This document shows positions 1 to 64,000 of a stretch of 64,000 nucleotides of DNA, in pieces. Origin of the DNA: Fabrea salina (Eukaryota > Ciliophora > Heterotrichea > Heterotrichida > Fabreidae); NCBI GenBank assembly GCA_022984795.1, contig JALIHJ010000055.1, forward strand, positions 114,978-178,977. The letters run 5' to 3'. The translations under genes and the position numbers were made by a program. The notes under the pieces are model-generated. The model saw only the letters and a list, made by a program, of their open reading frames with translations, was not told the origin of the DNA and ran no database searches. Numbering within the stretch: position 1 is the stretch's first letter; the number at the start of each line of letters is the position of its first letter.

Positions 1-405
1 AACCAACCACAACAAAAAGAAACTTAGAAAAGTAAAAGCATTCTCGAAGTAGTGTTTAGAGAACTCTTCTGAGTACTTACCGCTGTGTCCAAACTGGTAG
101 TCCTCACTTTGAGAAACCAACTCAGAAGCTGAGTCTTTTAAAAAGTTTAAAAACACCCAGTAAGAATTGGCCTCTAGCATAGAAACTGAACAGTCAGTGT
201 AACTTACTCCTACATAAGCAAATAAAGTTACGAACTGCAGGTTCACAAAGTTATGAACAAAGTAGTCCGTCAAGTCTTCCCTGTCTTTTCTTAGTTTTGG
301 AACGTAAATCAAAGCCAAAATACCACTCATCAAAAAATAAGCTACCAAACTCACAATCCCCAGTCCTGAAAAAAGTGCTTGCGAACAAATATCCTCTGTT
401 TCCAT
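1..405 (-). CDS. Partial multi-pass membrane protein, 3' part beyond the left edge
   Basis: An ATG at 405-403 on the minus strand opens a frame of 135 codons that stays open to base 1, so the C-terminus lies outside the window. The visible part has a hydrophobic segment around residues 11-35, a short basic/acidic stretch (KLRKDREDLTDYF), a second hydrophobic segment around 52-70 and the start of a third around 123-135, which looks like a small polytopic membrane protein. I recognise no family. The start lies only 10 nt from the start codon of the divergent MYB gene. A possible 15-nt intron-like string near residue 109 lacks the branch-point A at position 10 and is not needed for an open frame. 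Confidence 0.6.
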   Translation of the reverse strand, partial: METEDICSQALFSGLGIVSLVAYFLMSGILALIYVPKLRKDREDLTDYFVHNFVNLQFVTLFAYVGVSYTDCSVSMLEANSYWVFLNFLKDSASELVSQSEDYQFGHSGKYSEEFSKHYFENAFTFLSFFLLWLV

Positions 406-415
406 ATATTAAATT
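406..415. promoter_or_regulatory. 10-nt spacer between two divergent start codons
   Basis: The interval between the divergent ATGs is an AT-only decamer (ATATTAAATT-like). Any core promoter or leader for both genes must fit here or extend into the opposite coding region. This is inferred from geometry; no factor site is recognised. Confidence 0.4.
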
Positions 416-1129
416 ATGGAAGAGAACTTTAATCTAAAAGACAAAAACATCGAACCTGTAAAAGTAGAAGAAGGCCTTTGGATGGTTCCTTGCAAACTTG
501 ATATAGTATCCCGTAAATACCTTCCCCTGTGCAAACCTCCCAACTCAGATGCCCAAGCCAGTCTGAGGAAACCTTGGAACGACAAAGAAGACTCTGAACT
601 TCTAAGACTCATCCAGGAAAAGGGTACTAGGAAGTGGACCGCTATTGCAAATGCACTTAACCAAGCACTGCACGAAGGAAAGCCAGGCAGACTAGGCAAG
701 CAGTGCCGCGAAAGGTGGTACAACCACCTCAACCCTGCTTTGAAAAAGTCTGAGTGGACTCAAGAAGAAGACGAACTAATAATAACCCAACAGAGTCGCC
801 TTGGCAATAAGTGGAGTCTTATTGCTAAGGAACTCCCTGGGAGAACTGAAAACAGCGTTAAAAACCGCTGGAAAAGCATTGTGAGAAGAACCAAAAAGTC
901 AATAAACAAACAAAACCAACTACTAGGCTCAATAAAGGTTGAAGGAGGCGGCGAAGTAGGCGAAGGAGATGGCTCATATAGTGAAATACTTCCGGAATTC
1001 GAGAATTCTTTTGGTATGAGAATTGAAACCAATTACTTTTTTAAAAGCTCTCCTTATAATGAAGATATTGACTACACTTACCACAGTGGCAATGAATCTC
1101 TAAGTGACCTTTTAATTCATCATTTCTGA
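416..1129 (+). CDS. R2R3-type MYB DNA-binding protein
   Basis: This 237-residue protein has two adjacent MYB repeats. R2 has tryptophans at 54, 74 and 101; R3 has them at 114, 133 and 152, the regular spacing that forms the helix-turn-helix core. The linker NHLNPALKKSEWT and the run GRTENSVKNRWKS are typical of animal, plant and protist R2R3 MYBs that bind DNA in the nucleus. The acidic C-terminal tail (about 190-237) could be an activation region. It ends at TGA, one of several genes here that use TGA as a true stop. It is divergent from the membrane gene to its left and convergent with the DOMON gene at 19 nt. It is probably a sequence-specific transcription factor; a CDC5-like splicing role is less likely because the protein is short. 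Confidence 0.88.
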   Translation: MEENFNLKDKNIEPVKVEEGLWMVPCKLDIVSRKYLPLCKPPNSDAQASLRKPWNDKEDSELLRLIQEKGTRKWTAIANALNQALHEGKPGRLGKQCRERWYNHLNPALKKSEWTQEEDELIITQQSRLGNKWSLIAKELPGRTENSVKNRWKSIVRRTKKSINKQNQLLGSIKVEGGGEVGEGDGSYSEILPEFENSFGMRIETNYFFKSSPYNEDIDYTYHSGNESLSDLLIHHF

Positions 1130-1148
1130 AGTATTTTGGAACTTAGTA

Positions 1149-1709
1149 TTAAATACCATTCTTAAATGAAAGAAAAGACATTTCATCGTCAGCAGTTAAA
1201 GTGAATTCTTCAGTGCCCGCGTAGTCGTGGTGTTCGATTTCGTCACTCAGATTGCACTTTCCGTAGGCCCACTGTATGTAGTAATCTTTTCCTATTTCGT
1301 AGGCGTTGTCCTTTCTGTCGTCAGTGTCCAAGGCACGTGTCCAAGAGTAAACATAATAGTCTCCTTCCTCAGAAGTTTCTATGTCTTTTAGGTCGTAAGT
1401 GCCTCCGTAAGCATCATCTAAAGGAGGGTACCCGTTTCCAGTTGCCCACCTGTCGTCAAACAAGTTGTCTTTTTTCCAGTTGATAGTTACATAGTCCCCG
1501 TGGGACATGTTTTCTCCGTCTTCTATTTCTTTGATGCCCATTCCAGCCCACCCAAAGTAGTCGTCTTCTCTTATACTTGCAGGCACGTAAAAGTTCAGCC
1601 TGACCTCTGTGTCTGAAGGGTACTCCCAAGTCACTTTCAAGTCGTTTGGAAGTTGGAATTCCCCTGCAAAAGCTAACACTAGCAAGCTCCCTGTTATCAG
1701 CAATTTCAT
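1149..1709 (-). CDS. Secreted DOMON-domain protein
   Basis: This 186-residue protein starts with a signal peptide (about 1-16, MKLLITGSLLVLAFAG). The rest is a single DOMON-type beta-sandwich as in the N-terminal region of dopamine beta-monooxygenase-like proteins. Diagnostic stretches are FGWAGMGI, an HGDYVTINW-like strand, DRWATGNGYPPLDD, the SWTRALDTDDRKD strand and IQWAYG. DOMON domains bind heme or sugars and are usually extracellular or lumenal. No monooxygenase or cytochrome b561 domain follows, so this is a stand-alone DOMON protein. Whether it binds heme cannot be judged. It is tail-to-tail with the MYB gene and head-to-tail with the kinase gene on the same strand. Confidence 0.72.
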   Translation of the reverse strand: MKLLITGSLLVLAFAGEFQLPNDLKVTWEYPSDTEVRLNFYVPASIREDDYFGWAGMGIKEIEDGENMSHGDYVTINWKKDNLFDDRWATGNGYPPLDDAYGGTYDLKDIETSEEGDYYVYSWTRALDTDDRKDNAYEIGKDYYIQWAYGKCNLSDEIEHHDYAGTEEFTLTADDEMSFLSFKNGI

Positions 1710-1745
1710 TTTTATCCGTTTTTAAGTAGACTTAGGTAATTACAG

Positions 1746-2909
1746 CTAAACAGTACTTGAAAATATAGGGAACTTCAAAGCCTCTTGGCAAGAAGGCCGG
1801 ACTTCGGGGTTGAAAGCCGTCATAGCGTAGATTGCCTCAATGGTTTCTGTAGACAGTTGGTTTAAAAAATGTTCTGGAATATGAACAAATCCTCTCATAT
1901 TCCTTACCATAGTTTCTTGTTGATTCAAGCCCAGCACTGGGTTGTACCCCAACAAAAGCGTGCAGAACACCACTCCTATACTGAAAACGTCAGCTTTGCT
2001 GGTGTAAGGCTCAGAGTTTAGCACTTCGGGAGCCATGTACCCCACAGTTCCGCACTTCCTAGTGAGTGGTTGGTTCTTCATATAAGTAGCAAGTCCGAAG
2101 TCGCCTAGTCTGAAGTTAGAAATGTCTTTGTCACTGTACAAAAGAAGATTCTCGAGTTTTAAGTCTCTGTGAACAATGTTTTTGCTGTGGAGTTCAGAAA
2201 CTATGCACAGTAGTTTCTTAACAACTTCAACAGCTTGCGACTCAGACAGGCCCTTTTTGAGTTTAATGAACTTCAAAAAGTCCATTGCTGGTAAGAACTC
2301 CATTACTAAGTAAACGTACTCACAGTGCTCGTACACACTTAGGAGCTTGACACTTTGAGTAACTAAACAGTCCCTCATGATTCTGATCTCTTGTGTGAGG
2401 TCTTGTACGTTGGAGCGGGTAAAGGTCTTTCTGATGGCTTTTATGACTACCTTTTGACCCGAAGACTTGTCTTGTCCTAGGTAAACAGTGCTCCTTTTGG
2501 TTTTTGTGAGTAAACTACAAACTTCGATGTCTTTCTGTATGTCAGTCATCAAGACGTAAGGTCTCAAAGCTTGTTTCCATTGGATGACTTCACAAAAGTC
2601 AGAACAAGAAAATTCTTCAAATAAATTATTCCACCAAAGTCTGAACCCGCACAGTAAATCGTTGTGGAACTCTTGCAGGTGCTTGAAGCTGAGGAACATT
2701 AAATGCGTAGTTCTAGAGTTGGGGTTGTCTTTCAAAATGATCTTTTTAGAGGTGACTTGGATGAATTTGAGTTTAGGAGGAGAAAACTTGTTCCCTACTA
2801 AAAGGTACCCTTCTTTCAAAACAGAGTTTTCAGAGACAAAACTGGGGTATCTGCACTTGGTCCACAAAGTTTTTCTGTACATCTCATTTGTCTGAAAAAT
2901 CGATTCCAT
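1746..2909 (-). CDS. Serine/threonine protein kinase with N-terminal PH-like region
   Basis: In this 387-residue protein, residues about 30-120 look like a PH-type module (LKEGYLLVGNKFSPPKLKFI, then strands and a Trp-containing helix), a layout common in ciliate kinases. Kinase motifs follow: Lys157 in KVVIKAIRK, the catalytic loop IVHRDLKLEN with Asp249, DFG at 270-272, and GTVGYMAPE at 288-295. All residues needed for phosphotransfer are visible. The glycine-rich loop (about 134-145) is degenerate with no clear GxGxxG. The YMAPEVL activation segment suits a CAMK/AGC-like group. The start ATG sits in the recurrent ATAAATG context and is divergent from the ERGIC3 gene with a 49-nt gap. Confidence 0.88.
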   Translation of the reverse strand: MESIFQTNEMYRKTLWTKCRYPSFVSENSVLKEGYLLVGNKFSPPKLKFIQVTSKKIILKDNPNSRTTHLMFLSFKHLQEFHNDLLCGFRLWWNNLFEEFSCSDFCEVIQWKQALRPYVLMTDIQKDIEVCSLLTKTKRSTVYLGQDKSSGQKVVIKAIRKTFTRSNVQDLTQEIRIMRDCLVTQSVKLLSVYEHCEYVYLVMEFLPAMDFLKFIKLKKGLSESQAVEVVKKLLCIVSELHSKNIVHRDLKLENLLLYSDKDISNFRLGDFGLATYMKNQPLTRKCGTVGYMAPEVLNSEPYTSKADVFSIGVVFCTLLLGYNPVLGLNQQETMVRNMRGFVHIPEHFLNQLSTETIEAIYAMTAFNPEVRPSCQEALKFPIFSSTV

Positions 2910-2958
2910 TTATATTCCTAAACAGAACTAGGTTTAATTTTTGTCAGCCTACTTAATA

Positions 2959-3987
2959 ATGTCTCTTTCAAGGGTAAAGAACTTCGACCTTTTTCCAAAG
3001 ATTTCTTCAGACCACCAAACAAAAAGCGTGCTGGGAGGAGTGCTTTCAGTAGTTTCCTTGACTGTGATGACTTCTTTGTTTCTTTACGAAACTATTTGTT
3101 ACTTGTCTTCTCCTTACGCTCCCAACTTAAAGGTCGAAGGCTACTCACAAACTTCTAGAATGCGTATAGACCTTAACATTTCTTTTACACACATGCCTTG
3201 TGAAGTCATTACTGCCCACTACTCAGACGCTACAGGTTCTCACTTTATTGCAAGTGAACTCAAAAGAATCAGAATCAGCAAGAAAGGCAAGTACCTTTGG
3301 GACAGAGAAACCCAAAAAGTCCTTATGCCTGGCTTCAAAGAAACCAGCAAAGCTTCTTGTGGGAGCTGCTACGGAGCAGAAACCTTCGAGGGCCAGTGCT
3401 GCAATACTTGCGAAGAAGTCATAGAAGCGTACCAGCGCAGAAGGTGGCAGCTTCCCAGAAAGCACTTAATTGAACAGTGCAGAAGGAAGTTGCAAGACAC
3501 AATTGAGGGACCAAGTGAACCTGAAGGGTGCCTTTTGTTCGGGTACATTAGTGTGAAGAAGAACCCAGGAAACTTCCACTTTTCAATCTCTCAGGTAGGA
3601 CAAATGATGCTGGCTACAGGGGCTTTAAACATAGACGGGTCGCATAAAATCCACAATTTGCAATTCAACGACCCTAAGAGTGAAGCTTACAGTGGAATTA
3701 GCCCTTTCGAAGACTACTTCGTGGAGGGAAAGTACGTTTCACAGTACTACTTAAAAGTAGCCCCTGCAATACTGCCTTCGGGTCAAAGAACCTACCATAC
3801 CAGTGCACATTCCCACTCACTAGACCAAATTCTTCCTCCAGAAATCACTTTTAACTACGACGTAGAACCTATAGTTACAGTGTACCAGCCCTACGAAACA
3901 TTCAGTGAATTCCTAGTTAACTTATGCGCTATCATAGGAGGGTGGTACGCAGTTTCAGTATTTCTAATTCAAGTCATCGCAAAATAA
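2959..3987 (+). CDS. ERGIC3: ERGIC3/Erv46-like ER-Golgi cargo receptor subunit
   Basis: From the first ATG the protein is 342 residues; an upstream TTG at 2941 is rejected as a start. It has the family layout: a short cytosolic N-terminus (LSRVKNFDLFPKI), a first membrane helix soon after, a large lumenal domain, and a C-terminal membrane helix (about 318-340, NLCAIIGGWYAVSVFLI). The hallmark cysteine cluster CGSCYGAE...QCCNTCEE and the FHFSISQVGQMML-like segment are present. Erv46/ERGIC3 works with Erv41/ERGIC2 in COPII/COPI vesicles to cycle cargo between ER and Golgi. It ends 13 nt before the next start on the same strand. Confidence 0.9.
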   Translation: MSLSRVKNFDLFPKISSDHQTKSVLGGVLSVVSLTVMTSLFLYETICYLSSPYAPNLKVEGYSQTSRMRIDLNISFTHMPCEVITAHYSDATGSHFIASELKRIRISKKGKYLWDRETQKVLMPGFKETSKASCGSCYGAETFEGQCCNTCEEVIEAYQRRRWQLPRKHLIEQCRRKLQDTIEGPSEPEGCLLFGYISVKKNPGNFHFSISQVGQMMLATGALNIDGSHKIHNLQFNDPKSEAYSGISPFEDYFVEGKYVSQYYLKVAPAILPSGQRTYHTSAHSHSLDQILPPEITFNYDVEPIVTVYQPYETFSEFLVNLCAIIGGWYAVSVFLIQVIAK

Positions 3988-4000
3988 CTTCAGTAATAAA

Positions 4001-4393
4001 ATGGACCGAGTTAAAGCTATAATCTTAGGAATTCCGCGTCAAAAGCTAAAAAGCAACGTAAACATTCTTCAGAACATAGAGAAGGAAATGATGCCTGAAG
4101 AGAAATACGAGCAAATGCTTACTATGACTAAAAGGAACTTACTTCTGAAAATTATAGCTCTTCCATCTTCGGTTATCCTGAGTATGCAGGTGCCCTTTCC
4201 ACCAGAGGTAATTTACTCAGGAGTAGCTAAGGCTGGAGTTTGCCTCTTGACTTACAGAACACTTACAGTGCCGCATACCTTTGCTTTGCACAAAAAAATA
4301 TCAGAGTGCATTGAAGAGTACAACATTGAAGAGCAAATAAAACAGAAACTCGAAAAAGAAGAACTTGAAAAAGAAGAACCCAAAGATAGCTAG
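4001..4393 (+). CDS. Hypothetical 130-residue protein
   Basis: This is an open frame from ATG to TAG with the same dense spacing as its neighbours (13 nt after ERGIC3, 18 nt before the next start). The sequence is basic at the N-terminus, has two moderately hydrophobic stretches (about 48-68 and 70-95) that could be membrane-associated helices, and ends in a charged coil with repeated KEELEKEEP-like units. I do not recognise a family. A small mitochondrial or ER membrane protein is possible but unproven. Confidence 0.6.
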   Translation: MDRVKAIILGIPRQKLKSNVNILQNIEKEMMPEEKYEQMLTMTKRNLLLKIIALPSSVILSMQVPFPPEVIYSGVAKAGVCLLTYRTLTVPHTFALHKKISECIEEYNIEEQIKQKLEKEELEKEEPKDS

Positions 4394-4411
4394 TTCCATT
4401 TAATATAAACT

Positions 4412-4981
4412 ATGAAAAGATTCAGGAAAAAATTCCAAAGAAAAACTTGTTCACTTGAAGAAAAAGCTTTAGAGGACTTAATTAGCGCAAGTGAAGAGTA
4501 CAAGTTCACTCCTAAAAAGGTTTATGACAACCCCATTAGTTCCTGGGAAGATTCATCTGTGTCCTGCCAAACCACTGAGCACTCTGCCAAACTCCACATC
4601 AAACTCCCATCTGTTAATTCTGAAAAGTTTTCCAAAGAGCAGATCATTAACGGATTGAGTTCAAGAAGAAGAACTAGCTACAAAAAACCACCCATTGAGA
4701 ATTTCAAAACCAAACAAACCGAATTAGTGCGTCTCAGCAAGGCCTGGATAGACACTCCTAGGGCTCCTCCAGGTCCCCAGTACAAAGAACTGTATTCTTT
4801 TAAACTCAGTTCTAGACGCTCAAGTTCAGTTTCGAGGAAAACCATACAGCTAAACTTAAATCAAAGCACTGACAGAACAACCAGAGAAAAGTTCCTTGAA
4901 AAGAGTTACAACAGAAACAGACTGTCTTCCAAAATCAGAATTGGAAAACTAATAGACATGCACTTGCTAGGTTCCAAGTAA
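4412..4981 (+). CDS. Hypothetical basic, mostly disordered 189-residue protein
   Basis: The protein is rich in Lys, Arg and Ser, with clusters such as SSRRRTSYKKPP and SSRRSSSVSRK that look like phosphorylation sites. No folded domain is recognised. A segment around residues 108-124 (LSKAWIDTPRAPPGPQY) is the least low-complexity part. The gene is bounded by 18 nt upstream and by the tiny eL41 gene 47 nt downstream on the same strand. It is likely real from its codon use and the packed arrangement. Function is unknown; a cytoskeletal or cortical linker is a guess from composition only. Confidence 0.55.
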   Translation: MKRFRKKFQRKTCSLEEKALEDLISASEEYKFTPKKVYDNPISSWEDSSVSCQTTEHSAKLHIKLPSVNSEKFSKEQIINGLSSRRRTSYKKPPIENFKTKQTELVRLSKAWIDTPRAPPGPQYKELYSFKLSSRRSSSVSRKTIQLNLNQSTDRTTREKFLEKSYNRNRLSSKIRIGKLIDMHLLGSK

Positions 4982-5028
4982 ACTTGTGTAATTTAATAAC
5001 CATCTTGTTTGTACGGTGCTTATAAAAT

Positions 5029-5106
5029 ATGCGAGATAAGTGGAAGAAGAAGCGAATGAGGAGACTCAAGCGTAAGAGGAGGAAGATGAGGCAGAGGGCA
5101 AAGTAG
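5029..5106 (+). CDS. RPL41: 60S ribosomal protein eL41 (25 residues)
   Basis: ATG to TAG encodes 25 residues beginning MRDKWKKKRMRRLKRKRR and ending KMRQRAK. Apart from a few substitutions this is the universally conserved eL41, the smallest eukaryotic ribosomal protein, a single basic helix at the subunit interface. The gene has no intron. It is too short for usual ORF thresholds and lies antisense to a spurious longer frame. It faces the selenoprotein M gene, whose SECIS hairpin starts within about 10 nt of this stop codon. Confidence 0.95.
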   Translation: MRDKWKKKRMRRLKRKRRKMRQRAK

Positions 5107-5113
5107 TTAATAT

Positions 5114-5170
5114 AATGTAAGGCTCCATCCTTTCCATTCATTTCAGAAAAGACTTCACTTCCTTATACAG
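5114..5170 (-). promoter_or_regulatory. SECIS element in the 3' region of the selenoprotein M gene
   Basis: On the minus strand just after the stop codon a hairpin can be drawn: helix I pairs TAAGG (5165-5161) with CCTTA (5122-5118). The non-Watson-Crick quartet side GTGA lies at 5158-5155. Helix II pairs GTCTTTTC with GAAAGGAT over 8 positions, including G-U pairs. An 11-nt apical loop holds AAA at 5143-5141, and the 3' side carries GGAG with the expected GA. The distance from TGA of the quartet to the loop AAA is 11 nt, the usual eukaryotic SECIS spacing. The quartet begins with G rather than the commoner A. The fold was worked out by hand. Confidence 0.75.
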
Positions 5171-5171
5171 T

Positions 5172-5462
5172 TTATCCACTAGGGTAGAATCCGTGTTCCT
5201 GGAGAGTCATTTCGATCTGTTGCGAGTTCATCTTGGAAACGTCAACAGTCTTCATTTCATAGCCTTTTTCGTTTAAGAAAATCAGCCTCGGGTCGCCTCC
5301 TACGTACATCACAGGCACGTTGTACTTGTCGGCTTTTTCACGGATAAAGTCTTTGACTTCAGGCAGTCGGTTGAGTCTTCAGCCCGAACAACTTTTCAAA
5401 ACTACTTCTGAGAACCCTGAAACCAACCCTACTGCAAGTAGGCAAACCAGCAGTTTCCTCAT
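5172..5462 (-). CDS. SELENOM: Selenoprotein M-like thiol-disulfide oxidoreductase with in-frame TGA (Sec28)
   Basis: The frame runs from ATG (5462) to TAA (5172) with one internal TGA at 5381-5379. Read as selenocysteine it gives 96 residues: a signal peptide (about 1-18), then the redox motif C-S-G-U at 25-28, then RLNRLPEVKDFI, a G-D-P-R-LIFL strand and a C-terminal helix ending LQEHGFYPSG. Order and wording match the SelM/Sep15 thioredoxin-like family of the ER lumen (family SelM has CGGU followed by QLNRLKEVK, and ends with ELGFY). The TGA falls exactly on the catalytic position, and a SECIS hairpin lies immediately downstream. TGA is a normal stop elsewhere in the window, so recoding must be specific. 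It lies on the same strand as the Rab gene, 43 nt from that gene's stop. Confidence 0.88.
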
Positions 5463-5505
5463 ATTAGTTTTTAAACACTTTTAATTCAACAGTTGTTATC
5501 ATTGG

Positions 5506-6150
5506 TTAATTATTACAGCACTGTTTTTTAAGTCTTTTAGGGTGGGTGGTTAGGCTTGCTTTGAACCTGCAAGCAGCGTTATCGTGGTTCTTGCAAGTAA
5601 GAGATTTTACGTCATAAATAGCTTGAAGCAAACTTTCAAAGGCTTCTCTAACCCTTGTCACTGTGATAGCAGAAGTTTCTTCAAATAGCATTGAGTTCTC
5701 TTTAGCAAACCTGTAACCTTGGTCTCGGGCCACTCTTCTAATTTGGGGGTTTCGGTCGCACAAGTCCACTTTGTTACCTACCAACATTATCACAATCTCA
5801 GGTTCCGCGTGGTCCTTTAGTTCCTCCATCCATCTTTTGGCAGCTTGGAAGGACTTTTCATTGGTCACGTCGTAAACCAAAAGTGCCCCTACAGCCCTGC
5901 GGTAGTGGGCACAAGTAATAGCTCTGTACCTTTCTTGTCCAGCTGTGTCCCAGATTTGGGCTTTCACTACTCCTCCGGACTCCAATGGAACTGTCCGTGT
6001 TGCAAATTCCACTCCTATCGTTGAAGTGGGTGACTTCGGAAGAGTCCCTTTAACGTATCGAGAAAGCAAGTGAGTCTTTCCCACTGCTGCGTCGCCTACA
6101 AGCACTATTTTGTACAAGTAGTCGTAGTCCTCGTCGCTGTTGCCCTGCAT
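5506..6150 (-). CDS. Rab family small GTPase (Rab11/Rab2-like)
   Basis: This 214-residue protein has all G motifs: GDAAVGKT (about 19-26), Thr in STIGVEFATR for switch I, WDTAGQERYRAIT for switch II, NKVDL and ETSA. The Rab F motifs (IGVEF, AQIWDTAGQERYR, YYRRAVGALLVYD) mark it as Rab rather than Ras or Ran. The C-terminus ends CCNN, with two cysteines available for geranylgeranylation. Switch residues resemble Rab11, which acts in recycling endosomes and, in ciliates, around the contractile vacuole; exact subtype is uncertain. The start lies in the GATAAATG context. Confidence 0.88.
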   Translation of the reverse strand: MQGNSDEDYDYLYKIVLVGDAAVGKTHLLSRYVKGTLPKSPTSTIGVEFATRTVPLESGGVVKAQIWDTAGQERYRAITCAHYRRAVGALLVYDVTNEKSFQAAKRWMEELKDHAEPEIVIMLVGNKVDLCDRNPQIRRVARDQGYRFAKENSMLFEETSAITVTRVREAFESLLQAIYDVKSLTCKNHDNAACRFKASLTTHPKRLKKQCCNN

Positions 6151-6273
6151 TTATCTTATTTTGAAACTTTGTTTCCGACATGCTTTGGAGCGTTAACGCT
6201 TGTGGAGACTAACTGTTGACTGCCTTTGCCTACAGAGGTGTTTTTAAGTTGGTTATCTGCAGTGCTTTTAGAA

Positions 6274-6355
6274 GACAGCATGGCCGAGCGGTTAAGGCGA
6301 CAGACTTGAAATCTGTTGGGGTTCACCCGCGCAGGTTCGAATCCTGCTGCTGTCG
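6274..6355 (+). tRNA. tRNA-Ser (anticodon UGA)
   Basis: An 82-nt cloverleaf: acceptor GACAGCA pairs with TGCTGTC, the D-arm contains the TGGCCGAGCGG box A, and the anticodon stem CAGA/TCTG encloses loop CTTGAAA, giving anticodon TGA that reads serine UCA. There is a long class II variable arm (GGGGTTCACCC type) and a T-arm GCAGG TTCGAAT CCTGC with box B. Discriminator base is G, as in serine tRNAs. A run of six T follows at 6357-6362, a Pol III terminator. No intron and no encoded CCA. Confidence 0.96.
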
Positions 6356-6356
6356 G

Positions 6357-6362
6357 TTTTTT
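6357..6362 (+). terminator. Pol III oligo-T terminator of the tRNA-Ser gene
   Basis: Six T residues begin 2 nt after the mature tRNA end, the standard RNA polymerase III stop. Confidence 0.85.
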
Positions 6363-6408
6363 GTTGCTGTACTTTCAAACGCTCTATTTTGAATTCCACT
6401 CAAAAATG

Positions 6409-6600
6409 TTAATTATAAAAAGTTGTGACCTTAGGGGCTTCTGGAAGCTCTTGGAAAGGACGTCTTCGAGAGGAGGCATTGATTCTTTTGACCAATGGCG
6501 CGTTATTTTCAGGGTCCTTTTGTAGGGGCGAAGCTGATACTTCCGAGCTGTAAAACAAGTCGTGTGTCCAAATTAAATGCAAGCTGTCGTTTCCTAACAT
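6409..6600 (-). CDS. Possible small gene, 63 residues, unknown
   Basis: ATG to TAA on the minus strand fills most of the gap between the tRNA and the lipase-like gene. The product begins MLGNDSLHLIWTHDLFY and has a basic patch NASSRRRPFQ near its end. Its start would be divergent from the lipase-like start by 44 nt, the arrangement seen elsewhere in this genome. In a genome this packed a 270-nt empty gap would be unusual, which mildly favours a real gene. No family recognised; it may be a chance ORF. Confidence 0.35.
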   Translation of the reverse strand: MLGNDSLHLIWTHDLFYSSEVSASPLQKDPENNAPLVKRINASSRRRPFQELPEAPKVTTFYN

Positions 6601-6644
6601 TCTTCTAATTAATTATCGTTAAAATATTATGCTGTTCCTGATAA

Positions 6645-7814
6645 ATGAAAAATATGGCTATTTCTTCTGTTCTAACTCTGCTTTTTGCTTTATTTATCGG
6701 AATCTATATCAACTTAGTCGAGGTCCCTCAAGAACTTGATTTTGGTGACCAAGAACTGGCAGAAAAACATGGGTTCAACTCTACTGAGCACTATGTTACA
6801 ACGAGTGATGGCTATGTGATCAGGGGAATTCGCATATTCAAAGGCACCCCCAAAGGCCCGCCTGTAGTGTTTTTTCAGTACCCAGTTGCCAGTATAGATG
6901 TGTTTCTGATCAACAAAGACACTAGGCCCCCAGCCCTTAAGGTTGCAGACGAAGGTTTTGATGTTTGGATCATTTCAACCAGAGACAACATTAAGTCCCG
7001 TCACCACATCAAATACTCCAACGACTCCTCTGAGTACTGGGACTTTAGCTTCGCCCATGTAGCTCAGTTTGACCTGCCTGCTTGGATTAACTCTATTCTC
7101 CAGGAAACTCGTGCTCCTAAGTTAGGGTTTTTGGGTTACGGCTACGGAGCCACAGCACTTACGCACTTAGTAGCGGCTAAGCCCCACTACTCAGAACTGA
7201 TAGGACTTTTTGCTTCAATAGCTTCTGCAGGCGACCACTTTGCTTGCAACTCCTGGGCTATGAAGCTGATGATTTCAGAGCCCCTCATCAACGCTATGAA
7301 ACTAGTGGGCAGAAGGCACATGATGGAGCCTGCTACAAAAACCTTTTACAGAGCTTTAACTGCGTTTCCGCTCTTAGCAAGGTTCATGACAAAAGACAGG
7401 TTTGATCCTTACATCAACGGCGACGACCCAGAGGCCATTCCTTACTACGCTTACAAATTCAACGGCGGAATTAACTCAGAAGTTATGCGGTACATCGGAA
7501 AGCAAACCTTTAAACCTCACTCCTTGAACTTAATGCACGATTTTGGTGAAGAAACTAATAAACTAATTTACAACGACACTACTCCTCTAGTGTTTAGCTA
7601 CCACCATCTAAATACCAGCATAGCCTTAATAGGTGGAAAGCACGACAAAATAGTTACTTCTGAAAACATTGCAATTTACAGTAAGTTTTTGCCTCGCAGC
7701 AACATAGTGTTTTACAAGGTGGACTACGAAACAGACCACGGAGGGTTTTTGTTTTCCAAAAACCAAGAATACTTAAAAGACCTTATCCAACTGCTTAGTA
7801 AGCACTTAACTTAA
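6645..7814 (+). CDS. Acid lipase-like alpha/beta hydrolase lacking the nucleophile serine
   Basis: This 389-residue protein starts with a signal peptide or membrane anchor (about 6-24). It follows the lysosomal acid/gastric lipase plan: an N-terminal lipase-associated segment (LAEKHGFNSTEHYVTTSDGY), the segment ISTRDNIKSRHH (usually GNSRGN), then EYWDFSFAHVAQFDLPAWI. The nucleophile elbow, normally G-H-S-Q-G, reads G-Y-G-Y-G at 164-168, so position 166 is Gly instead of Ser. The acid (GGKHDKIV) and His (ETDHGGF) regions remain. The fold is clear, but hydrolase activity by the usual mechanism is not expected. It may bind lipid or be a regulator. Adjacent genes are unrelated. Confidence 0.8.
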   Translation: MKNMAISSVLTLLFALFIGIYINLVEVPQELDFGDQELAEKHGFNSTEHYVTTSDGYVIRGIRIFKGTPKGPPVVFFQYPVASIDVFLINKDTRPPALKVADEGFDVWIISTRDNIKSRHHIKYSNDSSEYWDFSFAHVAQFDLPAWINSILQETRAPKLGFLGYGYGATALTHLVAAKPHYSELIGLFASIASAGDHFACNSWAMKLMISEPLINAMKLVGRRHMMEPATKTFYRALTAFPLLARFMTKDRFDPYINGDDPEAIPYYAYKFNGGINSEVMRYIGKQTFKPHSLNLMHDFGEETNKLIYNDTTPLVFSYHHLNTSIALIGGKHDKIVTSENIAIYSKFLPRSNIVFYKVDYETDHGGFLFSKNQEYLKDLIQLLSKHLT

Positions 7815-7846
7815 TTCACTAAATTGTCATATTTATTCCGGTTTAA

Positions 7847-9178
7847 ATGTCAGCGACTGCAGATTTGGAATCCTACATTCAAAAGTTCAAGGCTGGCTAC
7901 AAAAAGTACCTGCCAAGTGAAACTTCTTCAGTGTCCTCTTTAGACACTGAAGAACTCCTGAGTGACACTAGTTCTGAGGTTTCATCCGTCAAACCTAAAA
8001 AGGTCAATAAAGTCAAATCCATTTCAAGTCTCAAAAAGCGAAAAAAGTACGCTAGAGTCAACAAACCCACTCACATGAAGCCCTACAATAACCAACCTCT
8101 GAACCCCATCAACGAAGAAGAAGAAACAGACAACCTTAGAAGCACTTACCTTCTCGAGAACTTCATGCCCAAACAGTCACTGGACATCAAGAACTACCTG
8201 CCTCAAGTCAACAAAAGAGTTTCTGAAGCGCTTAAAGCTATTGACATGGATAGTGACACCACTTCTATGATTAGCTCTGCTGACACTGAAGACTTGCTCC
8301 AAAGCTCCGATGAAGAACAAGACACCCTGCAACTCCCAACTCCTTTCAGCAAAACCCAAACTTCCACTCCTTACAAACCCACCTTTGCTTCCAAGTCGTA
8401 TAACACAACTCCTCTTCAGTATAAGTCTCAAGAGGGATTGTCTTACACGCCTTTACAGTACTCTGCAAAAACTGAAGTCTCCCCTATACACTCAAGTTCC
8501 AAAAAGTTGTCTTTCCAAAAAACTTCCGACTTAGCTATTAAGTCGCGTAAACTAAGCACTGAAACTACTTCTATAGGAATAGCTCCTAAAAAGTCTACCT
8601 TTACGAGTCCTTCTGCCTTTTTCAACTCTTTAAGTTCCAGTTTAAAGTCCTCTAAGTCCTCCCAGTTCAGACTTTGCACTTGCATACTCAAAGGAAGTTT
8701 GTTCAAGCACTTCAAGGACTGCAGTTTTGTAGAGGCACAAATAAACCTCCCAGTGAAACCTGTAGTTAAGCCTAAAGGAAACTTCCAAGCTGCTACAGAA
8801 ATCCAAAGGGCATTTCGTGACTTCAACCAAAAGAAGAAAAGCAAACTGCCTACCTTCGGAAAGAAAAGTTACACTTCCACTGAAGAAATCGAAAAAGCCA
8901 CACAGTCTTTGTACCAAGCCATTGAAGAACTTAAAAACATCAGGAATATTTCTAAGACTGACTCCAGTGTGAACACTTCTTTTTCTGTGAACGAATCTTA
9001 CAACTCCTCAGTTAAAAAACAAGACTTTGAAGGAGCTGTTTGTGAACAAAGGCACGAAGTTGAGTCACCAGAACAGCAAACGATCGAAGGCAACTTTTTA
9101 GAAGAGTACCAAGACAATGAAGTTAGTGACTGCGACACTGAAGAACTCCTCAACAGTACCTTTTCTAGCATAGCTTAA
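7847..9178 (+). CDS. Ser/Lys-rich disordered protein with an IQ motif and repeated DTEELL motif
   Basis: This 443-residue protein is mostly low complexity and Ser/Thr rich. A short linear motif recurs three times: SSLDTEELLSDTS near the N-terminus, SSADTEDLLQSSDE around 150, and DCDTEELLNSTFSS at the extreme C-terminus. A candidate IQ motif, AATEIQRAFRDFNQKKK (about 307-323), could bind calmodulin or centrin. A short Cys-containing segment, LCTCILKGSLFKHFKDC (about 277-293), is the most structured part. I recognise no family. The architecture would suit a cortical or myoneme-associated protein in a large contractile ciliate, but that is inference from the IQ motif only. Confidence 0.65.
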   Translation: MSATADLESYIQKFKAGYKKYLPSETSSVSSLDTEELLSDTSSEVSSVKPKKVNKVKSISSLKKRKKYARVNKPTHMKPYNNQPLNPINEEEETDNLRSTYLLENFMPKQSLDIKNYLPQVNKRVSEALKAIDMDSDTTSMISSADTEDLLQSSDEEQDTLQLPTPFSKTQTSTPYKPTFASKSYNTTPLQYKSQEGLSYTPLQYSAKTEVSPIHSSSKKLSFQKTSDLAIKSRKLSTETTSIGIAPKKSTFTSPSAFFNSLSSSLKSSKSSQFRLCTCILKGSLFKHFKDCSFVEAQINLPVKPVVKPKGNFQAATEIQRAFRDFNQKKKSKLPTFGKKSYTSTEEIEKATQSLYQAIEELKNIRNISKTDSSVNTSFSVNESYNSSVKKQDFEGAVCEQRHEVESPEQQTIEGNFLEEYQDNEVSDCDTEELLNSTFSSIA

Positions 9179-9226
9179 TTTAACTGATTGCTTGTAAATA
9201 ATCGAGACATAGTGACTACGTCATAA

Positions 9227-10123
9227 ATGAATCGACTGGCCAACATCAAATCCCACTTGCAAGCTCCTCTTAACAAAAACACTCACCCAGTTCCTTTAGA
9301 AAAAGTAGGAAACCTCAAGAACAAAACCATGATTATATCAGGAGCCTCCAGGGGAATCGGTCTTGCCATTGCTTTGAGAGCTGCAAAAGACGGTGCTAAC
9401 GTTGCTATCCTTGCCAAAACTGCTGAAAAGCACCCTAAACTCGAAGGAACTATTTACACTGCTGCCAAAGAGATCGAAACTGCAGGTGGCAAAGCTTTGC
9501 CCATTAAATGCGACATGAGGTTCGAAGACCAAGTCCAAGCAGCTGTAAACCAGACTGTAGAGAAGTTTGGAGGCATAGACATTGTAGTGAACAACGCTTC
9601 AGCAATCTCCCTAACCAACACTCCTGCTACTCAAATGAAAAGGTACGACTTAATGCACTCTGTCAACACCAGAGGAACCTTTTTGCTTTCTAAGCTTTGC
9701 ATTCCCCACTTGATGAAGTCTTCCAACCCGCACATACTTAACTTGTCCCCTCCACTCAACATGAGCACTAAGTGGTTTGAGAACCACGTAGCCTACACTA
9801 TGGCTAAGTACGGAATGAGCATGTGTGTTTTAGGAATGTCTGGTGAGTTCAAAGGCCAAATAGGAGTAAACGCTTTGTGGCCCCGGACTTCAATTGCAAC
9901 AGCAGCAGTTCAGTACGAACTTGGCGGGGACTACATGATTCAAAGGTCGCGCAAGGTAGAGATCATGTCGGACGCTGCTTACGAAATACTAACAAGCAAC
10001 TCAAAAACAGTGACTGGGAACTTCTTTGTGGACGACGACTTGATAGGAGGAGACTTGAAGAGGTACAACGTGAATCCTGAGATTCCTGAAGAAGACTTAA
10101 TGCCTGACTTCTTTTTAGAATAA
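9227..10123 (+). CDS. HSDL2: HSDL2-like short-chain dehydrogenase/reductase
   Basis: This 298-residue classical SDR has the cofactor motif SGASRGIG (about 36-43), a CDMR segment, the NNAS motif, and the catalytic pair YTMAK. The order AKTAEKHPKLEGTIYTAAKEIE and the later WPRTSIATAAV run are characteristic of HSDL2 (hydroxysteroid dehydrogenase-like 2), a peroxisomal or mitochondrial lipid-linked enzyme. The C-terminal SCP2 domain found in animal HSDL2 is absent; the frame ends about 60 residues after the SDR fold. The usual Ser of the catalytic tetrad falls in NLSPP. Its TAA directly abuts the stop of the convergent GUF1 gene with no base between. Confidence 0.87.
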   Translation: MNRLANIKSHLQAPLNKNTHPVPLEKVGNLKNKTMIISGASRGIGLAIALRAAKDGANVAILAKTAEKHPKLEGTIYTAAKEIETAGGKALPIKCDMRFEDQVQAAVNQTVEKFGGIDIVVNNASAISLTNTPATQMKRYDLMHSVNTRGTFLLSKLCIPHLMKSSNPHILNLSPPLNMSTKWFENHVAYTMAKYGMSMCVLGMSGEFKGQIGVNALWPRTSIATAAVQYELGGDYMIQRSRKVEIMSDAAYEILTSNSKTVTGNFFVDDDLIGGDLKRYNVNPEIPEEDLMPDFFLE

Positions 10124-11923
10124 TCAGTTTTTAGAATTCGACAAGAGTTTGGCAAAGGTTGAAGATTCTACTTCAATGTTTCCTAAGTTCCTCATTCTTT
10201 TCTTCCCAGCTTTCTGTTTTTTGAGCAGCTTGTCTTTGCGCGTTTGGTCTCCTCCGTAGAGCTTGGCTGTGACGTCTTTTCTGTAGGCTTTTATAGTTTG
10301 CCTAGCTATGACTTTTCCGTTAAACGAAGCTTGGATAGCTAGTTCGAACTGTTGTCTGGGCAAGAGTTCTTTGAGTTTTTGGCAAATTGCTCTTCCTTTG
10401 TCGTAGGCGTCTAATTTGTGGACTATTGTGTTTAGTGCGTCTACGCTTTCGCCGTTTAAAAGCACTGTCATTTTCCCGAGGTCAGCTTCGTTGTAGCCTT
10501 TGTGTTCGTAGTCAAGAGTTGCCATTCCTTTGGTGAAGGACTTCAAAGCGTCAAAGAAGTCTGTGATTATTTCTGAAAGAGGAATTTCAAAACTCATTAG
10601 CGTAGTTTTGGAGTCTATTGAAGAAATCTCTTTTTGGAACGCTCTTCGCGACAAACAGAAGTTAAGTACTTCCCCCATGTACTCTAGAGGCACTATGATT
10701 GTAGTTTCTACTATTGGTTCATAGTAGGTTCTGATGTGGAACTTGTCAGGCAAGTCGTTGGCGTTGTCAATTATTCTGACTTCGCCTGACTTAAGCTCAA
10801 CTTTGTAGGGCACTGAAGGGGAAGTAGTAATTACACTTATTTGGTGCTCTGAGTTAAGTCTGTCCTTAAATATTTCCATGTGTAATAGGCCCAAGAATCC
10901 ACACCTAAATCCATTTCCTAAGGCAGCACTTATGTCTTTTTGCACAATTAAACTTCTGTCTTCTAGGTTGTACTTAGCTAAAGCCTTTTGCATCACATCG
11001 TAGTCTCCAGGGTTCTCAGGAAACACACCTGCAAACACCATGCATTTAGGTTCCTGGAACCCTGGAAAAGGCTCTAGGTCTTGTTCTTCTGCCAGGCAAA
11101 ACGTGTCTCCAATCATAGCTTCAGAGACTTCTTGCATGTTCAGAATAATGTACCCTACCTGGCCAGTTTGGAGTTCTTGGGTTTCTTGGAAGTCTAGTTT
11201 GTTGAATCCAAGTTCTTTGATTTCGTATACTTTTTGAGTGTTTAAGGACTTAACTTTTTTGGCCTTGGAAATAGACCCGTCAACTATTTTGAAAAGGCAA
11301 ACAACTCCTTTGTGTGGGTGGTACCAAGAGTCAAATAAAAAAGCACGCAAAGGAGAGTCTGGGTTTCCTTTCGGAGGAGGAACCCTAGCAATCACAGCTT
11401 CCAACAACTCTTGGACTCCTTTTCCATTGGCTGCTGAAACTTTAAAGGGGTCTTCTAGGTCGAACTGGCTGTAAATTTGGTCAGCTACCACTTCAGTGAT
11501 TGCAGAGGGGTGATCGATTTTGTTGACAGCTGGAATGATTTCTAAGTTAGCGTCTAAAGCCTGGAAAAAGGTTGAATAAGTTTGGGCCTGCACTCCTGCA
11601 GTGGCGTCTACTAGCAAAATAGCTCCTTCTGCCGCCCTTAAACTACGTGAAACTTCGTATGAAAAGTCAACGTGACCTGGAGTGTCTATTAAGTTAAGTT
11701 GGTACTGGCAGTCACCCAGAGTGTATTCCATAGTAACAGTTTGGGCCTTGACAGTGATTCCTCTAGTTTTTTCAACCTCTAGTTTGTCCAAAACCTGGGA
11801 ACCTGTGAGTTTCGTGCCTGTTAGTTCCAAAAACCTGTCGGCTAAAGTAGACTTTCCGTGGTCTATGTGTGCCACTATACAGAAGTTCCTTATGTATGAC
11901 GAAAAGTACCTAACTAGTTTCAT
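10124..11923 (-). CDS. GUF1: Mitochondrial translation factor GUF1 (EF4/LepA)
   Basis: This 599-residue GTPase has AHIDHGKST near the start (P-loop, about 18-26), DTPGHVDF, and NKID. Downstream are the elongation factor G-like domains and the LepA-specific C-terminal region with LYGGDQTRKDKLLKKQKAGK and RMRNLGNIEV. A short basic N-terminus (MKLVRYFSSYIRNF) suits mitochondrial import. GUF1 back-translocates or monitors mitochondrial ribosomes under stress. The protein stops at TGA (10126-10124), just where LepA proteins end, which is good evidence that TGA is a stop here. Its stop abuts that of the HSDL2-like gene. The start is in the AATAAATG context. Confidence 0.95.
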   Translation of the reverse strand: MKLVRYFSSYIRNFCIVAHIDHGKSTLADRFLELTGTKLTGSQVLDKLEVEKTRGITVKAQTVTMEYTLGDCQYQLNLIDTPGHVDFSYEVSRSLRAAEGAILLVDATAGVQAQTYSTFFQALDANLEIIPAVNKIDHPSAITEVVADQIYSQFDLEDPFKVSAANGKGVQELLEAVIARVPPPKGNPDSPLRAFLFDSWYHPHKGVVCLFKIVDGSISKAKKVKSLNTQKVYEIKELGFNKLDFQETQELQTGQVGYIILNMQEVSEAMIGDTFCLAEEQDLEPFPGFQEPKCMVFAGVFPENPGDYDVMQKALAKYNLEDRSLIVQKDISAALGNGFRCGFLGLLHMEIFKDRLNSEHQISVITTSPSVPYKVELKSGEVRIIDNANDLPDKFHIRTYYEPIVETTIIVPLEYMGEVLNFCLSRRAFQKEISSIDSKTTLMSFEIPLSEIITDFFDALKSFTKGMATLDYEHKGYNEADLGKMTVLLNGESVDALNTIVHKLDAYDKGRAICQKLKELLPRQQFELAIQASFNGKVIARQTIKAYRKDVTAKLYGGDQTRKDKLLKKQKAGKKRMRNLGNIEVESSTFAKLLSNSKN

Positions 11924-11937
11924 TTATTAACTTACTG

Positions 11938-12309
11938 TTACTTGCAAGCTTTACCATCGCAGTAAGGAGCCTCAGAAGTTAGTTTGCACATACAAAGGGA
12001 AACCTGGTTAACTTTTTCCTGGATGATGAAAGGAAGGGGCTTAAAAGCTGTTTTGTAGTGAGAAGAGTCGCAAAAAGGCTGTTTTTTGCTGAGTCCGCAA
12101 GAACACCAGTAGTACTTTTTGTCGCCTAACTTTGGGTTTTCAAAGACAAACGGGACTTTAGAAGGCGAGTAAGGAACTGGGTTTTCTTTCCAAGTGCCGA
12201 TTTCCATAGGAGTGCGTTTGTTTGTTTTGTTTGGAATTCTGTAAATGGTGAAGCGGGGTCTTTGCTGAACTACTTCCAAGTCTGAAAAGAAGCGCTTTAG
12301 AGCTTTCAT
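11938..12309 (-). CDS. Mitochondrial CDGSH iron-sulfur protein (CISD3-like), second site altered
   Basis: This 123-residue protein with a basic N-terminus has two CDGSH-type [2Fe-2S] segments, as in CISD3/MiNT. The first, around CSCGLSKKQPFCDSSH, has all three Cys and the His ligand. The second, CMCKLTSEAPYCDGKACK at the C-terminus, keeps three Cys, but the ligand His position is Ala, with a Cys one residue later. A 3Cys-1Cys or empty second cluster is possible. The family transfers Fe-S clusters or electrons in the mitochondrial matrix. The stop lies 14 nt upstream of the GUF1 start on the same strand. The divergent start with the next gene leaves 17 nt. Confidence 0.85.
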   Translation of the reverse strand: MKALKRFFSDLEVVQQRPRFTIYRIPNKTNKRTPMEIGTWKENPVPYSPSKVPFVFENPKLGDKKYYWCSCGLSKKQPFCDSSHYKTAFKPLPFIIQEKVNQVSLCMCKLTSEAPYCDGKACK

Positions 12310-12326
12310 TTATAAGATGCTAATAA

Positions 12327-13427
12327 ATGGCTATAGAACTTGAAAGTGTAAGAAGGGCTGCAGGGTGGGATGTACAGCCAGAAAACATCGAAGCTTCTGT
12401 TCTGCCGACGTTTGGACTGAACCCTCTGCTGAGTAACCAACAAGGAGAGTCCAGGGGAGCCGACATAAGATCCCTTTTGGACTTTAGGTCAAGTTACGTG
12501 CCTAACCTTTACAGTTTCGACGAAAACTCTAACAGGTTTAGGTTTGACCATAGGGAGTATGACGTGGTGTCTAGGTGCGAAGGAACAGTTAACGGAAAAA
12601 AGCAAGTTTCTTTTAAGTACGTGAACTCGCCCTTCGTTAAGTTCGGAATAGGCTACTTGGGCTACATACAAGTTAAAAACAACCGCCAAAAACACTTTTT
12701 GGGACTGCTGGGAGAAAGGAGTTTTGACCCTATGGGGGAGAACTACGCACTCACCCCTGAAGACGCCAAGTACTACATGAAAATACTTATTTCAGCGTTC
12801 AAAGCTGCGGTTGAAGGAGCTGACACTGACTTAGTAAAGCAAATATCTAAAGTTATGAAACCTAACGAAAGGTACCACCCTAAGTCCTTGCTAAGGGAGT
12901 TTGCAATCCACCAAGTGCTGAACTCCGTGTACGAAGACAAAAAACCCAAAGACTACGGTTGCTTTATCCTCAAAAAAGTTAAACAAGGCAAAATTAAACT
13001 CCACCCCAGAAAAAACCGCCCTTTGATTACTTACTTGGAACAACTAATATCTGTTAAAGGCCAAACCACTGACTCTGGACTCCAAGTGTTTCCTACACAA
13101 AGTTACTTTGTAGAGATTTGGAACAACTACGCAGACGAGTACTTAATTGAAGAACTTGGAAACGAAGCTTACAGTGTAGTTGAAGCCATTGCTGAAAGAA
13201 AAGAGTGCTTCAGACACACTAAAATAAACCACACTAAACAGTACTTAGAAACTGAAGAAAGAATTGAAAGCGACTTTTTGATTAATACAGGAGTTAACAT
13301 GCAGAAGTTAAGGGAAAGAGTTTCTATGCTGGAACAAAACTACTCCTACCAGCTGCAGTTGTCCTTTAGAAGAAGAGGCCAGGTTCCAGACATCACTGAC
13401 TCCAAAACTCCTTGCACAATTTTCTAA
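12327..13427 (+). CDS. Hypothetical 366-residue protein with C-terminal CaaX-like box
   Basis: The open frame starts in the AATAAATGG context and ends with residues CTIF, a C-a-a-X box that could be prenylated. The middle (about 95-130) looks like beta strands (VKFGIGYLGYIQVKNN), and the C-terminal third is helical with a short coiled coil (MQKLRERVSMLEQNYSYQLQ). I recognise no family. Ciliate-specific is likely. The neighbours (CDGSH protein, PDH E1-alpha and an unknown) include mitochondrial proteins, but the CaaX box argues for a cytosolic membrane-attached protein instead. Confidence 0.6.
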   Translation: MAIELESVRRAAGWDVQPENIEASVLPTFGLNPLLSNQQGESRGADIRSLLDFRSSYVPNLYSFDENSNRFRFDHREYDVVSRCEGTVNGKKQVSFKYVNSPFVKFGIGYLGYIQVKNNRQKHFLGLLGERSFDPMGENYALTPEDAKYYMKILISAFKAAVEGADTDLVKQISKVMKPNERYHPKSLLREFAIHQVLNSVYEDKKPKDYGCFILKKVKQGKIKLHPRKNRPLITYLEQLISVKGQTTDSGLQVFPTQSYFVEIWNNYADEYLIEELGNEAYSVVEAIAERKECFRHTKINHTKQYLETEERIESDFLINTGVNMQKLRERVSMLEQNYSYQLQLSFRRRGQVPDITDSKTPCTIF

Positions 13428-13436
13428 ATAATTAGG

Positions 13437-14051
13437 CTAAACTTTAAATGTTTCTATATCCCCGTAAAGGAGTTTTCTGTTTTGTGACTTTTTGATATGT
13501 TGTTTTTGGTCCAAGGCTTCTTCTATGCTTTTCCACACTCCTCTTTTAACTCCTTCTTCAGCTAGTTTAACCCTTATAGTTTCGCTTATTTTGTTTTGGT
13601 CTTCTCTGTAAAAAGCTCCTTCAAGGACAGCGTTGGTTTCTCGAGAAGGGTGGTGGATGAGTCCTAGGTTCCTTACAATGTCTAGTTGGTTCAGAGTAAT
13701 GAAGTCAATGTAGTTTTTTGTTTCTACTTCGTACAAAGCAAACTCGTAGGGATCGCCCTGGTAGTTGTCGTAGTTAGCACTTGGAGGGAAGAATGACACT
13801 ATTCCTTGGCCGTCAATTCCTCTAGTAGGCTTGTTCCACGTGCCGTGGAGTCGTGGCTTCCCCAAGTAGTGTATAAAGTCGTTTATGTTATACAGAAGCA
13901 GCATGTAAGAGTCTGTAAGTTTCCCTGCAAAAGGGAAAAACACTGCCATTCCTACCAGGAAGTGAGTTCTGAACCTCTGACTTGCTAACATCCAGGCATA
14001 AAGTTTCCTTAAGTTAAACCCCCCTGCAGTGCCTCTGAATACTTTTTTCAT
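13437..14051 (-). CDS. Hypothetical 204-residue protein, possibly mitochondrial
   Basis: The ORF starts MKKVFRGTAGGFNLRKLYAW, a basic amphipathic N-terminus compatible with a mitochondrial targeting sequence, followed by one hydrophobic stretch (about 31-48, THFLVGMAVFFPFAGKL). The rest is soluble with a charged C-terminal half. No family recognised. Its ATG is separated by only four bases from the ATG of the divergent PDH E1-alpha gene. Shared regulation with a mitochondrial enzyme would fit, but is inference. An internal Met at residue 21 is an alternative start that would widen the gap to about 64 nt. Confidence 0.6.
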   Translation of the reverse strand: MKKVFRGTAGGFNLRKLYAWMLASQRFRTHFLVGMAVFFPFAGKLTDSYMLLLYNINDFIHYLGKPRLHGTWNKPTRGIDGQGIVSFFPPSANYDNYQGDPYEFALYEVETKNYIDFITLNQLDIVRNLGLIHHPSRETNAVLEGAFYREDQNKISETIRVKLAEEGVKRGVWKSIEEALDQKQHIKKSQNRKLLYGDIETFKV

Positions 14052-14055
14052 AATA

Positions 14056-15171
14056 ATGTTGGCCAGAATAAGCAGAAGGTTTTCTATAAAGCTCAGCCTT
14101 CCAAGCTACAAAACCAAAAACATAGACGAAAACATTCTTCCCAAAGAAGCAGAAACCAATTCTGAAGAACTTAAAGACTGCCTTACCGACATGATGAAAA
14201 TCCGCAGAATAGAAATAGTCGCAGACAATCTTTACAAAAGCGGGAAAATAAGAGGGTTCCTGCACTTGTCCGACGGACAAGAAGCCCTAGCTAAAGGACT
14301 CAGTTTGGCACTTACCAACGAAGACCCACTGATCACTTTTTACAGAGACCACGGGCACGCGTACATGAGAGGTGTTTCCGCTCATGAAATATTTGCAGAA
14401 CTTCTAGGCAAGTCAACAGGCAACGCCAAAGGCAAAGGGGGCTCTATGCACTTTTACAACGAAGAAACTGGTTTCTATGGAGGATACGGAATTGTAGGAG
14501 AAAACATCCCTATAGGGGCAGGACTTGCTTTTGCTTTGAAATACAAACACAAAAACAACGTAGCAGCTATTACCTTTGGAGACGGAGCTTGCAACCAAGG
14601 ACAGCTGTACGAAGCTGCCAACATGTGCTCGCTGTGGAAGTTGCCTGCTTTGTTTCTAATAGAAAACAACTGCTACGGAATGGGGACTTCTGTAGTAAGA
14701 GCTTCTGCAAACACTCAACTTTACACCCGAGGAGACAACGCTGACATTCCTGGAATCAGAGTAGACGGACAAGACGTGTTTGCAGTCAAAGAACTGATGA
14801 AGTTCAGCAAAGATTACGCTTTAGAAAAAGGGCCTTTGTGGATAGAGCTAAGGACGTACAGGTACCACGGGCACTCAATGTCAGACCCAGACATTTCTTA
14901 CCGCGAAAAAGAAGAAATACAAGAAATCAGAAAAAACCAAGACCCTATTGAAAAGATTAAAACCATTGTTTTGGAAAATGAAGTAATGACCCAAGAAGAA
15001 ATCACCAACCTAGAAAAAAGCATCCGCAAAGAAATCAACGAAGTCGCCAAAAAGGCAGAAGAAGACCCCTGGCCTCAAGAAACTGACATCTTCAGTGACG
15101 TTTACGACCCAGGCACTCAGTTTGTATTTCGGAACGTTGAACATAAAAACAACTTCATAGCTAATAGATAA
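14056..15171 (+). CDS. PDHA1: Pyruvate dehydrogenase E1 component subunit alpha, mitochondrial
   Basis: From the first ATG the protein has 371 residues; a GTG 27 nt upstream is rejected. A basic N-terminus (MLARISRRFSIKLSL) is a likely presequence. Family motifs are DGQEA, RDHGHAYMRG, GKGGSMHFY, the thiamine diphosphate motif GDGACNQGQ...ENNCYGMGTS, and the phosphorylation loop YRYHGHSMSDP. With E1-beta it decarboxylates pyruvate and passes the acetyl group to lipoyl-E2 in the mitochondrial matrix. The serine in HGHSMSDP is the site regulated by PDH kinase in other eukaryotes. It ends 5 nt before the next start. Confidence 0.95.
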   Translation: MLARISRRFSIKLSLPSYKTKNIDENILPKEAETNSEELKDCLTDMMKIRRIEIVADNLYKSGKIRGFLHLSDGQEALAKGLSLALTNEDPLITFYRDHGHAYMRGVSAHEIFAELLGKSTGNAKGKGGSMHFYNEETGFYGGYGIVGENIPIGAGLAFALKYKHKNNVAAITFGDGACNQGQLYEAANMCSLWKLPALFLIENNCYGMGTSVVRASANTQLYTRGDNADIPGIRVDGQDVFAVKELMKFSKDYALEKGPLWIELRTYRYHGHSMSDPDISYREKEEIQEIRKNQDPIEKIKTIVLENEVMTQEEITNLEKSIRKEINEVAKKAEEDPWPQETDIFSDVYDPGTQFVFRNVEHKNNFIANR

Positions 15172-15176
15172 TTTAA

Positions 15177-16478
15177 ATGTCCACAGTGAATAGTTACTGG
15201 GAAAAGTACCGCGAACGAAACAAAGTCCAAGACTTAAACAAAGCAATGATGGACAAGCAAACCTACATTTCTTTTTTAGAAGTCCAGCTAGAAAGAGTCT
15301 CCCAAGCAGTCACTGTCACTCAGGGCTTCTCCGACAGGATCGAAACCCTCCAAGGACAACTTAACACTGCTGAAGACAAAATCCTCAACTTAACTCGCCT
15401 TGTCAAGCTGCAGCAGACTTATGCTGAGTCGCAAGAAGAAGAAATCCAAAAACTCAAAGACTCAGCCAAGCACAACAAACGGGCCGCCTTTGCAGAGGAA
15501 GACACCCAAAAACTCGAAAAGCGCCTAGACAACGTTGAAGACTTTTTGAGCAAACTAAACAACTCCAAACGACCAAAAGAAAGCAACTTGTTAAAAGAGA
15601 CTGAAGACAAAGTCAAAGCTATGCTTGAAAAGGCTTCAGAAGAAATTGAGCACAAACAAAAGTACCTCCAGAAGCAAATAGACAGTTCTATTGAACAGTG
15701 CAACCGAGAACTAACTCAAGACTACAAAGCCCTCCACCGCAAAGTCCAAAAATTAGGTGAAAGCAGTGGACTTGCAAGCTTCGGAAAAAAGGACGACTTT
15801 GAGTACGCAGAAAGTGAAGGCGACTTAAAAGAAGAACTTAACAAACTTACTTACCGAGTAACTAGACTAGAGAACTTTAAAGACTACATAGAAGACATTT
15901 CAACCAAAAGAGACAAAGAAATCAGTCAACTCACTGAAACTTCTCAAACTCAAGACTTCACTGGGAAACTCAAGACTTTTAATAAGCGCATGGATGACTT
16001 AGAAAAGTTCTTACTAGCTTCTGCAGAAGAAATCAAGAAGCTTCAAAAACCCACTCAAACTTTTACCAACCCCATTTCGCCCTTCAAACAAACTTCTTTG
16101 AAAAAGTCACCTAGGTTCGCTACTTCTAGTTCTTTTTCCCAAACAGACATCAAACGGCCTACCAGTCCTACGCCTCCAAGCCGTTCCAAGTCACTTACTA
16201 AGTTCAAAAAGTCCAAAACTCCTAAGTCCAGGTCTCCAGTTCCTAAAAAGAACTCCCGCTTATCCTCAGCTTCGCCTAAATCTACTATGAAGTCCAAAGC
16301 AATGGAAGCTAGTATCAGAAGCAAGCTCAAACAAATTAAGTCACGCGAAGCTGCTGACAAGAAGAAAAACGAAAAAACCATGAAGAAAGGAGACGTTAAA
16401 ATGACTTCTAAGAAAGGCAAAAAGTCCAAGGTCTCTGAAAGGCTTTACCAAGAAACTTTTAATAAAAGGGGTAATTGA
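15177..16478 (+). CDS. Coiled-coil protein with basic, Ser/Lys-rich tail
   Basis: This 433-residue protein has heptad-like Leu/Lys/Glu patterns over about 10-300 (for example QLNTAEDKILNLTRLVKLQQ and LNKLTYRVTRLENFKDYIE), so a long coiled coil. Residues about 300-433 are a disordered, strongly basic tail with SPTPPSRSKSLTKFKKSKTP, which might bind microtubules or nucleic acid. No named family recognised. It ends at TGA. It starts 5 nt after the PDH gene in the TTTAAATG context. A cytoskeletal role is plausible from composition only. Confidence 0.7.
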   Translation: MSTVNSYWEKYRERNKVQDLNKAMMDKQTYISFLEVQLERVSQAVTVTQGFSDRIETLQGQLNTAEDKILNLTRLVKLQQTYAESQEEEIQKLKDSAKHNKRAAFAEEDTQKLEKRLDNVEDFLSKLNNSKRPKESNLLKETEDKVKAMLEKASEEIEHKQKYLQKQIDSSIEQCNRELTQDYKALHRKVQKLGESSGLASFGKKDDFEYAESEGDLKEELNKLTYRVTRLENFKDYIEDISTKRDKEISQLTETSQTQDFTGKLKTFNKRMDDLEKFLLASAEEIKKLQKPTQTFTNPISPFKQTSLKKSPRFATSSSFSQTDIKRPTSPTPPSRSKSLTKFKKSKTPKSRSPVPKKNSRLSSASPKSTMKSKAMEASIRSKLKQIKSREAADKKKNEKTMKKGDVKMTSKKGKKSKVSERLYQETFNKRGN

Positions 16479-16495
16479 AATAATAAATTCTAAGC

Positions 16496-17488
16496 ATGGA
16501 GTAAGTGTTACCTAGACTAGCTTTAAACTCAATAGGACTCAAACCCAATCTTCACGAAAGCCAACCCAACAGAACCCAACACAAACACCCAACTGAACCC
16601 ATTAGATCCAGAAAAACAAAGTCACCTTCGACTCAGAATTCCTCTAACGTATTCGACAGACTGTACCAACCTAACACCCTAAAATACTCCAATGAGCAAC
16701 CACAGTCCTCCCAAAGCCGAAGATCCAAAAGAAGCCTTACCCAAGACACTTCAGTCTACGAAAAGCTAGTCCAAAGAGACATTGTTTCGAAAAAAAGAAT
16801 TGAAATCCTTCGTGAAAAAACCACCCAAGAAGAAATGTCCCACCTCAAACAAAAACCCTATGTGTCAAAGAAGTCCAAAGAACTAGCTAAAAAAGCTGAA
16901 ATGAAGTTTTTGCAAGAATTTTCAGTGTGCGATGAAAAGGGCTTCATGGAAAACATACCGTTTTTGAGTTCTCCAGAGCAAAAAGAACCAGAACCCTTTA
17001 TAACTGAAGAAGTTTCTCAACAAAAGTCCAGAAAAGACTCCTACAGGTCCAATTTTACTTCAGGACCAGTCAAAGCTTTTAATTTAGACCAAACTTTGCG
17101 CTCCAAAACTCCTAAGTGCAAACCTAGGCTTTATGAAATGTCTGCCATCGAAAGAAACAAAGTTTGGCTAGAAAACAAGCAACAAAAAATCAACCAAAAA
17201 CAAGAAGAAAAATTCCACAAGTCACTTGACGAGTGCACTTTCGAACCTGTTTTTTACTCACAAATTCCTAAGAGGCTCCATGACCTCCCTGTTAAAAGCA
17301 TACAGAGTATTTCAAAATCCCCTAACTCAACCTTCATGTCCTTCTCAAGTTACTCAACTCCTAAAAAGGCAGACTCGGTCTCTGAGTTCCACCGACCTAC
17401 TCGGTACTGTTCTTTAAGCCCTTACAAAGTGAACGTAGCCCATAAGTCAGGATTTGACATGGGAAGTTTCCTTGCGAGAGCTCAGTAA
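16496..17488 (+). CDS. Basic disordered protein, gene with a 15-nt intron after the second codon
   Basis: The CDS is join(16496..16500, 16516..17488). ATG GA is followed by a 15-nt intron and then A CTA GCT, giving MELALNSIGLKPNL and 325 residues in all. Without splicing the third codon would be TAA. The protein is rich in Lys, Ser and Gln, with repeated short motifs such as NVFDRLYQ and SVYEKLVQRD, plus a helical stretch (KNKVWLENKQQKINQKQEEKF-like) followed by DECTFEPVF. Such FxP-containing repeats are common in ciliate and apicomplexan basal-body or axonemal proteins, but I recognise no specific family. It ends 3 nt before the next start. Confidence 0.72.
16501..16515 (+). other. Intron, 15 nt
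   Basis: GTAAGTGTTACCTAG: 5' GTAAG, A at position 10, 3' TAG. It is needed to link the only upstream ATG in context to the long frame. Retention gives an immediate in-frame TAA. Confidence 0.88.
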
Positions 17489-17491
17489 TAA

Positions 17492-18409
17492 ATGGAAAAT
17501 AAAGAAGTTTCTCGGATTAAATGCAACTCTTGCGATGACAAGGTAGCAGCTGTTGCCAGACCTGAAGCGACTCTGTATACTTTAATTCCGTGTTTGGTGG
17601 TTGTTTTGGTTTTTGGGTTGTTTTCAGTTTTGTTACTGCCTGTTGTTATCTTATTGACCAAATCCATCGTATACAGGTGCACTAAATGCAACGCAGTTGT
17701 TAAAAGCAAGCACCCTTTAGGACTCGAAAGCTTCAGTGACGAAGTAGTGACTTTCAAGGTAGGAGGTTGTGCTATAATACTTTCAAGAACATACTTACTT
17801 GGTATTTTAGCTGTGATGGTATTTGGGATCTGCTTTTTTTGGGTTTGGAATGCTCCAGTTAGAGCTCAGAGAGTTTACACTAACTTAACCTGGCCGGACT
17901 ACCTGGACTTGTGTGGTTCTGAAGTGTATTTAAAAAACAGTGTAAAGGCTTCTTTAAGCTTTGCCCAACACTTTGAAGGCAAAACTGTGGAGTGGCAAGG
18001 CTACATGATGAAAACCACAGAAAACAACTCCGTTTTGTTCAGGGGCGAGCATTCCCTTATCATGTTGGTTAAGATGCAGCCTACTGAAAGCGAAATACAC
18101 GCTGACTTGATACTTACTATGAACGACAGAGACTTTGCAAGGAACGTCCAAGAAGTAGCTTCTTTAGACATGGGTTCTTTGTTTAAGTTCAACGCTACCT
18201 TTGTTTCTATGGGCACTGAACAGAAACTGCACCACCTCCACGCTCACGAAGTCAAGATGTTAGAAGGTCACTTGGAGATACCTAGTCACGTCCACAAAGT
18301 CAACCAAAGGTACAACGTTTACGCACCCACCTCAGTTTCAGTAGTTGAAGTTAAAGACAAACCTAAACTTCCAGACCACAACGACACCCATATATATAAA
18401 GAGTCTTAG
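17492..18409 (+). CDS. LITAF-like zinc/membrane domain joined to a wolframin-type C-terminal OB-fold-like domain
   Basis: This 305-residue protein has an N-terminal half that is LITAF-like: CNSC near residue 11, a long hydrophobic segment (about 31-55), then CTKC near 63, giving the split CxxC...CxxC that nips a monotopic helix into the membrane. A second hydrophobic helix follows (about 93-118). The C-terminal domain has WPDYLDLCG, then FEGKTVEWQGYM, and later GSLFKFNATFVSMG leading to HEVKML. These resemble the lumenal C-terminus of wolframin (Y.ELCG, LEG..V.W.G, GSLIEFST.LEG). The two assignments come from pattern recognition. It probably sits in ER or endolysosome membranes. Its TAG abuts the stop of the convergent katanin-like gene. 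Confidence 0.65.
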   Translation: MENKEVSRIKCNSCDDKVAAVARPEATLYTLIPCLVVVLVFGLFSVLLLPVVILLTKSIVYRCTKCNAVVKSKHPLGLESFSDEVVTFKVGGCAIILSRTYLLGILAVMVFGICFFWVWNAPVRAQRVYTNLTWPDYLDLCGSEVYLKNSVKASLSFAQHFEGKTVEWQGYMMKTTENNSVLFRGEHSLIMLVKMQPTESEIHADLILTMNDRDFARNVQEVASLDMGSLFKFNATFVSMGTEQKLHHLHAHEVKMLEGHLEIPSHVHKVNQRYNVYAPTSVSVVEVKDKPKLPDHNDTHIYKES

Positions 18410-19789
18410 TTAAACTGAACCAAAATTCTTGAACCACTCTTCGTAAGTACTTTGGTTTTCGGTTGATGAAGGACGGGTTGAGTCCAGGGCTTCCAAAAAG
18501 TCTTGGACTGTAATTGGTTCAGGTTTGGGCGTATCACTGATGTCTATAGGTTTGTGCCAGTTAATTACTTCGTTCTCTCCCATGTCTTCCATTGAATTCA
18601 TCATTCTCCTAATAGGCTTCATTGCAGCTTCTTTGCATATTAGCTTTATGTCAGAACCAGAGTAGCCTTCCAAACGTCTAGACAGTTCTTCGTAGTTAAA
18701 CTCAGTTGTTTGGGAGTTAGCTAGTAAAGTTTGGAGCAGGTCAGAGCGGGCTTCAACTGAAGGCAGAGGCACCAAAATCCTTTTTTCAACCCTTCTTAAA
18801 AGAGCCATGTCTAAGTCCCAAGGCAAATTACTGGCAGCTAGTAAGAAGATTCTTTCTTTGCCTTTGTGGAGTCCGTCCATTTGGATCAGGAGTTCCGTCT
18901 TCATCCTTCTGCTTCCTTCGTGCTCTCCTGAGTCTCTTTGGCTCATGATGCTGTCTATTTCGTCTATGAAAATAGTAGAGGGTTCGTAGTACCTTGCAAG
19001 TTCAAACAGAACCCTTACTAGTTTTTCAGAGTCGCCCCTCCACTTACTCACTATTGAAGAAGCTGAAATGTTGAAAAAGGTAGTTCTGCACTCAGTTGCA
19101 ACTGCTTTTGCCAGCATTGTTTTGCCTGTCCCTGGAGGACCAAACAGCAAAACCCCTTTCCAGGGCTCTAGGAGTCCTGTGAACAAGTAGGGGTACTTCA
19201 AAGGCATCAGAACTGCTTCTTTCAAGAGTCTTTTGGCCTCTGCAAGTCCAATTATGTCTGAAAAGTGCACGTTGGGGTTGGCTTGGCAGATGTCTCTGTA
19301 AATAGTTGAAGCTAGTTCTTTGAGGTCTCCAGTGTACTCAGGAAGGGGTCTTAAAAGTCTGTTTTCGTAAAACTCTTGATGGGATTCCACTTCGGTTTCT
19401 TGGGGTTTGTTGATGGCTTTGCCTTCCAGTCCTAAGTTTTCTTCCTTTTTAGTTGTGGTTTCTTTAGGCTTCCTCTGAGTCTGGAGGTTTCTTTTAGGGA
19501 CTCTGTTAGCTTTCTTCTCTTCAAGAACTTCTACTTTCCTTAGTAACTTAGGTGGCTTGTTGTACTTTATTGAGTAATACTCTTCGAACTCCTTAAGTAT
19601 TATCTGCAGGTCCATGTTGTCGGCTAGGTCCCATTTTTCCAGACTGATTCCTGAGTCGTGGATAAGTTTGGCACTTGCTTCACTGTAACCCTGAGCTTGT
19701 ATATACCGAGCACACAGAGTTAATAGGGTGCGGCGCTGTTCCTGTTCCTTTTTAGCTTCGTCTTGTCTAGACCTGGTTAAACTTGACAT
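18410..19789 (-). CDS. KATNAL2: Katanin p60-like AAA ATPase (KATNAL2-like)
   Basis: This 459-residue protein begins with a LisH motif (about 22-54, LCARYIQAQGYSEASAKLI). A charged linker follows, then one AAA domain: Walker A GPPGTGKT (about 216-223), the pore loop KWRGDSEKL, Walker B IFIDEID (about 271-277), and arginine-finger residues in LLRRVEKRI. The C-terminal helix and HWHKPIDISD-like end belong to the microtubule-severing meiotic clade (katanin, spastin, fidgetin, VPS4). LisH plus AAA without the katanin MIT domain is the KATNAL2 arrangement. It likely severs or remodels microtubules in cilia or the cortex. Start is 36 nt from the divergent PP4R3 gene. Confidence 0.9.
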   Translation of the reverse strand: MSSLTRSRQDEAKKEQEQRRTLLTLCARYIQAQGYSEASAKLIHDSGISLEKWDLADNMDLQIILKEFEEYYSIKYNKPPKLLRKVEVLEEKKANRVPKRNLQTQRKPKETTTKKEENLGLEGKAINKPQETEVESHQEFYENRLLRPLPEYTGDLKELASTIYRDICQANPNVHFSDIIGLAEAKRLLKEAVLMPLKYPYLFTGLLEPWKGVLLFGPPGTGKTMLAKAVATECRTTFFNISASSIVSKWRGDSEKLVRVLFELARYYEPSTIFIDEIDSIMSQRDSGEHEGSRRMKTELLIQMDGLHKGKERIFLLAASNLPWDLDMALLRRVEKRILVPLPSVEARSDLLQTLLANSQTTEFNYEELSRRLEGYSGSDIKLICKEAAMKPIRRMMNSMEDMGENEVINWHKPIDISDTPKPEPITVQDFLEALDSTRPSSTENQSTYEEWFKNFGSV

Positions 19790-19825
19790 TATTTTTGAAA
19801 TTCATATTGGAACTCTATAAAGATA

Positions 19826-21782
19826 ATGAGTAACGAAGGAAGTCTCAAATGGAGAGTCAAACTCTTCATGCTAGGTAGTGACGGGGAGTGGCAAGAAGTT
19901 GGTTTAGGGTACACTCACTTCGATGGACCAATTTTCGCAATACAAAGCGAAGAAGACCCTGAACTGGAGTTGCTGTCTTTTGAAGTAGGCTGCGAAGTTT
20001 ACCACAGACAGCGCCAGGCAGAAACTATTTTGACGTGGACAACTCCAGACTTCCAGTGCTTTGCACTTAGCTTTTTAGATCCTTTGGGAGCAAAAGAAGT
20101 TCTGTCGCGCATCTGTAGTATTCAAGGAATAGACCCTAACTCAGTTCCTTACGACGACGACGACGAGTTGTTAGAAGTTCCTGACCCCAAGCACTTTAAC
20201 TTACTTGAAATTCTAAGCATTTTAACTGAGAACCCCAGAGACAAAATAGCCAGGGCTATCCTAGTGTCTGGGTTCTTAGAAAAGCTGAAAGAACTGTTTG
20301 AACACTGCGAGCAGCAAGAGAAATTAGACGAGTTGCACTTGATATTTGAGATTTACAAGTGCTTAGTACACTTGAACTCCAACGAAATGCTGGACGCTCT
20401 GTTAGAAGACGACTACTACGAAGCCTTTTTTGGAGCACTTGAGTACGACTCAGAGTTGCCAAAAGGAACACTTAAACTCAGAGAACTCATGAGGAGCGTC
20501 AAGCAAAAAAACGTGTTAGACGTCAAAGACAAAGAGTTCGAAAACAAACTTGAGTTTGGCTTTAGACTGCAGTTTTTGAAAGAAACAGCACTTTCTAGGT
20601 GTATTGACGACATGACTTCCAACCACATTACTATTTACCAACTCTACAACTGGAAAGACATTGTGCTTCACTTTGTGTCTTACGAGAAGATAAAAGACAA
20701 CCTGCACCAGAAACTAGAAGAAGACAAAGAAGGTGCTTTTGAGTTTTTGGTGGAACTCTCTAAAATGGCTAAGCTTTGCTACAACCAAATCAGAGTCGAG
20801 TTCTACGAAGAACTCCAAAAAAGCGGAATAATCAGTCTTCTGCACAGAAAAACTTGCGAAGAAACAACTAAGAAACAGAAACTCGAGAAAATAGTTGAGT
20901 TCCTTGGAGAAGTCTACAACGGAATGATGGAGATCTCTCCTGAACTAGTTAAGAAGTACTTGCTTTCTGAAGACGAAAAGCAAAACGACTACCCAATCAT
21001 CAAAAAACTCTGCTCAACTTTTCTGCAGTCAGAAAACATAGGAACCCAACAAGAAATCTCTAAACTCATCAAGCTCCTACTTGAGCCTTACGAAGAAGAC
21101 AAGTACTTCTTAGAAATCTGCGAAGTCTTCTACAGCGAAATCACCAAAAGCTTCTTAGTCCAAATCGAAAAACCCAATACTCAAATTGAAGAAAACCGAC
21201 TGTGTCTCTGCCAAATAATAGAGATACTTTCAGAGTGCGTAGAAAAACACCAAGACAGAATCCGCACTTTCCTCACTATGAACAACGTGCTCCACAAGAC
21301 CTTAAACTTGCTTACCCTGAAAGACAAGCCTGTTTCTATAATGGTGCTTAAGTTTTTCCGGAAGGTCCTTGAAAGAAACGACCCCTTCATCAACAAGTTC
21401 ATTATCTCGCACTCCCTTCTAGAACCAGTTTTTAGGCTTTTCGAAGAAAATGGTAAAGTAGAAAACATGATTTTTTCCTCAGTTTTGGCTTTATTAGAAG
21501 TAGTTAAAAAGAACAAAAACAAGCTCCTCCTAGACTACATCAGCAAGCTCCCCTCTAAACACCCACTGCTCAAGCCTTACATCCAACCACTAGTAGACCT
21601 CCACTTACAACAACAAGAAGCAGAAAAACAATAGTAAGAGTTACGCAAGCTTACACACTGTTTGGAATTCACGAGAACTCACAGCTAAAGAAGACGAAGA
21701 GTATTTTGAAGGTTCTGACGACGAAAGCTTCAAACGAAAAAACTACGAAGACTCTCTTCCAGTGAAAAAGCCCAAAATCTAG
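19826..21782 (+). CDS. PPP4R3: Protein phosphatase 4 regulatory subunit 3 (SMEK/PP4R3), with a 16-nt intron
   Basis: The CDS is join(19826..21633, 21650..21782), 646 residues. The N-terminus is the EVH1/PH-like domain of SMEK proteins (WRVKLFMLGSDGEWQEVGLGY, then ETILTWTTPDFQCFALSF). It is followed by the conserved helical repeat region (about 130-600). Splicing the 16-nt intron replaces an early stop after EKQ with 44 more residues, including LHTVWNSRELTAKEDEEYF and an acidic, then KRKN/KKPKI basic tail, as expected for the family. PP4R3 recruits substrates to the PP4 catalytic subunit in DNA repair and cell-cycle control. In Stentor a role in cell polarity would be speculation. Confidence 0.92.
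21634..21649 (+). other. Intron, 16 nt
   Basis: GTAAGAGTTACGCAAG: 16 nt, A at position 10, 3' AAG. Removal joins TA+C and opens the frame for 44 further codons that fit the SMEK C-terminus. If retained, the first base completes a TAG stop. Confidence 0.85.
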
Positions 21783-21789
21783 TGTTAAT

Positions 21790-23016
21790 CTAAGGAGCTA
21801 CCAAAGGAGTTTTTATGGTTTTCTCGTCAAGTGGGTAAGCATAGACGTCGTTAAAGGGCATTTGGTGTCTGTCCCCTCCAAAGATAAACATGGTGTCGTC
21901 TATCAGGACAGCTGAGTGGCCGTCCCTTGCGTGGGGCACTTTCCCTCTAACTCTTCCTTTCAAGGGACTTACTGGTCCTTCGTAAAGAGTCCTTTTTTTT
22001 CTGAAGTTCACTTTGTCAGAGTCTTCTTTTTTAGGACTTGTAGGCGACCTGTTAAAGTTGCCTGGGGACTTTTTGGGACTTGGTTGTTTGGGAGGGGAGT
22101 TCCTGGCTTTTTTGAACATTTCAACTTCTTCGTGAGAAATAGGGTCTTCTACTTGGTGCTCATACTGGAACATAATCCAAGTATTTGTATTGAAGTCGTA
22201 GGAAAACATGTCATTAGTTTCTTTTGTAATGTCTTTCATGCCTCCAAATACCACCATCAAGTCTTTGTAAATTACTGCAGAGTGCCCTGAACGCCCTGTA
22301 GGCACACTTCCCCTTGCTTGGATTTGCTCCCACTGGTAAGTGCGCAGGTCTAGTTTCCAGAAGTCGTTTAGCTTCTCACCTTCTTCATCGGCTCCTCCGA
22401 ACACATAAAGAGCGTCCTTGTAGACCACAGCGCTGTGGTTAGACCGCGGGACAGGGCCTTCTGAAGTAGTTGCTTTTTTCCACTTAAGTGTTGTTAAGTT
22501 GTTTACAAAAACATCATTGCTCCTAATTCCTTGCTTGAAGCCTCCAAACACAACCATCCAAGGAGTGCCGTCGTTGTATAAACAAGCTGTATGTGAGTCT
22601 ATAGGGGGAGGGCAGTCTTGTGAGTCTGGCAGCACCTCTCTTAAAGAGTAGGTTTCCAAGTCAATCACTAGAATCCTATTGAATTCCCTTCCTTCGTCAC
22701 AACCGCCAAACACATACATAGTGTTCCCGTTAACTACAGCACTGTGCCTGCAGAGAGAACCCATTCCTTCAATAGGCAGTTCTTCCCAGCTTTCAGATTC
22801 CCAAGAAGTTTCTGCCAGTTTGAGCATCCAGCACCCTGGCTGTGCGCCTTCTCGCAAGTCTTGTCCTCCTACTACGATCATGTTGTTTTCCCAAGCTACA
22901 GCTGAGTGGTAGCTCCTCCTTGAAGGGTGGGCACCTTGGATCCTGACTTCCTCCCATTTGTCTCGTGAAGAGTCTTCGAATTTGGTGTTGATTGAAAGAT
23001 GTACTTCAGATTCCAT
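21790..23016 (-). CDS. Kelch-repeat beta-propeller protein
   Basis: This 408-residue protein has about six kelch repeats, each with the hydrophobic-GG pattern: MIVVGGQ, MYVFGGCDE, WMVVFGGFK, LYVFGGADEEGE, LMVVFGGMKD and, at the end, MFIFGGDRH. The adjoining R-x-x-HSAV strands recur. A Pro/Ser/Lys-rich insertion (about 300-355, PPKQPSPKKSPGNF) splits the last blade. The layout matches Rab9-effector/LZTR1-like or acyl-CoA-binding kelch proteins, without BTB or F-box, so a scaffold role is likely. The start codon overlaps the stop of the upstream small gene (TAATG). Confidence 0.88.
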   Translation of the reverse strand: MESEVHLSINTKFEDSSRDKWEEVRIQGAHPSRRSYHSAVAWENNMIVVGGQDLREGAQPGCWMLKLAETSWESESWEELPIEGMGSLCRHSAVVNGNTMYVFGGCDEGREFNRILVIDLETYSLREVLPDSQDCPPPIDSHTACLYNDGTPWMVVFGGFKQGIRSNDVFVNNLTTLKWKKATTSEGPVPRSNHSAVVYKDALYVFGGADEEGEKLNDFWKLDLRTYQWEQIQARGSVPTGRSGHSAVIYKDLMVVFGGMKDITKETNDMFSYDFNTNTWIMFQYEHQVEDPISHEEVEMFKKARNSPPKQPSPKKSPGNFNRSPTSPKKEDSDKVNFRKKRTLYEGPVSPLKGRVRGKVPHARDGHSAVLIDDTMFIFGGDRHQMPFNDVYAYPLDEKTIKTPLVAP

Positions 23017-23357
23017 TAGTTAAATTTATTACAGAGCAAAAAAACAACTGACAAAGGAACTGAGTTGTGAACAACTAAAAAGTAACTTGTGGACTTGTAG
23101 TTCAAAAACCTGCACTTGAAAGTCTGAGTTGCGTTAGTAAATGTTTTAGAGTTAGAGTCAGTGTGCACGCAGAAGTAAGTAGAGTCTCCAGAAAGCCACA
23201 GTGAGTCATAGCTTGTGTAGAGGTCTTTTAAAAAGCCTAAAGAAGGCAACTCAGACTGAGTTAGAAACACAATGGGGGAGCTGTAGTAAAACTTAATGTT
23301 TTTAGGAAGAGTATTATTCAGAATGCTTCTAAGTCCAGGGTCTAGTTTTTGCTCCAT
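23016..23357 (-). CDS. Hypothetical 113-residue protein overlapping the kelch gene start
   Basis: Starting at the ATG (23357) in a TTATAATGG context, the frame encodes MEQKLDPGLRSILNNTLPKN followed by alternating hydrophobic stretches and a hydrophobic end (VPLSVVFLLCNKF). No family recognised. The stop TAA and the next gene's ATG share one base, so both cannot be on separate transcripts without overlapping UTRs. No 15-nt intron joining the two frames was found. It may be a real small gene or the 5' region of the kelch transcript. Divergent spacing to the HSP90 gene is 35 nt. Confidence 0.5.
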   Translation of the reverse strand: MEQKLDPGLRSILNNTLPKNIKFYYSSPIVFLTQSELPSLGFLKDLYTSYDSLWLSGDSTYFCVHTDSNSKTFTNATQTFKCRFLNYKSTSYFLVVHNSVPLSVVFLLCNKFN

Positions 23358-23392
23358 TATAAGTAAAACACCGACTAAGGACACGTGTAAAT

Positions 23393-26300
23393 ATGTCTTG
23401 TGTATTGAGCTTACTATTGATCACAGCAACAGTGCTAGGAGAAGACTTCCAAAACAAGGACTTAGACGTCCTTCCTGCCGGAGAAGAGTCTTCGGAGCAG
23501 TACGAGTTCCAAGCAGAGGTAGCAAGCCTCATGGACATCATCATCAATTCCCTCTACGTGAACAAAAAGGTGTTTTTGAGGGAACTGATTTCGAATGCCT
23601 CCGACGCTATGGACAAGGTTAAGTACATGACCATTCTGAACCCTGATTTGAAGAAAGGCGAACTAGAAGTGAAAGTTTCTTTTGATTCTGATAAGAAAAC
23701 ATTGACGATCAGAGATTCGGGAATCGGGATGACTAAAGAGGACCTTGTGGAAAAGCTAGGCACAGTAGCTAAGTCAGGCACTACCCAGTTCCTAGAAATG
23801 ATGACTCAAGAAGGCAACGTCAACATGATTGGGCAGTTTGGCGTTGGGTTCTACAGTGCATTCTTGGCAGCCGAAAAAGTGACTGTGGCCAGTAAAAACG
23901 ACGACGACGACCAGCACGTGTGGATCAGCAGTGCAGGGCCTAACTTTGAGGTTTTCAAAGACCCCAGAGGCAACACTTTAGAAAGAGGCACAGAAGTAAC
24001 TCTTCACCTGAAAAAAGATGCAGAAGAGTTTTCGGAACAAGACACACTCAAAGACGTGATCAAGGAGTACTCAGAGTTCATAGACTACCCAATTTTTCTG
24101 TACATGCAAAAAGACGAGTGGTTCGAAAGACCTATGAACGACGAAGAACTTGAAGAAGAAAAAGAAAAACAAGAACGCAGGAAACAAGCTGAACGCGAAA
24201 GAAAAGAAAAAGAAGGAAAAGACCTTTCCGAAGAAGAACCTGAAGAGCAGCCTGAAGAAGAAGCTGAAGAAGAACCCAAAATGACGCGTGACAAACGCAA
24301 GGTTTGGTCCTGGGAAAAAATCAACGCCCAAAAAGCTATTTGGAACAACGAACCCAAAGACAACAAAATCAAAGACTACGTTAAGTTGTACCAAACTCTT
24401 AAAAGAGACGCTTCTGAGCCCCTCCACTTCATCCACACCAAAGGCGAAGGCGAAGTTGAGTTTAGAGCTATACTGTTCATTCCTGACGAAACTCCTTCAA
24501 ACTTGTTTGAAAACTACCACAACAAAGAAGCTGACCTCAGACTCTACGTCAGAAGAGTACTTATAGCAGGTGGACACAAAGACCTGCTTCCTAAGTACCT
24601 CAACTTTTTAAAAGGCATCATTCACTCAGACGACCTGCCTTTGAACGTTTCTAGAGAAACTCTCCAGCAACAAAGGATCTTTAAAATCATCAGCAACAAG
24701 CTTGTTAAAAAGGTCATTGAGACCCTCTTGAACTTAGCTGACGGAAAAGACGACTGGGCTGCTGACAAGCCTAACAAAGAAGACTTCGAAGACGAAAACG
24801 ACGACGAAGAAACCAAAAAGGAAAAAGACCAGGAGTATCAGATCTTGTTGAGGTGGAGCAGCCGCTCAGGTGACAGAAAGTACCAAGAGTTCTGGAAGCA
24901 CTACTCCAAAAACATCAAGTTAGGAGTCATTGAAGACGCTAGTAACAGAAACAAACTTAAGAAACTCCTTAGGTTCAACACTAACAAAAGCCCAGACACT
25001 CTGGTGTCTTTCGAAGACTACATTGAAAACATGCAAGAAGGCCAGGAGTACATTTACTACTTTGCAGGCGAACAAGTTAAGTCTATGAAAGAATCCCCAC
25101 TTATCCAGAAACTCGACCAAATGGGCTACGAAGTTATACTTCTAGACGATGCCATTGACGAGTACGTGTTCAGTCATATCAAAGAGTACGATAACTACAA
25201 CTTAAAGCACGTGGCCAGAGGAGAGCTTGACCTAGGACCTGTGTCTGAGTACGACGAACAAAAGGAAAAAAGCTTAAAAGAAATGTTCAAGCCCCTCACT
25301 GACTGGTGGAAACAAGTTTTAGGGAACGAAGTAGAAAGAGTCACTCTGAGCAGAAGGTTAGTGGAGGACCCTGTGGTCATCAGAGTAGCTGAAACTGGGT
25401 ACACAGCCAACATGTACAAGATTGCTAAGGCCCAAGCTTACGCTAACCAAAAAAACATTCCTCAGCACTACTTGCCCAAAAAGACTCTAGAAGTTAACCC
25501 AGGCCACCCCTCCATCAAAAAGATGCTAAAGATGCACGAACTCAACTCTGAAGACCCCCAACTGAATAACTACGCTTGGATGTACTACCAAACTGCTTTG
25601 ATAAACTCAGACTTCAACTTGATAGAGGATATTTCCTTCTCAGAAAGAGTTTACAACTTGATTCGCAAGAAACTAGACGTGTCGCCTTCAGAGCCGCTTA
25701 CAGAGCCTGAAGTCCAAATAGAAGAAGGCTACGAAGAGGACCTTGAAGACATTGACGAGTTCGAAAGCCTTGACGAGTTAGAGCCTACTAGTTTTGGAGC
25801 TTACGCTGTAAAAGCCAAAGAAGCAGAAACAGACTTCAAAAGCACTATTAACAACTACGCCAACGAAGTCATGCAAAGCATCTCTGAAAAGTACCAAAAA
25901 CTCATAGAGTATGCTACTGGAAAGCCTTCTGAAGCTTCAAAATGGTCTGAGTACAAAGAAACTGCTCAAAAGTCCTCAGAAGAAGTAACTGGCAAAGCCA
26001 AAGAAAAGTACGAAGAAATGAAAGACTCAGCCCAAGAAGCCAAATACAAGAGCCAAGAAAAGTATCAAGAAGTGAAGAACTCTGCAGAAAAGTCTTACGA
26101 AAGAATCAAGGAAGAACTAGACCAACTCAATGAAAGCGTCAAACAAAGAGCAAAAGAAACCTACGAAGCTCTGAAAACTCCTAACAACTACGAAACCGTT
26201 AAGAAACTATACCAAGAAGCTGAGAACCAACTTGCTGCAGCCAGTGAGTACCTAGAAAGAGCTAAGAACTCCAACTTAGAAAGCATCCAAAAAAAGGCTG

Positions 26301-26524
26301 AAGAGCTTTACCACTACTCAAAAGAAACCCTAGAAATGGCTGGAGACTACTTAAAAAGCACAGCACAAGACTACAAAGAAAGGGCTCAAGAAGCAAGGGC
26401 AAAAGGAACAGAACAACTCAACCAAAACCTAGAAACCACCAAAGAAGCCCTAAACCAAGTCACAGAAAAACTCCAAGAAACAGCCCAAAAAGCCCACGAA
26501 AAAGTGGTTGGAGAAGACCTTTAA
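23393..26524 (+). CDS. HSP90B1: ER HSP90 (GRP94/endoplasmin) with a 240-residue LEA-like C-terminal extension
   Basis: This 1043-residue protein has a signal peptide (about 1-16), then the GHKL ATPase domain: LRELISNASDAMDK, IRDSGIGMTKEDL, GTVAKSGT, GQFGVGFYSAFL. A Glu/Lys linker follows (about 240-300), the middle domain with SRETLQQQRI, and the dimerisation domain to about residue 780. After an acidic hinge (about 780-800), where GRP94 would normally end in KDEL, the frame continues for about 240 residues. These are Lys/Glu/Ala/Tyr-rich amphipathic helices (KAKEKYEEMKDSAQEAKYKS and similar), as in LEA or apolipoprotein-like coils. The protein ends VGEDL, not KDEL. The ER chaperone body is certain; the tail function is unknown. 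Confidence 0.92.
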   Translation: MSCVLSLLLITATVLGEDFQNKDLDVLPAGEESSEQYEFQAEVASLMDIIINSLYVNKKVFLRELISNASDAMDKVKYMTILNPDLKKGELEVKVSFDSDKKTLTIRDSGIGMTKEDLVEKLGTVAKSGTTQFLEMMTQEGNVNMIGQFGVGFYSAFLAAEKVTVASKNDDDDQHVWISSAGPNFEVFKDPRGNTLERGTEVTLHLKKDAEEFSEQDTLKDVIKEYSEFIDYPIFLYMQKDEWFERPMNDEELEEEKEKQERRKQAERERKEKEGKDLSEEEPEEQPEEEAEEEPKMTRDKRKVWSWEKINAQKAIWNNEPKDNKIKDYVKLYQTLKRDASEPLHFIHTKGEGEVEFRAILFIPDETPSNLFENYHNKEADLRLYVRRVLIAGGHKDLLPKYLNFLKGIIHSDDLPLNVSRETLQQQRIFKIISNKLVKKVIETLLNLADGKDDWAADKPNKEDFEDENDDEETKKEKDQEYQILLRWSSRSGDRKYQEFWKHYSKNIKLGVIEDASNRNKLKKLLRFNTNKSPDTLVSFEDYIENMQEGQEYIYYFAGEQVKSMKESPLIQKLDQMGYEVILLDDAIDEYVFSHIKEYDNYNLKHVARGELDLGPVSEYDEQKEKSLKEMFKPLTDWWKQVLGNEVERVTLSRRLVEDPVVIRVAETGYTANMYKIAKAQAYANQKNIPQHYLPKKTLEVNPGHPSIKKMLKMHELNSEDPQLNNYAWMYYQTALINSDFNLIEDISFSERVYNLIRKKLDVSPSEPLTEPEVQIEEGYEEDLEDIDEFESLDELEPTSFGAYAVKAKEAETDFKSTINNYANEVMQSISEKYQKLIEYATGKPSEASKWSEYKETAQKSSEEVTGKAKEKYEEMKDSAQEAKYKSQEKYQEVKNSAEKSYERIKEELDQLNESVKQRAKETYEALKTPNNYETVKKLYQEAENQLAAASEYLERAKNSNLESIQKKAEELYHYSKETLEMAGDYLKSTAQDYKERAQEARAKGTEQLNQNLETTKEALNQVTEKLQETAQKAHEKVVGEDL

Positions 26525-26564
26525 ATAACTAAGAAATGTTGTTAAATATGATACAAATTTAAGA

Positions 26565-27395
26565 ATGCACTCTAAAGATTCCGGAGCCCCAGAAACTAAC
26601 CTGTCCAAATCCCTCTACCCAGCAAAAAGCACAGGGCACTCACTCGACTTAAGAGAAGAAAAGTTAAAGTTCAAATCAGAGAACGAACTCCAAGAACTGC
26701 TCACGAAAAAAGCCCTTTCAGAACAAAAAAGGGGCCCTAAAACAGAGGAAGTCCAAGAAATCCAAGAACTCGAAAAAATCAAACTCTGCTTAGACGAAGA
26801 AACAGAAAGAATAGCTAAACAGCAAAGAAAAATGAAAAAGTTCTTGCTGGAGCTCCAAAAAGACAAAGGAGCTATAGAAGAAGAAAAACGCAAACTCAAA
26901 AAAATCAAAGCCCACATTTCAGCGAGAGAAAAAGCTGTTCTGGAAGAAAAATCCGCAGTCACCCAAGAACGCAAAAATATCGAAGAAGAAAACCAAAAAC
27001 TCGAAGCACTGAGGTCAGAACTTAACCAGGAATACGCTCTCTTGAAGAAGCAAAAATACTACTCAAGAACTTTTAGTTCGCTTCTCGCCAAAACACAAGA
27101 CAAGGTTTTTTCAGACAAGTTCAACTTGAATAAACAGAAAAGACAACTACAACACAAGATCCCCCAGGAAAACGCCAAACCTCCTACGCCTGTAGTTTCT
27201 AAGATCCCGAAAAAAACCCTCCACACACACTCTACGTCCCGCGTTTTGAAAAGTTACCAAAATCCAGTACACAACCCTAAGATGAGTTTAAAGCACAGTT
27301 TCATTTGTTTAAGCGGAAGCATCCAACCTGTAGAGGCTGGTCTTGAGACTCCTCCGCACCCTGATGATAGTTCTTTACCTAATATTAATTTTTAG
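26565..27395 (+). CDS. Coiled-coil protein, 276 residues
   Basis: Residues about 30-180 form a Glu/Lys/Gln-rich coiled coil (for example LEKIKLCLDEETERIAKQQR and EEENQKLEALRSEL). The C-terminal 90 residues are basic and Pro/Thr-rich. No known domain. Starts with ATG after an A/T-rich spacer of 40 nt and ends 13 nt before the next start. Likely a structural, possibly cytoskeletal, protein; no specific family identified. Confidence 0.65.
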   Translation: MHSKDSGAPETNLSKSLYPAKSTGHSLDLREEKLKFKSENELQELLTKKALSEQKRGPKTEEVQEIQELEKIKLCLDEETERIAKQQRKMKKFLLELQKDKGAIEEEKRKLKKIKAHISAREKAVLEEKSAVTQERKNIEEENQKLEALRSELNQEYALLKKQKYYSRTFSSLLAKTQDKVFSDKFNLNKQKRQLQHKIPQENAKPPTPVVSKIPKKTLHTHSTSRVLKSYQNPVHNPKMSLKHSFICLSGSIQPVEAGLETPPHPDDSSLPNINF

Positions 27396-27408
27396 GTTGT
27401 CATAATAA

Positions 27409-29469
27409 ATGGACTTTGAGAGTTACGCACTTCTTATTTTGGCTACTGAACAGTTCTTAAAAAGCGAGTTTGCCTCTTTTGGGAGCTTTGCAGTTGAGTT
27501 TAAAAAACACTACCCTAACTTCCGGTTCAGCAAACTTAAAGTTGACTTGGTTTCAAAGGAATTCGTTGTGTTCAAGAAAGACTCTAAAGTTTATTTGGTT
27601 GTGCTGGGCAGTTTAAGGACTCAAGGACTCCAGCTTTTTATCAATGATATCCATTCAGAGTCTTTTGGGCTACTGAAAGTCTTAGAGCCTTACCTTTCTT
27701 GTAGTGTAAAAGCAATAGGTTATTCTACTGGAGCTTGCATTGCTGCTGCACTTGCTGATCTGTTCAAAGACATAAAAGCTTACTGCTTCAACCCTGTAGG
27801 TTTGGGACTCAGGTGCGAAAGAACCTTTGAAAACTTAAACCAGTTTAAAGTGAGCGCACAAAACCCCAGAGTAAAAGTCTTCAAAGTAGAAGGTGACAGT
27901 TTGTCCAAAGAGTACTTAAACCCTAGTCTAGGCACAGAGGACCTTTTGGTTCCCTGGAACACCCACCTTCATCCTCACAGCTTGCTGAACTTTATAAAGC
28001 AGCCAGTTAGTACTTTTAAAATTAAGTCTAGTTATTTCCCTACAATCAACTCAATAACTTTCGACCCCCAAAAAGGGTTGCTGCTTGTAGACACTGAAAC
28101 TCTTTCAGACATCTACATGGAGGGAGAAATAGCTTCAGTACTTTATAGTGCTTTTGAGTCCCCTGAAGAACTCTACTTCACTTTAGTGCCTTCTGACAAA
28201 ACCAACCCTTCAGGGCCCTACATGCGGAAGATGGTTTTTCCTGAGTTCTTGAAAGGAACCAGTCTGGAAAACGCACTCTTTGAAGCAGACTGGAAACTGA
28301 AGCAACTAGACCATGGAATGTGGTTTGACGACCTAACCGAGCAAGAGTCCTTAATTAGCCAAGACATTCCTTGGTTTAAGTCTGGATTTGAGTTTTACGA
28401 AGAAGCAGACCAAAAAAATAGGTTTATAAGGCTTTGGTTTTCGCAAGACACAGTTGACTTAGACTACTTCTACAATGAGTCTGGAGTGATTGTTGTGCCT
28501 AAAAGTGTTAAAATAAAAGTAGAAGCAAGGACTTGTCAAAGGGATTCCACCAGTGAGTACGGACTAGTAGACACTTCTGAAAGTTACTGTGAAAACAAGT
28601 TTGCTTCTTATGTAACTGAGAACTTCGATAGACTTGCAGAAGTCATGCCTGAGTTACAAAAACTCAAGCAAATTGCAGTTCTGGCAGCTGTAGCTAAGTG
28701 GATCAGAGACAACTTAAAAGTTCCTAAAGAAATGCTTAACTTAGAAGCTCTTAAAAACAAGATTCCAAAGGTAAATGACTTTTACGAAGAGTCCAAAGTT
28801 CCAAAACTCACCAGAAAAAAAACTTTTGTAAGGGAAAACTACCAAGTTGTGTTGTCGGTGTCAGGCGGAGTTTCACTAGACACCTCTAATACTAGAACTA
28901 ACTACAACCAAAGTCTTTTTCAAACCCTAACTAGAAAGTCAGAGCTCCTTTCAGGGTTTTTATTGTCCCACCTGGACTATATAAGCTCCTTGCAAACTCC
29001 TAAACTCCAACAAACCCAAGAAGGAGTTCACTGGCTAGTAAGGATTTACGACCCACAGATGTGCTCCGAACCTACTTGCAATGAGTTAGTATTGTTTGAG
29101 GCCACTGACTTAACCACCGATCCCTTGCATGTTCACAGAGCTATAAGTCTTTACTCAGCAAACTCAGAACTCTACTGCAGAGCCCACCACCCTTTTAGGT
29201 GCTTTAGTAGCAGGTGCAGGCACTCAGGTGTTATACTTGAAAACCAAAGCTACTGCTTAGTCAAAAACAACAAGTTTCATGACGATTGTGTTGTCTGTGC
29301 TCAGTGCGGTATACCCATTTCCAAAAGTTACGTGTTTCTGGACCAAATCTACCACTCAAAGTGCTTAGAAAAACTTACCGAAGAGTCTAAAACTGTTGAA
29401 CCCACTAAGCCCAACAATAAAATCTACCAAAAAAATTCAAAACCTAAAAAACCAATTCCACCGTTTTAA
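27409..29469 (+). CDS. Lipase-like fold protein with C-terminal LIM-type zinc segment
   Basis: In this 686-residue protein, residues about 20-210 look like a class 3 lipase/alpha-beta hydrolase: strands VYLVVLGSLRT and an elbow GYSTGAC with Ser in the nucleophile position, followed by a helix and an AYCFNPVGLG strand. The central 350 residues are unrecognised, with repeated beta-type stretches. The C-terminus has CRAHHPFRCFSSRC, then HDDCVVCAQC (H-x2-C-x2-C-x2-C) and YHSKC, which fits the second half of a LIM domain with a less regular first finger. Lipase plus LIM is unusual. Catalytic Asp/His are not assigned, so activity is uncertain. The start is in the AATAAATGG context. Confidence 0.6.
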   Translation: MDFESYALLILATEQFLKSEFASFGSFAVEFKKHYPNFRFSKLKVDLVSKEFVVFKKDSKVYLVVLGSLRTQGLQLFINDIHSESFGLLKVLEPYLSCSVKAIGYSTGACIAAALADLFKDIKAYCFNPVGLGLRCERTFENLNQFKVSAQNPRVKVFKVEGDSLSKEYLNPSLGTEDLLVPWNTHLHPHSLLNFIKQPVSTFKIKSSYFPTINSITFDPQKGLLLVDTETLSDIYMEGEIASVLYSAFESPEELYFTLVPSDKTNPSGPYMRKMVFPEFLKGTSLENALFEADWKLKQLDHGMWFDDLTEQESLISQDIPWFKSGFEFYEEADQKNRFIRLWFSQDTVDLDYFYNESGVIVVPKSVKIKVEARTCQRDSTSEYGLVDTSESYCENKFASYVTENFDRLAEVMPELQKLKQIAVLAAVAKWIRDNLKVPKEMLNLEALKNKIPKVNDFYEESKVPKLTRKKTFVRENYQVVLSVSGGVSLDTSNTRTNYNQSLFQTLTRKSELLSGFLLSHLDYISSLQTPKLQQTQEGVHWLVRIYDPQMCSEPTCNELVLFEATDLTTDPLHVHRAISLYSANSELYCRAHHPFRCFSSRCRHSGVILENQSYCLVKNNKFHDDCVVCAQCGIPISKSYVFLDQIYHSKCLEKLTEESKTVEPTKPNNKIYQKNSKPKKPIPPF

Positions 29470-29556
29470 GTAGCTGCTGAATTTCAGGAAAAAACTCCAA
29501 ATCAAAAGGCCAATACCCTAAGTAACTAATTTCAGTAACCAATTAAAATAAACAAT

Positions 29557-30915
29557 ATGCAAAGATATACACCCAACCGAGTGTCCCCGCGTAACTCAAG
29601 TTCAAGGAGCCTGAAGAACCCTAAGTATTTTTCTTCGTTAACTCAAACTGAAAAGAAGCTTACGAAACCAAGTGCCAAGCCAGAAAGCGAACCCCATTCC
29701 TACTACTCCCCTACGCCGTCAAATTCTTCCCTCTCTTTCAAAAAAGGTCAAAAAACTCCGAGGACTCCTGGCACTACTCTCAACCGCACAAACCAAACTC
29801 CTAGATCAAGTATGCGGCACTCTGAAGGAAGTCCTAGGACTGTCTTTACTTTCAACTCTTCACTCAAATCTTCAAAAGTTGGGCTTTCATCCAAGAACCC
29901 ACTACTAAGTTCTTCAGGATCCTCCTCACCCAAAGTGTTTGCTCGGTCAACTAAACAAAACTCCCTGACCTCTTCTAGGTCCTCCGCTGCTTTATTCGAC
30001 AAAACACGAAGCAACAACTACTCAAGAATGAGTGCCGACAAGAAAAACGACTCCAAACGCAAGCTTGAAAGAAGTCGTTCTGAAAAGTCTTCTTTGGGCA
30101 ACTTAATAACTCAAGTCAAAAAAAACGAAAGCAACGGAACAAACCAGGACCAAGCTAAAGCAAAGGGCGAAGTGATCTACAGAGAACACCTTTTCCAAAC
30201 TTTCCAAGCACTCAAGTTCGTGAGGAACTTGCCTCAGGTAGACCCCCTGCAGTTAAGGTCCAAAAGAGTCAACCTTCCTAAACGTCCTGGATACGAAAAG
30301 AAAAAAACCATGGTTTTTGACCTCGATGAAACACTTGTGCACTGCTGTGAAGATATCGAAAGCTCCAAACCAGACGTTGTGCTTCCAATAGTGTTTCCTA
30401 CCGGAGAAGTTATTAACGCCGGAGTCAACATCAGGCCTTACGTATACGAAGTGCTTAAAGAAGCTAACAAAGACTTTGAAGTCATAGTTTTCACAGCTTC
30501 GCACCAATGCTATGCTGACGTAGTATTGAACTACTTAGATCCCACCGGAGAGTTGATTCACCACCGACTTTACAGAGACAACTGCGTAGTGACTGCTGGA
30601 GTTTACATTAAAGACTTGAGGATTTTTAATAACAGAAGAATTCAGGACATCGTGATAGTTGACAACGCAGCGTACAGTTTCGGGTACCAGATAGACAACG
30701 GGATTCCTATAATATCTTGGCACGACGACAGGTATGACAAAGAGTTATATAACCTCATAGATTACATTAAAGTTCTAGCGAGGGCTGCTGACATTCGAGA
30801 AATCAACAGGCAAACCTTCCGCCTGCGTAGCTTCTACGAAGACTACATTAAGCAGTTCATGGGTTCCCCTAACTCATCGCAAGCTCCTAACTCTCCCAAA
30901 CCTAAAATAACCTAA
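29557..30915 (+). CDS. SCP/FCP-type HAD phosphatase (CTD phosphatase-like)
   Basis: This 452-residue protein has a first half (1-210) that is disordered, Ser/Lys/Pro-rich and probably regulatory. The second half is an NIF/FCP1-like catalytic domain: FDLDETLVH (about 252-260) with the DxDxT nucleophile motif, VNIRPYVYEVL, VIVFTASHQCYADVVLNYLD, a conserved LYRDNC, and the DIVIVDNAAYSFGYQIDNGI loop with the second Asp. These match CTDSP/Dullard-like enzymes that dephosphorylate Ser or Thr (for example the RNA polymerase II tail or lipin). No BRCT domain is present, so FCP1 itself is unlikely. The gene is flanked by unrelated genes. Confidence 0.9.
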   Translation: MQRYTPNRVSPRNSSSRSLKNPKYFSSLTQTEKKLTKPSAKPESEPHSYYSPTPSNSSLSFKKGQKTPRTPGTTLNRTNQTPRSSMRHSEGSPRTVFTFNSSLKSSKVGLSSKNPLLSSSGSSSPKVFARSTKQNSLTSSRSSAALFDKTRSNNYSRMSADKKNDSKRKLERSRSEKSSLGNLITQVKKNESNGTNQDQAKAKGEVIYREHLFQTFQALKFVRNLPQVDPLQLRSKRVNLPKRPGYEKKKTMVFDLDETLVHCCEDIESSKPDVVLPIVFPTGEVINAGVNIRPYVYEVLKEANKDFEVIVFTASHQCYADVVLNYLDPTGELIHHRLYRDNCVVTAGVYIKDLRIFNNRRIQDIVIVDNAAYSFGYQIDNGIPIISWHDDRYDKELYNLIDYIKVLARAADIREINRQTFRLRSFYEDYIKQFMGSPNSSQAPNSPKPKIT

Positions 30916-30956
30916 CTCATGTCCTATAGCCTTCCTATATATTAAATAGGGTCCAC

Positions 30957-31544
30957 ATGTCCAACCTCAGCGACAAAATAAACAAAAAAGAAGCACAACC
31001 AACAGACTTCGAGTACCAAGTAGCCCAAGCACTCAAAGAAATCGAGGCAGCTAGCGACCTTAAATCCCAAATGAAGGATGTAAAAATCACAGGGGCAACA
31101 GAGCACGAGGAAACTTTCAAGGGCCAAAAAGTCTCTGCCGTGATTATTTGGCTTGACTACAAGTCCATGGCTGCTGTCAAAAGCATCCACGCCAGACTTC
31201 AAAGCGAGTTGGAAAAGCGATTCCGCAGATCTGTGGCTCTCGTGTTCCGCAGAACCATCATTCCCAAGTACTCCAAAATCAAAGGCCAGCAAAAGCGCCC
31301 CAACTCAAGAACCCTCACAGTTGTTCACGAGGAGATCATGAAGGACCTTCTTTTCCCCCACAACTTTTTGGGCAAAAGACTGAGACTCAAAACCAACGGA
31401 AAACGCGTCATTAGGTACATCTTGGACCCTAACGACAAAGACGCTCTGCAGGACAAAGTTACCACCCTCACTGCCGTTTACAAGAAACTCACAGGCAAAG
31501 ACGTTGTGTTTGAGTTTCCTTTGAGCAGAGAATTCCCAGTTTAA
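30957..31544 (+). CDS. RPS7: 40S ribosomal protein eS7
   Basis: This 195-residue protein is colinear with eukaryotic eS7: an acidic N-terminus, the helix EYQVAQALKEIEAAS, the strand AVIIWLDYKSM, LEKRFRRSVALVFRRTIIP, the basic NGKRVIRYILDP, and the C-terminal KLTGKDVVFEFP. It binds rRNA of the small subunit and helps in pre-40S maturation. An additional ATG at 30919 opens an 8-codon frame that ends at a TAA before the RPS7 ATG and could be a uORF, if the leader is that long. Neighbouring starts are 30-40 nt away. Confidence 0.96.
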   Translation: MSNLSDKINKKEAQPTDFEYQVAQALKEIEAASDLKSQMKDVKITGATEHEETFKGQKVSAVIIWLDYKSMAAVKSIHARLQSELEKRFRRSVALVFRRTIIPKYSKIKGQQKRPNSRTLTVVHEEIMKDLLFPHNFLGKRLRLKTNGKRVIRYILDPNDKDALQDKVTTLTAVYKKLTGKDVVFEFPLSREFPV

Positions 31545-31576
31545 TCTAAACTAGTTCCTTAGTAATCTCGAAATAA

Positions 31577-34500
31577 ATGGCTAAATTGCTCGCCAGGCGA
31601 TTTGCGAAAATAGCTATTAACTCAATCAGGTCCCAAATTGAACTTTCAAGCTCAGGTTACGAAGTTCTAAAAGCACTTAAAAGTCCAGAAGTAACTCGAG
31701 AAGACATAGTGCTTGGAATGAGACACTTAGCCAGAAACGTTAGATCTCAAGAGTCCGAACGTTCTTTGTTAGCAGATTCTGAGTACAAAGACTTGAAGCA
31801 GTTCGTAGAAAGCAAATTAAACGAACTAGGTCCTCAGGAAATCGTAAACTTGAGTTTTTGGGTAGGCAGTCTTTCCACACAGAACTCTAGTGAGTTAAGT
31901 AGGGAAGGGGAACTTAAACTCTTAGATAGGATCAAAAAGATCAGCAGTGACCAGGTCTTTACGTTCGAGCAGATACTTGAACTGTTCCGCAACTTAAAGA
32001 CTTGGGGCAAGTACTCCTATGAGCTGGAAAAGATCGTTTTTAACTTTTTAGACCAAAACCTAGAAGACATCAATATGAAGCAAGTCGTAGACTTACTTAA
32101 AAACTCAATGGAGTCCATGAAGTCCCCTAAAATCAACTTTGTGTCTAGGCTGGTTCAGTGCATTGACTCCAAAGGCATAAAAAACTTAACTACCAAGCAG
32201 TCCATAGAAGTCTTCAACTTGCTGTCTAAAATTGACGAAGAAGAAATCAACAGAGTTTCTATTGTGATTAAGAAGATAGTTAACACCCTCAGCCAAAAAG
32301 TTGACGAAATGTCAGAACAAGAGATACTTGAAATTCTCGACTTACACATCAAAATGACCAACATCACTAGGATCTTGATTGTTGAAGTCTTCAAAAGAAT
32401 GACAAAGGACCTTGAAACTCGACCTCAAGACTACTCTAACTTTTTTGTGTTAAAGTCAGTTAACAAGCTAGCTGGACTTATAAAAACAGGGGAATACTTT
32501 ATACCTACAGACCTTAAAAGCGTGATTTTGAACGAAACAAGAGAAAGAATTGACGAGAACTTTGTGCCCTCCTCTGACTTTGCTGACGTTGTTTTAGACT
32601 TGATAGTCATAGAAAAAGCACTTCCAAAAGACCTAGTGCTGAGCTTAGTCAGAAAGACTCAAGAACTGAAGAGACCTGGAGTTTGGACCTTTGCAACTAT
32701 AAGAGCTTTTGAACTCTTAGAAATCCCTACAGACCACTTACTTTTAAGAGTAAACTCTATTTAGGACGATTCAGACATTACACAAAGCATCAGTTACTAC
32801 CCTTTGGACGAGCAGTTCAAAATATTCGACCACATCTGCAACACAAGGAACCTTGAAAAAAGGCCAATATTACTTAAGTCTTTGAATCAAATCAAAAAAA
32901 AGTAAGAACTAGTTAGCTTCATGGATTGCATACAAAACGAAAGTTTCTACAAGTTCAAGTTGCTGTGTAAGTATTGGGAAGAGTCTGAGCTCAACAGGAA
33001 GTCTCAGAGTTACTTAGAAGGCATAGGAGAAGAGTTCATGAAAAGAATAGGAAATAGCTGGGAAAGTACCCACGACTGGTACATTGTACTCCAGACTCTT
33101 AAGTTCTTCCAAGTAAGTCCTAAGGTGGCAGACCAGATCTTCGCAGAGAACCATGAAAGAATCCAAGTCGAAGATGTTAACTGTACTATTAAAAGCACAA
33201 AGAATAAACTGTCTTTTTCAGGGATTCTGTGCTTGTTCAAACACATCGAATACAAACTTAACAACGAAACGATCATTGATGCCCTGCACCAAATGCCCTA
33301 TGATGTTTCTGAGTCCCAACTTGAAGACTACCTCAATTTCCTTAACAAAGTAGACTCAAGTGTATGCCAAAAATTATCTTTTAACAAGTACTACCAAAAA
33401 CTTTTCAAAGTTGTTGAGAGCCACAACATAGTAAGTCAAATGAAACCTTTTGCTGAACAAATAAGAACTTTCCTTTTGAATTTAGACGAAGAAAAGTCCG
33501 AGAACTTCAAGTCCTTGCAGATAGCAGGGCTCTTGGCGCGCTTTAAGTTCCACAACGAAGAACTGGTGAACAAGTTCCTAGACGTCCACTTAGCAATGAA
33601 AGCCCCGAAGGACCCCAAAAGCTTACTGATCTTAGGGTCTTTAACTAGGAACTCAGAGTACATTCAGAAAATAAGAGAAACTACACTCTACAGGTTTATC
33701 AAAACAGTTGACCTGATGCCTACCAAAGTTTTGCTTGAAAAAATCTTAATATATATGAACTGGCCTTACTACGAAGGCAGATTCGAAGAAGAGTTTTCAG
33801 AAAGAGTTTGTAAGAAAATAGAAACCATACCCCAGAGTCAACTAGGAATCTTATACAGAACACTAGAGTCACTTCCTAAAGGGGTCTCCAACCAACATTA
33901 CAAGCTAGTTTCGGATATCTTAAACTCAAGTTCTAAAGTCATCATTTCTTTAGGAGAAAGAGTCTCAACTCCTAAGAACACGATGAAAGCTTTAAACGTG
34001 TTTAGCAACCACTTCCAAGCAAAGAACCCTTCTGTTTACGAGTTCCTGTTCAAAGAACTCGGCAAGAACTACTACAAGTTCACAACTAACGAAAAAGCTT
34101 TGATTCTGCAGTATTTAGCACGCAGAGGCATCAAAAATTCTGAGGTCTTCAAAACAGTTGCAAATGACGTTAAAAACGACTACAAAGCCTACGTAAACTA
34201 CTCTTGGAAGATAGTAAGTGCAATTGCTGAAAACAACTTTGAAGACGAAGAATGGGCCCAAGAGTTACTAGAAATCTTAACTCAGCAGTTCAAAGTTCAA
34301 GAATCTGCTTACGACTCAGAGATAAAAGCTTTGAACTGGCTGTGGACACTTGCGAAGATCAAAGCTGACTCTGAAACACTTGACTTGGCACTTAAGCACT
34401 ACAGAGAATTCTCGAAACCCACTCGCTTTTCTGCTAAAAAGCTGTTTATGTTTTACTACTTCTGGGATGACCTTTCTAGGTTTGGTTCGCAGGAGGAATT

Positions 34501-34810
34501 TGAGTTCACTTTAAAAAAACAAAACCTTTACAACATATGGGGACTCAGAGTAAAAAGCTTAGCTTTAGGCATAGAAAACACAGAGTTCAAGCCATTCGAA
34601 GCTGTAAAAGGAGTCCACGTGCCCGTAGGCATTCCTGAGAAGAACCATGCGCTGTTTGTTAAGACTCCAAGCACGGTACTTTATGAAAGCAAAAACTTCA
34701 AGGGAGAGTTTGAGTTTTTAAAAGACATATTAACTTCCAGAGGAGTTAAAGTGTCCGCAATTAACTTTTCAGACCTGAAAACATTTAATGGGGACTTAAG
34801 TAATCTTTAA
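31577..34810 (+). CDS. Mitochondrial helical-repeat protein with RAP-like C-terminus, two 15-nt introns
   Basis: The CDS is join(31577..32749, 32765..32901, 32917..34810), 1067 residues in all, replacing two shorter frames. The N-terminus MAKLLARRFAKIAINSIRSQ is a typical basic, amphipathic mitochondrial presequence. Most of the rest is tandem helical pairs of the FASTK/octotricopeptide style. The end (GEFEFLKDILTSRGVKVSAI then NFSDLKTF) resembles a RAP domain (RNA-binding domain abundant in Apicomplexa) after a poorly conserved start. Such proteins process organelle RNA. The RAP call is tentative; the splice joins are firm because both introns otherwise give stops. Confidence 0.6.
32750..32764 (+). 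other. Intron, 15 nt
   Basis: GTAAACTCTATTTAG: A at position 10, TAG end. The intron itself ends in an in-frame stop when retained. Its removal continues the frame for 45 codons. Confidence 0.9.
32902..32916 (+). other. Intron, 15 nt
   Basis: GTAAGAACTAGTTAG: A at position 10, TAG end. Retention creates AAG TAA. Removal joins AA+C and continues in frame into the following long ORF. Confidence 0.9.
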
Positions 34811-34820
34811 TAATATAGTT

Positions 34821-36962
34821 ATGGAAGTGCCTGACTCTAAACTCGATAAAGCACTTGAACAGCTGAACCAAGAGTTTTCTGAGTACCAAACTTTATGCCA
34901 CTCAAAAACTGACCTTAAAACCCACTACAACCTAAGGAAAGAACTTGACTGCCTTCTTTACCACAACAAAAAGAAGCAAGAAAAACTCGTCCAACTGAAG
35001 AACCAACTCTCAGAGTTACTTAAAACAAACCCACAGCAAACCGATCCAAACACCTTAACACAGAAAAAACTAAAAGCTGCTAAACTAGAAAAACAAAATA
35101 CTCTAAACGAACACGAAACTATACAACTCAAGTACATGAAAGACAACTGCAAAAAGAAAATTGTAAGTTGCACTTAGATCACCTTAAGGTCCCAAGTAGA
35201 AGAAACTAAAAACTTACTACGTAAACTCAACAGGTTCGAAAAAGAAACTTTAATTAGAACTACTAAAGCTTTTAACGATAAAAACAAAGCTGAGTTTTAC
35301 TTACAAGTTTCTGAGTCCAGCTCTAAGAAAAAAGACTTTAAAAGAAGTCTTCACATAGACAAACTTAAAAAAGCCACTCAACTCCAAAAAACCAAGTCAG
35401 AAAGAAAATTCATGGACGTTGCCAAACAAATGGTGGCCCACGAATCCATTGAAACCAAAAAAGAACAAATAAACAAAGACTGCTTAACTCTTCAAGAAGA
35501 CCTCCACGAAAAACAACAAACCAAACTCACTTATGAAACCAAAAAAGCCCACTATCAAGAATACTTTGCAAAACTAGAAAAGTAACACTTACTTAGAGTC
35601 CTAAAAAATTCAAGTTCACTAGAGTTTGACTCCTCTCAAAGCAAAGCCCAACAAATCATTCAAGCCTTCAAGCAAATGCAGTTCATTGAAAAAGGACTCA
35701 ACCTCAGGTACTATGAACTAGTTAACACAGAACACAGACTCAGCAAAACCTGTATGGAACTGCACTCAGAACTCCAAACCCAAAAAAAGAACCTTCTCGA
35801 CGTTGTGGACACTGAAGCTTACAAGAAAAGAGCTTGTTCTATCAGACACTCCCAACCTAGTGACCTAACTTCAATAGCCCTTATGGTTTCTTTGGAGTCT
35901 TTTAATGAAAACCAACTCAAAAAAGAAACAACCGATACTTTTGAAGGGTACATCTTGTTTGCGCACAACTTGATGCAGGAGTACCAGGAGTCAGTTATCC
36001 AAGCTTTAAAGACAATAGAAACCGAAACAGGTAGCCATCCACAAGTTTTAGGAGACTACTTAACCAACCCAATGAGTATATTTATGTCCTCTCTGGTTAC
36101 TCAGAGAACTAACTTAGTGCCTAGAAGAAAGAAACTCTCTGTAATGACTAACCAAAAGTCCAAAAGAGTTACTTTAAACAACTTGTTCCTTTCGTACTTT
36201 CCTAACAAAGACCCTAAAGCCCTTACCAGAACCTTACTGCAAGACAAAATCTTGTCGAAGTTCTGCTCAAATGAAACTATTTGTGGCTTTTTAGAAGACT
36301 TAAAACCTCAGCAGGACCTTAGACTCCAGATCTACCAAAGCTTACTGCCTTTGGCTTTGAAAGAGTTTTCAGGCAAGTTTATTGATAACTTAGAAACCTT
36401 TTCAGAGTTATTGAGCAAAGTCAAAACAGCAACTGAGTTCCTTGAAGAGGAATTTAACAACTACTCAGAAGAACACAAACAAAAAATCAATAACCTTCTA
36501 AAAGGAGACTCCCAAAAACCAGGAACTCGGCTGCTTAAAACTAGCCAGTTAATCAAAGCTGCTATCCAAACTAAACTTAACGAAATCAGAAACAGAAAAC
36601 TCAGCAAACCCAAACAAATAAAAGAAGCTTTTGAAACTTATGTAAGGAAAGTAGACTTTGTAATCAAAAAGTCTAAAGAAAGCAAAGAGTCTTCTCCCAC
36701 AATCGTCAAAAGCAAGTCTAGAGAATCCATGATTACTCCTCTCAAGTGCACAACTTCTCAAAGTGCCAGATCAAAAATACCCCGGTTAAGTTTTCAAGCT
36801 TTGCCCAGAATCAAAACTAAGTCTGACTATCTTAAAGAGATGCAAAACATAGAAACCAAACTAAGCAAAGTAAGGACTATGAGTAACCTTGCTACTCAAA
36901 GAAACCTTTCTATTGAAAACCCAACATCCACTAGAAAATACCTTAAAAAGCGAAATAATTAA
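34821..36962 (+). CDS. Long coiled-coil protein, two 15-nt introns
   Basis: The CDS is join(34821..35162, 35178..35581, 35597..36962), 703 residues. The product is Lys/Glu/Gln/Leu rich with long heptad-like stretches (for example HYNLRKELDCLLYHNKKKQE and FEKETLIRTTKAFNDKNKAE), a middle helical domain (about 330-540), and a basic Ser-rich tail. No family recognised. Both introns carry the 15-nt consensus. Without splicing, three short frames would be seen instead of one gene. The TAA abuts the stop of the convergent ferlin with no gap. Confidence 0.75.
35163..35177 (+). other. Intron, 15 nt
   Basis: GTAAGTTGCACTTAG, phase 0, A at position 10. Retention reads to an in-frame TAG at its end. Removal continues with ITLRSQVEETKN. 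Confidence 0.92.
35582..35596 (+). other. Intron, 15 nt
   Basis: GTAACACTTACTTAG, A at position 10. Retention yields AAG TAA. Removal joins AA+A and continues with VLKNSSSLEFDSS into the last exon. Confidence 0.92.
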
Positions 36963-39900
36963 CTAAAATATTAAGTTTGAAAGCATGTCTGAGAAAAGCA
37001 TGGGAGCAATAAAGATAATCATGACCAAACAAAGCACACAACACACAGCCAAACAAATCTTGACTTTGAATTCAGGTCCACAAAGCTGGCTGATGATTTT
37101 AAGGGGGTTCCAGGACCACTCGAACCTGCCTACAGGAGGCGGGAGTTTAGGGTCTACGTTAGGTTCAGACCTTCCTTCTCCAACAGGGCATGCTTTGCAC
37201 CTTTCTTCAGGCACCAATTCAAAACTAACCATAACTCTGCCTCCGTCTTCAAGTTCTCCTCTTCGGTTCCTCTTTTTGCACTTCACCCAAAACTTCTCGC
37301 TTTTGTCTTCTCCGTAAATCTTTTGTCTGGAGTTCTCCATCCAAGCTGTTTTGGCAAGCTCATTGAAAGGCAGTGTAGCTTCAGCAATAAAGTCGTTCCT
37401 CGAAAAGATGTCTCTGTCCCACACTTGGATAGTTACTGAATTGTAGTCTTCAGGAAGAGTAAGTGGGAACTTCAGTCGCCAGTTCCAGGACCCTTTCCCG
37501 CTCTGGCAGCGGTAATGAGTGTCTGTTTCTCTGTACTCGGACTGGTTCACCCAGGCCCTTATGTACAGATCACTCACTCCTTCGAAGTCCATGTTCTCTA
37601 CGTCTTCGCACTTCCAAATGATGAGTCGCGCTTCAAAGCTTTTAGGAGGCCTGGGCGAGATGTTTATGGGTTCACAAACATCTCTTTCAGGAATAACTTC
37701 TAGCCACATCCTGAGGTACCCCTGGGGCATTCTGCTGGCCTTGACGTAAATAGGTCTGGTCTCTATAGGCTTTTCTTTCAGGTTCCTCCACTTGGGTGTG
37801 AAGTGCCTGTCTTCAATGTCTATTCTGGTAGTTCCTATTTTGGAGTCTGAAAACACTGAGTTAAAGTCCCACAACTGCACATGCAGAATCGACTTGCCAG
37901 GAAGCACAGTGTTGAAGTCGAAAGCTTTCATGAACTTAGGGTTTGAGCAGTCTGTTTGGTGGTTTTCTCGGTCACTGATGACTTTGTTTCCGAGCTTAAT
38001 GCGGACATAGGGGTCAGAGTCACTGAAGCTGTCTTTTTGCTGAAGGTCAAAAGCGTCAATTAGGTAAATTCTGATGACAAACCTGTTTTTAACTAGCAAC
38101 TCGCGGGATATTTTTTCGAAGTCAGCTTCTTCGTCGTCAACACAAGTTTTTAGCTTTTCAAAAGAGTTCCACTCAGCAGGGTACTCGTTGATTCTGATCA
38201 TAGCTTTGAACTTTCCAACAGTGGTGATGCTGGAGGTTTGTCCGTGTTTGTCTTCATGAGTGTCGTCTACTAGCGGAAGGTCTATTGCTCCTCTGCTTTG
38301 GCCTTTCACTATCCTAAACACGTCAAAAGGCACTTTTTCGAGAATAGAGGTTTTTTCAAGCTCTTCTCCTATGTAAAAGCGGTACTGCTTCATTCCGTCG
38401 TCAGGTTCTCTGTTGTAGCCTAGAGTCATGTACTCTTCTGGGTTGGGTTCGTTTATTTCTACGGTCTTTGCGCCTTTTTGGGTGAACTGAGGCCACAGCA
38501 CAACGTTGCCTTCAATCGCTTCTTTCAGAGTGTAGTTGATTTGGCTGCGTTCGCGTCTGATCTCTTCAAGGTGTTTGTACTCCTTTTTTTCTTCTTCAAT
38601 CTTTACTGGTGCAAATGGATCAGTTTCAGGTGGACTTTCTGACAAGTCTAGGAGTTTTTGCTGCTTTTCGGGTTTGTCTTTCATAAGTATTTTAAGTGAC
38701 TTATCTTTCAAAGCACTGATGGTTCTTTTGTGCTTCTCTTTGGAAGAGAAAACGTACTTGCCCAAGTCAATAGCAAAGCTCCCTATCAGTGGCTGCGAGA
38801 GTCCTGCAAACAAGTAGTCATTTACTGTGCAAGTTAAGGTTGGAGCGTAAAGTGGGTCTTCAGGAATCTTAGCTCGGAACGAAACGCAAGTGTTAATGTT
38901 GGGGTTAGGTCCTGGCTCTCCTGGCTGGGTTTCTATGTACTGGACCCCTGAGGACACATCAGGCAGCTCTAAAGAATTTAAGTCAAACCTTACAAACGCC
39001 TTGTTGACAGGCAGCCAGCCTACAGCTGGAGTTAGGTCTCTGAGGCCCAGCACACTTATTTCTACTGTTTTGTCCACAAACTTAGGCATGATGTTGAACC
39101 TAGGGAAGTTCTGGTTTTTGAACAAAGAAAAAGAAGCAAGCAGTCCTCCTTGCACAGACTCTTTGGTTCCAAGAGAAACTTCGTACCACATAGGACGGGG
39201 AGCTGACTCCGACTCAACCACTGCGTCGCTCAAGTCCACAAGGCACCTTCCCATCATTTCGTCAGAAGTTATAGCGTCGTAGTCCATAAGGTAAATAACC
39301 ACTGGAGCGTTGTTGTTGACGTCTGGAACACGGATTCTTAAAGGGTAAGTAGCGTACCACCTAGGATTCAGAGTTTGTTCTTTAGGTGAGTCTCTTGTGT
39401 CTATTTCGGAGCCTGAACAGTAAATCCGCAAGTAAGGGTCTGACAACCCTGTTTTGTCAGAAGCTGGCAAGTCCCTAGCTTGGAATATATGGCAAAGCAA
39501 GAACCAGTCCTGCATAGGAGGCTCTGCTATTCTTTTGTTCCACCCGCCTTGACTCTGGTCATCGTTGTCCATGTCGAACTGGCCCACGTATACCCTAGCT
39601 CTTAAAAACCCAGCTTTCCAGTCTTCCTTGATTTCGCCCACTGCTTTGTCTGGAACTAAGGAGTACCACTCCGAAGGTATATTAGGGTCTCTTTGGCTAG
39701 AAGCCTTGATTCTTTTGTAGCAGATTCTTTTCTCGTCGTAAACTAAGTAAACAAATATGTCAGGCAGTGCGTTCATAGAGCTCGTTGGAATGTACACTAT
39801 TTTGCGTTGCAGTGTTTCGTACCAAGACACCTCTCCGTTGCTGGCTTTTTTCACAGAGGACTCTAAAGAGGTGTCGCCCCACCTAACCTCTACAGAGTAC

Positions 39901-41066
39901 TTCCCGTCTTTTTCGTGCAAAGCAGTTCCTGAAAACACTTGGGCTCTTAGCTCAAACTGAATCATGTCTTCGAACTTCATCTGGATAGTTTCGTCAATGC
40001 TGGGGTCCTCGATGTTTTGGCACTTCTTGTAGGTTTCTTTAGGGTTGTCGCACCACATCCTCAGCAAAATGCGTCCTCGCCAGGTAGAAGCGGTTTTAGG
40101 TTCGTAGTTCATGACCATCGCGGCGTCGTTGTCTAGTAGAGGAGGGGCTCCGTACAAGTTGGCCCAGAAGTACTCAGAGTACACTCCTTGTTTGATTTTT
40201 TCAAGGTGAAAAACTACACTGCCTACTAGGTCGTCTTTGCTCATGTAGTCGTGGTCCCACACAGTCAAAGTCAGATAGTTAGTTACACAGGGCTGAAGCA
40301 CTGGAATGAAAAGCTTGTTTTTCCAGTACACAGACATAGTGGCTTCGTCAGCTGTTAGCGTAGAGGTTTTTACCTCGGCTCCGGCAAATTTAGCAACGCA
40401 GTAAGCGTCTAGGGTGCCACTTTTGTCCATTAAAGGAAGCCCGTCTGCTTTGAGGATCTCCACGTGGAGCTGCATTACCTTGGGTTTAACGTGAGGAGGT
40501 AGCATAAGGTCTTTGTCTTTTTCACTGAGTTTTTCTTTTATAGCTAAGTCAACAGGCTTGTCTTCTGAGTGGAGCACACTGATTCCTAGTTTCAGGTACC
40601 CTCTCAAGACTTCGAAGTCTTCAGCTTCAGGGTTACTCAGAACTATCCACCTGTGGAAGATAGCGTGTTTGGGCTGCGAGTACACATACATCATGTCTAG
40701 TTCGTAAACACCCATCAAGGCGTCTTTCCAAAGCGAGCAGTGGTCCCTTACTTCAATGGTGATTTTAGAGTCATGGAAGTGCTCAGGAGTCATGTTTGAA
40801 ACTTCGAAGTAAATGTGCTCTCCCCAGTACACTATCGAAGCGTTTCCAACATCGTCAAGTGCTTTGGTGGACTTTTGTTGGTCAAAAACCTTCACAGTAA
40901 CCACAGGGTCGCTTGTGGACCTTCCTTCAGGGGGCATTAAAGCTCTTCCGTTTTCAACGAACACGTGAATTCTGTAGCTGCCAGGGTTGACTTTTATTTC
41001 TACAGGTTCTTCTTTTGTTTCTTCTTTCTGGTCTGTCTGGTCTTCTGATTTTTTGGGATCCGCCAT
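36963..41066 (-). CDS. Ferlin: multi-C2 domain, tail-anchored membrane protein
   Basis: This 1367-residue protein has C2 domains spread along its length: about 30-150 (YRIHVFVENGRALMPPEG), 200-330 (LHVEILKADGLPLMDKSG), 520-640 (LCHIFQARDLPASDKTGLSD), 1000-1120 (VIRIYLIDAFDLQQKDSFSD) and 1150-1280 (LIIWKCEDVENMDFEGVSD), with degenerate copies near 380-480 and 665-770. A C-terminal membrane helix (about 1335-1358, ICLAVCCVLCLVMIIFI) leaves few lumenal residues. This is the ferlin plan (otoferlin, dysferlin, protist ferlins), Ca2+-dependent membrane fusion proteins. DysF domains are not seen. A role in exocytosis or wound repair is suggested by the family. It is intronless, which is notable for a gene this long. 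Confidence 0.93.
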   Translation of the reverse strand: MADPKKSEDQTDQKEETKEEPVEIKVNPGSYRIHVFVENGRALMPPEGRSTSDPVVTVKVFDQQKSTKALDDVGNASIVYWGEHIYFEVSNMTPEHFHDSKITIEVRDHCSLWKDALMGVYELDMMYVYSQPKHAIFHRWIVLSNPEAEDFEVLRGYLKLGISVLHSEDKPVDLAIKEKLSEKDKDLMLPPHVKPKVMQLHVEILKADGLPLMDKSGTLDAYCVAKFAGAEVKTSTLTADEATMSVYWKNKLFIPVLQPCVTNYLTLTVWDHDYMSKDDLVGSVVFHLEKIKQGVYSEYFWANLYGAPPLLDNDAAMVMNYEPKTASTWRGRILLRMWCDNPKETYKKCQNIEDPSIDETIQMKFEDMIQFELRAQVFSGTALHEKDGKYSVEVRWGDTSLESSVKKASNGEVSWYETLQRKIVYIPTSSMNALPDIFVYLVYDEKRICYKRIKASSQRDPNIPSEWYSLVPDKAVGEIKEDWKAGFLRARVYVGQFDMDNDDQSQGGWNKRIAEPPMQDWFLLCHIFQARDLPASDKTGLSDPYLRIYCSGSEIDTRDSPKEQTLNPRWYATYPLRIRVPDVNNNAPVVIYLMDYDAITSDEMMGRCLVDLSDAVVESESAPRPMWYEVSLGTKESVQGGLLASFSLFKNQNFPRFNIMPKFVDKTVEISVLGLRDLTPAVGWLPVNKAFVRFDLNSLELPDVSSGVQYIETQPGEPGPNPNINTCVSFRAKIPEDPLYAPTLTCTVNDYLFAGLSQPLIGSFAIDLGKYVFSSKEKHKRTISALKDKSLKILMKDKPEKQQKLLDLSESPPETDPFAPVKIEEEKKEYKHLEEIRRERSQINYTLKEAIEGNVVLWPQFTQKGAKTVEINEPNPEEYMTLGYNREPDDGMKQYRFYIGEELEKTSILEKVPFDVFRIVKGQSRGAIDLPLVDDTHEDKHGQTSSITTVGKFKAMIRINEYPAEWNSFEKLKTCVDDEEADFEKISRELLVKNRFVIRIYLIDAFDLQQKDSFSDSDPYVRIKLGNKVISDRENHQTDCSNPKFMKAFDFNTVLPGKSILHVQLWDFNSVFSDSKIGTTRIDIEDRHFTPKWRNLKEKPIETRPIYVKASRMPQGYLRMWLEVIPERDVCEPINISPRPPKSFEARLIIWKCEDVENMDFEGVSDLYIRAWVNQSEYRETDTHYRCQSGKGSWNWRLKFPLTLPEDYNSVTIQVWDRDIFSRNDFIAEATLPFNELAKTAWMENSRQKIYGEDKSEKFWVKCKKRNRRGELEDGGRVMVSFELVPEERCKACPVGEGRSEPNVDPKLPPPVGRFEWSWNPLKIISQLCGPEFKVKICLAVCCVLCLVMIIFIAPMLFSDMLSNLIF

Positions 41067-41548
41067 GAATTTATTAGCTGAGAAACGAATTATACTTAAA
41101 TGGGTTTGAGAAAAAGACTCAATGACTAGTGTTTAGGCAGTGCTTGCCATAATTAATTCTAGTGCACACTCGCTTTTTCTCTCAGGCTAAGAGACGCATT
41201 ATGAGTATAACCCTTAACCCTTGAGTTTCTGTAATGAAGCTACACATCAAATAGTTCCCAATATTTTTAACTCTACTCAAACCGTTGCTAGTGTATTCTC
41301 TGTGCATTTGGGTAGTTTTTGAGGGTTTTTAAGGGTTCTAATTAGGTTTCTAGAAGTAAGCCTTACCATAATAAACCTTAATTTTAATAATTATCCCTTA
41401 GAACTTTGATACTTCTGCTGGTTGATTCTGATTTCCAGAACAATTCGGCGTGATTATTTGGACTTTAGATAATTAAGCCACTTAACTGAATGATTTCTTC
41501 GAAAGACTTCAATGATAATTTTAACAGAGATTAGAGGCCCTCAGATAA
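41067..41548. other. Intergenic interval, 482 nt, nothing recognised
   Basis: AT-rich DNA between the divergent ferlin and surface-protein starts, over ten times the usual gap to the left. No ORF, tRNA or clear repeat was found. A few CCCTTAACCCTT-like bases near 41208 are too short to call telomeric. Confidence 0.6.
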
Positions 41549-44500
41549 ATGTTTTCTTCTTTGGTGATAGTGTTTGTGCTAAGCAATGCTGCTCAAATAG
41601 ACACTATGGCCACTCCTTACAAAGGCAAGCAGGACCCAGACTCATTCTATGGTCTCAGTAGTATGTTTTTTAGTGGAACTTTTGATGATTTAGACATTTT
41701 CCACTACAACACCACAATTGGAACGGAAACCTGCGAAATACTCTCTTTGAGTCAAACTCAGCTCGAGTGCTTGATTCCTCCGTGGGACTCTAGTGACGGG
41801 ACTAGTACTGAACTGAGAGTTGAGCACAATGGCTCTGAAATATACTCGAAGAATCTTAACTATGGCAATGCCTACCCCATCATTACCTTCAACAGAAATG
41901 AAGCCTCAGCTGGGGATGATTTTAATGTTTACCCGCTTTGGAGTGGCAGTGATCGAATTCAGAACGGTTCTGTGGAAAGTGAGGCTTTGACAGTTAAGTC
42001 AGAGTGGAATTGGTGGCATTTTTATGTGGGAAAGACCCAACTTGGAAACAATATCCACGGAGACTCCAGTATTAGACTTGAGGTGGATAGAATTGGAAAG
42101 GTTGATATGCTTTGGACAGGAGCCAGCTACACACTCCAAGGAGAAGAGTACTTCTTTAGAACTATTGCCTGTGTAGAAAGCATTTCTCATAGCCAAGGAG
42201 ACCCTTTAGGAGGCTTAGAAATAAATATTACAGGGAAGTCCTTTCTTAGTGACACTAGCAGAATCAGGGTGGAAATAGATGGAAGTGAGTGTGAGGTAGC
42301 CAGTGCTAGTTTTAGTAGTATAACTTGCATAGCTGGTCCTTACTACAAGACCACTCTACAAAGTTACTATGAAGGAAGTGCTGGGCTCTTTTCTCAGAGA
42401 TATGATCACGGCACTAGGGACCTTCAGAGGGAAAAATATGTTCCTAACACTGGCTTAGAGTATGACCAGCCTGCTGGTGACACGATTGTTTATGGGTACT
42501 TCAAAGCTCCAAGAACAGGAGAATATATTTTCTACCCTAGTGTGGATGATAATGTTATAATCAGACTAAGTACCGATGAATATCCATCAAATAAGGAGGA
42601 CATTTCTACAAATCCGGGATGGTCCTTTCCTCTTGCTTATTTCGGTAGTGAATCGAAGAAGGTGTCACTGTTTAAAGACCAGCTTTATTACTTTGAAATG
42701 GAGCAGATTAATACTGCTGGTCCTGGACAGTTCTCGTTAGGAGTGAGAATTCCGGGTGATGGGAATTCCTATAGAAACAGAATGCCTCTGGTTAAGAAGA
42801 TAAACATTACTAGTTTGCATAGTTATGCTCCTATTGAGTACAAGGGTCACGCAAAAACTGTAGGGAGTTTGAACTGTATAGATGATATGGGGAACTACCA
42901 CCAAAAGCAATTGGGTTCACAGTATTTCAATCTTTATGCTTATTGCTTACATAACTACTTATATGTAGTAGTGCCCGGGTACATGGATCCTCAACCAGAA
43001 GACTTGAAGTTCAGGGACGCTAATGGCAATACAGTAGACGGAGAACTCCTTCACCAGCCCTCGGACTCTCAATTCTGGTTTGTGATCCCTTCTGACTTCT
43101 TAAGAACATACGAAACCAAGCCTCAACTCAGGATCTGGATAGACGACAGACTAGCTATGTGCACAGGGGATTGTTCTTTTGAGTACAAGAATGTGCCTGT
43201 AATAAGAGGCTTCTCTCAGAGTTCCAATACAGTGAGGATTACTGGTGGAAACTTTCCAACAGACAAACTGAGAGTCAGAATAGGACCATCTGACTGCATA
43301 GTCAGCTCCAACTCCGCAACCTTCATAGAGTGCCAGTTAGACTCCTACACCCAAGGAAGCTACCAACCCCAAGTGACTTACAACAGCTACTACAATGTAT
43401 CACTAGATTCAAGCATTAGTGACTACATTTCGCTAGTTTGTGCTAACAACTGCTTAAGGTGTTACTCGCCTTCAATGTACGACTGTGTAGAGTGTGAGAG
43501 TGGATACTACTTAGTTCAAGGAGTGTGTAGTGGAGTATGTCCCAGTAATTACACTTGCTCAGAAACTAGTTCTGCAGTTGACTCCTCTGACTTTATATTC
43601 CACCTAAACCCTACTGGAATAGAGGACATTGTGACTGACACCCAGTCTTTTGTTGCAGTGCTCACAGGAGAAGACAACCAGTTCTACCCTTACTATGGGG
43701 AGTTCGATCCTTACGCCGCTAAAGACAGGGGTTACTATTTTAGAGGGTCATCTTACATGCAGTCACTTAACTCCAGTTTGGTTATTTCTCCTTCCTTTAG
43801 CATTTCTGCTTGGGTTAGACCACTAGAAGAGTCAGGCAGTCTTCTTTCTAAAGGCCAATTAAAGTTATCCCTAGAAAACTACTTGCCTAGGGTAGAGCTG
43901 CAACTGGGTTCTAAAGGGGTGTCCTTTCTGGGTCCTCCTCTAGACTCTGAGGGCTGGAACTTAGTAGGGGTCAAGACTTACATTGAGTCAAAGCAGTACA
44001 AAGTAGAAGTCTGGACCAACTCTACCAAGACTCTAAATGCAACAACTGGGTTCTTCCAGGACAGCTCTTCTGAGTTACTGATAGGAGGAGTAGGGTTTAA
44101 GGGGTTCCTGTGGGATTTTAAGATTTATAACTCGGCTAGAGAAACCTTACTAGAAACTGAATGTTTTGCTTGCAGTCATTGTCCCCTGGAACTAGAAGGA
44201 GTTTGCTTGCCTAACTGTGAAATAAACTTTTACTGGGATGGAGATCAGTGCAGGGAGTGCTTGTCTAGTTGTTACTTGGGCTGTGTAAACAACTCTACTT
44301 GTAGTTTGTGTGGAAATGACTTGTGTGTGGACTGCAGCTTTGAAGAGTGTAGTAGCTGTGTAGACAATGCTTCAGTGAAGAGCAACACCTGTAAGTGCAA
44401 CCAAGGATACTCTGCCAAATACGGACTCTGTCAAAGACAACTATTCTATTCTAACTTAACTGCAGCAGAAGACAACACTCTGACTCTAACCTTCTCAGAA

Positions 44501-45940
44501 ACTCCTACTTCCCAACTAACACCAACTGACTACAGCATCTATCTACAAAACAAGTCAATTGAGTTCAGCTACTCAAAGAGGGATGACTACAAGTTTGAGC
44601 TCAGCTTCCAGTCCTACGTTTCTGAAGGAGAACTGGCCTACTTAGAGTTCACGGATGCTTCTGGAGTAGTTAGTGAGGCCAACTCTATTCTGGAGGACAA
44701 AGTACTGCAAGTCCAACTCTACGAGTATGATCCTTCAGCTGAAGAAGCCAAACAAGCTGAAAGTCAAGCTCAAACTACAGCCTCTGCAGCAACAGCAATA
44801 TCTGGAATTTCAGCCCTGTTCAATTCCAATCCTTCAGGACTGTGGGCTACTATGAACACAATCCAGATACTGACCTACATTCCTCTGACTACCAACCCAC
44901 TCACTCCTAGAACCAGAGGATTCTTCAAAGGGCTCAATACATTGAAAAGCATGATTCCCAGTGCCTTTGACTTGTTTAACTTCGAAAGCAGGCCTAACCC
45001 CAACTACTACTCCAAAGACTACGGGTATGAGTCTTACTTGTTTCTGGAAAACTCGGGAAAAGACTTGACTGTACTCATGTTTCTACTAGCTCTGTGGCCT
45101 GTGATCTTGCTGCTCTCTAAAATACCCAAGATCGAAGGAGTCTGTGAAAAACTGCTGGCCAAGTACAAGTACGGAGTCCTTATTCGGTTTTGGATTCAAA
45201 CTTACTTGGACTTGGTTATCTCTTGCTTCATTCAGCTCTACTTAGTAGACTCAATAGCAATAGAAGTGGTCAGCAACTTCATTCTGGCAGTTGTAGTGGG
45301 GGTACTTCTAGCAGTCACTCCAGGTGCAATAGTAGTCTTTTGCAGAAAGAACCAAACTACAATCAAGGAATCGCAACAAGAGTCAGAGGAACCACAAGAA
45401 TCAGAGACCTACAAACGCTACAAGTCACTACTTGATGAATTCGACTGCACAGAGAGATTCGAAGCTAGTTACACCTACGCTTTGTTCACTCTCGTGAGAC
45501 TGCTGCTAGGAGTCAGTCTCATTCTACTGACAAACTTTCCCTACACACAAGCCACCATCAACACTGTTCTGGTGGCTGTGTTTGCTGTGTTTCTGTTAGT
45601 AGTGAGGCCCTACAAAGACAAACTCCAGCAACTAGTCTCCGTGGTTGTAGAAACAGGAGTGTTTGTCGTCTACTCAGTTGTGATGTACTTTCTGAGTGAC
45701 CTGAGAGGCAAACAAAAAGCAGAGGAAGCAGTCATCTACTTAACTTATGCACTCATTGGACTACGAACTCTCTTTGTTGCTGTAAGTGCACTCCAAAGCA
45801 TAGTCAAGTTCATCAAAAAGAAGTGCCAAAAGACCCAAGTAGTCCCAGAAATAGTTGAAACCCAGTTCCAGAACACCTTTGAAAATCAAGTAGACAACTC
45901 ACTTTTTGCCAAGACCCACCAAGTCCAGAGTCCTAGTTAG
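41549..45940 (+). CDS. Large surface protein: IPT/TIG, PA14, LamG-like, Cys-rich and polytopic membrane region
   Basis: This 1463-residue protein has a signal peptide (about 1-15), then IPT/TIG-like beta domains (first near 30-110, second near 212-280, third near 545-625). A PA14-type module (about 275-430, with VYGYFKAPRTGEYIFYPSVD) lies between. Next are a furin-like Cys segment (about 630-670) and a LamG-like domain (about 690-870, FSISAWVRPLEESG and the GYYFRGSSYM entry), then more Cys-rich repeats to about 970. The C-terminal 300 residues hold about seven membrane helices (for example LTVLMFLLALWPVILLLSKI and INTVLVAVFAVFLLVVRPY). It resembles fibrocystin-like and ciliate adhesion proteins. 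Function could be adhesion or mechanosensing; this is inference. Confidence 0.75.
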   Translation: MFSSLVIVFVLSNAAQIDTMATPYKGKQDPDSFYGLSSMFFSGTFDDLDIFHYNTTIGTETCEILSLSQTQLECLIPPWDSSDGTSTELRVEHNGSEIYSKNLNYGNAYPIITFNRNEASAGDDFNVYPLWSGSDRIQNGSVESEALTVKSEWNWWHFYVGKTQLGNNIHGDSSIRLEVDRIGKVDMLWTGASYTLQGEEYFFRTIACVESISHSQGDPLGGLEINITGKSFLSDTSRIRVEIDGSECEVASASFSSITCIAGPYYKTTLQSYYEGSAGLFSQRYDHGTRDLQREKYVPNTGLEYDQPAGDTIVYGYFKAPRTGEYIFYPSVDDNVIIRLSTDEYPSNKEDISTNPGWSFPLAYFGSESKKVSLFKDQLYYFEMEQINTAGPGQFSLGVRIPGDGNSYRNRMPLVKKINITSLHSYAPIEYKGHAKTVGSLNCIDDMGNYHQKQLGSQYFNLYAYCLHNYLYVVVPGYMDPQPEDLKFRDANGNTVDGELLHQPSDSQFWFVIPSDFLRTYETKPQLRIWIDDRLAMCTGDCSFEYKNVPVIRGFSQSSNTVRITGGNFPTDKLRVRIGPSDCIVSSNSATFIECQLDSYTQGSYQPQVTYNSYYNVSLDSSISDYISLVCANNCLRCYSPSMYDCVECESGYYLVQGVCSGVCPSNYTCSETSSAVDSSDFIFHLNPTGIEDIVTDTQSFVAVLTGEDNQFYPYYGEFDPYAAKDRGYYFRGSSYMQSLNSSLVISPSFSISAWVRPLEESGSLLSKGQLKLSLENYLPRVELQLGSKGVSFLGPPLDSEGWNLVGVKTYIESKQYKVEVWTNSTKTLNATTGFFQDSSSELLIGGVGFKGFLWDFKIYNSARETLLETECFACSHCPLELEGVCLPNCEINFYWDGDQCRECLSSCYLGCVNNSTCSLCGNDLCVDCSFEECSSCVDNASVKSNTCKCNQGYSAKYGLCQRQLFYSNLTAAEDNTLTLTFSETPTSQLTPTDYSIYLQNKSIEFSYSKRDDYKFELSFQSYVSEGELAYLEFTDASGVVSEANSILEDKVLQVQLYEYDPSAEEAKQAESQAQTTASAATAISGISALFNSNPSGLWATMNTIQILTYIPLTTNPLTPRTRGFFKGLNTLKSMIPSAFDLFNFESRPNPNYYSKDYGYESYLFLENSGKDLTVLMFLLALWPVILLLSKIPKIEGVCEKLLAKYKYGVLIRFWIQTYLDLVISCFIQLYLVDSIAIEVVSNFILAVVVGVLLAVTPGAIVVFCRKNQTTIKESQQESEEPQESETYKRYKSLLDEFDCTERFEASYTYALFTLVRLLLGVSLILLTNFPYTQATINTVLVAVFAVFLLVVRPYKDKLQQLVSVVVETGVFVVYSVVMYFLSDLRGKQKAEEAVIYLTYALIGLRTLFVAVSALQSIVKFIKKKCQKTQVVPEIVETQFQNTFENQVDNSLFAKTHQVQSPS

Positions 45941-47221
45941 CTTTTAATAAATCCAGGATTATTAACCTATTATCAAGATCATACTATAGAGCTAGTTCCT
46001 CACTAGTGAAGGTCATCTTAGTATATTTTCTAGGATGATTTTGATAAGGGCGTTAACAATTTTGTTAGTCTTAGAATTTGCCAGCACTTGTGACACCTTG
46101 TGTAACCGCTGCCAAACTGCTAATTGGGTCTGCCAAAGTGGATCATGCAATTCTGGAACCGAAGTGGACAGCATATGCTTGAGAAACTGCCCTTACGTTT
46201 TGGATCTCCTTGCACCTTTACCAGTGGAGTTGTTTTAGAAGAAACTGTCAATAGGTTTGATCTAACTCACTTCCAAAGTGGATCGGATTCAAGTACTTAC
46301 TTTCCCTTTAATAACCATCGACACTGGAGGAAGTAATGGAAACGACGGGATGACTTTGAAACTAGAAAACTCTGTTGGAAATGAGACTAGCGAAAGGTTA
46401 ACTTTTACTTTTGGTATAAGCCACTGGCACTACGCTGCCTTCACTTGCGAATTCTTCAGTTCGCATGGAACTACTCTTAAAAGGTATTTAGATGGAGCTA
46501 CCTCACAAATCAGCACCAGTGTTGATAAAATTTCCAGGCACCCAGCAGGACACCACATTCAAGTAGGAGGGTTCGAATGCGCAGCCCTTACTTACAAGAT
46601 AAGGATTTTTCAGGAAGTCGACAGCACCCTAATTGGAAATGATGACATATGCAACGACTCTTTTCTGGAGAGTGTTTATGGAACTGCAACTACGGTCAAT
46701 ACCAGGACCGAACCACGTGCCTAGCTTGTAATGCTTCTTGCGATAAAGGTTGTGTAAGTCCAAGTGATTGCTCTTTGCTTCCTGAAAACTGCGATGCTTC
46801 GAGTAGCTTGAATATAGATGACTGCAAAGATTGCTCCTCAAACTATTACTTAACAGAAGGCATATGTCTAGAGTCCTGTCCAACCGGCTTTAGCCAAGGT
46901 TCAGAAACCTGTGACCTTTCTGACTCCTTTGCGTTTCACCTGAAACTCGGTAAAGTCATTTCTGACATAGTTTATGACGAAAGAAATTCAATCCCAGTTT
47001 TAACACCCTAAGATAACAGTTTTTACCCTAACTACTACGCCAGTGACCCAGTAGCTGGAGGAGAAAGGGGGTACTACTTCAATGGAGTGTCTTCTTAGAT
47101 GCAACTACCTCCTTATGACAACGACAATCACAAGGAGTTAGTAATAGCTCCTAAGTTCACTATGGTTTTTTGGACTATGCCCAAAACAGCTGGAGGAGTT
47201 TTGTTTGAAAAAACAGATATC

Positions 47222-47237
47222 AATGACCTGACTAATT
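47222..47237 (+). repeat. Target-site duplication, left copy (16 bp)
   Basis: AATGACCTGACTAATT, identical to the copy at 48166-48181. Flanks the insertion in the pseudogene. Confidence 0.85.
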
Positions 47238-47241
47238 AAAA

Positions 47242-47460
47242 ATGGAAAATCGGGAAACAATTTCGAATACAAGCGTTATCGAGAATGCTGATTCGAAGAC
47301 CCAAGTCCTGGATTTAATCCAAGACGTGGCTTATGTGGCCCCTGAAGGTAGACACTTGATAGGGGACCCGAATTTCCTAACAATAGATAGACAAGTCAAC
47401 ACTGAAGTATCACATCAAAAAAATAACGGATCAAATGATGTGCTCAGAATCATCAGATGA
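47242..47460 (+). CDS. Insertion ORF1, 72 residues, unknown
   Basis: The ATG starts 4 nt from the element's left edge and the frame stops at TGA. The product begins MENRETISNTSVIENADSKT and continues with LDLIQDVAYVAPEGRHLIGD and a polar C-terminus. No domain recognised. Its last 26 nt overlap ORF2, which is in the +1 frame. It has no stop or frameshift, so the copy looks recent or constrained. Whether it is translated is unknown. Confidence 0.5.
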   Translation: MENRETISNTSVIENADSKTQVLDLIQDVAYVAPEGRHLIGDPNFLTIDRQVNTEVSHQKNNGSNDVLRIIR

Positions 47461-48157
47461 CGAAAGCACAGAAAGGCCAAAAGGCTGCGATTACTTCGCT
47501 AACTTCCTAGACACCTTAAGAAAATACAGGAGCCTCCGGCGCTCTGTAACCTTAACTGAAGAGGAGCAATACTCAGACGACCAATGGAGCGAAGACTCAG
47601 ACTTCGAGGAGAACTCAGACTCAGATATAGATTCTTACTTAAGCTGGGAAGAAGACACAGACCTAGACTCAGAAGAAGACTCGGACCTGGAAGTACTCCT
47701 AGAGCTAAATACGGAAGAGAACCCGGACGAAGACATGGAGCTCGCAACAAAAAATCCACAAAGAAAGACAAAGGAAACTCTCACTGAAAAAAGCAAAGAA
47801 GACAAATTGCTCGATGCAATCATGAGAAACCTGGACGATGAAGAACCAATTCTGGACAGAAAGGAAAAAGAACCAGGAGAAAACAATAAAAGCAGCACAC
47901 CCAGCGTAACAAGAGCAACGAAAACAACCTTCGAAGAAACAAGACTGGACACAAGAAAACAAAGAAGGAAGCTCTCACAAAAACAGAAAGAACCACAACT
48001 ACCCAGAAGCACAAAAATAGACACCAGACAAACAACAAACACAAAAAACACAAACGACTGTGCCTGGAAGAAGAGGAAATGCAAGCGAAACAAAGGACCC
48101 GCAAAGCAAACCCCTCTCACTGTAACTCTAAAAAGGCCCAAGGGCTTGATAACATAA
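47435..48157 (+). CDS. Insertion ORF2, 240 residues, acidic N-terminus and basic C-terminus, unknown
   Basis: The frame opens at tandem ATGs (47435, 47438) inside the end of ORF1. Residues about 15-35 have a small helical patch (CDYFANFLDTLRKYRSLRR). Residues 40-105 are a highly acidic repeat-like stretch (SDFEENSDSDIDSYLSWEED). The second half is Lys/Arg/Thr-rich with two cysteines (CAWKKRKCKRNKG). Acid-to-base polarity recalls nucleic-acid-packaging or Gag-like proteins, but no zinc knuckle or enzyme motif is seen. Stop at TAA is 8 nt before the element's right edge. Function not recognised. Confidence 0.5.
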   Translation: MMCSESSDDESTERPKGCDYFANFLDTLRKYRSLRRSVTLTEEEQYSDDQWSEDSDFEENSDSDIDSYLSWEEDTDLDSEEDSDLEVLLELNTEENPDEDMELATKNPQRKTKETLTEKSKEDKLLDAIMRNLDDEEPILDRKEKEPGENNKSSTPSVTRATKTTFEETRLDTRKQRRKLSQKQKEPQLPRSTKIDTRQTTNTKNTNDCAWKKRKCKRNKGPAKQTPLTVTLKRPKGLIT

Positions 48158-48165
48158 CAAATAAA

Positions 48166-48181
48166 AATGACCTGACTAATT
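48166..48181 (+). repeat. Target-site duplication, right copy (16 bp)
   Basis: AATGACCTGACTAATT, perfect match to 47222-47237; the pseudogene reading resumes directly after it. Confidence 0.85.
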
Positions 48182-49570
48182 GCTACATCAGACTAGAAAT
48201 ATATACAGACCAACTAGAAGTGCGTCTTGGGCACTTTATACCAGCTGGTTAATATTGTAACCCTTGATCAGTGGAGCTTCCTAGTTTTCAGATCTTACGT
48301 GGAGTATTCTAACTACAAAATCTCTTTTTCAGTTAATGGAAACTCTGCAGTCAAGAACCTTGGCAACTACTTTTACAAAGACTCCACTGACCAATACGCT
48401 TGCAACATCGGGGCTATTATAATTCAGCTTCTTCAAGAGGGTTATTTTTCCATGGCTTTTTGTGGGAGTTCAGGATCTACACTGACTATGACCCTTCAGG
48501 CCTTCCGCAAACCTCTAGTTGCGCAGGGGGTGCACTTACTGTCCAAATAACAACTCAGAGCAATGCTTGCCTACTTGCAGTATGAACGAGTATTGGAATG
48601 ATGACTCATGCAAGCCTTGCCATACAATTGTGGGTTGTGTTAGGGGTGATATTTCTTGTAACCTTTGTAATGATCAGTTATGCAAAACCTGTGAAGACCC
48701 TTTTACTTGTCAGTCTTGTATTGACAATGCCTCTTCTGGAATTCAGCTACAGAGGCTTGTGAATATGAGCCTACCCAAGAAGAACCCACAGAAACACAAG
48801 AACCAGCTGAATTACTTGAATCTGATGAAGAAATTGAAGGTTTAGTCCAGGGAGGAGCAATAGGGTCGATAGCAGTTGGGGCAACAGTTTCGTTGCTACC
48901 CTTCAGGTCTCTGGCTGATTATCATTTTTTTCTGGTATTGAAAGAGTAGTAGTCAATAACATAATTGCTGCAGTAGTTGTTGCTGGCTTACTTATAGCTA
49001 CTCTACAGCAATAAGTATTTTCTTTTACAGAAAAAAAGACCAACTAGAGTCCATAACTGAGGAATCTACTGTTTACAAGAAATACGGACTTTGTTTTACA
49101 AACTGAAGTACAAAGACGAGTTCAAGGCTTGCTTCACCTATGTTTTCTTCACTTTGCAAAGACTTTTATTTGGTATTCTTAGGAAACTATCCTTATTTGC
49201 AAGCTTCTATAAACTGCGCAGTGATGCTGTTTTTCGAGGCTTTACTGTGGTAGTGAGGCCTTATGAAGACAAGACTATGAGGTTGTTTCGATGCTTGTGG
49301 AATCAGGAACTTTTATAATATTCCTAGCAGTCATTTACTTCTTGAAAAGTGACCCAAAAGACTACCAAGGAGCGGTTGAAGCTGTAGTCATTTACTCAGC
49401 ATTCGGAGTGACTGCGTTAAGGATGCTAAGTGTGTTTTTGAAGCGTTACTGTTGTTGAGACCAGCAACTACCAACAGACCATTGATCACACTCCAAGCTG
49501 GATTCTGAGCTCAGACTACCCTGTTTTTGCCCGGATTAAGAAGCAACTCCAGAACCCAAAGTTAACCTAA

Positions 49571-50740
49571 AATGATTAAACTAACAGTTAAATCGTTTAT
49601 GTATTTGAATTAATGCAAGACGTCTAGGCTTCTAAATTGAATGAGTAAGTCATGCTTTCGGTTGGAGTTTCGTTTTTAGGTTCTTTTTTGATCTTGGTTT
49701 CAATCATATCAGTCGTGTTTCCCTTCGAAATTTCTCATCTAAACACAGATCACAATAAATAGAATAATACCAAACAACCGAATTTGGATTACTTATAGAA
49801 GACCTTTTCCAATCCTAAGCCCAAATTTTCCAATAAGAGTAGCTTCTAAATTTTAAAGTATTTTTTGGTACGGTTTTTTCACTTTGTGTATAACTATTGA
49901 ACTTCCTAGAAAAATTGAGTCGAGCATTCTTATTAAGAGGCTGGAAACACAGGAGAAACAATTGCTTCACACAAGTAGATCTCGACTGATGAAAAGCAAA
50001 GTTTCTTTAGAGTCTCGCTATGGATCTCAGGGATGGGCAAATGAAGCAGAAATGTACCGGATGACTATAGTTAGCTGCCTTAATTAATGCCCTTAGCGCT
50101 TTTGGGATCACCTTAATGCATTAGTAAGTGAATAGATAAACAATCCAAATAAGTAAGAGCTTTGAGACTCCATTCATTCACAGAGAAGTATTATCAGAAT
50201 ACTCAGAATATTGTATTCTTCTGAGCCAAAGCTAACTTCAGGCAACTTAATAAAAGTCAGAGAAGAGCCGATGCATGGTAAATTAGATTAAAGGCTAGAG
50301 GACTCTATGATCACCTTTTAAGTGAAGCTTGTTGTATTGGTAAGAGCTGCTTAAGTTTAAACTATTGGCTACGTTTTAGGCCTTTGAGCCTTTTAGAAGT
50401 GTATTGGTAAACAGATAGTTTCAACTGTCAATTCTTCTTAGATCTAAAGGGTTATTCTGGTTAATAGTCTGTGGCGGCCAATCCTCAGAAGTTTTTTCGA
50501 GTATCGCGGGGTTTTAGCGTGCCTTCGAGAGTTTTCTTTTTATCAAACCAAAGAAATCACTTTACGGTACGCTTTACTTACTTTTCTGCATGCTTTATGA
50601 AGTATTGGTAGATTACTAACTGTGGTTGCTGCGCTTCTTCTGCACGGTTGCCGCTTAGTATGATGTCTTTTATCTAGGTGTTAGTTTTATTCTTAGACAC
50701 TCAAGCAAGATAAAAGCGGCAGGCATAGATGAAGGTCTAC
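49571..50740. other. Intergenic DNA, 1.2 kb, possible relics only
   Basis: AT-rich and mostly closed in all frames. One 67-residue frame at 49884-50087 ends in a peptide-like stretch (YGSQGWANEAEMYRM) but has no partner. On the minus strand near 50590-50660 a short open reading (SGNRAEEAQQPQLVIYQYF) resembles a coding relic. No gene can be supported. Confidence 0.5.
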
Positions 50741-51110
50741 TTAAATTCGAAAAGAAAACTCGATAGCGACAGTGCACAACTGAGAAGGATGACCAAAAAG
50801 ATGCTGCGGGAAATCCGGAAAGTTATTTGGAAAATTTATGCAAGCCACATGTGCCTTTGTCTGGGGTTTTAGGAGTTGACTGACTAGGTCTTTTTTCCTT
50901 TTGAGTTCTGGTTGTGTTTCTTCGTGGTTGGGAATTTGGTTGTTTTGTTTCTTCGTATGCAGTCTTTCTTGGTGGCATTGATGCAGTTCTTGGCTTCTCT
51001 GTCTTTTGCATAGTGGATGCATTCGGCTGCTTCTTCCTGTTCAGGCCATGTGGAATTGGGGTTAATTCTGTGTTGTGATGAAACGTTTGCTTTTTGAGTC
51101 GCTGTGTCTG
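50741..51110 (-). pseudogene. Degraded A/C-rich coding relic, compositionally like the inserted element
   Basis: On the minus strand all three frames stay open for 60-90 codons here (for example one containing MPPRKTAYEETKQPNSQP, another CIHYAKDREAKNCINATKKD). The Lys/Thr/Gln-rich, multi-frame-open character and the KT(F/Y)EET peptide resemble ORF2 of the insertion at 47.2-48.2 kb (TKTTFEETR). The similarity is weak and read by eye, and no boundaries or direct repeats were found. It could instead be a different decayed gene. Confidence 0.35.
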
Positions 51111-51142
51111 CTTGTCATACCTAACACCCCAAAATGAACTAA

Positions 51143-51240
51143 GAAAAGCGACAAATTCAAAACGGATATTAAGTATAATTCACCAAAAATAGACTAAAAA
51201 AAGCGACAAGTCCAAAACGGATATTAAGTCTAATTCGAAA
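51143..51240. repeat. Tandem repeat, two copies of about 55 bp
   Basis: Copies begin at AAGCGACAAATTCAAAACGG (51146) and AAGCGACAAGTCCAAAACGG (51201). Both continue GATATTAAGT and end near AATTC, with a few substitutions. Period is 55 bp. Confidence 0.8.
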
Positions 51241-51657
51241 AATGGAAAACTAACTCTGGATTAGAAGTCTTCTGGCATGGGTGTTTGGACTATCTACTTT
51301 AGCGAGTGAAAAGAAACTCGGCAGAATTTGAGACAAGAACCCATTGTGATGGACTCATGGAGATTTCAGGACTGGCAGAGTTCTATGTTAGTATTGACTA
51401 TCTGGTCCAACATGCAGATCTGAGTATCATATGGTATTAAGAGAACTTCACGAAGCCACTCCACAGATCTAAAGCCACAGCAATACAAACAAACTTCGCA
51501 AAAACTAAATTTTAATGAAAGAAACACTTCTAACTTAAAACAAGCGGCAAAAGACCCAGTGGTCTCTTAAGAGAGTCCCTAAGGACTAGCTAGACTATAA
51601 ACATAAGTAAATTAGCTTGCAAAGTGCCCTGATCTAACTAATTTTTTCGAAGGATTA
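51241..51657. other. Intergenic DNA, about 0.4 kb, no gene supported
   Basis: Short open stretches only; the longest (about 51306-51440) is about 45 codons with no recognisable product. It separates the tandem repeat from the 2016-residue gene. Confidence 0.5.
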
Positions 51658-54600
51658 ATGGCGTTTATAATGTTATTTTTCTTGGTTTTGTGCCTTGAAA
51701 TCAAAGGGCTATTCGCTAACTATGAAGCCAAAAGAGTCACCCTGCAAGGAACTGACGCCTCGGGCAAAGGAATTGCGACCCGTGTGGACTTTGAGAACGA
51801 ATTAACTGACCCGGTAGTTATCGCCAATGTTGCTAGTATTGAAAGCGAAAACCCTGTGACTTGCAGAATATCTAACTTAACCTCTACTGGGTTTAACCTG
51901 ATGTTAGAACCCACTGGCAATCAAACTGAAAGAGAAAACCATCCACCTGAAGACGTTTGTTATTTCGCAGTGGACCTCAATCAATTGCCTGCTGTCATGG
52001 ACGGTGGAAAACTGGAATTGGGAGCAGCTGAGTGGACTAATGTGACATTTAACTCTTCTTTTCAAAATGATCCTGCTATTCTGGCCTTCGTTCAAACCAA
52101 CAACAATGAGTATGTAAACGTCAGGATTAGTTTTTTTTCTTCAACTGGATTCAAAATTACCCTTGACGACCTTAGTCAGGATGGTATGAGTAATGACGTA
52201 ATTGGCCAACCAGAAGTTGTAGGGTGGGTAGCTATTCCTCAAGGAATTCATAGTTCTGAAATAAAAGCTCAAGCCAAGATTAGCTTTTCTAACTATGATT
52301 TATCAGTAAAACCTGATGGATTTTTTGACAAGGAAGACGTGTTTGTTGCTGCTGTTATGACGTATCAAGACGACCATGGATCATACGTGAGAGGGTACAG
52401 CTCTAGTGAAAATGAAGGTTTCAGATTAAGGACAGAAGAAAGTAGAATTGCTAACGACGAACAATTCTATCCACTTGAAGGCATTTCATGGATAGCATTC
52501 CACAGTTGCTGTTATGTTTATGAATTCTTACAAAGTTACTGTCCAAGTGGGTTCTCCAAGGAATCATCCGAGTGCACCAAGCAACTAAGTCCTGTGTTCC
52601 AACTGGCTTTCAACCGAATAAACGACACCATTGAAGAAGAAGCCCAAGGAATCAGGATTTCTACTGGAGAAGACTCTTCTTTCTACCCTGATTACAAAGG
52701 AACTGATCCATGGCCTGCTTACAAAAGAGGCTATTATTTTTCAAATGGTTTATACATGAGTTTCCCCGATGCTTCCGAAGCTGAGTTTACTTTTGCACCT
52801 TACTTTACGATAACTGCTTGGGTGCGTGTCCATTGGTCTGGAACCTTCATTACAAAAAAATCTAACTCCCAGGACTACTTAGCATTCGGAACAGTAGAGG
52901 AACCTCCTAAACTGAAACTGAAACTAAGACTTAAGGACAACACAAATTTCGAATTTACTTCTAGTACAGGTATTGATTATTTTGAGTGGAAATTTGTCTG
53001 GGCAAAAGTATTCACGGACTCTACCCTCAAAGCTGAGCTGGGACTCAATCTGGCTACTGAATTGAAGTCTATTGAAAACTCTTGGTTTTCTGACGTAAAA
53101 GAAGACTACACAATAATCATTGGAAGTGAGGCGGATTCTGGTTCAATCGAAAATAAATTCAACGGATTCTTATATGAAATAAGAATATACAACGAAAACT
53201 TTGACGCTGCTACCCTAGTTACAGAAGCATGCTCTGAAGATTGTGGAGTATGTCCTAGCGACGGGAACTGCATTCCTTCCTGCAGCCCAACTGCATTCTG
53301 GACAGGAGATGAATTTGACTCTTGTGGAATGTGCGATATGTATTGCTTTAAAACGTGCACAAGATCAGAGGACTGCAACTTATGCGTAGATCAACTTTGT
53401 GAAGTATGCATTGATTTCGAAATTTGCTCAAGTTGCACACAAAACGCTACACTGCAAGCAGGAACTTGCGAATGTAATTCAGGCCACTTCCAGGAAAAAG
53501 ATGTTTGCTCTCCGTGTATCACTGGTTGCGCCAACTGCAATAACTCTACTACTTGTTTGGAGTGCTCAGACGGCTACGTATTACTTGAGGGAGTTTGTTA
53601 TGACAAGTGTACACTTTGCAGTAACTGTGATGCGGATAAAAACTGTTTGGAATGTGTGGAGAGCGCTGCAAAGAACGAAGATGGACTCTGCCAGTGTGTT
53701 AATAACTCCACTCTAACTGGTGAAAACTGTGTGTGTAATGATGGGCTCTTAGCTGTACAAGGAGGTTGCTATGCGGACTGCGAAAGCCTTTGTGGAAATT
53801 GTGATTATCCTAACCAAGAATGTCTGGAATGCGCCAAAAACGCTACGAAGAATGCACAAGGAACATGTGAATGTGTTAAGAACTCCACTCTAATTGGTGA
53901 AAACTGTGTGTGCGATGATGGACTCTTAGCTGTACAAGGAGGTTGCTACGCAGACTGCGAAAGCCTTTGCAAAGACTGTGACTACTCTAACCTAGAATGC
54001 CTCAAATGCGTAGACAACGGTGCAAAGAATGCAGAAGGAGTTTGTGAGTGTTCAGAAGGCTTTGAAATTGGTAGTTCAGGAGACGCTTGCTACCCAGAGT
54101 GCAATGACTTGTGCTTAAATTGCTTAGATGGAAAATGCACTCAATGCGCATCTCTTTCTGAGCTAAAATCCCAAAACACTTGTGCATGTGTAGACAATGC
54201 TTCCCAACAACAAGGTGCTTCACAGTGCACTTGCAACTCGGGTTATGAAGCTGTCTCTGGCAACTGTGTATCGTGCCAAGTTTACTTCCAGCCTTCAGAG
54301 GTTTCAGCTCACTTTTCTGAGAAGTACACCAAGATCCTGGTTGGGTTCAGTGCAGAGTCATCTACTAGTTTCTCGAGTTGTCAGTACTTGATTGACGAGT
54401 CTTCTCTGGAGAAACTGGGGCAGAACCCCAAGTGCACTTGGGAGAACTCTACTATGTTGGTGGTGAGTCTGGGCTCTAACTTCACTATCCGCAACGAAGC
54501 CCTGAAACTGAATGCCTTCAACATCCTTAAAAAGGAAGGAGAGTGTTCCTTCGACTACTCCGACTTAGAACCAGTGGCTGAGTACAAGTACCCAGTGCCT

Positions 54601-57600
54601 ACTCCTTCAGCCAAGCTTTCAGCTCCTTACTCCTACAGCATTCCTTGTGCCACCAAGTCACTGCAAGTATCAGCAGAGAAGTCAACTGGAAGAGCTGGTG
54701 GGTCTCTTAGTTATGATTGGAGTCAGTTGAGTGGCCCTTCCAACATCGACTTGTCTTCTCAGACTGAGAGTGTTCTTAGCATTCCCAAAACTCAGCTTTC
54801 AGAAGGAGACTACACTTTCAAGGTGTCCATATCAAACACTTTTGATCGCTCAGACTCAGCAGAGATTTCAGTGAAGGCTAAGGAAGCAGAGGCCTTGTCA
54901 GTGCAGATTGATGCTGGCAGCCAAATCTCAATCAAGAGTGGAGACTCTCTTAAAGTCAAAGCCTATGTTGAGAGTTTCTGTGGAAAGAGTTCTTCAGTCC
55001 AGTATGCTTGGAACTATGAAGGACTCAGCAGTGAAGGAGAAGCACCTGGAAACCCTAGTGCAGTCATTGGCAACTCTAGGCAGTCACACGTCCTCATAAT
55101 AAAAGAAGGCGATCTCCAAGCAGGCTATACTTATGTGTTCAAGGCCACTGCTCACGAAGGAGAGAGTCAGGGAGAAGCCTTTTTGTACGTGACTGTTGAA
55201 AGCTCTCCTCTGGTAGCTGTGCTTAAAAAGACTGACGGACAGATCTCCAACGGAAAAGACCTGAGACTGGATGCCAGTGAGTCCTACGACCCAGACAACT
55301 CGCAAGGTTCACTGGAGTTTGAGTGGACTTGCACTGAACCTGGCAAAGACTTCTGTGAAAGCACTTCTGGAGAGCAGTTACTAGACACCCAACAAACCGG
55401 GTCTATGCTACAAATTGAGTCTGAGGAACTAAGACCTGGAGCCTTCTACTACTTCTGCGTGAAGGTTTCCAAGGACACCAGAGAAGACCAGAAGTGTGTG
55501 GAACTAGAAGTAGTAGAAAGGGGCGACAAGGAGATCAAGGTACCTAAACCTCTTTTCAAGATCAATTACTTGTGGGAACTCTTGGTTCTACTTTCAGTCC
55601 AAGGCTCCCTCGAAGACAATGTGCAGTGGACCCAAGTGCTAGGACCCAGCCTTACTCCTACAACTCCTTTAAACAACCCCTACATCTACTTCCCTCCTGA
55701 GTCAATGACTTCAGGTTCTTACTACTCCTGGCAAGCAACCCTTTCTAGTTCAACAGGCTCACTCACCACCACTATTTCCTGGAACACTAATGTAGGACCT
55801 TCATGTTTAGGAGGCTTGGAAATGAGTCCTTCTGCAGGTTCTGCTCTTTCCACTGACTTTGAGTTAAGCATTACTGACTGCTTTGACGGTGACGAAGAAG
55901 ACTACCCCTTATTCTACTCCTTTGGACTCATGTGGCATGGCTTCTACATTCCCTTGGCTCCTCCTAGACTCTCCAACAAAGTGACTACTAAGTTGCTGCC
56001 TGGCACTAACACCCTTTTTGCCATGGTGTGTGACTCAATGCGGAGTTGCGAGTACTACAAACAGTCCTTCACCATAGGTTCAGTATCTACAAGAAGATTA
56101 GAGGAGAAGTCTGTGTCCCAAACCTTCTTGGAAGATGTTAAGTACCCCGAACTCATTCCTGGCACTGTACTTATGTACTGTGAGAGTCTTGAACTAGAAC
56201 AAGAAGCCATTACAACCATGCTGTCTAAACTCAAAGAGTTCTCTCAGGGCCTAGAGGAGGTTGAAAAATCCACCTACAGCAACATCATTGGGGCGATTTC
56301 AGCCATGATAAGTGAAGAAAACACCAACGAATCTCAAACTCTGGAACTAGTAGACCTGGCTTTGTCCATGCTGGACTTTGAACTAGAAATACTCCAAGAA
56401 GACACTGAACTACTCATGGACAGTGCAAAAAGCCTGATTGAAAAGTTCAACTTAAACAACAAAGTACTCAAGAAGAGCCAAGAACTCATCAGCAAAGTGT
56501 TCAACAAGTACTCCAAAAACTCCACTCCTGGAGATCAGCCTAGAAGCATTGAACTGAAAAACGTCACCACATATAGAATGACTGAAAGACTTGAAAATTT
56601 CAAGAACACTACTTTCAGCATTTTTGACTCCAATATAACTCTTCCAGAATCACTCCCTTTCTCCGACAGCGATGTTGTAGACATGGAAGTAACTACCTAC
56701 AGCCAAGCAGGTAATTACTCAGACATTGTTGACTTAAGTTTCTTCAAAGCAGGAACTTACTCTGGCTTTGAGTTAAGTCTCCAAGACAGGTCTCTTTACT
56801 CCCTTAGCAACTTAACTGAGCCCATTACTGTTGAAATTCCTTTCCATGACGTCAGTGTTGAAAACTGGAGCTGTGCATACCTAAAAGACGAAGAGTGGGT
56901 ACAAGAAGGCTGTGAAGTCATAGAAGTCAACAACAACTCAGCCATTATTAATACAACTCACACCTCAATTTTCAGTTTACAACCTAAAAAAGTAGAGTCA
57001 GTGGTACCAACAGAAGAAATTGAGCCAGAAACTTCTGATAGTGGATGCTCCCGCAGTTACATTCCTTTGTACTTGATGTCAGGAGTACTAGCAATTGGAG
57101 TTTCATTAACAATTACTTGGATAATGTTGGACAAGAAAGTTGTGCAAAGCAATTCAGCAAAAGAGGTCTATGAAACTGAAAAAGAGTACGAAGCTTTAGC
57201 AAGAGTGAGTTCGAAAGAAACACCTGAAATTGTAGAAACTCCCAAGTCTTCAAGCACTAAAATATTCCTGGAGAATCACTTAACTTTGAGTTTGTTCTTT
57301 AGCAAAGAAAAAGCATTTTCTTTAGCTTACTTGACAGCAGAGTATATGATTTTGGGAGGACTAATCGGAGTGTTTACATGGATTATGAGAGACACTGACT
57401 CAGAAGACAAAGAAAGCGACGAGTTTAGCATGGAAGAAGTCTATATTGTTTTGATAGCCTCAGGGATCACTTTGCTTGTGATTGGGGTTTGTGAAATACT
57501 TAATAAGATACTGGCTGGCTTTTTTAAACTCGCAACTGTACTAGTTGCAGCTGCATTGGGCTTAGCTTGCTTCTTACTCAGCGGCTACTTATGCTCAGAA

Positions 57601-57708
57601 TTCTGTGCAGTTTGGAGTGTCCTTTGGACTTATTCCTTCTTGTTAGGAGTGGCTCTAGAAGTGTTGTTTTCTCAATCTTTAAGAGCTCTTATCAAAAGAT
57701 TCTTTTAA
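51658..57708 (+). CDS. Giant surface protein: H-type lectin-like, LamG, Cys-rich, REJ/PKD and GPS-like region, polytopic end
   Basis: This 2016-residue protein has a signal peptide (about 1-20), then beta-sandwich segments with the pattern of H-type lectins (VTFNSSFQNDPAILAF, about 110-205). A LamG-like domain follows (about 310-520, SFYPDYKGTDPWPAYKRGYYF). Cys-rich repeats (about 525-880) include a near-perfect 59-residue duplication. REJ/PKD-like segments follow (about 960-1300, for example SLSYDWSQLSGPSNIDLSSQ), then a helical region (about 1510-1640). A GPS-like end (WSCAYLKDEEWVQEGC ... THTSIFSL, about 1740-1771) lacks the usual C-x-C. Five or so membrane helices follow (first about 1801-1825). 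The order matches polycystin-1/REJ proteins without a PLAT domain. A role in adhesion or mating recognition is plausible. Confidence 0.72.
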   Translation: MAFIMLFFLVLCLEIKGLFANYEAKRVTLQGTDASGKGIATRVDFENELTDPVVIANVASIESENPVTCRISNLTSTGFNLMLEPTGNQTERENHPPEDVCYFAVDLNQLPAVMDGGKLELGAAEWTNVTFNSSFQNDPAILAFVQTNNNEYVNVRISFFSSTGFKITLDDLSQDGMSNDVIGQPEVVGWVAIPQGIHSSEIKAQAKISFSNYDLSVKPDGFFDKEDVFVAAVMTYQDDHGSYVRGYSSSENEGFRLRTEESRIANDEQFYPLEGISWIAFHSCCYVYEFLQSYCPSGFSKESSECTKQLSPVFQLAFNRINDTIEEEAQGIRISTGEDSSFYPDYKGTDPWPAYKRGYYFSNGLYMSFPDASEAEFTFAPYFTITAWVRVHWSGTFITKKSNSQDYLAFGTVEEPPKLKLKLRLKDNTNFEFTSSTGIDYFEWKFVWAKVFTDSTLKAELGLNLATELKSIENSWFSDVKEDYTIIIGSEADSGSIENKFNGFLYEIRIYNENFDAATLVTEACSEDCGVCPSDGNCIPSCSPTAFWTGDEFDSCGMCDMYCFKTCTRSEDCNLCVDQLCEVCIDFEICSSCTQNATLQAGTCECNSGHFQEKDVCSPCITGCANCNNSTTCLECSDGYVLLEGVCYDKCTLCSNCDADKNCLECVESAAKNEDGLCQCVNNSTLTGENCVCNDGLLAVQGGCYADCESLCGNCDYPNQECLECAKNATKNAQGTCECVKNSTLIGENCVCDDGLLAVQGGCYADCESLCKDCDYSNLECLKCVDNGAKNAEGVCECSEGFEIGSSGDACYPECNDLCLNCLDGKCTQCASLSELKSQNTCACVDNASQQQGASQCTCNSGYEAVSGNCVSCQVYFQPSEVSAHFSEKYTKILVGFSAESSTSFSSCQYLIDESSLEKLGQNPKCTWENSTMLVVSLGSNFTIRNEALKLNAFNILKKEGECSFDYSDLEPVAEYKYPVPTPSAKLSAPYSYSIPCATKSLQVSAEKSTGRAGGSLSYDWSQLSGPSNIDLSSQTESVLSIPKTQLSEGDYTFKVSISNTFDRSDSAEISVKAKEAEALSVQIDAGSQISIKSGDSLKVKAYVESFCGKSSSVQYAWNYEGLSSEGEAPGNPSAVIGNSRQSHVLIIKEGDLQAGYTYVFKATAHEGESQGEAFLYVTVESSPLVAVLKKTDGQISNGKDLRLDASESYDPDNSQGSLEFEWTCTEPGKDFCESTSGEQLLDTQQTGSMLQIESEELRPGAFYYFCVKVSKDTREDQKCVELEVVERGDKEIKVPKPLFKINYLWELLVLLSVQGSLEDNVQWTQVLGPSLTPTTPLNNPYIYFPPESMTSGSYYSWQATLSSSTGSLTTTISWNTNVGPSCLGGLEMSPSAGSALSTDFELSITDCFDGDEEDYPLFYSFGLMWHGFYIPLAPPRLSNKVTTKLLPGTNTLFAMVCDSMRSCEYYKQSFTIGSVSTRRLEEKSVSQTFLEDVKYPELIPGTVLMYCESLELEQEAITTMLSKLKEFSQGLEEVEKSTYSNIIGAISAMISEENTNESQTLELVDLALSMLDFELEILQEDTELLMDSAKSLIEKFNLNNKVLKKSQELISKVFNKYSKNSTPGDQPRSIELKNVTTYRMTERLENFKNTTFSIFDSNITLPESLPFSDSDVVDMEVTTYSQAGNYSDIVDLSFFKAGTYSGFELSLQDRSLYSLSNLTEPITVEIPFHDVSVENWSCAYLKDEEWVQEGCEVIEVNNNSAIINTTHTSIFSLQPKKVESVVPTEEIEPETSDSGCSRSYIPLYLMSGVLAIGVSLTITWIMLDKKVVQSNSAKEVYETEKEYEALARVSSKETPEIVETPKSSSTKIFLENHLTLSLFFSKEKAFSLAYLTAEYMILGGLIGVFTWIMRDTDSEDKESDEFSMEEVYIVLIASGITLLVIGVCEILNKILAGFFKLATVLVAAALGLACFLLSGYLCSEFCAVWSVLWTYSFLLGVALEVLFSQSLRALIKRFF
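53704..54057 (+). repeat. 177-bp tandem duplication inside the giant surface gene
   Basis: Copy 1 starts at 53704 and copy 2 at 53881. The first 100 nt are nearly identical (AACTCCACTCTAA.TGGTGA), the remainder diverges more. Unit length is 59 codons, so the frame is kept. Confidence 0.85.
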
Positions 57709-57892
57709 CTAACTAACAGTTCTTAATCAAACCTAGATGCTAGCTTAGAGTGCTTCTACACATTCTAAGAGTTATTACAGTTATCATAATACTTAAGTTG
57801 TAATCAGTGAGTTTTCCCTTAAGTAGCTAGAATAGCAACTATTTATCAGTGTTCAAAAGTCTTATTGAAGAGAACTCTTATCATTTGAATAA

Positions 57893-59938
57893 TTAATTTT
57901 TGCCTTTCTTAAAAAGAACTTTTTCAAGACCGATGAAAGGACTCTCAATCATGAGGTAAACAGGAACTGCTGCAGCAAAGGAACAAGGGACTCCCCACAA
58001 AGTGTCAATGAACAAGTTGGAGTCGCACAAGTAGTAACCTGTTTTCTGACTAGCAATAACTGTCCAAATAACTCCAAAGTGAATCAAGTAAGTTGAAAAC
58101 GACAGCCTTGCCAAAGGAGTCCACATACTTGCAGACAGCATACTGGCTACAAACTTGCCGTGGCCCAGCAACATAGGCAATAGCAAACAAGACAGTCCCA
58201 GTATAAACATAATCCTTGAACATCCGTACCAAAGATAGCGTTGGGAGTCTGTCCAGGTGTCGTGGCCATACTCGTAGCTCTGCTTCCAAGCAGTGTGCTC
58301 AATGAATATAAAGATGTTAACTAGTGCTGCTCCTAACAAGTAAAGGAACCACCTTATGGAGGTGCGGTCTATTGCTTTGCAAATGAAGTCCCCCACTTTG
58401 TCAAAAGAAGTTCCAGTCTTCTTCATGTGGTTTCTGGCGTAAAGAACCATGCCACAAGCAATCCCCAGGGCGTATGCTCCGCACCTGCAGTAAGGCTTTG
58501 AATATAGGTAGTTAAACCCGTTGTTCTCGGGGTCAGGCCCAGAAACGTACAAGTGGAAGTGCCTTGAAACAAAGACACCAGACAAAATGTTTAGCACAAG
58601 CATAGCTCCTACACAGCACCAACCAATTAGCTTGCGGGACTTGCAGTAAAAGTATAGTATGATTGGGGAGACCAAAAAGAACTGCATGTCATTGGCTAAG
58701 TACCAAGTCCACCCTAAGCACCCACTACCCTTTCCATCAGGTATAAAGTTGTTCAAAAACAAAAAGTTGGCGTACCAGTAGTCTTTGCAGTCACTGAAAA
58801 GACTGTCTCCTACAACCCAGTAAGGGCCATAGCCTATGTACTTAGTAAATGCCCACAAAAAGAACAACACAAATATGTAAGCTGGAAGGATTCTGAAGAA
58901 CCTGTGGAAGTACACTAGGAACCAGTCCTTTGGCCTAAAGCTGTTTACTCTTACTAACTGAGTCAAAAACAAGTAAGCCATTAGCATTCCCGACAACCAA
59001 AAGAAAGTGTCCACTGCATACTCACCTCCGTATATAAGAGCTACTTTGGTTTCACTTAGGTAAGGCCCAATTTCATAGTAGTTGTAAACTATGCTGTTAG
59101 TGCCCCTTAAAAGCACTACGTGGCCAACTACGACCCAGGAAATAGACATCACTCTTACAGCATTCATCACGTCAAGGGTGTTTCTTTCGCCAGTTCTTTC
59201 AGCACTTCTACTCACTAGCAGCATGTTTAGATTTCTGTATAGCGAGAAACATAGCAGTGCTTCTTCCAGTCCACTTTTAGGGCGTTCAGGCACAGGCTGG
59301 CCATTTTGGGTGCTTTCTTTTCCTTCAAGAGGAATCATGCTTTGCTTTGAGTCTTCCAGAAACTTTTTAGGCTCTAAAACCTGCAAGTAAAAGTCGAAGG
59401 CTGTGGCTAAACAAACAACCACAGACAAGATGACACAGAAAACCAGCATTGTAATGGCACCAGCATCTAGAGTGTGGAAGTTGGAGTGAATGTAGTCCTC
59501 GTTAAAGATCACTTCGGGTTGAGCTTCGCCAGCTGACTGAGTTAGCTTGTAGTTAGAAAACCTGTTTTTGATACTTTCGGTGAGTTCAGAGGTTTTTCTG
59601 CCCTCTTCGAGAAAACTCTCCAAAGACCCTAGGCCACCAAGGAGGTTACGAGCCATCATTTGGTAGTCCTGTTTAGTGCAGATGCTAGGTCCGCATACAG
59701 CCAGAACTGATGTGGGACCAAAAGCCAAAGTAGCATAACTAGCGCCTTCAAGATTATTACAACTAACAAAGTCGCCTAAGTCATTGATTCTGAAGCCACT
59801 GTAACTTGCCATGTAGCCTGTTTGGTCTTGAGGAATAATTTGTGACAAGCGAGCAGCAAATATTCTAGCAAGTTCAGCTTGGCACTCTGCAGATTGCCCG
59901 TTTGCAAGTAAAGGCAACAAAACCAGGAAAATCAGCAT
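57893..59938 (-). CDS. NRF-6-type acyltransferase 3 family membrane protein
   Basis: This 681-residue protein has a signal peptide (about 1-16) and an N-terminal Cys-containing extracellular domain typical of nose-resistant-to-fluoxetine (NRF) proteins (CQAELARIFAARL ... CGPSIC). A membrane helix follows (about 160-185), then the acyltransferase 3 domain with about ten helices, starting NAVRVMSISWVVVGHVVLL with the conserved His of the family near 271. The set VYFHRFFRILPAYIFVLF, LGWTWYLANDMQFFLVSP and LIHFGVIW is diagnostic. Such enzymes move acyl groups onto lipids or sugars across membranes; substrate here is unknown. It is divergent neither to nor from another gene at close range (gap 184 nt to the giant gene). 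Confidence 0.88.
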   Translation of the reverse strand: MLIFLVLLPLLANGQSAECQAELARIFAARLSQIIPQDQTGYMASYSGFRINDLGDFVSCNNLEGASYATLAFGPTSVLAVCGPSICTKQDYQMMARNLLGGLGSLESFLEEGRKTSELTESIKNRFSNYKLTQSAGEAQPEVIFNEDYIHSNFHTLDAGAITMLVFCVILSVVVCLATAFDFYLQVLEPKKFLEDSKQSMIPLEGKESTQNGQPVPERPKSGLEEALLCFSLYRNLNMLLVSRSAERTGERNTLDVMNAVRVMSISWVVVGHVVLLRGTNSIVYNYYEIGPYLSETKVALIYGGEYAVDTFFWLSGMLMAYLFLTQLVRVNSFRPKDWFLVYFHRFFRILPAYIFVLFFLWAFTKYIGYGPYWVVGDSLFSDCKDYWYANFLFLNNFIPDGKGSGCLGWTWYLANDMQFFLVSPIILYFYCKSRKLIGWCCVGAMLVLNILSGVFVSRHFHLYVSGPDPENNGFNYLYSKPYCRCGAYALGIACGMVLYARNHMKKTGTSFDKVGDFICKAIDRTSIRWFLYLLGAALVNIFIFIEHTAWKQSYEYGHDTWTDSQRYLWYGCSRIMFILGLSCLLLPMLLGHGKFVASMLSASMWTPLARLSFSTYLIHFGVIWTVIASQKTGYYLCDSNLFIDTLWGVPCSFAAAVPVYLMIESPFIGLEKVLFKKGKN

Positions 59939-60014
59939 TTTTATTAAGAATAGTTTTTTGGAGTGTTGTTTTCTTTATGATGCTTTTATAGTTAAGTCTT
60001 AGAGAATGCTTAAG

Positions 60015-63000
60015 TTAAGCTTCAAAGGTGTTAACTTCTCCCCGGGTTTCGACTATTCCTGATAAATCGGTGACTTGGAGCGTTTCTAAGTACCTGCTTT
60101 CTTCTTCTGGGTGCTTTTCTTCTTCGGGGTGGTTTTCTTCTCCAGAGTCTTCTGGTCCTTCATCAATATGCTTAAAAGCTTCTCGGTATAAATCTAGCAT
60201 GGTGTATATGCCTGGCAAAGGGTCCTCTTCTGGCTCTTTGTGCTTTATTAGAGTATACCGAGTGCACCCGTCTACAGTGATCTTGCCTTTCCTGTAACTG
60301 TTGTCGACGTACATGTCCCCGTCAAACCCATCACTTTTGAAAAACATCATTTTGAGTCTTGGAAACTTACCAATGAAGTTCACGAACTTGTCCTTCAGAA
60401 AGTGCCAGGTCCAGTAAGTCAGGAATGAAGCGTTACTCCCACAAATCAGCAAAAACAAAAGGAACTCAGACACTTCCTCTAGGTCCTCCGAAAAGTAGTA
60501 CAGCCCACAGTATATAGTAATAGTTGCAGTGACTACTGACCGTGTTTCCATTCCGTTCAGGTGGCTTTCAATAAAAGGTTTTTCTCTAGTGTGGAAGTAA
60601 CAGAACAGCATTAGCATGAGAAAGCACATCAAGCTCTGAATCATAACTGAAACCCTTGAAAGAAAGACTGCCAAACAAATAATTGCAACCTCTCGGTACA
60701 TAATCACGAATTCCCAGTAGAACTTGTCTACTTTGTAGCCGTTGAAGACAAAGCCGAACCTAAGTTTGTTTTCTATCCTGCCTAAGTAGTTCTTGCGCTT
60801 GTACATCATTCGGATGATAAACGCAGGAGTAGCTATTCCCCACACAATGATTCCAGGCAAAGCAACAGCCATGGCGTAGAAAGTGTGGGTTCCGTCCCAG
60901 CACTCTACTTCTAAGTCCTGGACCAACCAAACTCCTAGTCCTTCTATTTCTGTGCAAGAAAACACGAAGAACAAAGAATTGATTACATTGGGATGCACTG
61001 TAAAGAAAACAATAATCAGGGTTGCTATCAGTTCCTTTTTCATTGGTTCAGAGCTTCTTTTCTTCAAGCTTATGACTCCCCATACCACTACAGCTGCTAT
61101 AGAAAGTAGTATTGGAAGTAAGGACATAACCGCTGCTCCAATAAACACTGCATCCTCAAAGGAATCTCCACTGCTTTGTAAGTAGCAGTCTACTGAGAAT
61201 AATTGTTCTGGAAGCGAAGCTGTTGCTTTTTGGAGTGAAAATAACTCTACAACTAGTTTTGGCCACTTCAACTTGAACTGAGTCGTTAAGTACGTTAGTT
61301 GAGTGTAGTTAGTGAATATTTTCATGTAAATAGAAGAAACCGCCTCGGGTTCGTAAGCTGAGTCCAAAGTGGTCTTCACAAGGAACACGTTGTATGCTGC
61401 CATGAATACAATCATTCCGATGAGTCTTAGAATGTTTAAAGTGGGGTCAGGACAAGCTGTGCAAGTGTTTTCAAACGTTCTGAAGTAGCCTTTCTGGCAA
61501 GCCTGGCACATCTTTCCTCTGTAGCCTTCTGAGCAGTTGCCTAGGTAGTTAGAGTAGTCAGGGGATCCCAGGCAGGCTTCTGGGTTAGGGCATTTGTAAA
61601 ATACATTACTATCTTTAAAAGGTCTCCAATAGCCTGGTCTAGGAAACATTGTCCAGTTTCCCAAACAGTAAGCTTGAGCAGGGCAAGCAGTGCATGGCTC
61701 GTCAGGCGACAAACTGTATTCTTCTTTAATACACAACTGGCATTCATTTCCAGCATTGTATTCTCCTTTTTGGCACTCCCTTAGCTTCACTTCAACTAAA
61801 ACAGAAGGATTAAAGCTAGTTGTGTCTTTGGAGTTGCTTAGAGTGTCTTCTATTGACCTTGCATAGACTTCAAGGGTTAAGTTTTGGTTAGGAGAAGCCA
61901 ACATTTTAAAGTCATCAAAAATAAAGACTCCGTTTTGAGCCTGAACTTCTGTTTTTCCGGAGATAGTTGCATTTGAACCTTTGAGATTGGCTTTGCTAGA
62001 GTTATCAGTAGCTACCACGTTATCGTAGTGGTCTATTAAGGCTATTTGGAGAGGTGGCTCTACTTTCTGTCCAGGTACTCCTTTCAAGTACTCTACCACT
62101 GGACCTTCAGAAAGTCTTCTCCGAGACAAGCTTTTCATACTGATAGCATAAGAGGCAACCTGGGCTCCATAAAGTGCAGAGTTGTTTGAGTAGTAGTTAA
62201 GCTCTAGTTGGGGCTTTACGCTTTTCCAGATAATACAACCTCCGTTGGTGGCTGCTGAGTTGTTGGTAAAAGAACAGTTAGAAATGGAACTGGAGTTGTA
62301 GTTGTAAGTACTACGCTCAATGAAAACACCACCTCCCTCTACTGCTGAGTTGTGCTCAAAGTAAGAGTCTGTGATATTCAGAACTGAGTCTTGAGTGTAC
62401 ACAGCCCCTCCTTTGCTAGCTGAGTTGCTAGAGAAAATGGAGTTTTCTATTTGAGGTACAATGCTTGACTCCTTAGAGTTTGCTATAAAGATTGCCCCTC
62501 CAAAGTTCTCAACTGAAGACTCTGAAAAAGAACAGTTCTGGATTTTAACTCTACTGGGGTCAGTTATGTAGAGTGCTCCTCCAATAGGACTGGTTGAGTT
62601 AAGTATTTCAGAGTCAAACATTTGAATACTTCCAGAGTTCATAAAAACAACTCCTCCTGAAGTCGAACTAGATACTTGGTTATAAGTAGAGTTATGCACA
62701 GAAATATGAGAAGACATAATTCCCGAAAACACTCCTCCTCTGGGAGAACTTAGTTTACTGAATTGGGTGTTGTAAACTCTTAGTGAGCTTTTCATAAGGT
62801 AAGCAACTCCTCCTTCTTCCAAAGCAATATTGTCTTCAAAGACACAGTTATCAATTGTTACAGTTGAAGATTCCATCTTAATACTGCCTCCAAGTCCTCC
62901 AATTTGGTTCTTGAACTTAGACGTATAAATAGCTACAGAGGACTCCCCAACTACAATAGGAGTAGTTAATGTGCTTGAGTAGCTTTCGTAGAACTCACTC

Positions 63001-64000
63001 TGGCCTAGTTGGCTTTGAACTTTCTCAAAGGCACTTTGGTCGTACTTAAGAAGTTCTGTGTCGTAAACAGTAAAATTAGAATTTTGTTCTATCGAAGCTG
63101 AGCTCCCTGAGAAACTCTCTACCTTAAGGTTTCTAGCTGTTAGTTCTATGTTTTCCAGGCGGATTCCAGAATTGAAGTTTGATGCTGAGCAAGAGTCAAG
63201 TACTGCGGAAACACCTGGAACCCAAGACTTCAAGTGAATCAACTGCTTGTCACAGCTGCCACTGTAGAACTCAGAGTTAGTGATGCTTAGAAGTTCCCCT
63301 TGAATGCTGTAATCTCCATAAAGAACACAGTAATAACCACTTGAGCCAGAAATAGTTGAGTTAGTTATTTCTAGCTTTCCCAAACTGTGGTAATCATTAA
63401 TTGGAGCTCCTATGCTGGTGCGAGCATTTGTGATAGTAACTCCGTTTAATACACCAGAGCTGAAAGAAACTGTTCCTGCTATGTAAAGCGCTGCTCCCCT
63501 TAATGCTTCTGGGCTCATAAACTGAGTGTTTTCTATCGATAGATCTACTGAATCGGCTTGTGACCTACTGTTTATATAAACACCTCCTCCTAGCTTAGCT
63601 TTTGAGGACTCAAAAACAGAGTCCTGGATTGATAGTTTTGTTTTAAGTTTTTCACTTGAATAAGGAGTGTAGTAAATACTCCCTCCATTCCCACTTTTGC
63701 TTTCACAGTAAAAGCACTCTACCTTGCTTGCTTCTAAACTCACAACTTCTCCAAAGATCACACCCCTTATTTGGCCTGCACAGTTAGTAACCTTCACATT
63801 GTTCAGAACTAGTGACTCCACTGTTTTGAATTCAATTACTGAGTCCTCGTGGTTCTGGATGTTTTCAAAAGTAGTGCTTGAAATCTTAAATGTTTCTACT
63901 GAAAAAGCCCTTATAGCGTACCCTACATTTGAAACTGAGTCCATATTTGAGAACTTAGAGTCTGTTACAGAAGCACTTTTGGCAGACTGAATGTCAAACA
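60015..64000 (-). CDS. Beta-helix (Pmp/pectate-lyase-like) surface protein with Cys-rich and polytopic end; 5' partial
   Basis: The frame stays open to base 64000, so the N-terminus lies outside; at least 1327 residues are visible. The first about 640 are parallel beta-helix repeats with GGAIFIANS, GGVYINSR and GGCIIW-type turns, where C-S-F-x-x-N-S/A units recur (polymorphic-membrane-protein style). A Cys-rich segment follows (about 745-855, CTACPAQAYCLGNW, GYRGKMCQACQKGYF), then about ten membrane helices and an acidic cytoplasmic tail rich in Glu and Pro. The same plan is common in ciliates and oomycetes as large surface proteins with a TRP-like membrane end. The membrane region differs from the two surface genes to its left. 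Function unknown. Confidence 0.75.
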   Translation of the reverse strand, partial: FDIQSAKSASVTDSKFSNMDSVSNVGYAIRAFSVETFKISSTTFENIQNHEDSVIEFKTVESLVLNNVKVTNCAGQIRGVIFGEVVSLEASKVECFYCESKSGNGGSIYYTPYSSEKLKTKLSIQDSVFESSKAKLGGGVYINSRSQADSVDLSIENTQFMSPEALRGAALYIAGTVSFSSGVLNGVTITNARTSIGAPINDYHSLGKLEITNSTISGSSGYYCVLYGDYSIQGELLSITNSEFYSGSCDKQLIHLKSWVPGVSAVLDSCSASNFNSGIRLENIELTARNLKVESFSGSSASIEQNSNFTVYDTELLKYDQSAFEKVQSQLGQSEFYESYSSTLTTPIVVGESSVAIYTSKFKNQIGGLGGSIKMESSTVTIDNCVFEDNIALEEGGVAYLMKSSLRVYNTQFSKLSSPRGGVFSGIMSSHISVHNSTYNQVSSSTSGGVVFMNSGSIQMFDSEILNSTSPIGGALYITDPSRVKIQNCSFSESSVENFGGAIFIANSKESSIVPQIENSIFSSNSASKGGAVYTQDSVLNITDSYFEHNSAVEGGGVFIERSTYNYNSSSISNCSFTNNSAATNGGCIIWKSVKPQLELNYYSNNSALYGAQVASYAISMKSLSRRRLSEGPVVEYLKGVPGQKVEPPLQIALIDHYDNVVATDNSSKANLKGSNATISGKTEVQAQNGVFIFDDFKMLASPNQNLTLEVYARSIEDTLSNSKDTTSFNPSVLVEVKLRECQKGEYNAGNECQLCIKEEYSLSPDEPCTACPAQAYCLGNWTMFPRPGYWRPFKDSNVFYKCPNPEACLGSPDYSNYLGNCSEGYRGKMCQACQKGYFRTFENTCTACPDPTLNILRLIGMIVFMAAYNVFLVKTTLDSAYEPEAVSSIYMKIFTNYTQLTYLTTQFKLKWPKLVVELFSLQKATASLPEQLFSVDCYLQSSGDSFEDAVFIGAAVMSLLPILLSIAAVVVWGVISLKKRSSEPMKKELIATLIIVFFTVHPNVINSLFFVFSCTEIEGLGVWLVQDLEVECWDGTHTFYAMAVALPGIIVWGIATPAFIIRMMYKRKNYLGRIENKLRFGFVFNGYKVDKFYWEFVIMYREVAIICLAVFLSRVSVMIQSLMCFLMLMLFCYFHTREKPFIESHLNGMETRSVVTATITIYCGLYYFSEDLEEVSEFLLFLLICGSNASFLTYWTWHFLKDKFVNFIGKFPRLKMMFFKSDGFDGDMYVDNSYRKGKITVDGCTRYTLIKHKEPEEDPLPGIYTMLDLYREAFKHIDEGPEDSGEENHPEEEKHPEEESRYLETLQVTDLSGIVETRGEVNTFEA

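Follow-up and report, generated by a model that had tools for sequence, protein, structure and literature searches.

Short non-autonomous retroposons that share sequence with an autonomous partner are known from trypanosomes, in which RIME is paired with ingi and NARTc with L1Tc (PMC2323293, PMC4748587). In these accounts, ingi and L1Tc are autonomous retroposons encoding one large protein, the 5' block of L1Tc is a promoter, and RIME and NARTc are small, noncoding and derived by deletion. Among ciliates, the solo-ORF1 elements A-G of Paramecium, described from germline DNA, contain one ORF that ends in a zinc finger and lack a reverse transcriptase (RT); in three cases they end in (TAAA)n, and their authors think that they are mobilized in trans (PMC5405496). 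The half-L1 elements of mammals (HAL1) are coding, non-autonomous LINE derivatives that encode the L1 ORF1p (PMC5753468). In Blepharisma, which is also a heterotrich, APE-type LINEs with Exo_endo_phos_2 and RVT_1 domains, some of them truncated, have been reported from the macronuclear genome, in descriptions whose relevant parts mention no non-autonomous LINE partner (PMC9942856, PMC9942806).

The locus analyzed here lies in a stretch of 64,000 nucleotides from Fabrea salina (contig JALIHJ010000055.1, positions 114,978 to 178,977), referred to below as the window. It contains an insert that is very probably a recently inserted copy of a non-autonomous, LINE-mobilized retroposon. Like RIME and NARTc, this element has an adenosine-rich end and recent near-identical copies, shares sequence with LINEs at its 3' end and may have a 5' block in common with such a LINE, whereas its 303-codon ORF and its middle region without a LINE match set it apart from those noncoding deletion derivatives; its 5' block is a putative promoter. 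It resembles the Paramecium elements in belonging to a ciliate and in having one ORF, no RT and, like three of them, a (TAAA)n end, and differs from them in that no zinc finger was seen, both ends are LINE-like and the assembly is apparently somatic. Unlike HAL1, which encodes a LINE ORF1 protein, the Fabrea element has an ORF of which only approximately the first 46 and the last 37 residues match a LINE protein. The element appears to combine traits that are known separately, namely ends like those of LINEs, one long frame and a middle unmatched in the LINEs compared.

An insertion in a decayed LamG-type gene

The features of the locus, in window coordinates and all on the + strand, are as follows.

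47222..47237, +: left copy of the 16-bp target-site duplication (exact match)
47238..48165, + (sense strand): inserted element, very probably a non-autonomous retroposon (sequence, genome search, flanks, copy alignment)
47238..47378, +: 5' block resembling a LINE 5' end (C71), with the start codon (113/147 identical, C81 copy versus C71)
47242..47460, +: ORF1 of the earlier note, 72 aa, the N-terminal part of the single ORF, shortened by a frameshift
47379..48068, +: middle region of ~690 bp without LINE match, encoding the acidic part of the protein (Pfam, LINE comparison, composition)
47383..47390, +: ATAG-ATAG, 4-nt duplication present in the window copy alone, 1 of 9 copies covering the place (copy alignment)
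47435..48157, +: ORF2 of the earlier note, 240 aa, the remainder of the single ORF
48069..48165, +: 3' block resembling LINE 3' ends (C45b, C53, C2, C22), ending in GATAACATAACAAATAAA
48134..48147, +: candidate small hairpin AGGCC-CAAG-GGCTT in the RNA tail (minimum-energy fold)
48166..48181, +: right copy of the 16-bp target-site duplication (exact match)

The sequence AATGACCTGACTAATT occurs exactly at 47222-47237 and 48166-48181 and nowhere else in the 64-kb window; with up to three mismatches allowed, there are three matches, compared to 0.76 expected from shuffles. The insert between these repeats, from base 47238 to base 48165, is exactly 928 bp long, begins with AAAAATGG and ends with ACATAACAAATAAA. 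Its first ATG lies four bases in from the edge, the start codon being at base 5, and its 3' edge is A-rich. No terminal inverted repeats were found, inverted matches between the 60 bases at either end being no longer than 6 bp. An earlier note, made from the window sequence alone, had described a 928-bp insertion with an exact 16-bp duplication, no inverted repeats, an ORF1 start four bases from the edge and an A-rich 3' edge, and all of this holds.

The same note had claimed that deletion of the insert rejoins a broken LamG strand and makes the order of events clear. The first part stands for one of the three paralogous sequences tested: with the flanks and a single repeat joined, a good alignment with the paralogue at 41549-45940 spans the junction (97.8 bits), compared to 90.1 bits and an alignment that ends there when the insert is left in place. 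The alignment with the C51 paralogue passes over the joined junction by a few residues only, and that with the third sequence, at 51658-57708, falls short of it with or without the insert. The second part is less secure: in the joined host translation, in-frame stops occur both before and after the junction, so that the LamG-type host gene is a decayed copy whether or not the insertion is considered, and the sequence of events can be read only in part. A separate observation concerns two paralogous LamG-type genes, one holding the window element and the other a LINE on C51: the two sites correspond to within a few codons (DLYNTY versus NDLTNCY).

A family of recent and truncated copies

We searched the genome to which the window belongs (18.33 Mb in 103 contigs; C-numbers below denote contigs or places in it). 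The search for other copies that the earlier note had proposed returned 30 DNA matches to the insert, the window copy and 29 further ones, so the insert does not stand alone. Of the 29, 22 were assigned to the element, some of them short 3' ends only. Based on translations and tails, five matches (C45b, C53, C22 and two on C2) were assigned to LINE 3' ends; C71 was classified as a LINE 5' end, and C19 as a chimera that involves a second group of LINEs. Seven of the 30 matches span the whole element; position 927 or 928 is reached by 26, and 8 start at base 1. Seven copies have an identical start base, and most others are 5'-truncated, retaining the 3' end and a (TAAA)n tail.

The better copies form two subfamilies, C54/C81/C32/C45a and C26/C29/C92a/C92b, both of which are young: C81 and C32, located at different sites, are identical over 923 bp, and C26, C92a and C92b are identical over 752-782 bp. 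Relative to C26, the copies C9 and C12, near contig ends, show 3 and 5 substitutions, respectively, yet 14 and 15 small indels, which may be assembly or uncorrected read errors. The tail motif, with up to three mismatches, has 36 matches in the genome and none for the reversed control. A tail variant, AAGGGCTCGATAACATAACAATTAAA, recurs in subtelomeric positions, ~5-6 kb from the ends of C1, C12, C30, C47, C66, C67 and other contigs, and probably represents one old insertion spread by duplication.

Mode of insertion

Comparison of the flanks of the other copies, also proposed in the earlier note, revealed exact repeats of 11-18 bp, each with the site's own sequence, at 11 of 22 places; the left-hand repeat is at most 2 bp away from the 5' junction and the right-hand one directly follows the tail, and the TAAA units at the 3' ends run into the right-hand duplication. 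In the control of 462 mismatched flank pairs, 454 shared at most 10 bp and 8 shared 15-16 bp; from the flanks, these 8 appear to be the crossed repeats of C52/C35 described below. The controlled count of 22 places excludes C19, C71 and six tail-only places. Five of the latter, read without a control, have repeats of 16-18 bp (C12b, C83, C85), 12 bp (C22) and 8 bp (C2end); at the sixth, C2start, the tail motif did not match. The other 11 of the 22 places have no clean abutting duplication: four are crossed duplications, the repeats at C9, C12, C2m and C45b lie 25-107 bp upstream and do not abut, and those at C73 (9 bp), C20 (8 bp) and C53 (4 bp) are short or unclear.

At C52 (C52:61561-65711) and C35 (C35:196-4350), two element copies ~1.1 kb apart have crossed target duplications, such that the left repeat of one copy equals the right repeat of the other and vice versa. 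Recombination of a circle bearing one copy into a second copy would give such a pattern.

The anatomy of the copies, with variable duplications, a common 3' end with 5' truncation and a simple-repeat TAAA tail, is that of non-LTR (LINE-type) elements, and because of it we conclude that the element was inserted by target-primed reverse transcription. An RT of its own was not found, the 303-aa ORF having no Pfam match, and the element is therefore non-autonomous. The suggestion in the earlier note of a compact retroposon, or of a non-autonomous element mobilized by another enzyme, is supported by the many copies, 5' truncation, (TAAA)n tails, private duplications and LINEs with similar ends.

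Ends resembling those of LINEs

The first ~141 bp and the last ~97 bp of the element are ~77-79% identical to LINE 5' and 3' ends, respectively; the ~690-bp middle is unlike them. As in the RIME/NARTc pairs, sequence is shared at the 3' end, with 78/99 identities to C45b and 77/97 to C2, LINE copies that are themselves fragments. At the 5' end, the candidate partner is C71, with the 113/147 identities (E 3.5e-21 in the genome search), which is recognized as a LINE by a weak match and runs into telomere-like repeats. Mismatches in the shared blocks are spread over the three codon positions (12/10/12, 6/9/6 and 8/4/8), and because of this even distribution, what looks conserved in the shared ends is a DNA or RNA signal and not a protein sequence. 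The candidate hairpin is present in 4 of the 10 tails folded, that of the window included. No SINE head (tRNA, 5S or 7SL) was found, and we ruled out a SINE: the Rfam scan of 47000-48400 produced only two matches, far below the gathering scores and to unrelated families.

Candidate helper LINEs

A profile search of the genome with RVT_1 gave five matches, and one with Exo_endo_phos_2 (PF14529) a single match, in C51. The RVT_1 match on C18, judged by its sequence, looks like a telomerase RT rather than a LINE. With the C51 RT as a protein query, the genome yielded 39 matches, mostly fragments. The C51 LINE, the only complete one seen, occupies 4091 bp between 16-bp target duplications and encodes an APE endonuclease (Exo_endo_phos, E 1.5e-9) and an RT (RVT_1, E 1.3e-39). 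Its start is gag-like by eye, with a CCHC-like motif; the first 254 residues have only a sub-threshold match to a Pfam DUF. A search with its RT returned 161 proteins, and among the 120 matches listed, identities are 24-34%, which leaves the LINE clade unsettled.

The C51 LINE contains two in-frame TGA codons. Reading UGA as tryptophan would remove both stops; we rejected this solution, as 23 of the 30 long stretches that the window contains when only TAA and TAG count as stops lack TGA. In five of the other seven stretches, the TGA lies at most 23 codons from an end. Fabrea is reported to use the canonical code (PMC10553269). Repeats of CCCTAACA are present near the ends of contigs C2, C71 and C12, and this unit is the one given for Blepharisma (PMC9942806). 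Features including the canonical code and the contig-end repeats suggest that the assembly represents the macronuclear (somatic) genome of F. salina.

The tail of the C51 LINE is similar to that of the element, matching its last 97 bases at 67/86 positions only with 22 gap columns. This LINE is outside the 30 DNA matches, and by eye the 5' block is not common to it. The downstream part of C71 matches the start of the C51 LINE weakly (31.6 bits, compared to 24.3 for the best of 100 mononucleotide shuffles) and with a stop inside; when the first 254 residues of C51 were used to search the genome, C51 itself alone was retrieved, and C71 was not reported. The LINE fragments of C71 and C2 both adjoin the telomere-like repeats near contig ends. 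A single intact LINE with both matching ends was not found in the genome assembly. The presumed partner LINE family is thus pieced together, with its 5' match in C71 and its 3' matches in other fragments, and the helper may be germline-limited, lost or unassembled.

A second group of LINEs (LINE-B: C4, C20 at 128 kb, and C68) is present in the genome. A segment of ~52 bp in the window (50893-50944, - strand) is 83% identical to the 3' region of this group, and in the chimera C19 (C19:173967-176177), a 5' part like that of the element (positions 4-238) is followed by the 3' end of a LINE-B.

A single ORF with an acidic middle

The earlier note had reported two novel overlapping ORFs, a description that applies to the window copy only. 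In C81 and C32, one frame of 303 codons runs from the ATG at base 5 to a TAA, and a single frame of 291 codons is present in C26 and C29; the frames of C9 and C12 are broken at several places. The window copy appears to have two ORFs because its private 4-nt duplication shifts the frame. The two subfamilies differ in the middle region, which suggests different deletions from a longer form; such a form is still present in the older copies C52a, C35a and C48a and in the MGnify protein P0001.

Over 279 codons, with the replaced block excluded, the subfamilies show 11 synonymous and 12 non-synonymous codon differences, corresponding to dN/dS of 0.018/0.067 (0.27) by NG86 and 0.021/0.044 (0.47) by YN00. 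Among 5000 runs of a neutral simulation, 5.2% had 12 or fewer non-synonymous codons (P = 0.052), and 54% had at least one stop. This is weak evidence of selection on the ORF and suggestive only.

The 303-aa protein is rich in E, T, D, K and S, with a net charge of -14, an acidic center and a basic C-terminus, a composition from which the protein would be expected to be disordered. By eye, no zinc knuckle was seen in it. A comparison with 5.8 billion proteins identified one relative, P0001, with 65% identity over 50% of the query (753 candidates), for which there is neither a function nor a Pfam match. Correspondence with LINE proteins is limited to residues 1-46 and 267-303; for residues 47-266, comparison with 12 LINE-bearing sequences of the genome gave no match at E <= 1 save 14 residues of the chimera C19 (E 0.13). 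In this one ORF, the codons at the start and end are LINE-like, and the acidic segment between them is novel.

Origin and mobilization

Several other origins have to be weighed against a LINE-mobilized, non-autonomous retroposon. The A-rich 3' end, the target duplication and the intronless ORF would equally be expected of a processed host gene transcript pasted in by the LINE machinery, and the earlier note had listed a retrocopied transcript among its readings. However, each of the 30 genome matches to the ORF2 protein, from 46 candidates scored, falls within or overlaps a known element place, so that the source gene which that note proposed to look for does not appear as a separate locus; furthermore, both ends resemble LINE ends, and the exact start is common to seven copies. 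We therefore reject a one-off host retrocopy, which the copy number and the LINE-like ends contradict, and consider an origin from any host transcript extremely unlikely. A transposase-moved DNA element, either a MITE or an internal eliminated sequence, might come to mind because many such elements exist in ciliates (PMC9942856), but with no terminal inverted repeats, target duplications of variable length (11-18 bp), truncated 5' ends and TAAA tails, this possibility is practically nil and was rejected.

A different question is from which LINE the element derives and which one moves it. The chimera C19 would fit mobilization by LINE-B instead of the C71/C2 group, but C19 is diverged (73%) with no target duplication found around it, and the tail of the window copy resembles those of the C2, C53, C22 and C45b LINEs, whereas LINE-B tails read differently; we regard LINE-B as a very doubtful helper. 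The correspondence of both ends, and of the start and stop codons, with LINE ends would also be explained if the element were a simple internal deletion derivative of a LINE, comparable to RIME, with a middle that has diverged or comes from a LINE outside the assembly. On balance, such an origin is possible though unlikely: the middle lacks a LINE match in the genome search and a Pfam domain, and the only resemblance at E <= 1 to the LINE-bearing sequences is the short stretch of C19.

Under the retroposon interpretation that we favor, a transcript would be made from signals in the LINE-like 5' block and recognized by the LINE protein through the LINE-like 3' block. That protein would nick an AT-rich site, prime on TAAA and reverse-transcribe the element RNA; staggered cleavage of the second strand would then produce the target duplication, and incomplete copying of the RNA would account for the 5' truncations. 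We infer the promoter, the recognition of the tail and the identity of the helper; mobilization in trans by a LINE protein is presumed and does not imply that the helper is active at present. Most likely, the product of the ORF is a protein, or merely a translated frame, that aids formation of the particle on which the helper acts. A more specific proposal is that the element is a coding satellite of a LINE, with LINE-like ends, its own acidic protein taking part in mobilization and a helper present only in the germline nucleus. We put this forward as quite improbable in its entirety; if true, young copies would reach the somatic genome without an intact helper there.

Implications

The small and probably somatic genome of this ciliate appears to host a young, two-part parasite system consisting of LINEs and a coding, non-autonomous partner. 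The LINE-like ends hint at the features that the LINE machinery may recognize. Since no intact helper was found in the assembly, one can also ask whether such LINEs exist only in the germline nucleus. Finally, to judge from the acidic middle, a long frame distinct from both ORF1 and ORF2 can apparently be retained by a LINE partner.
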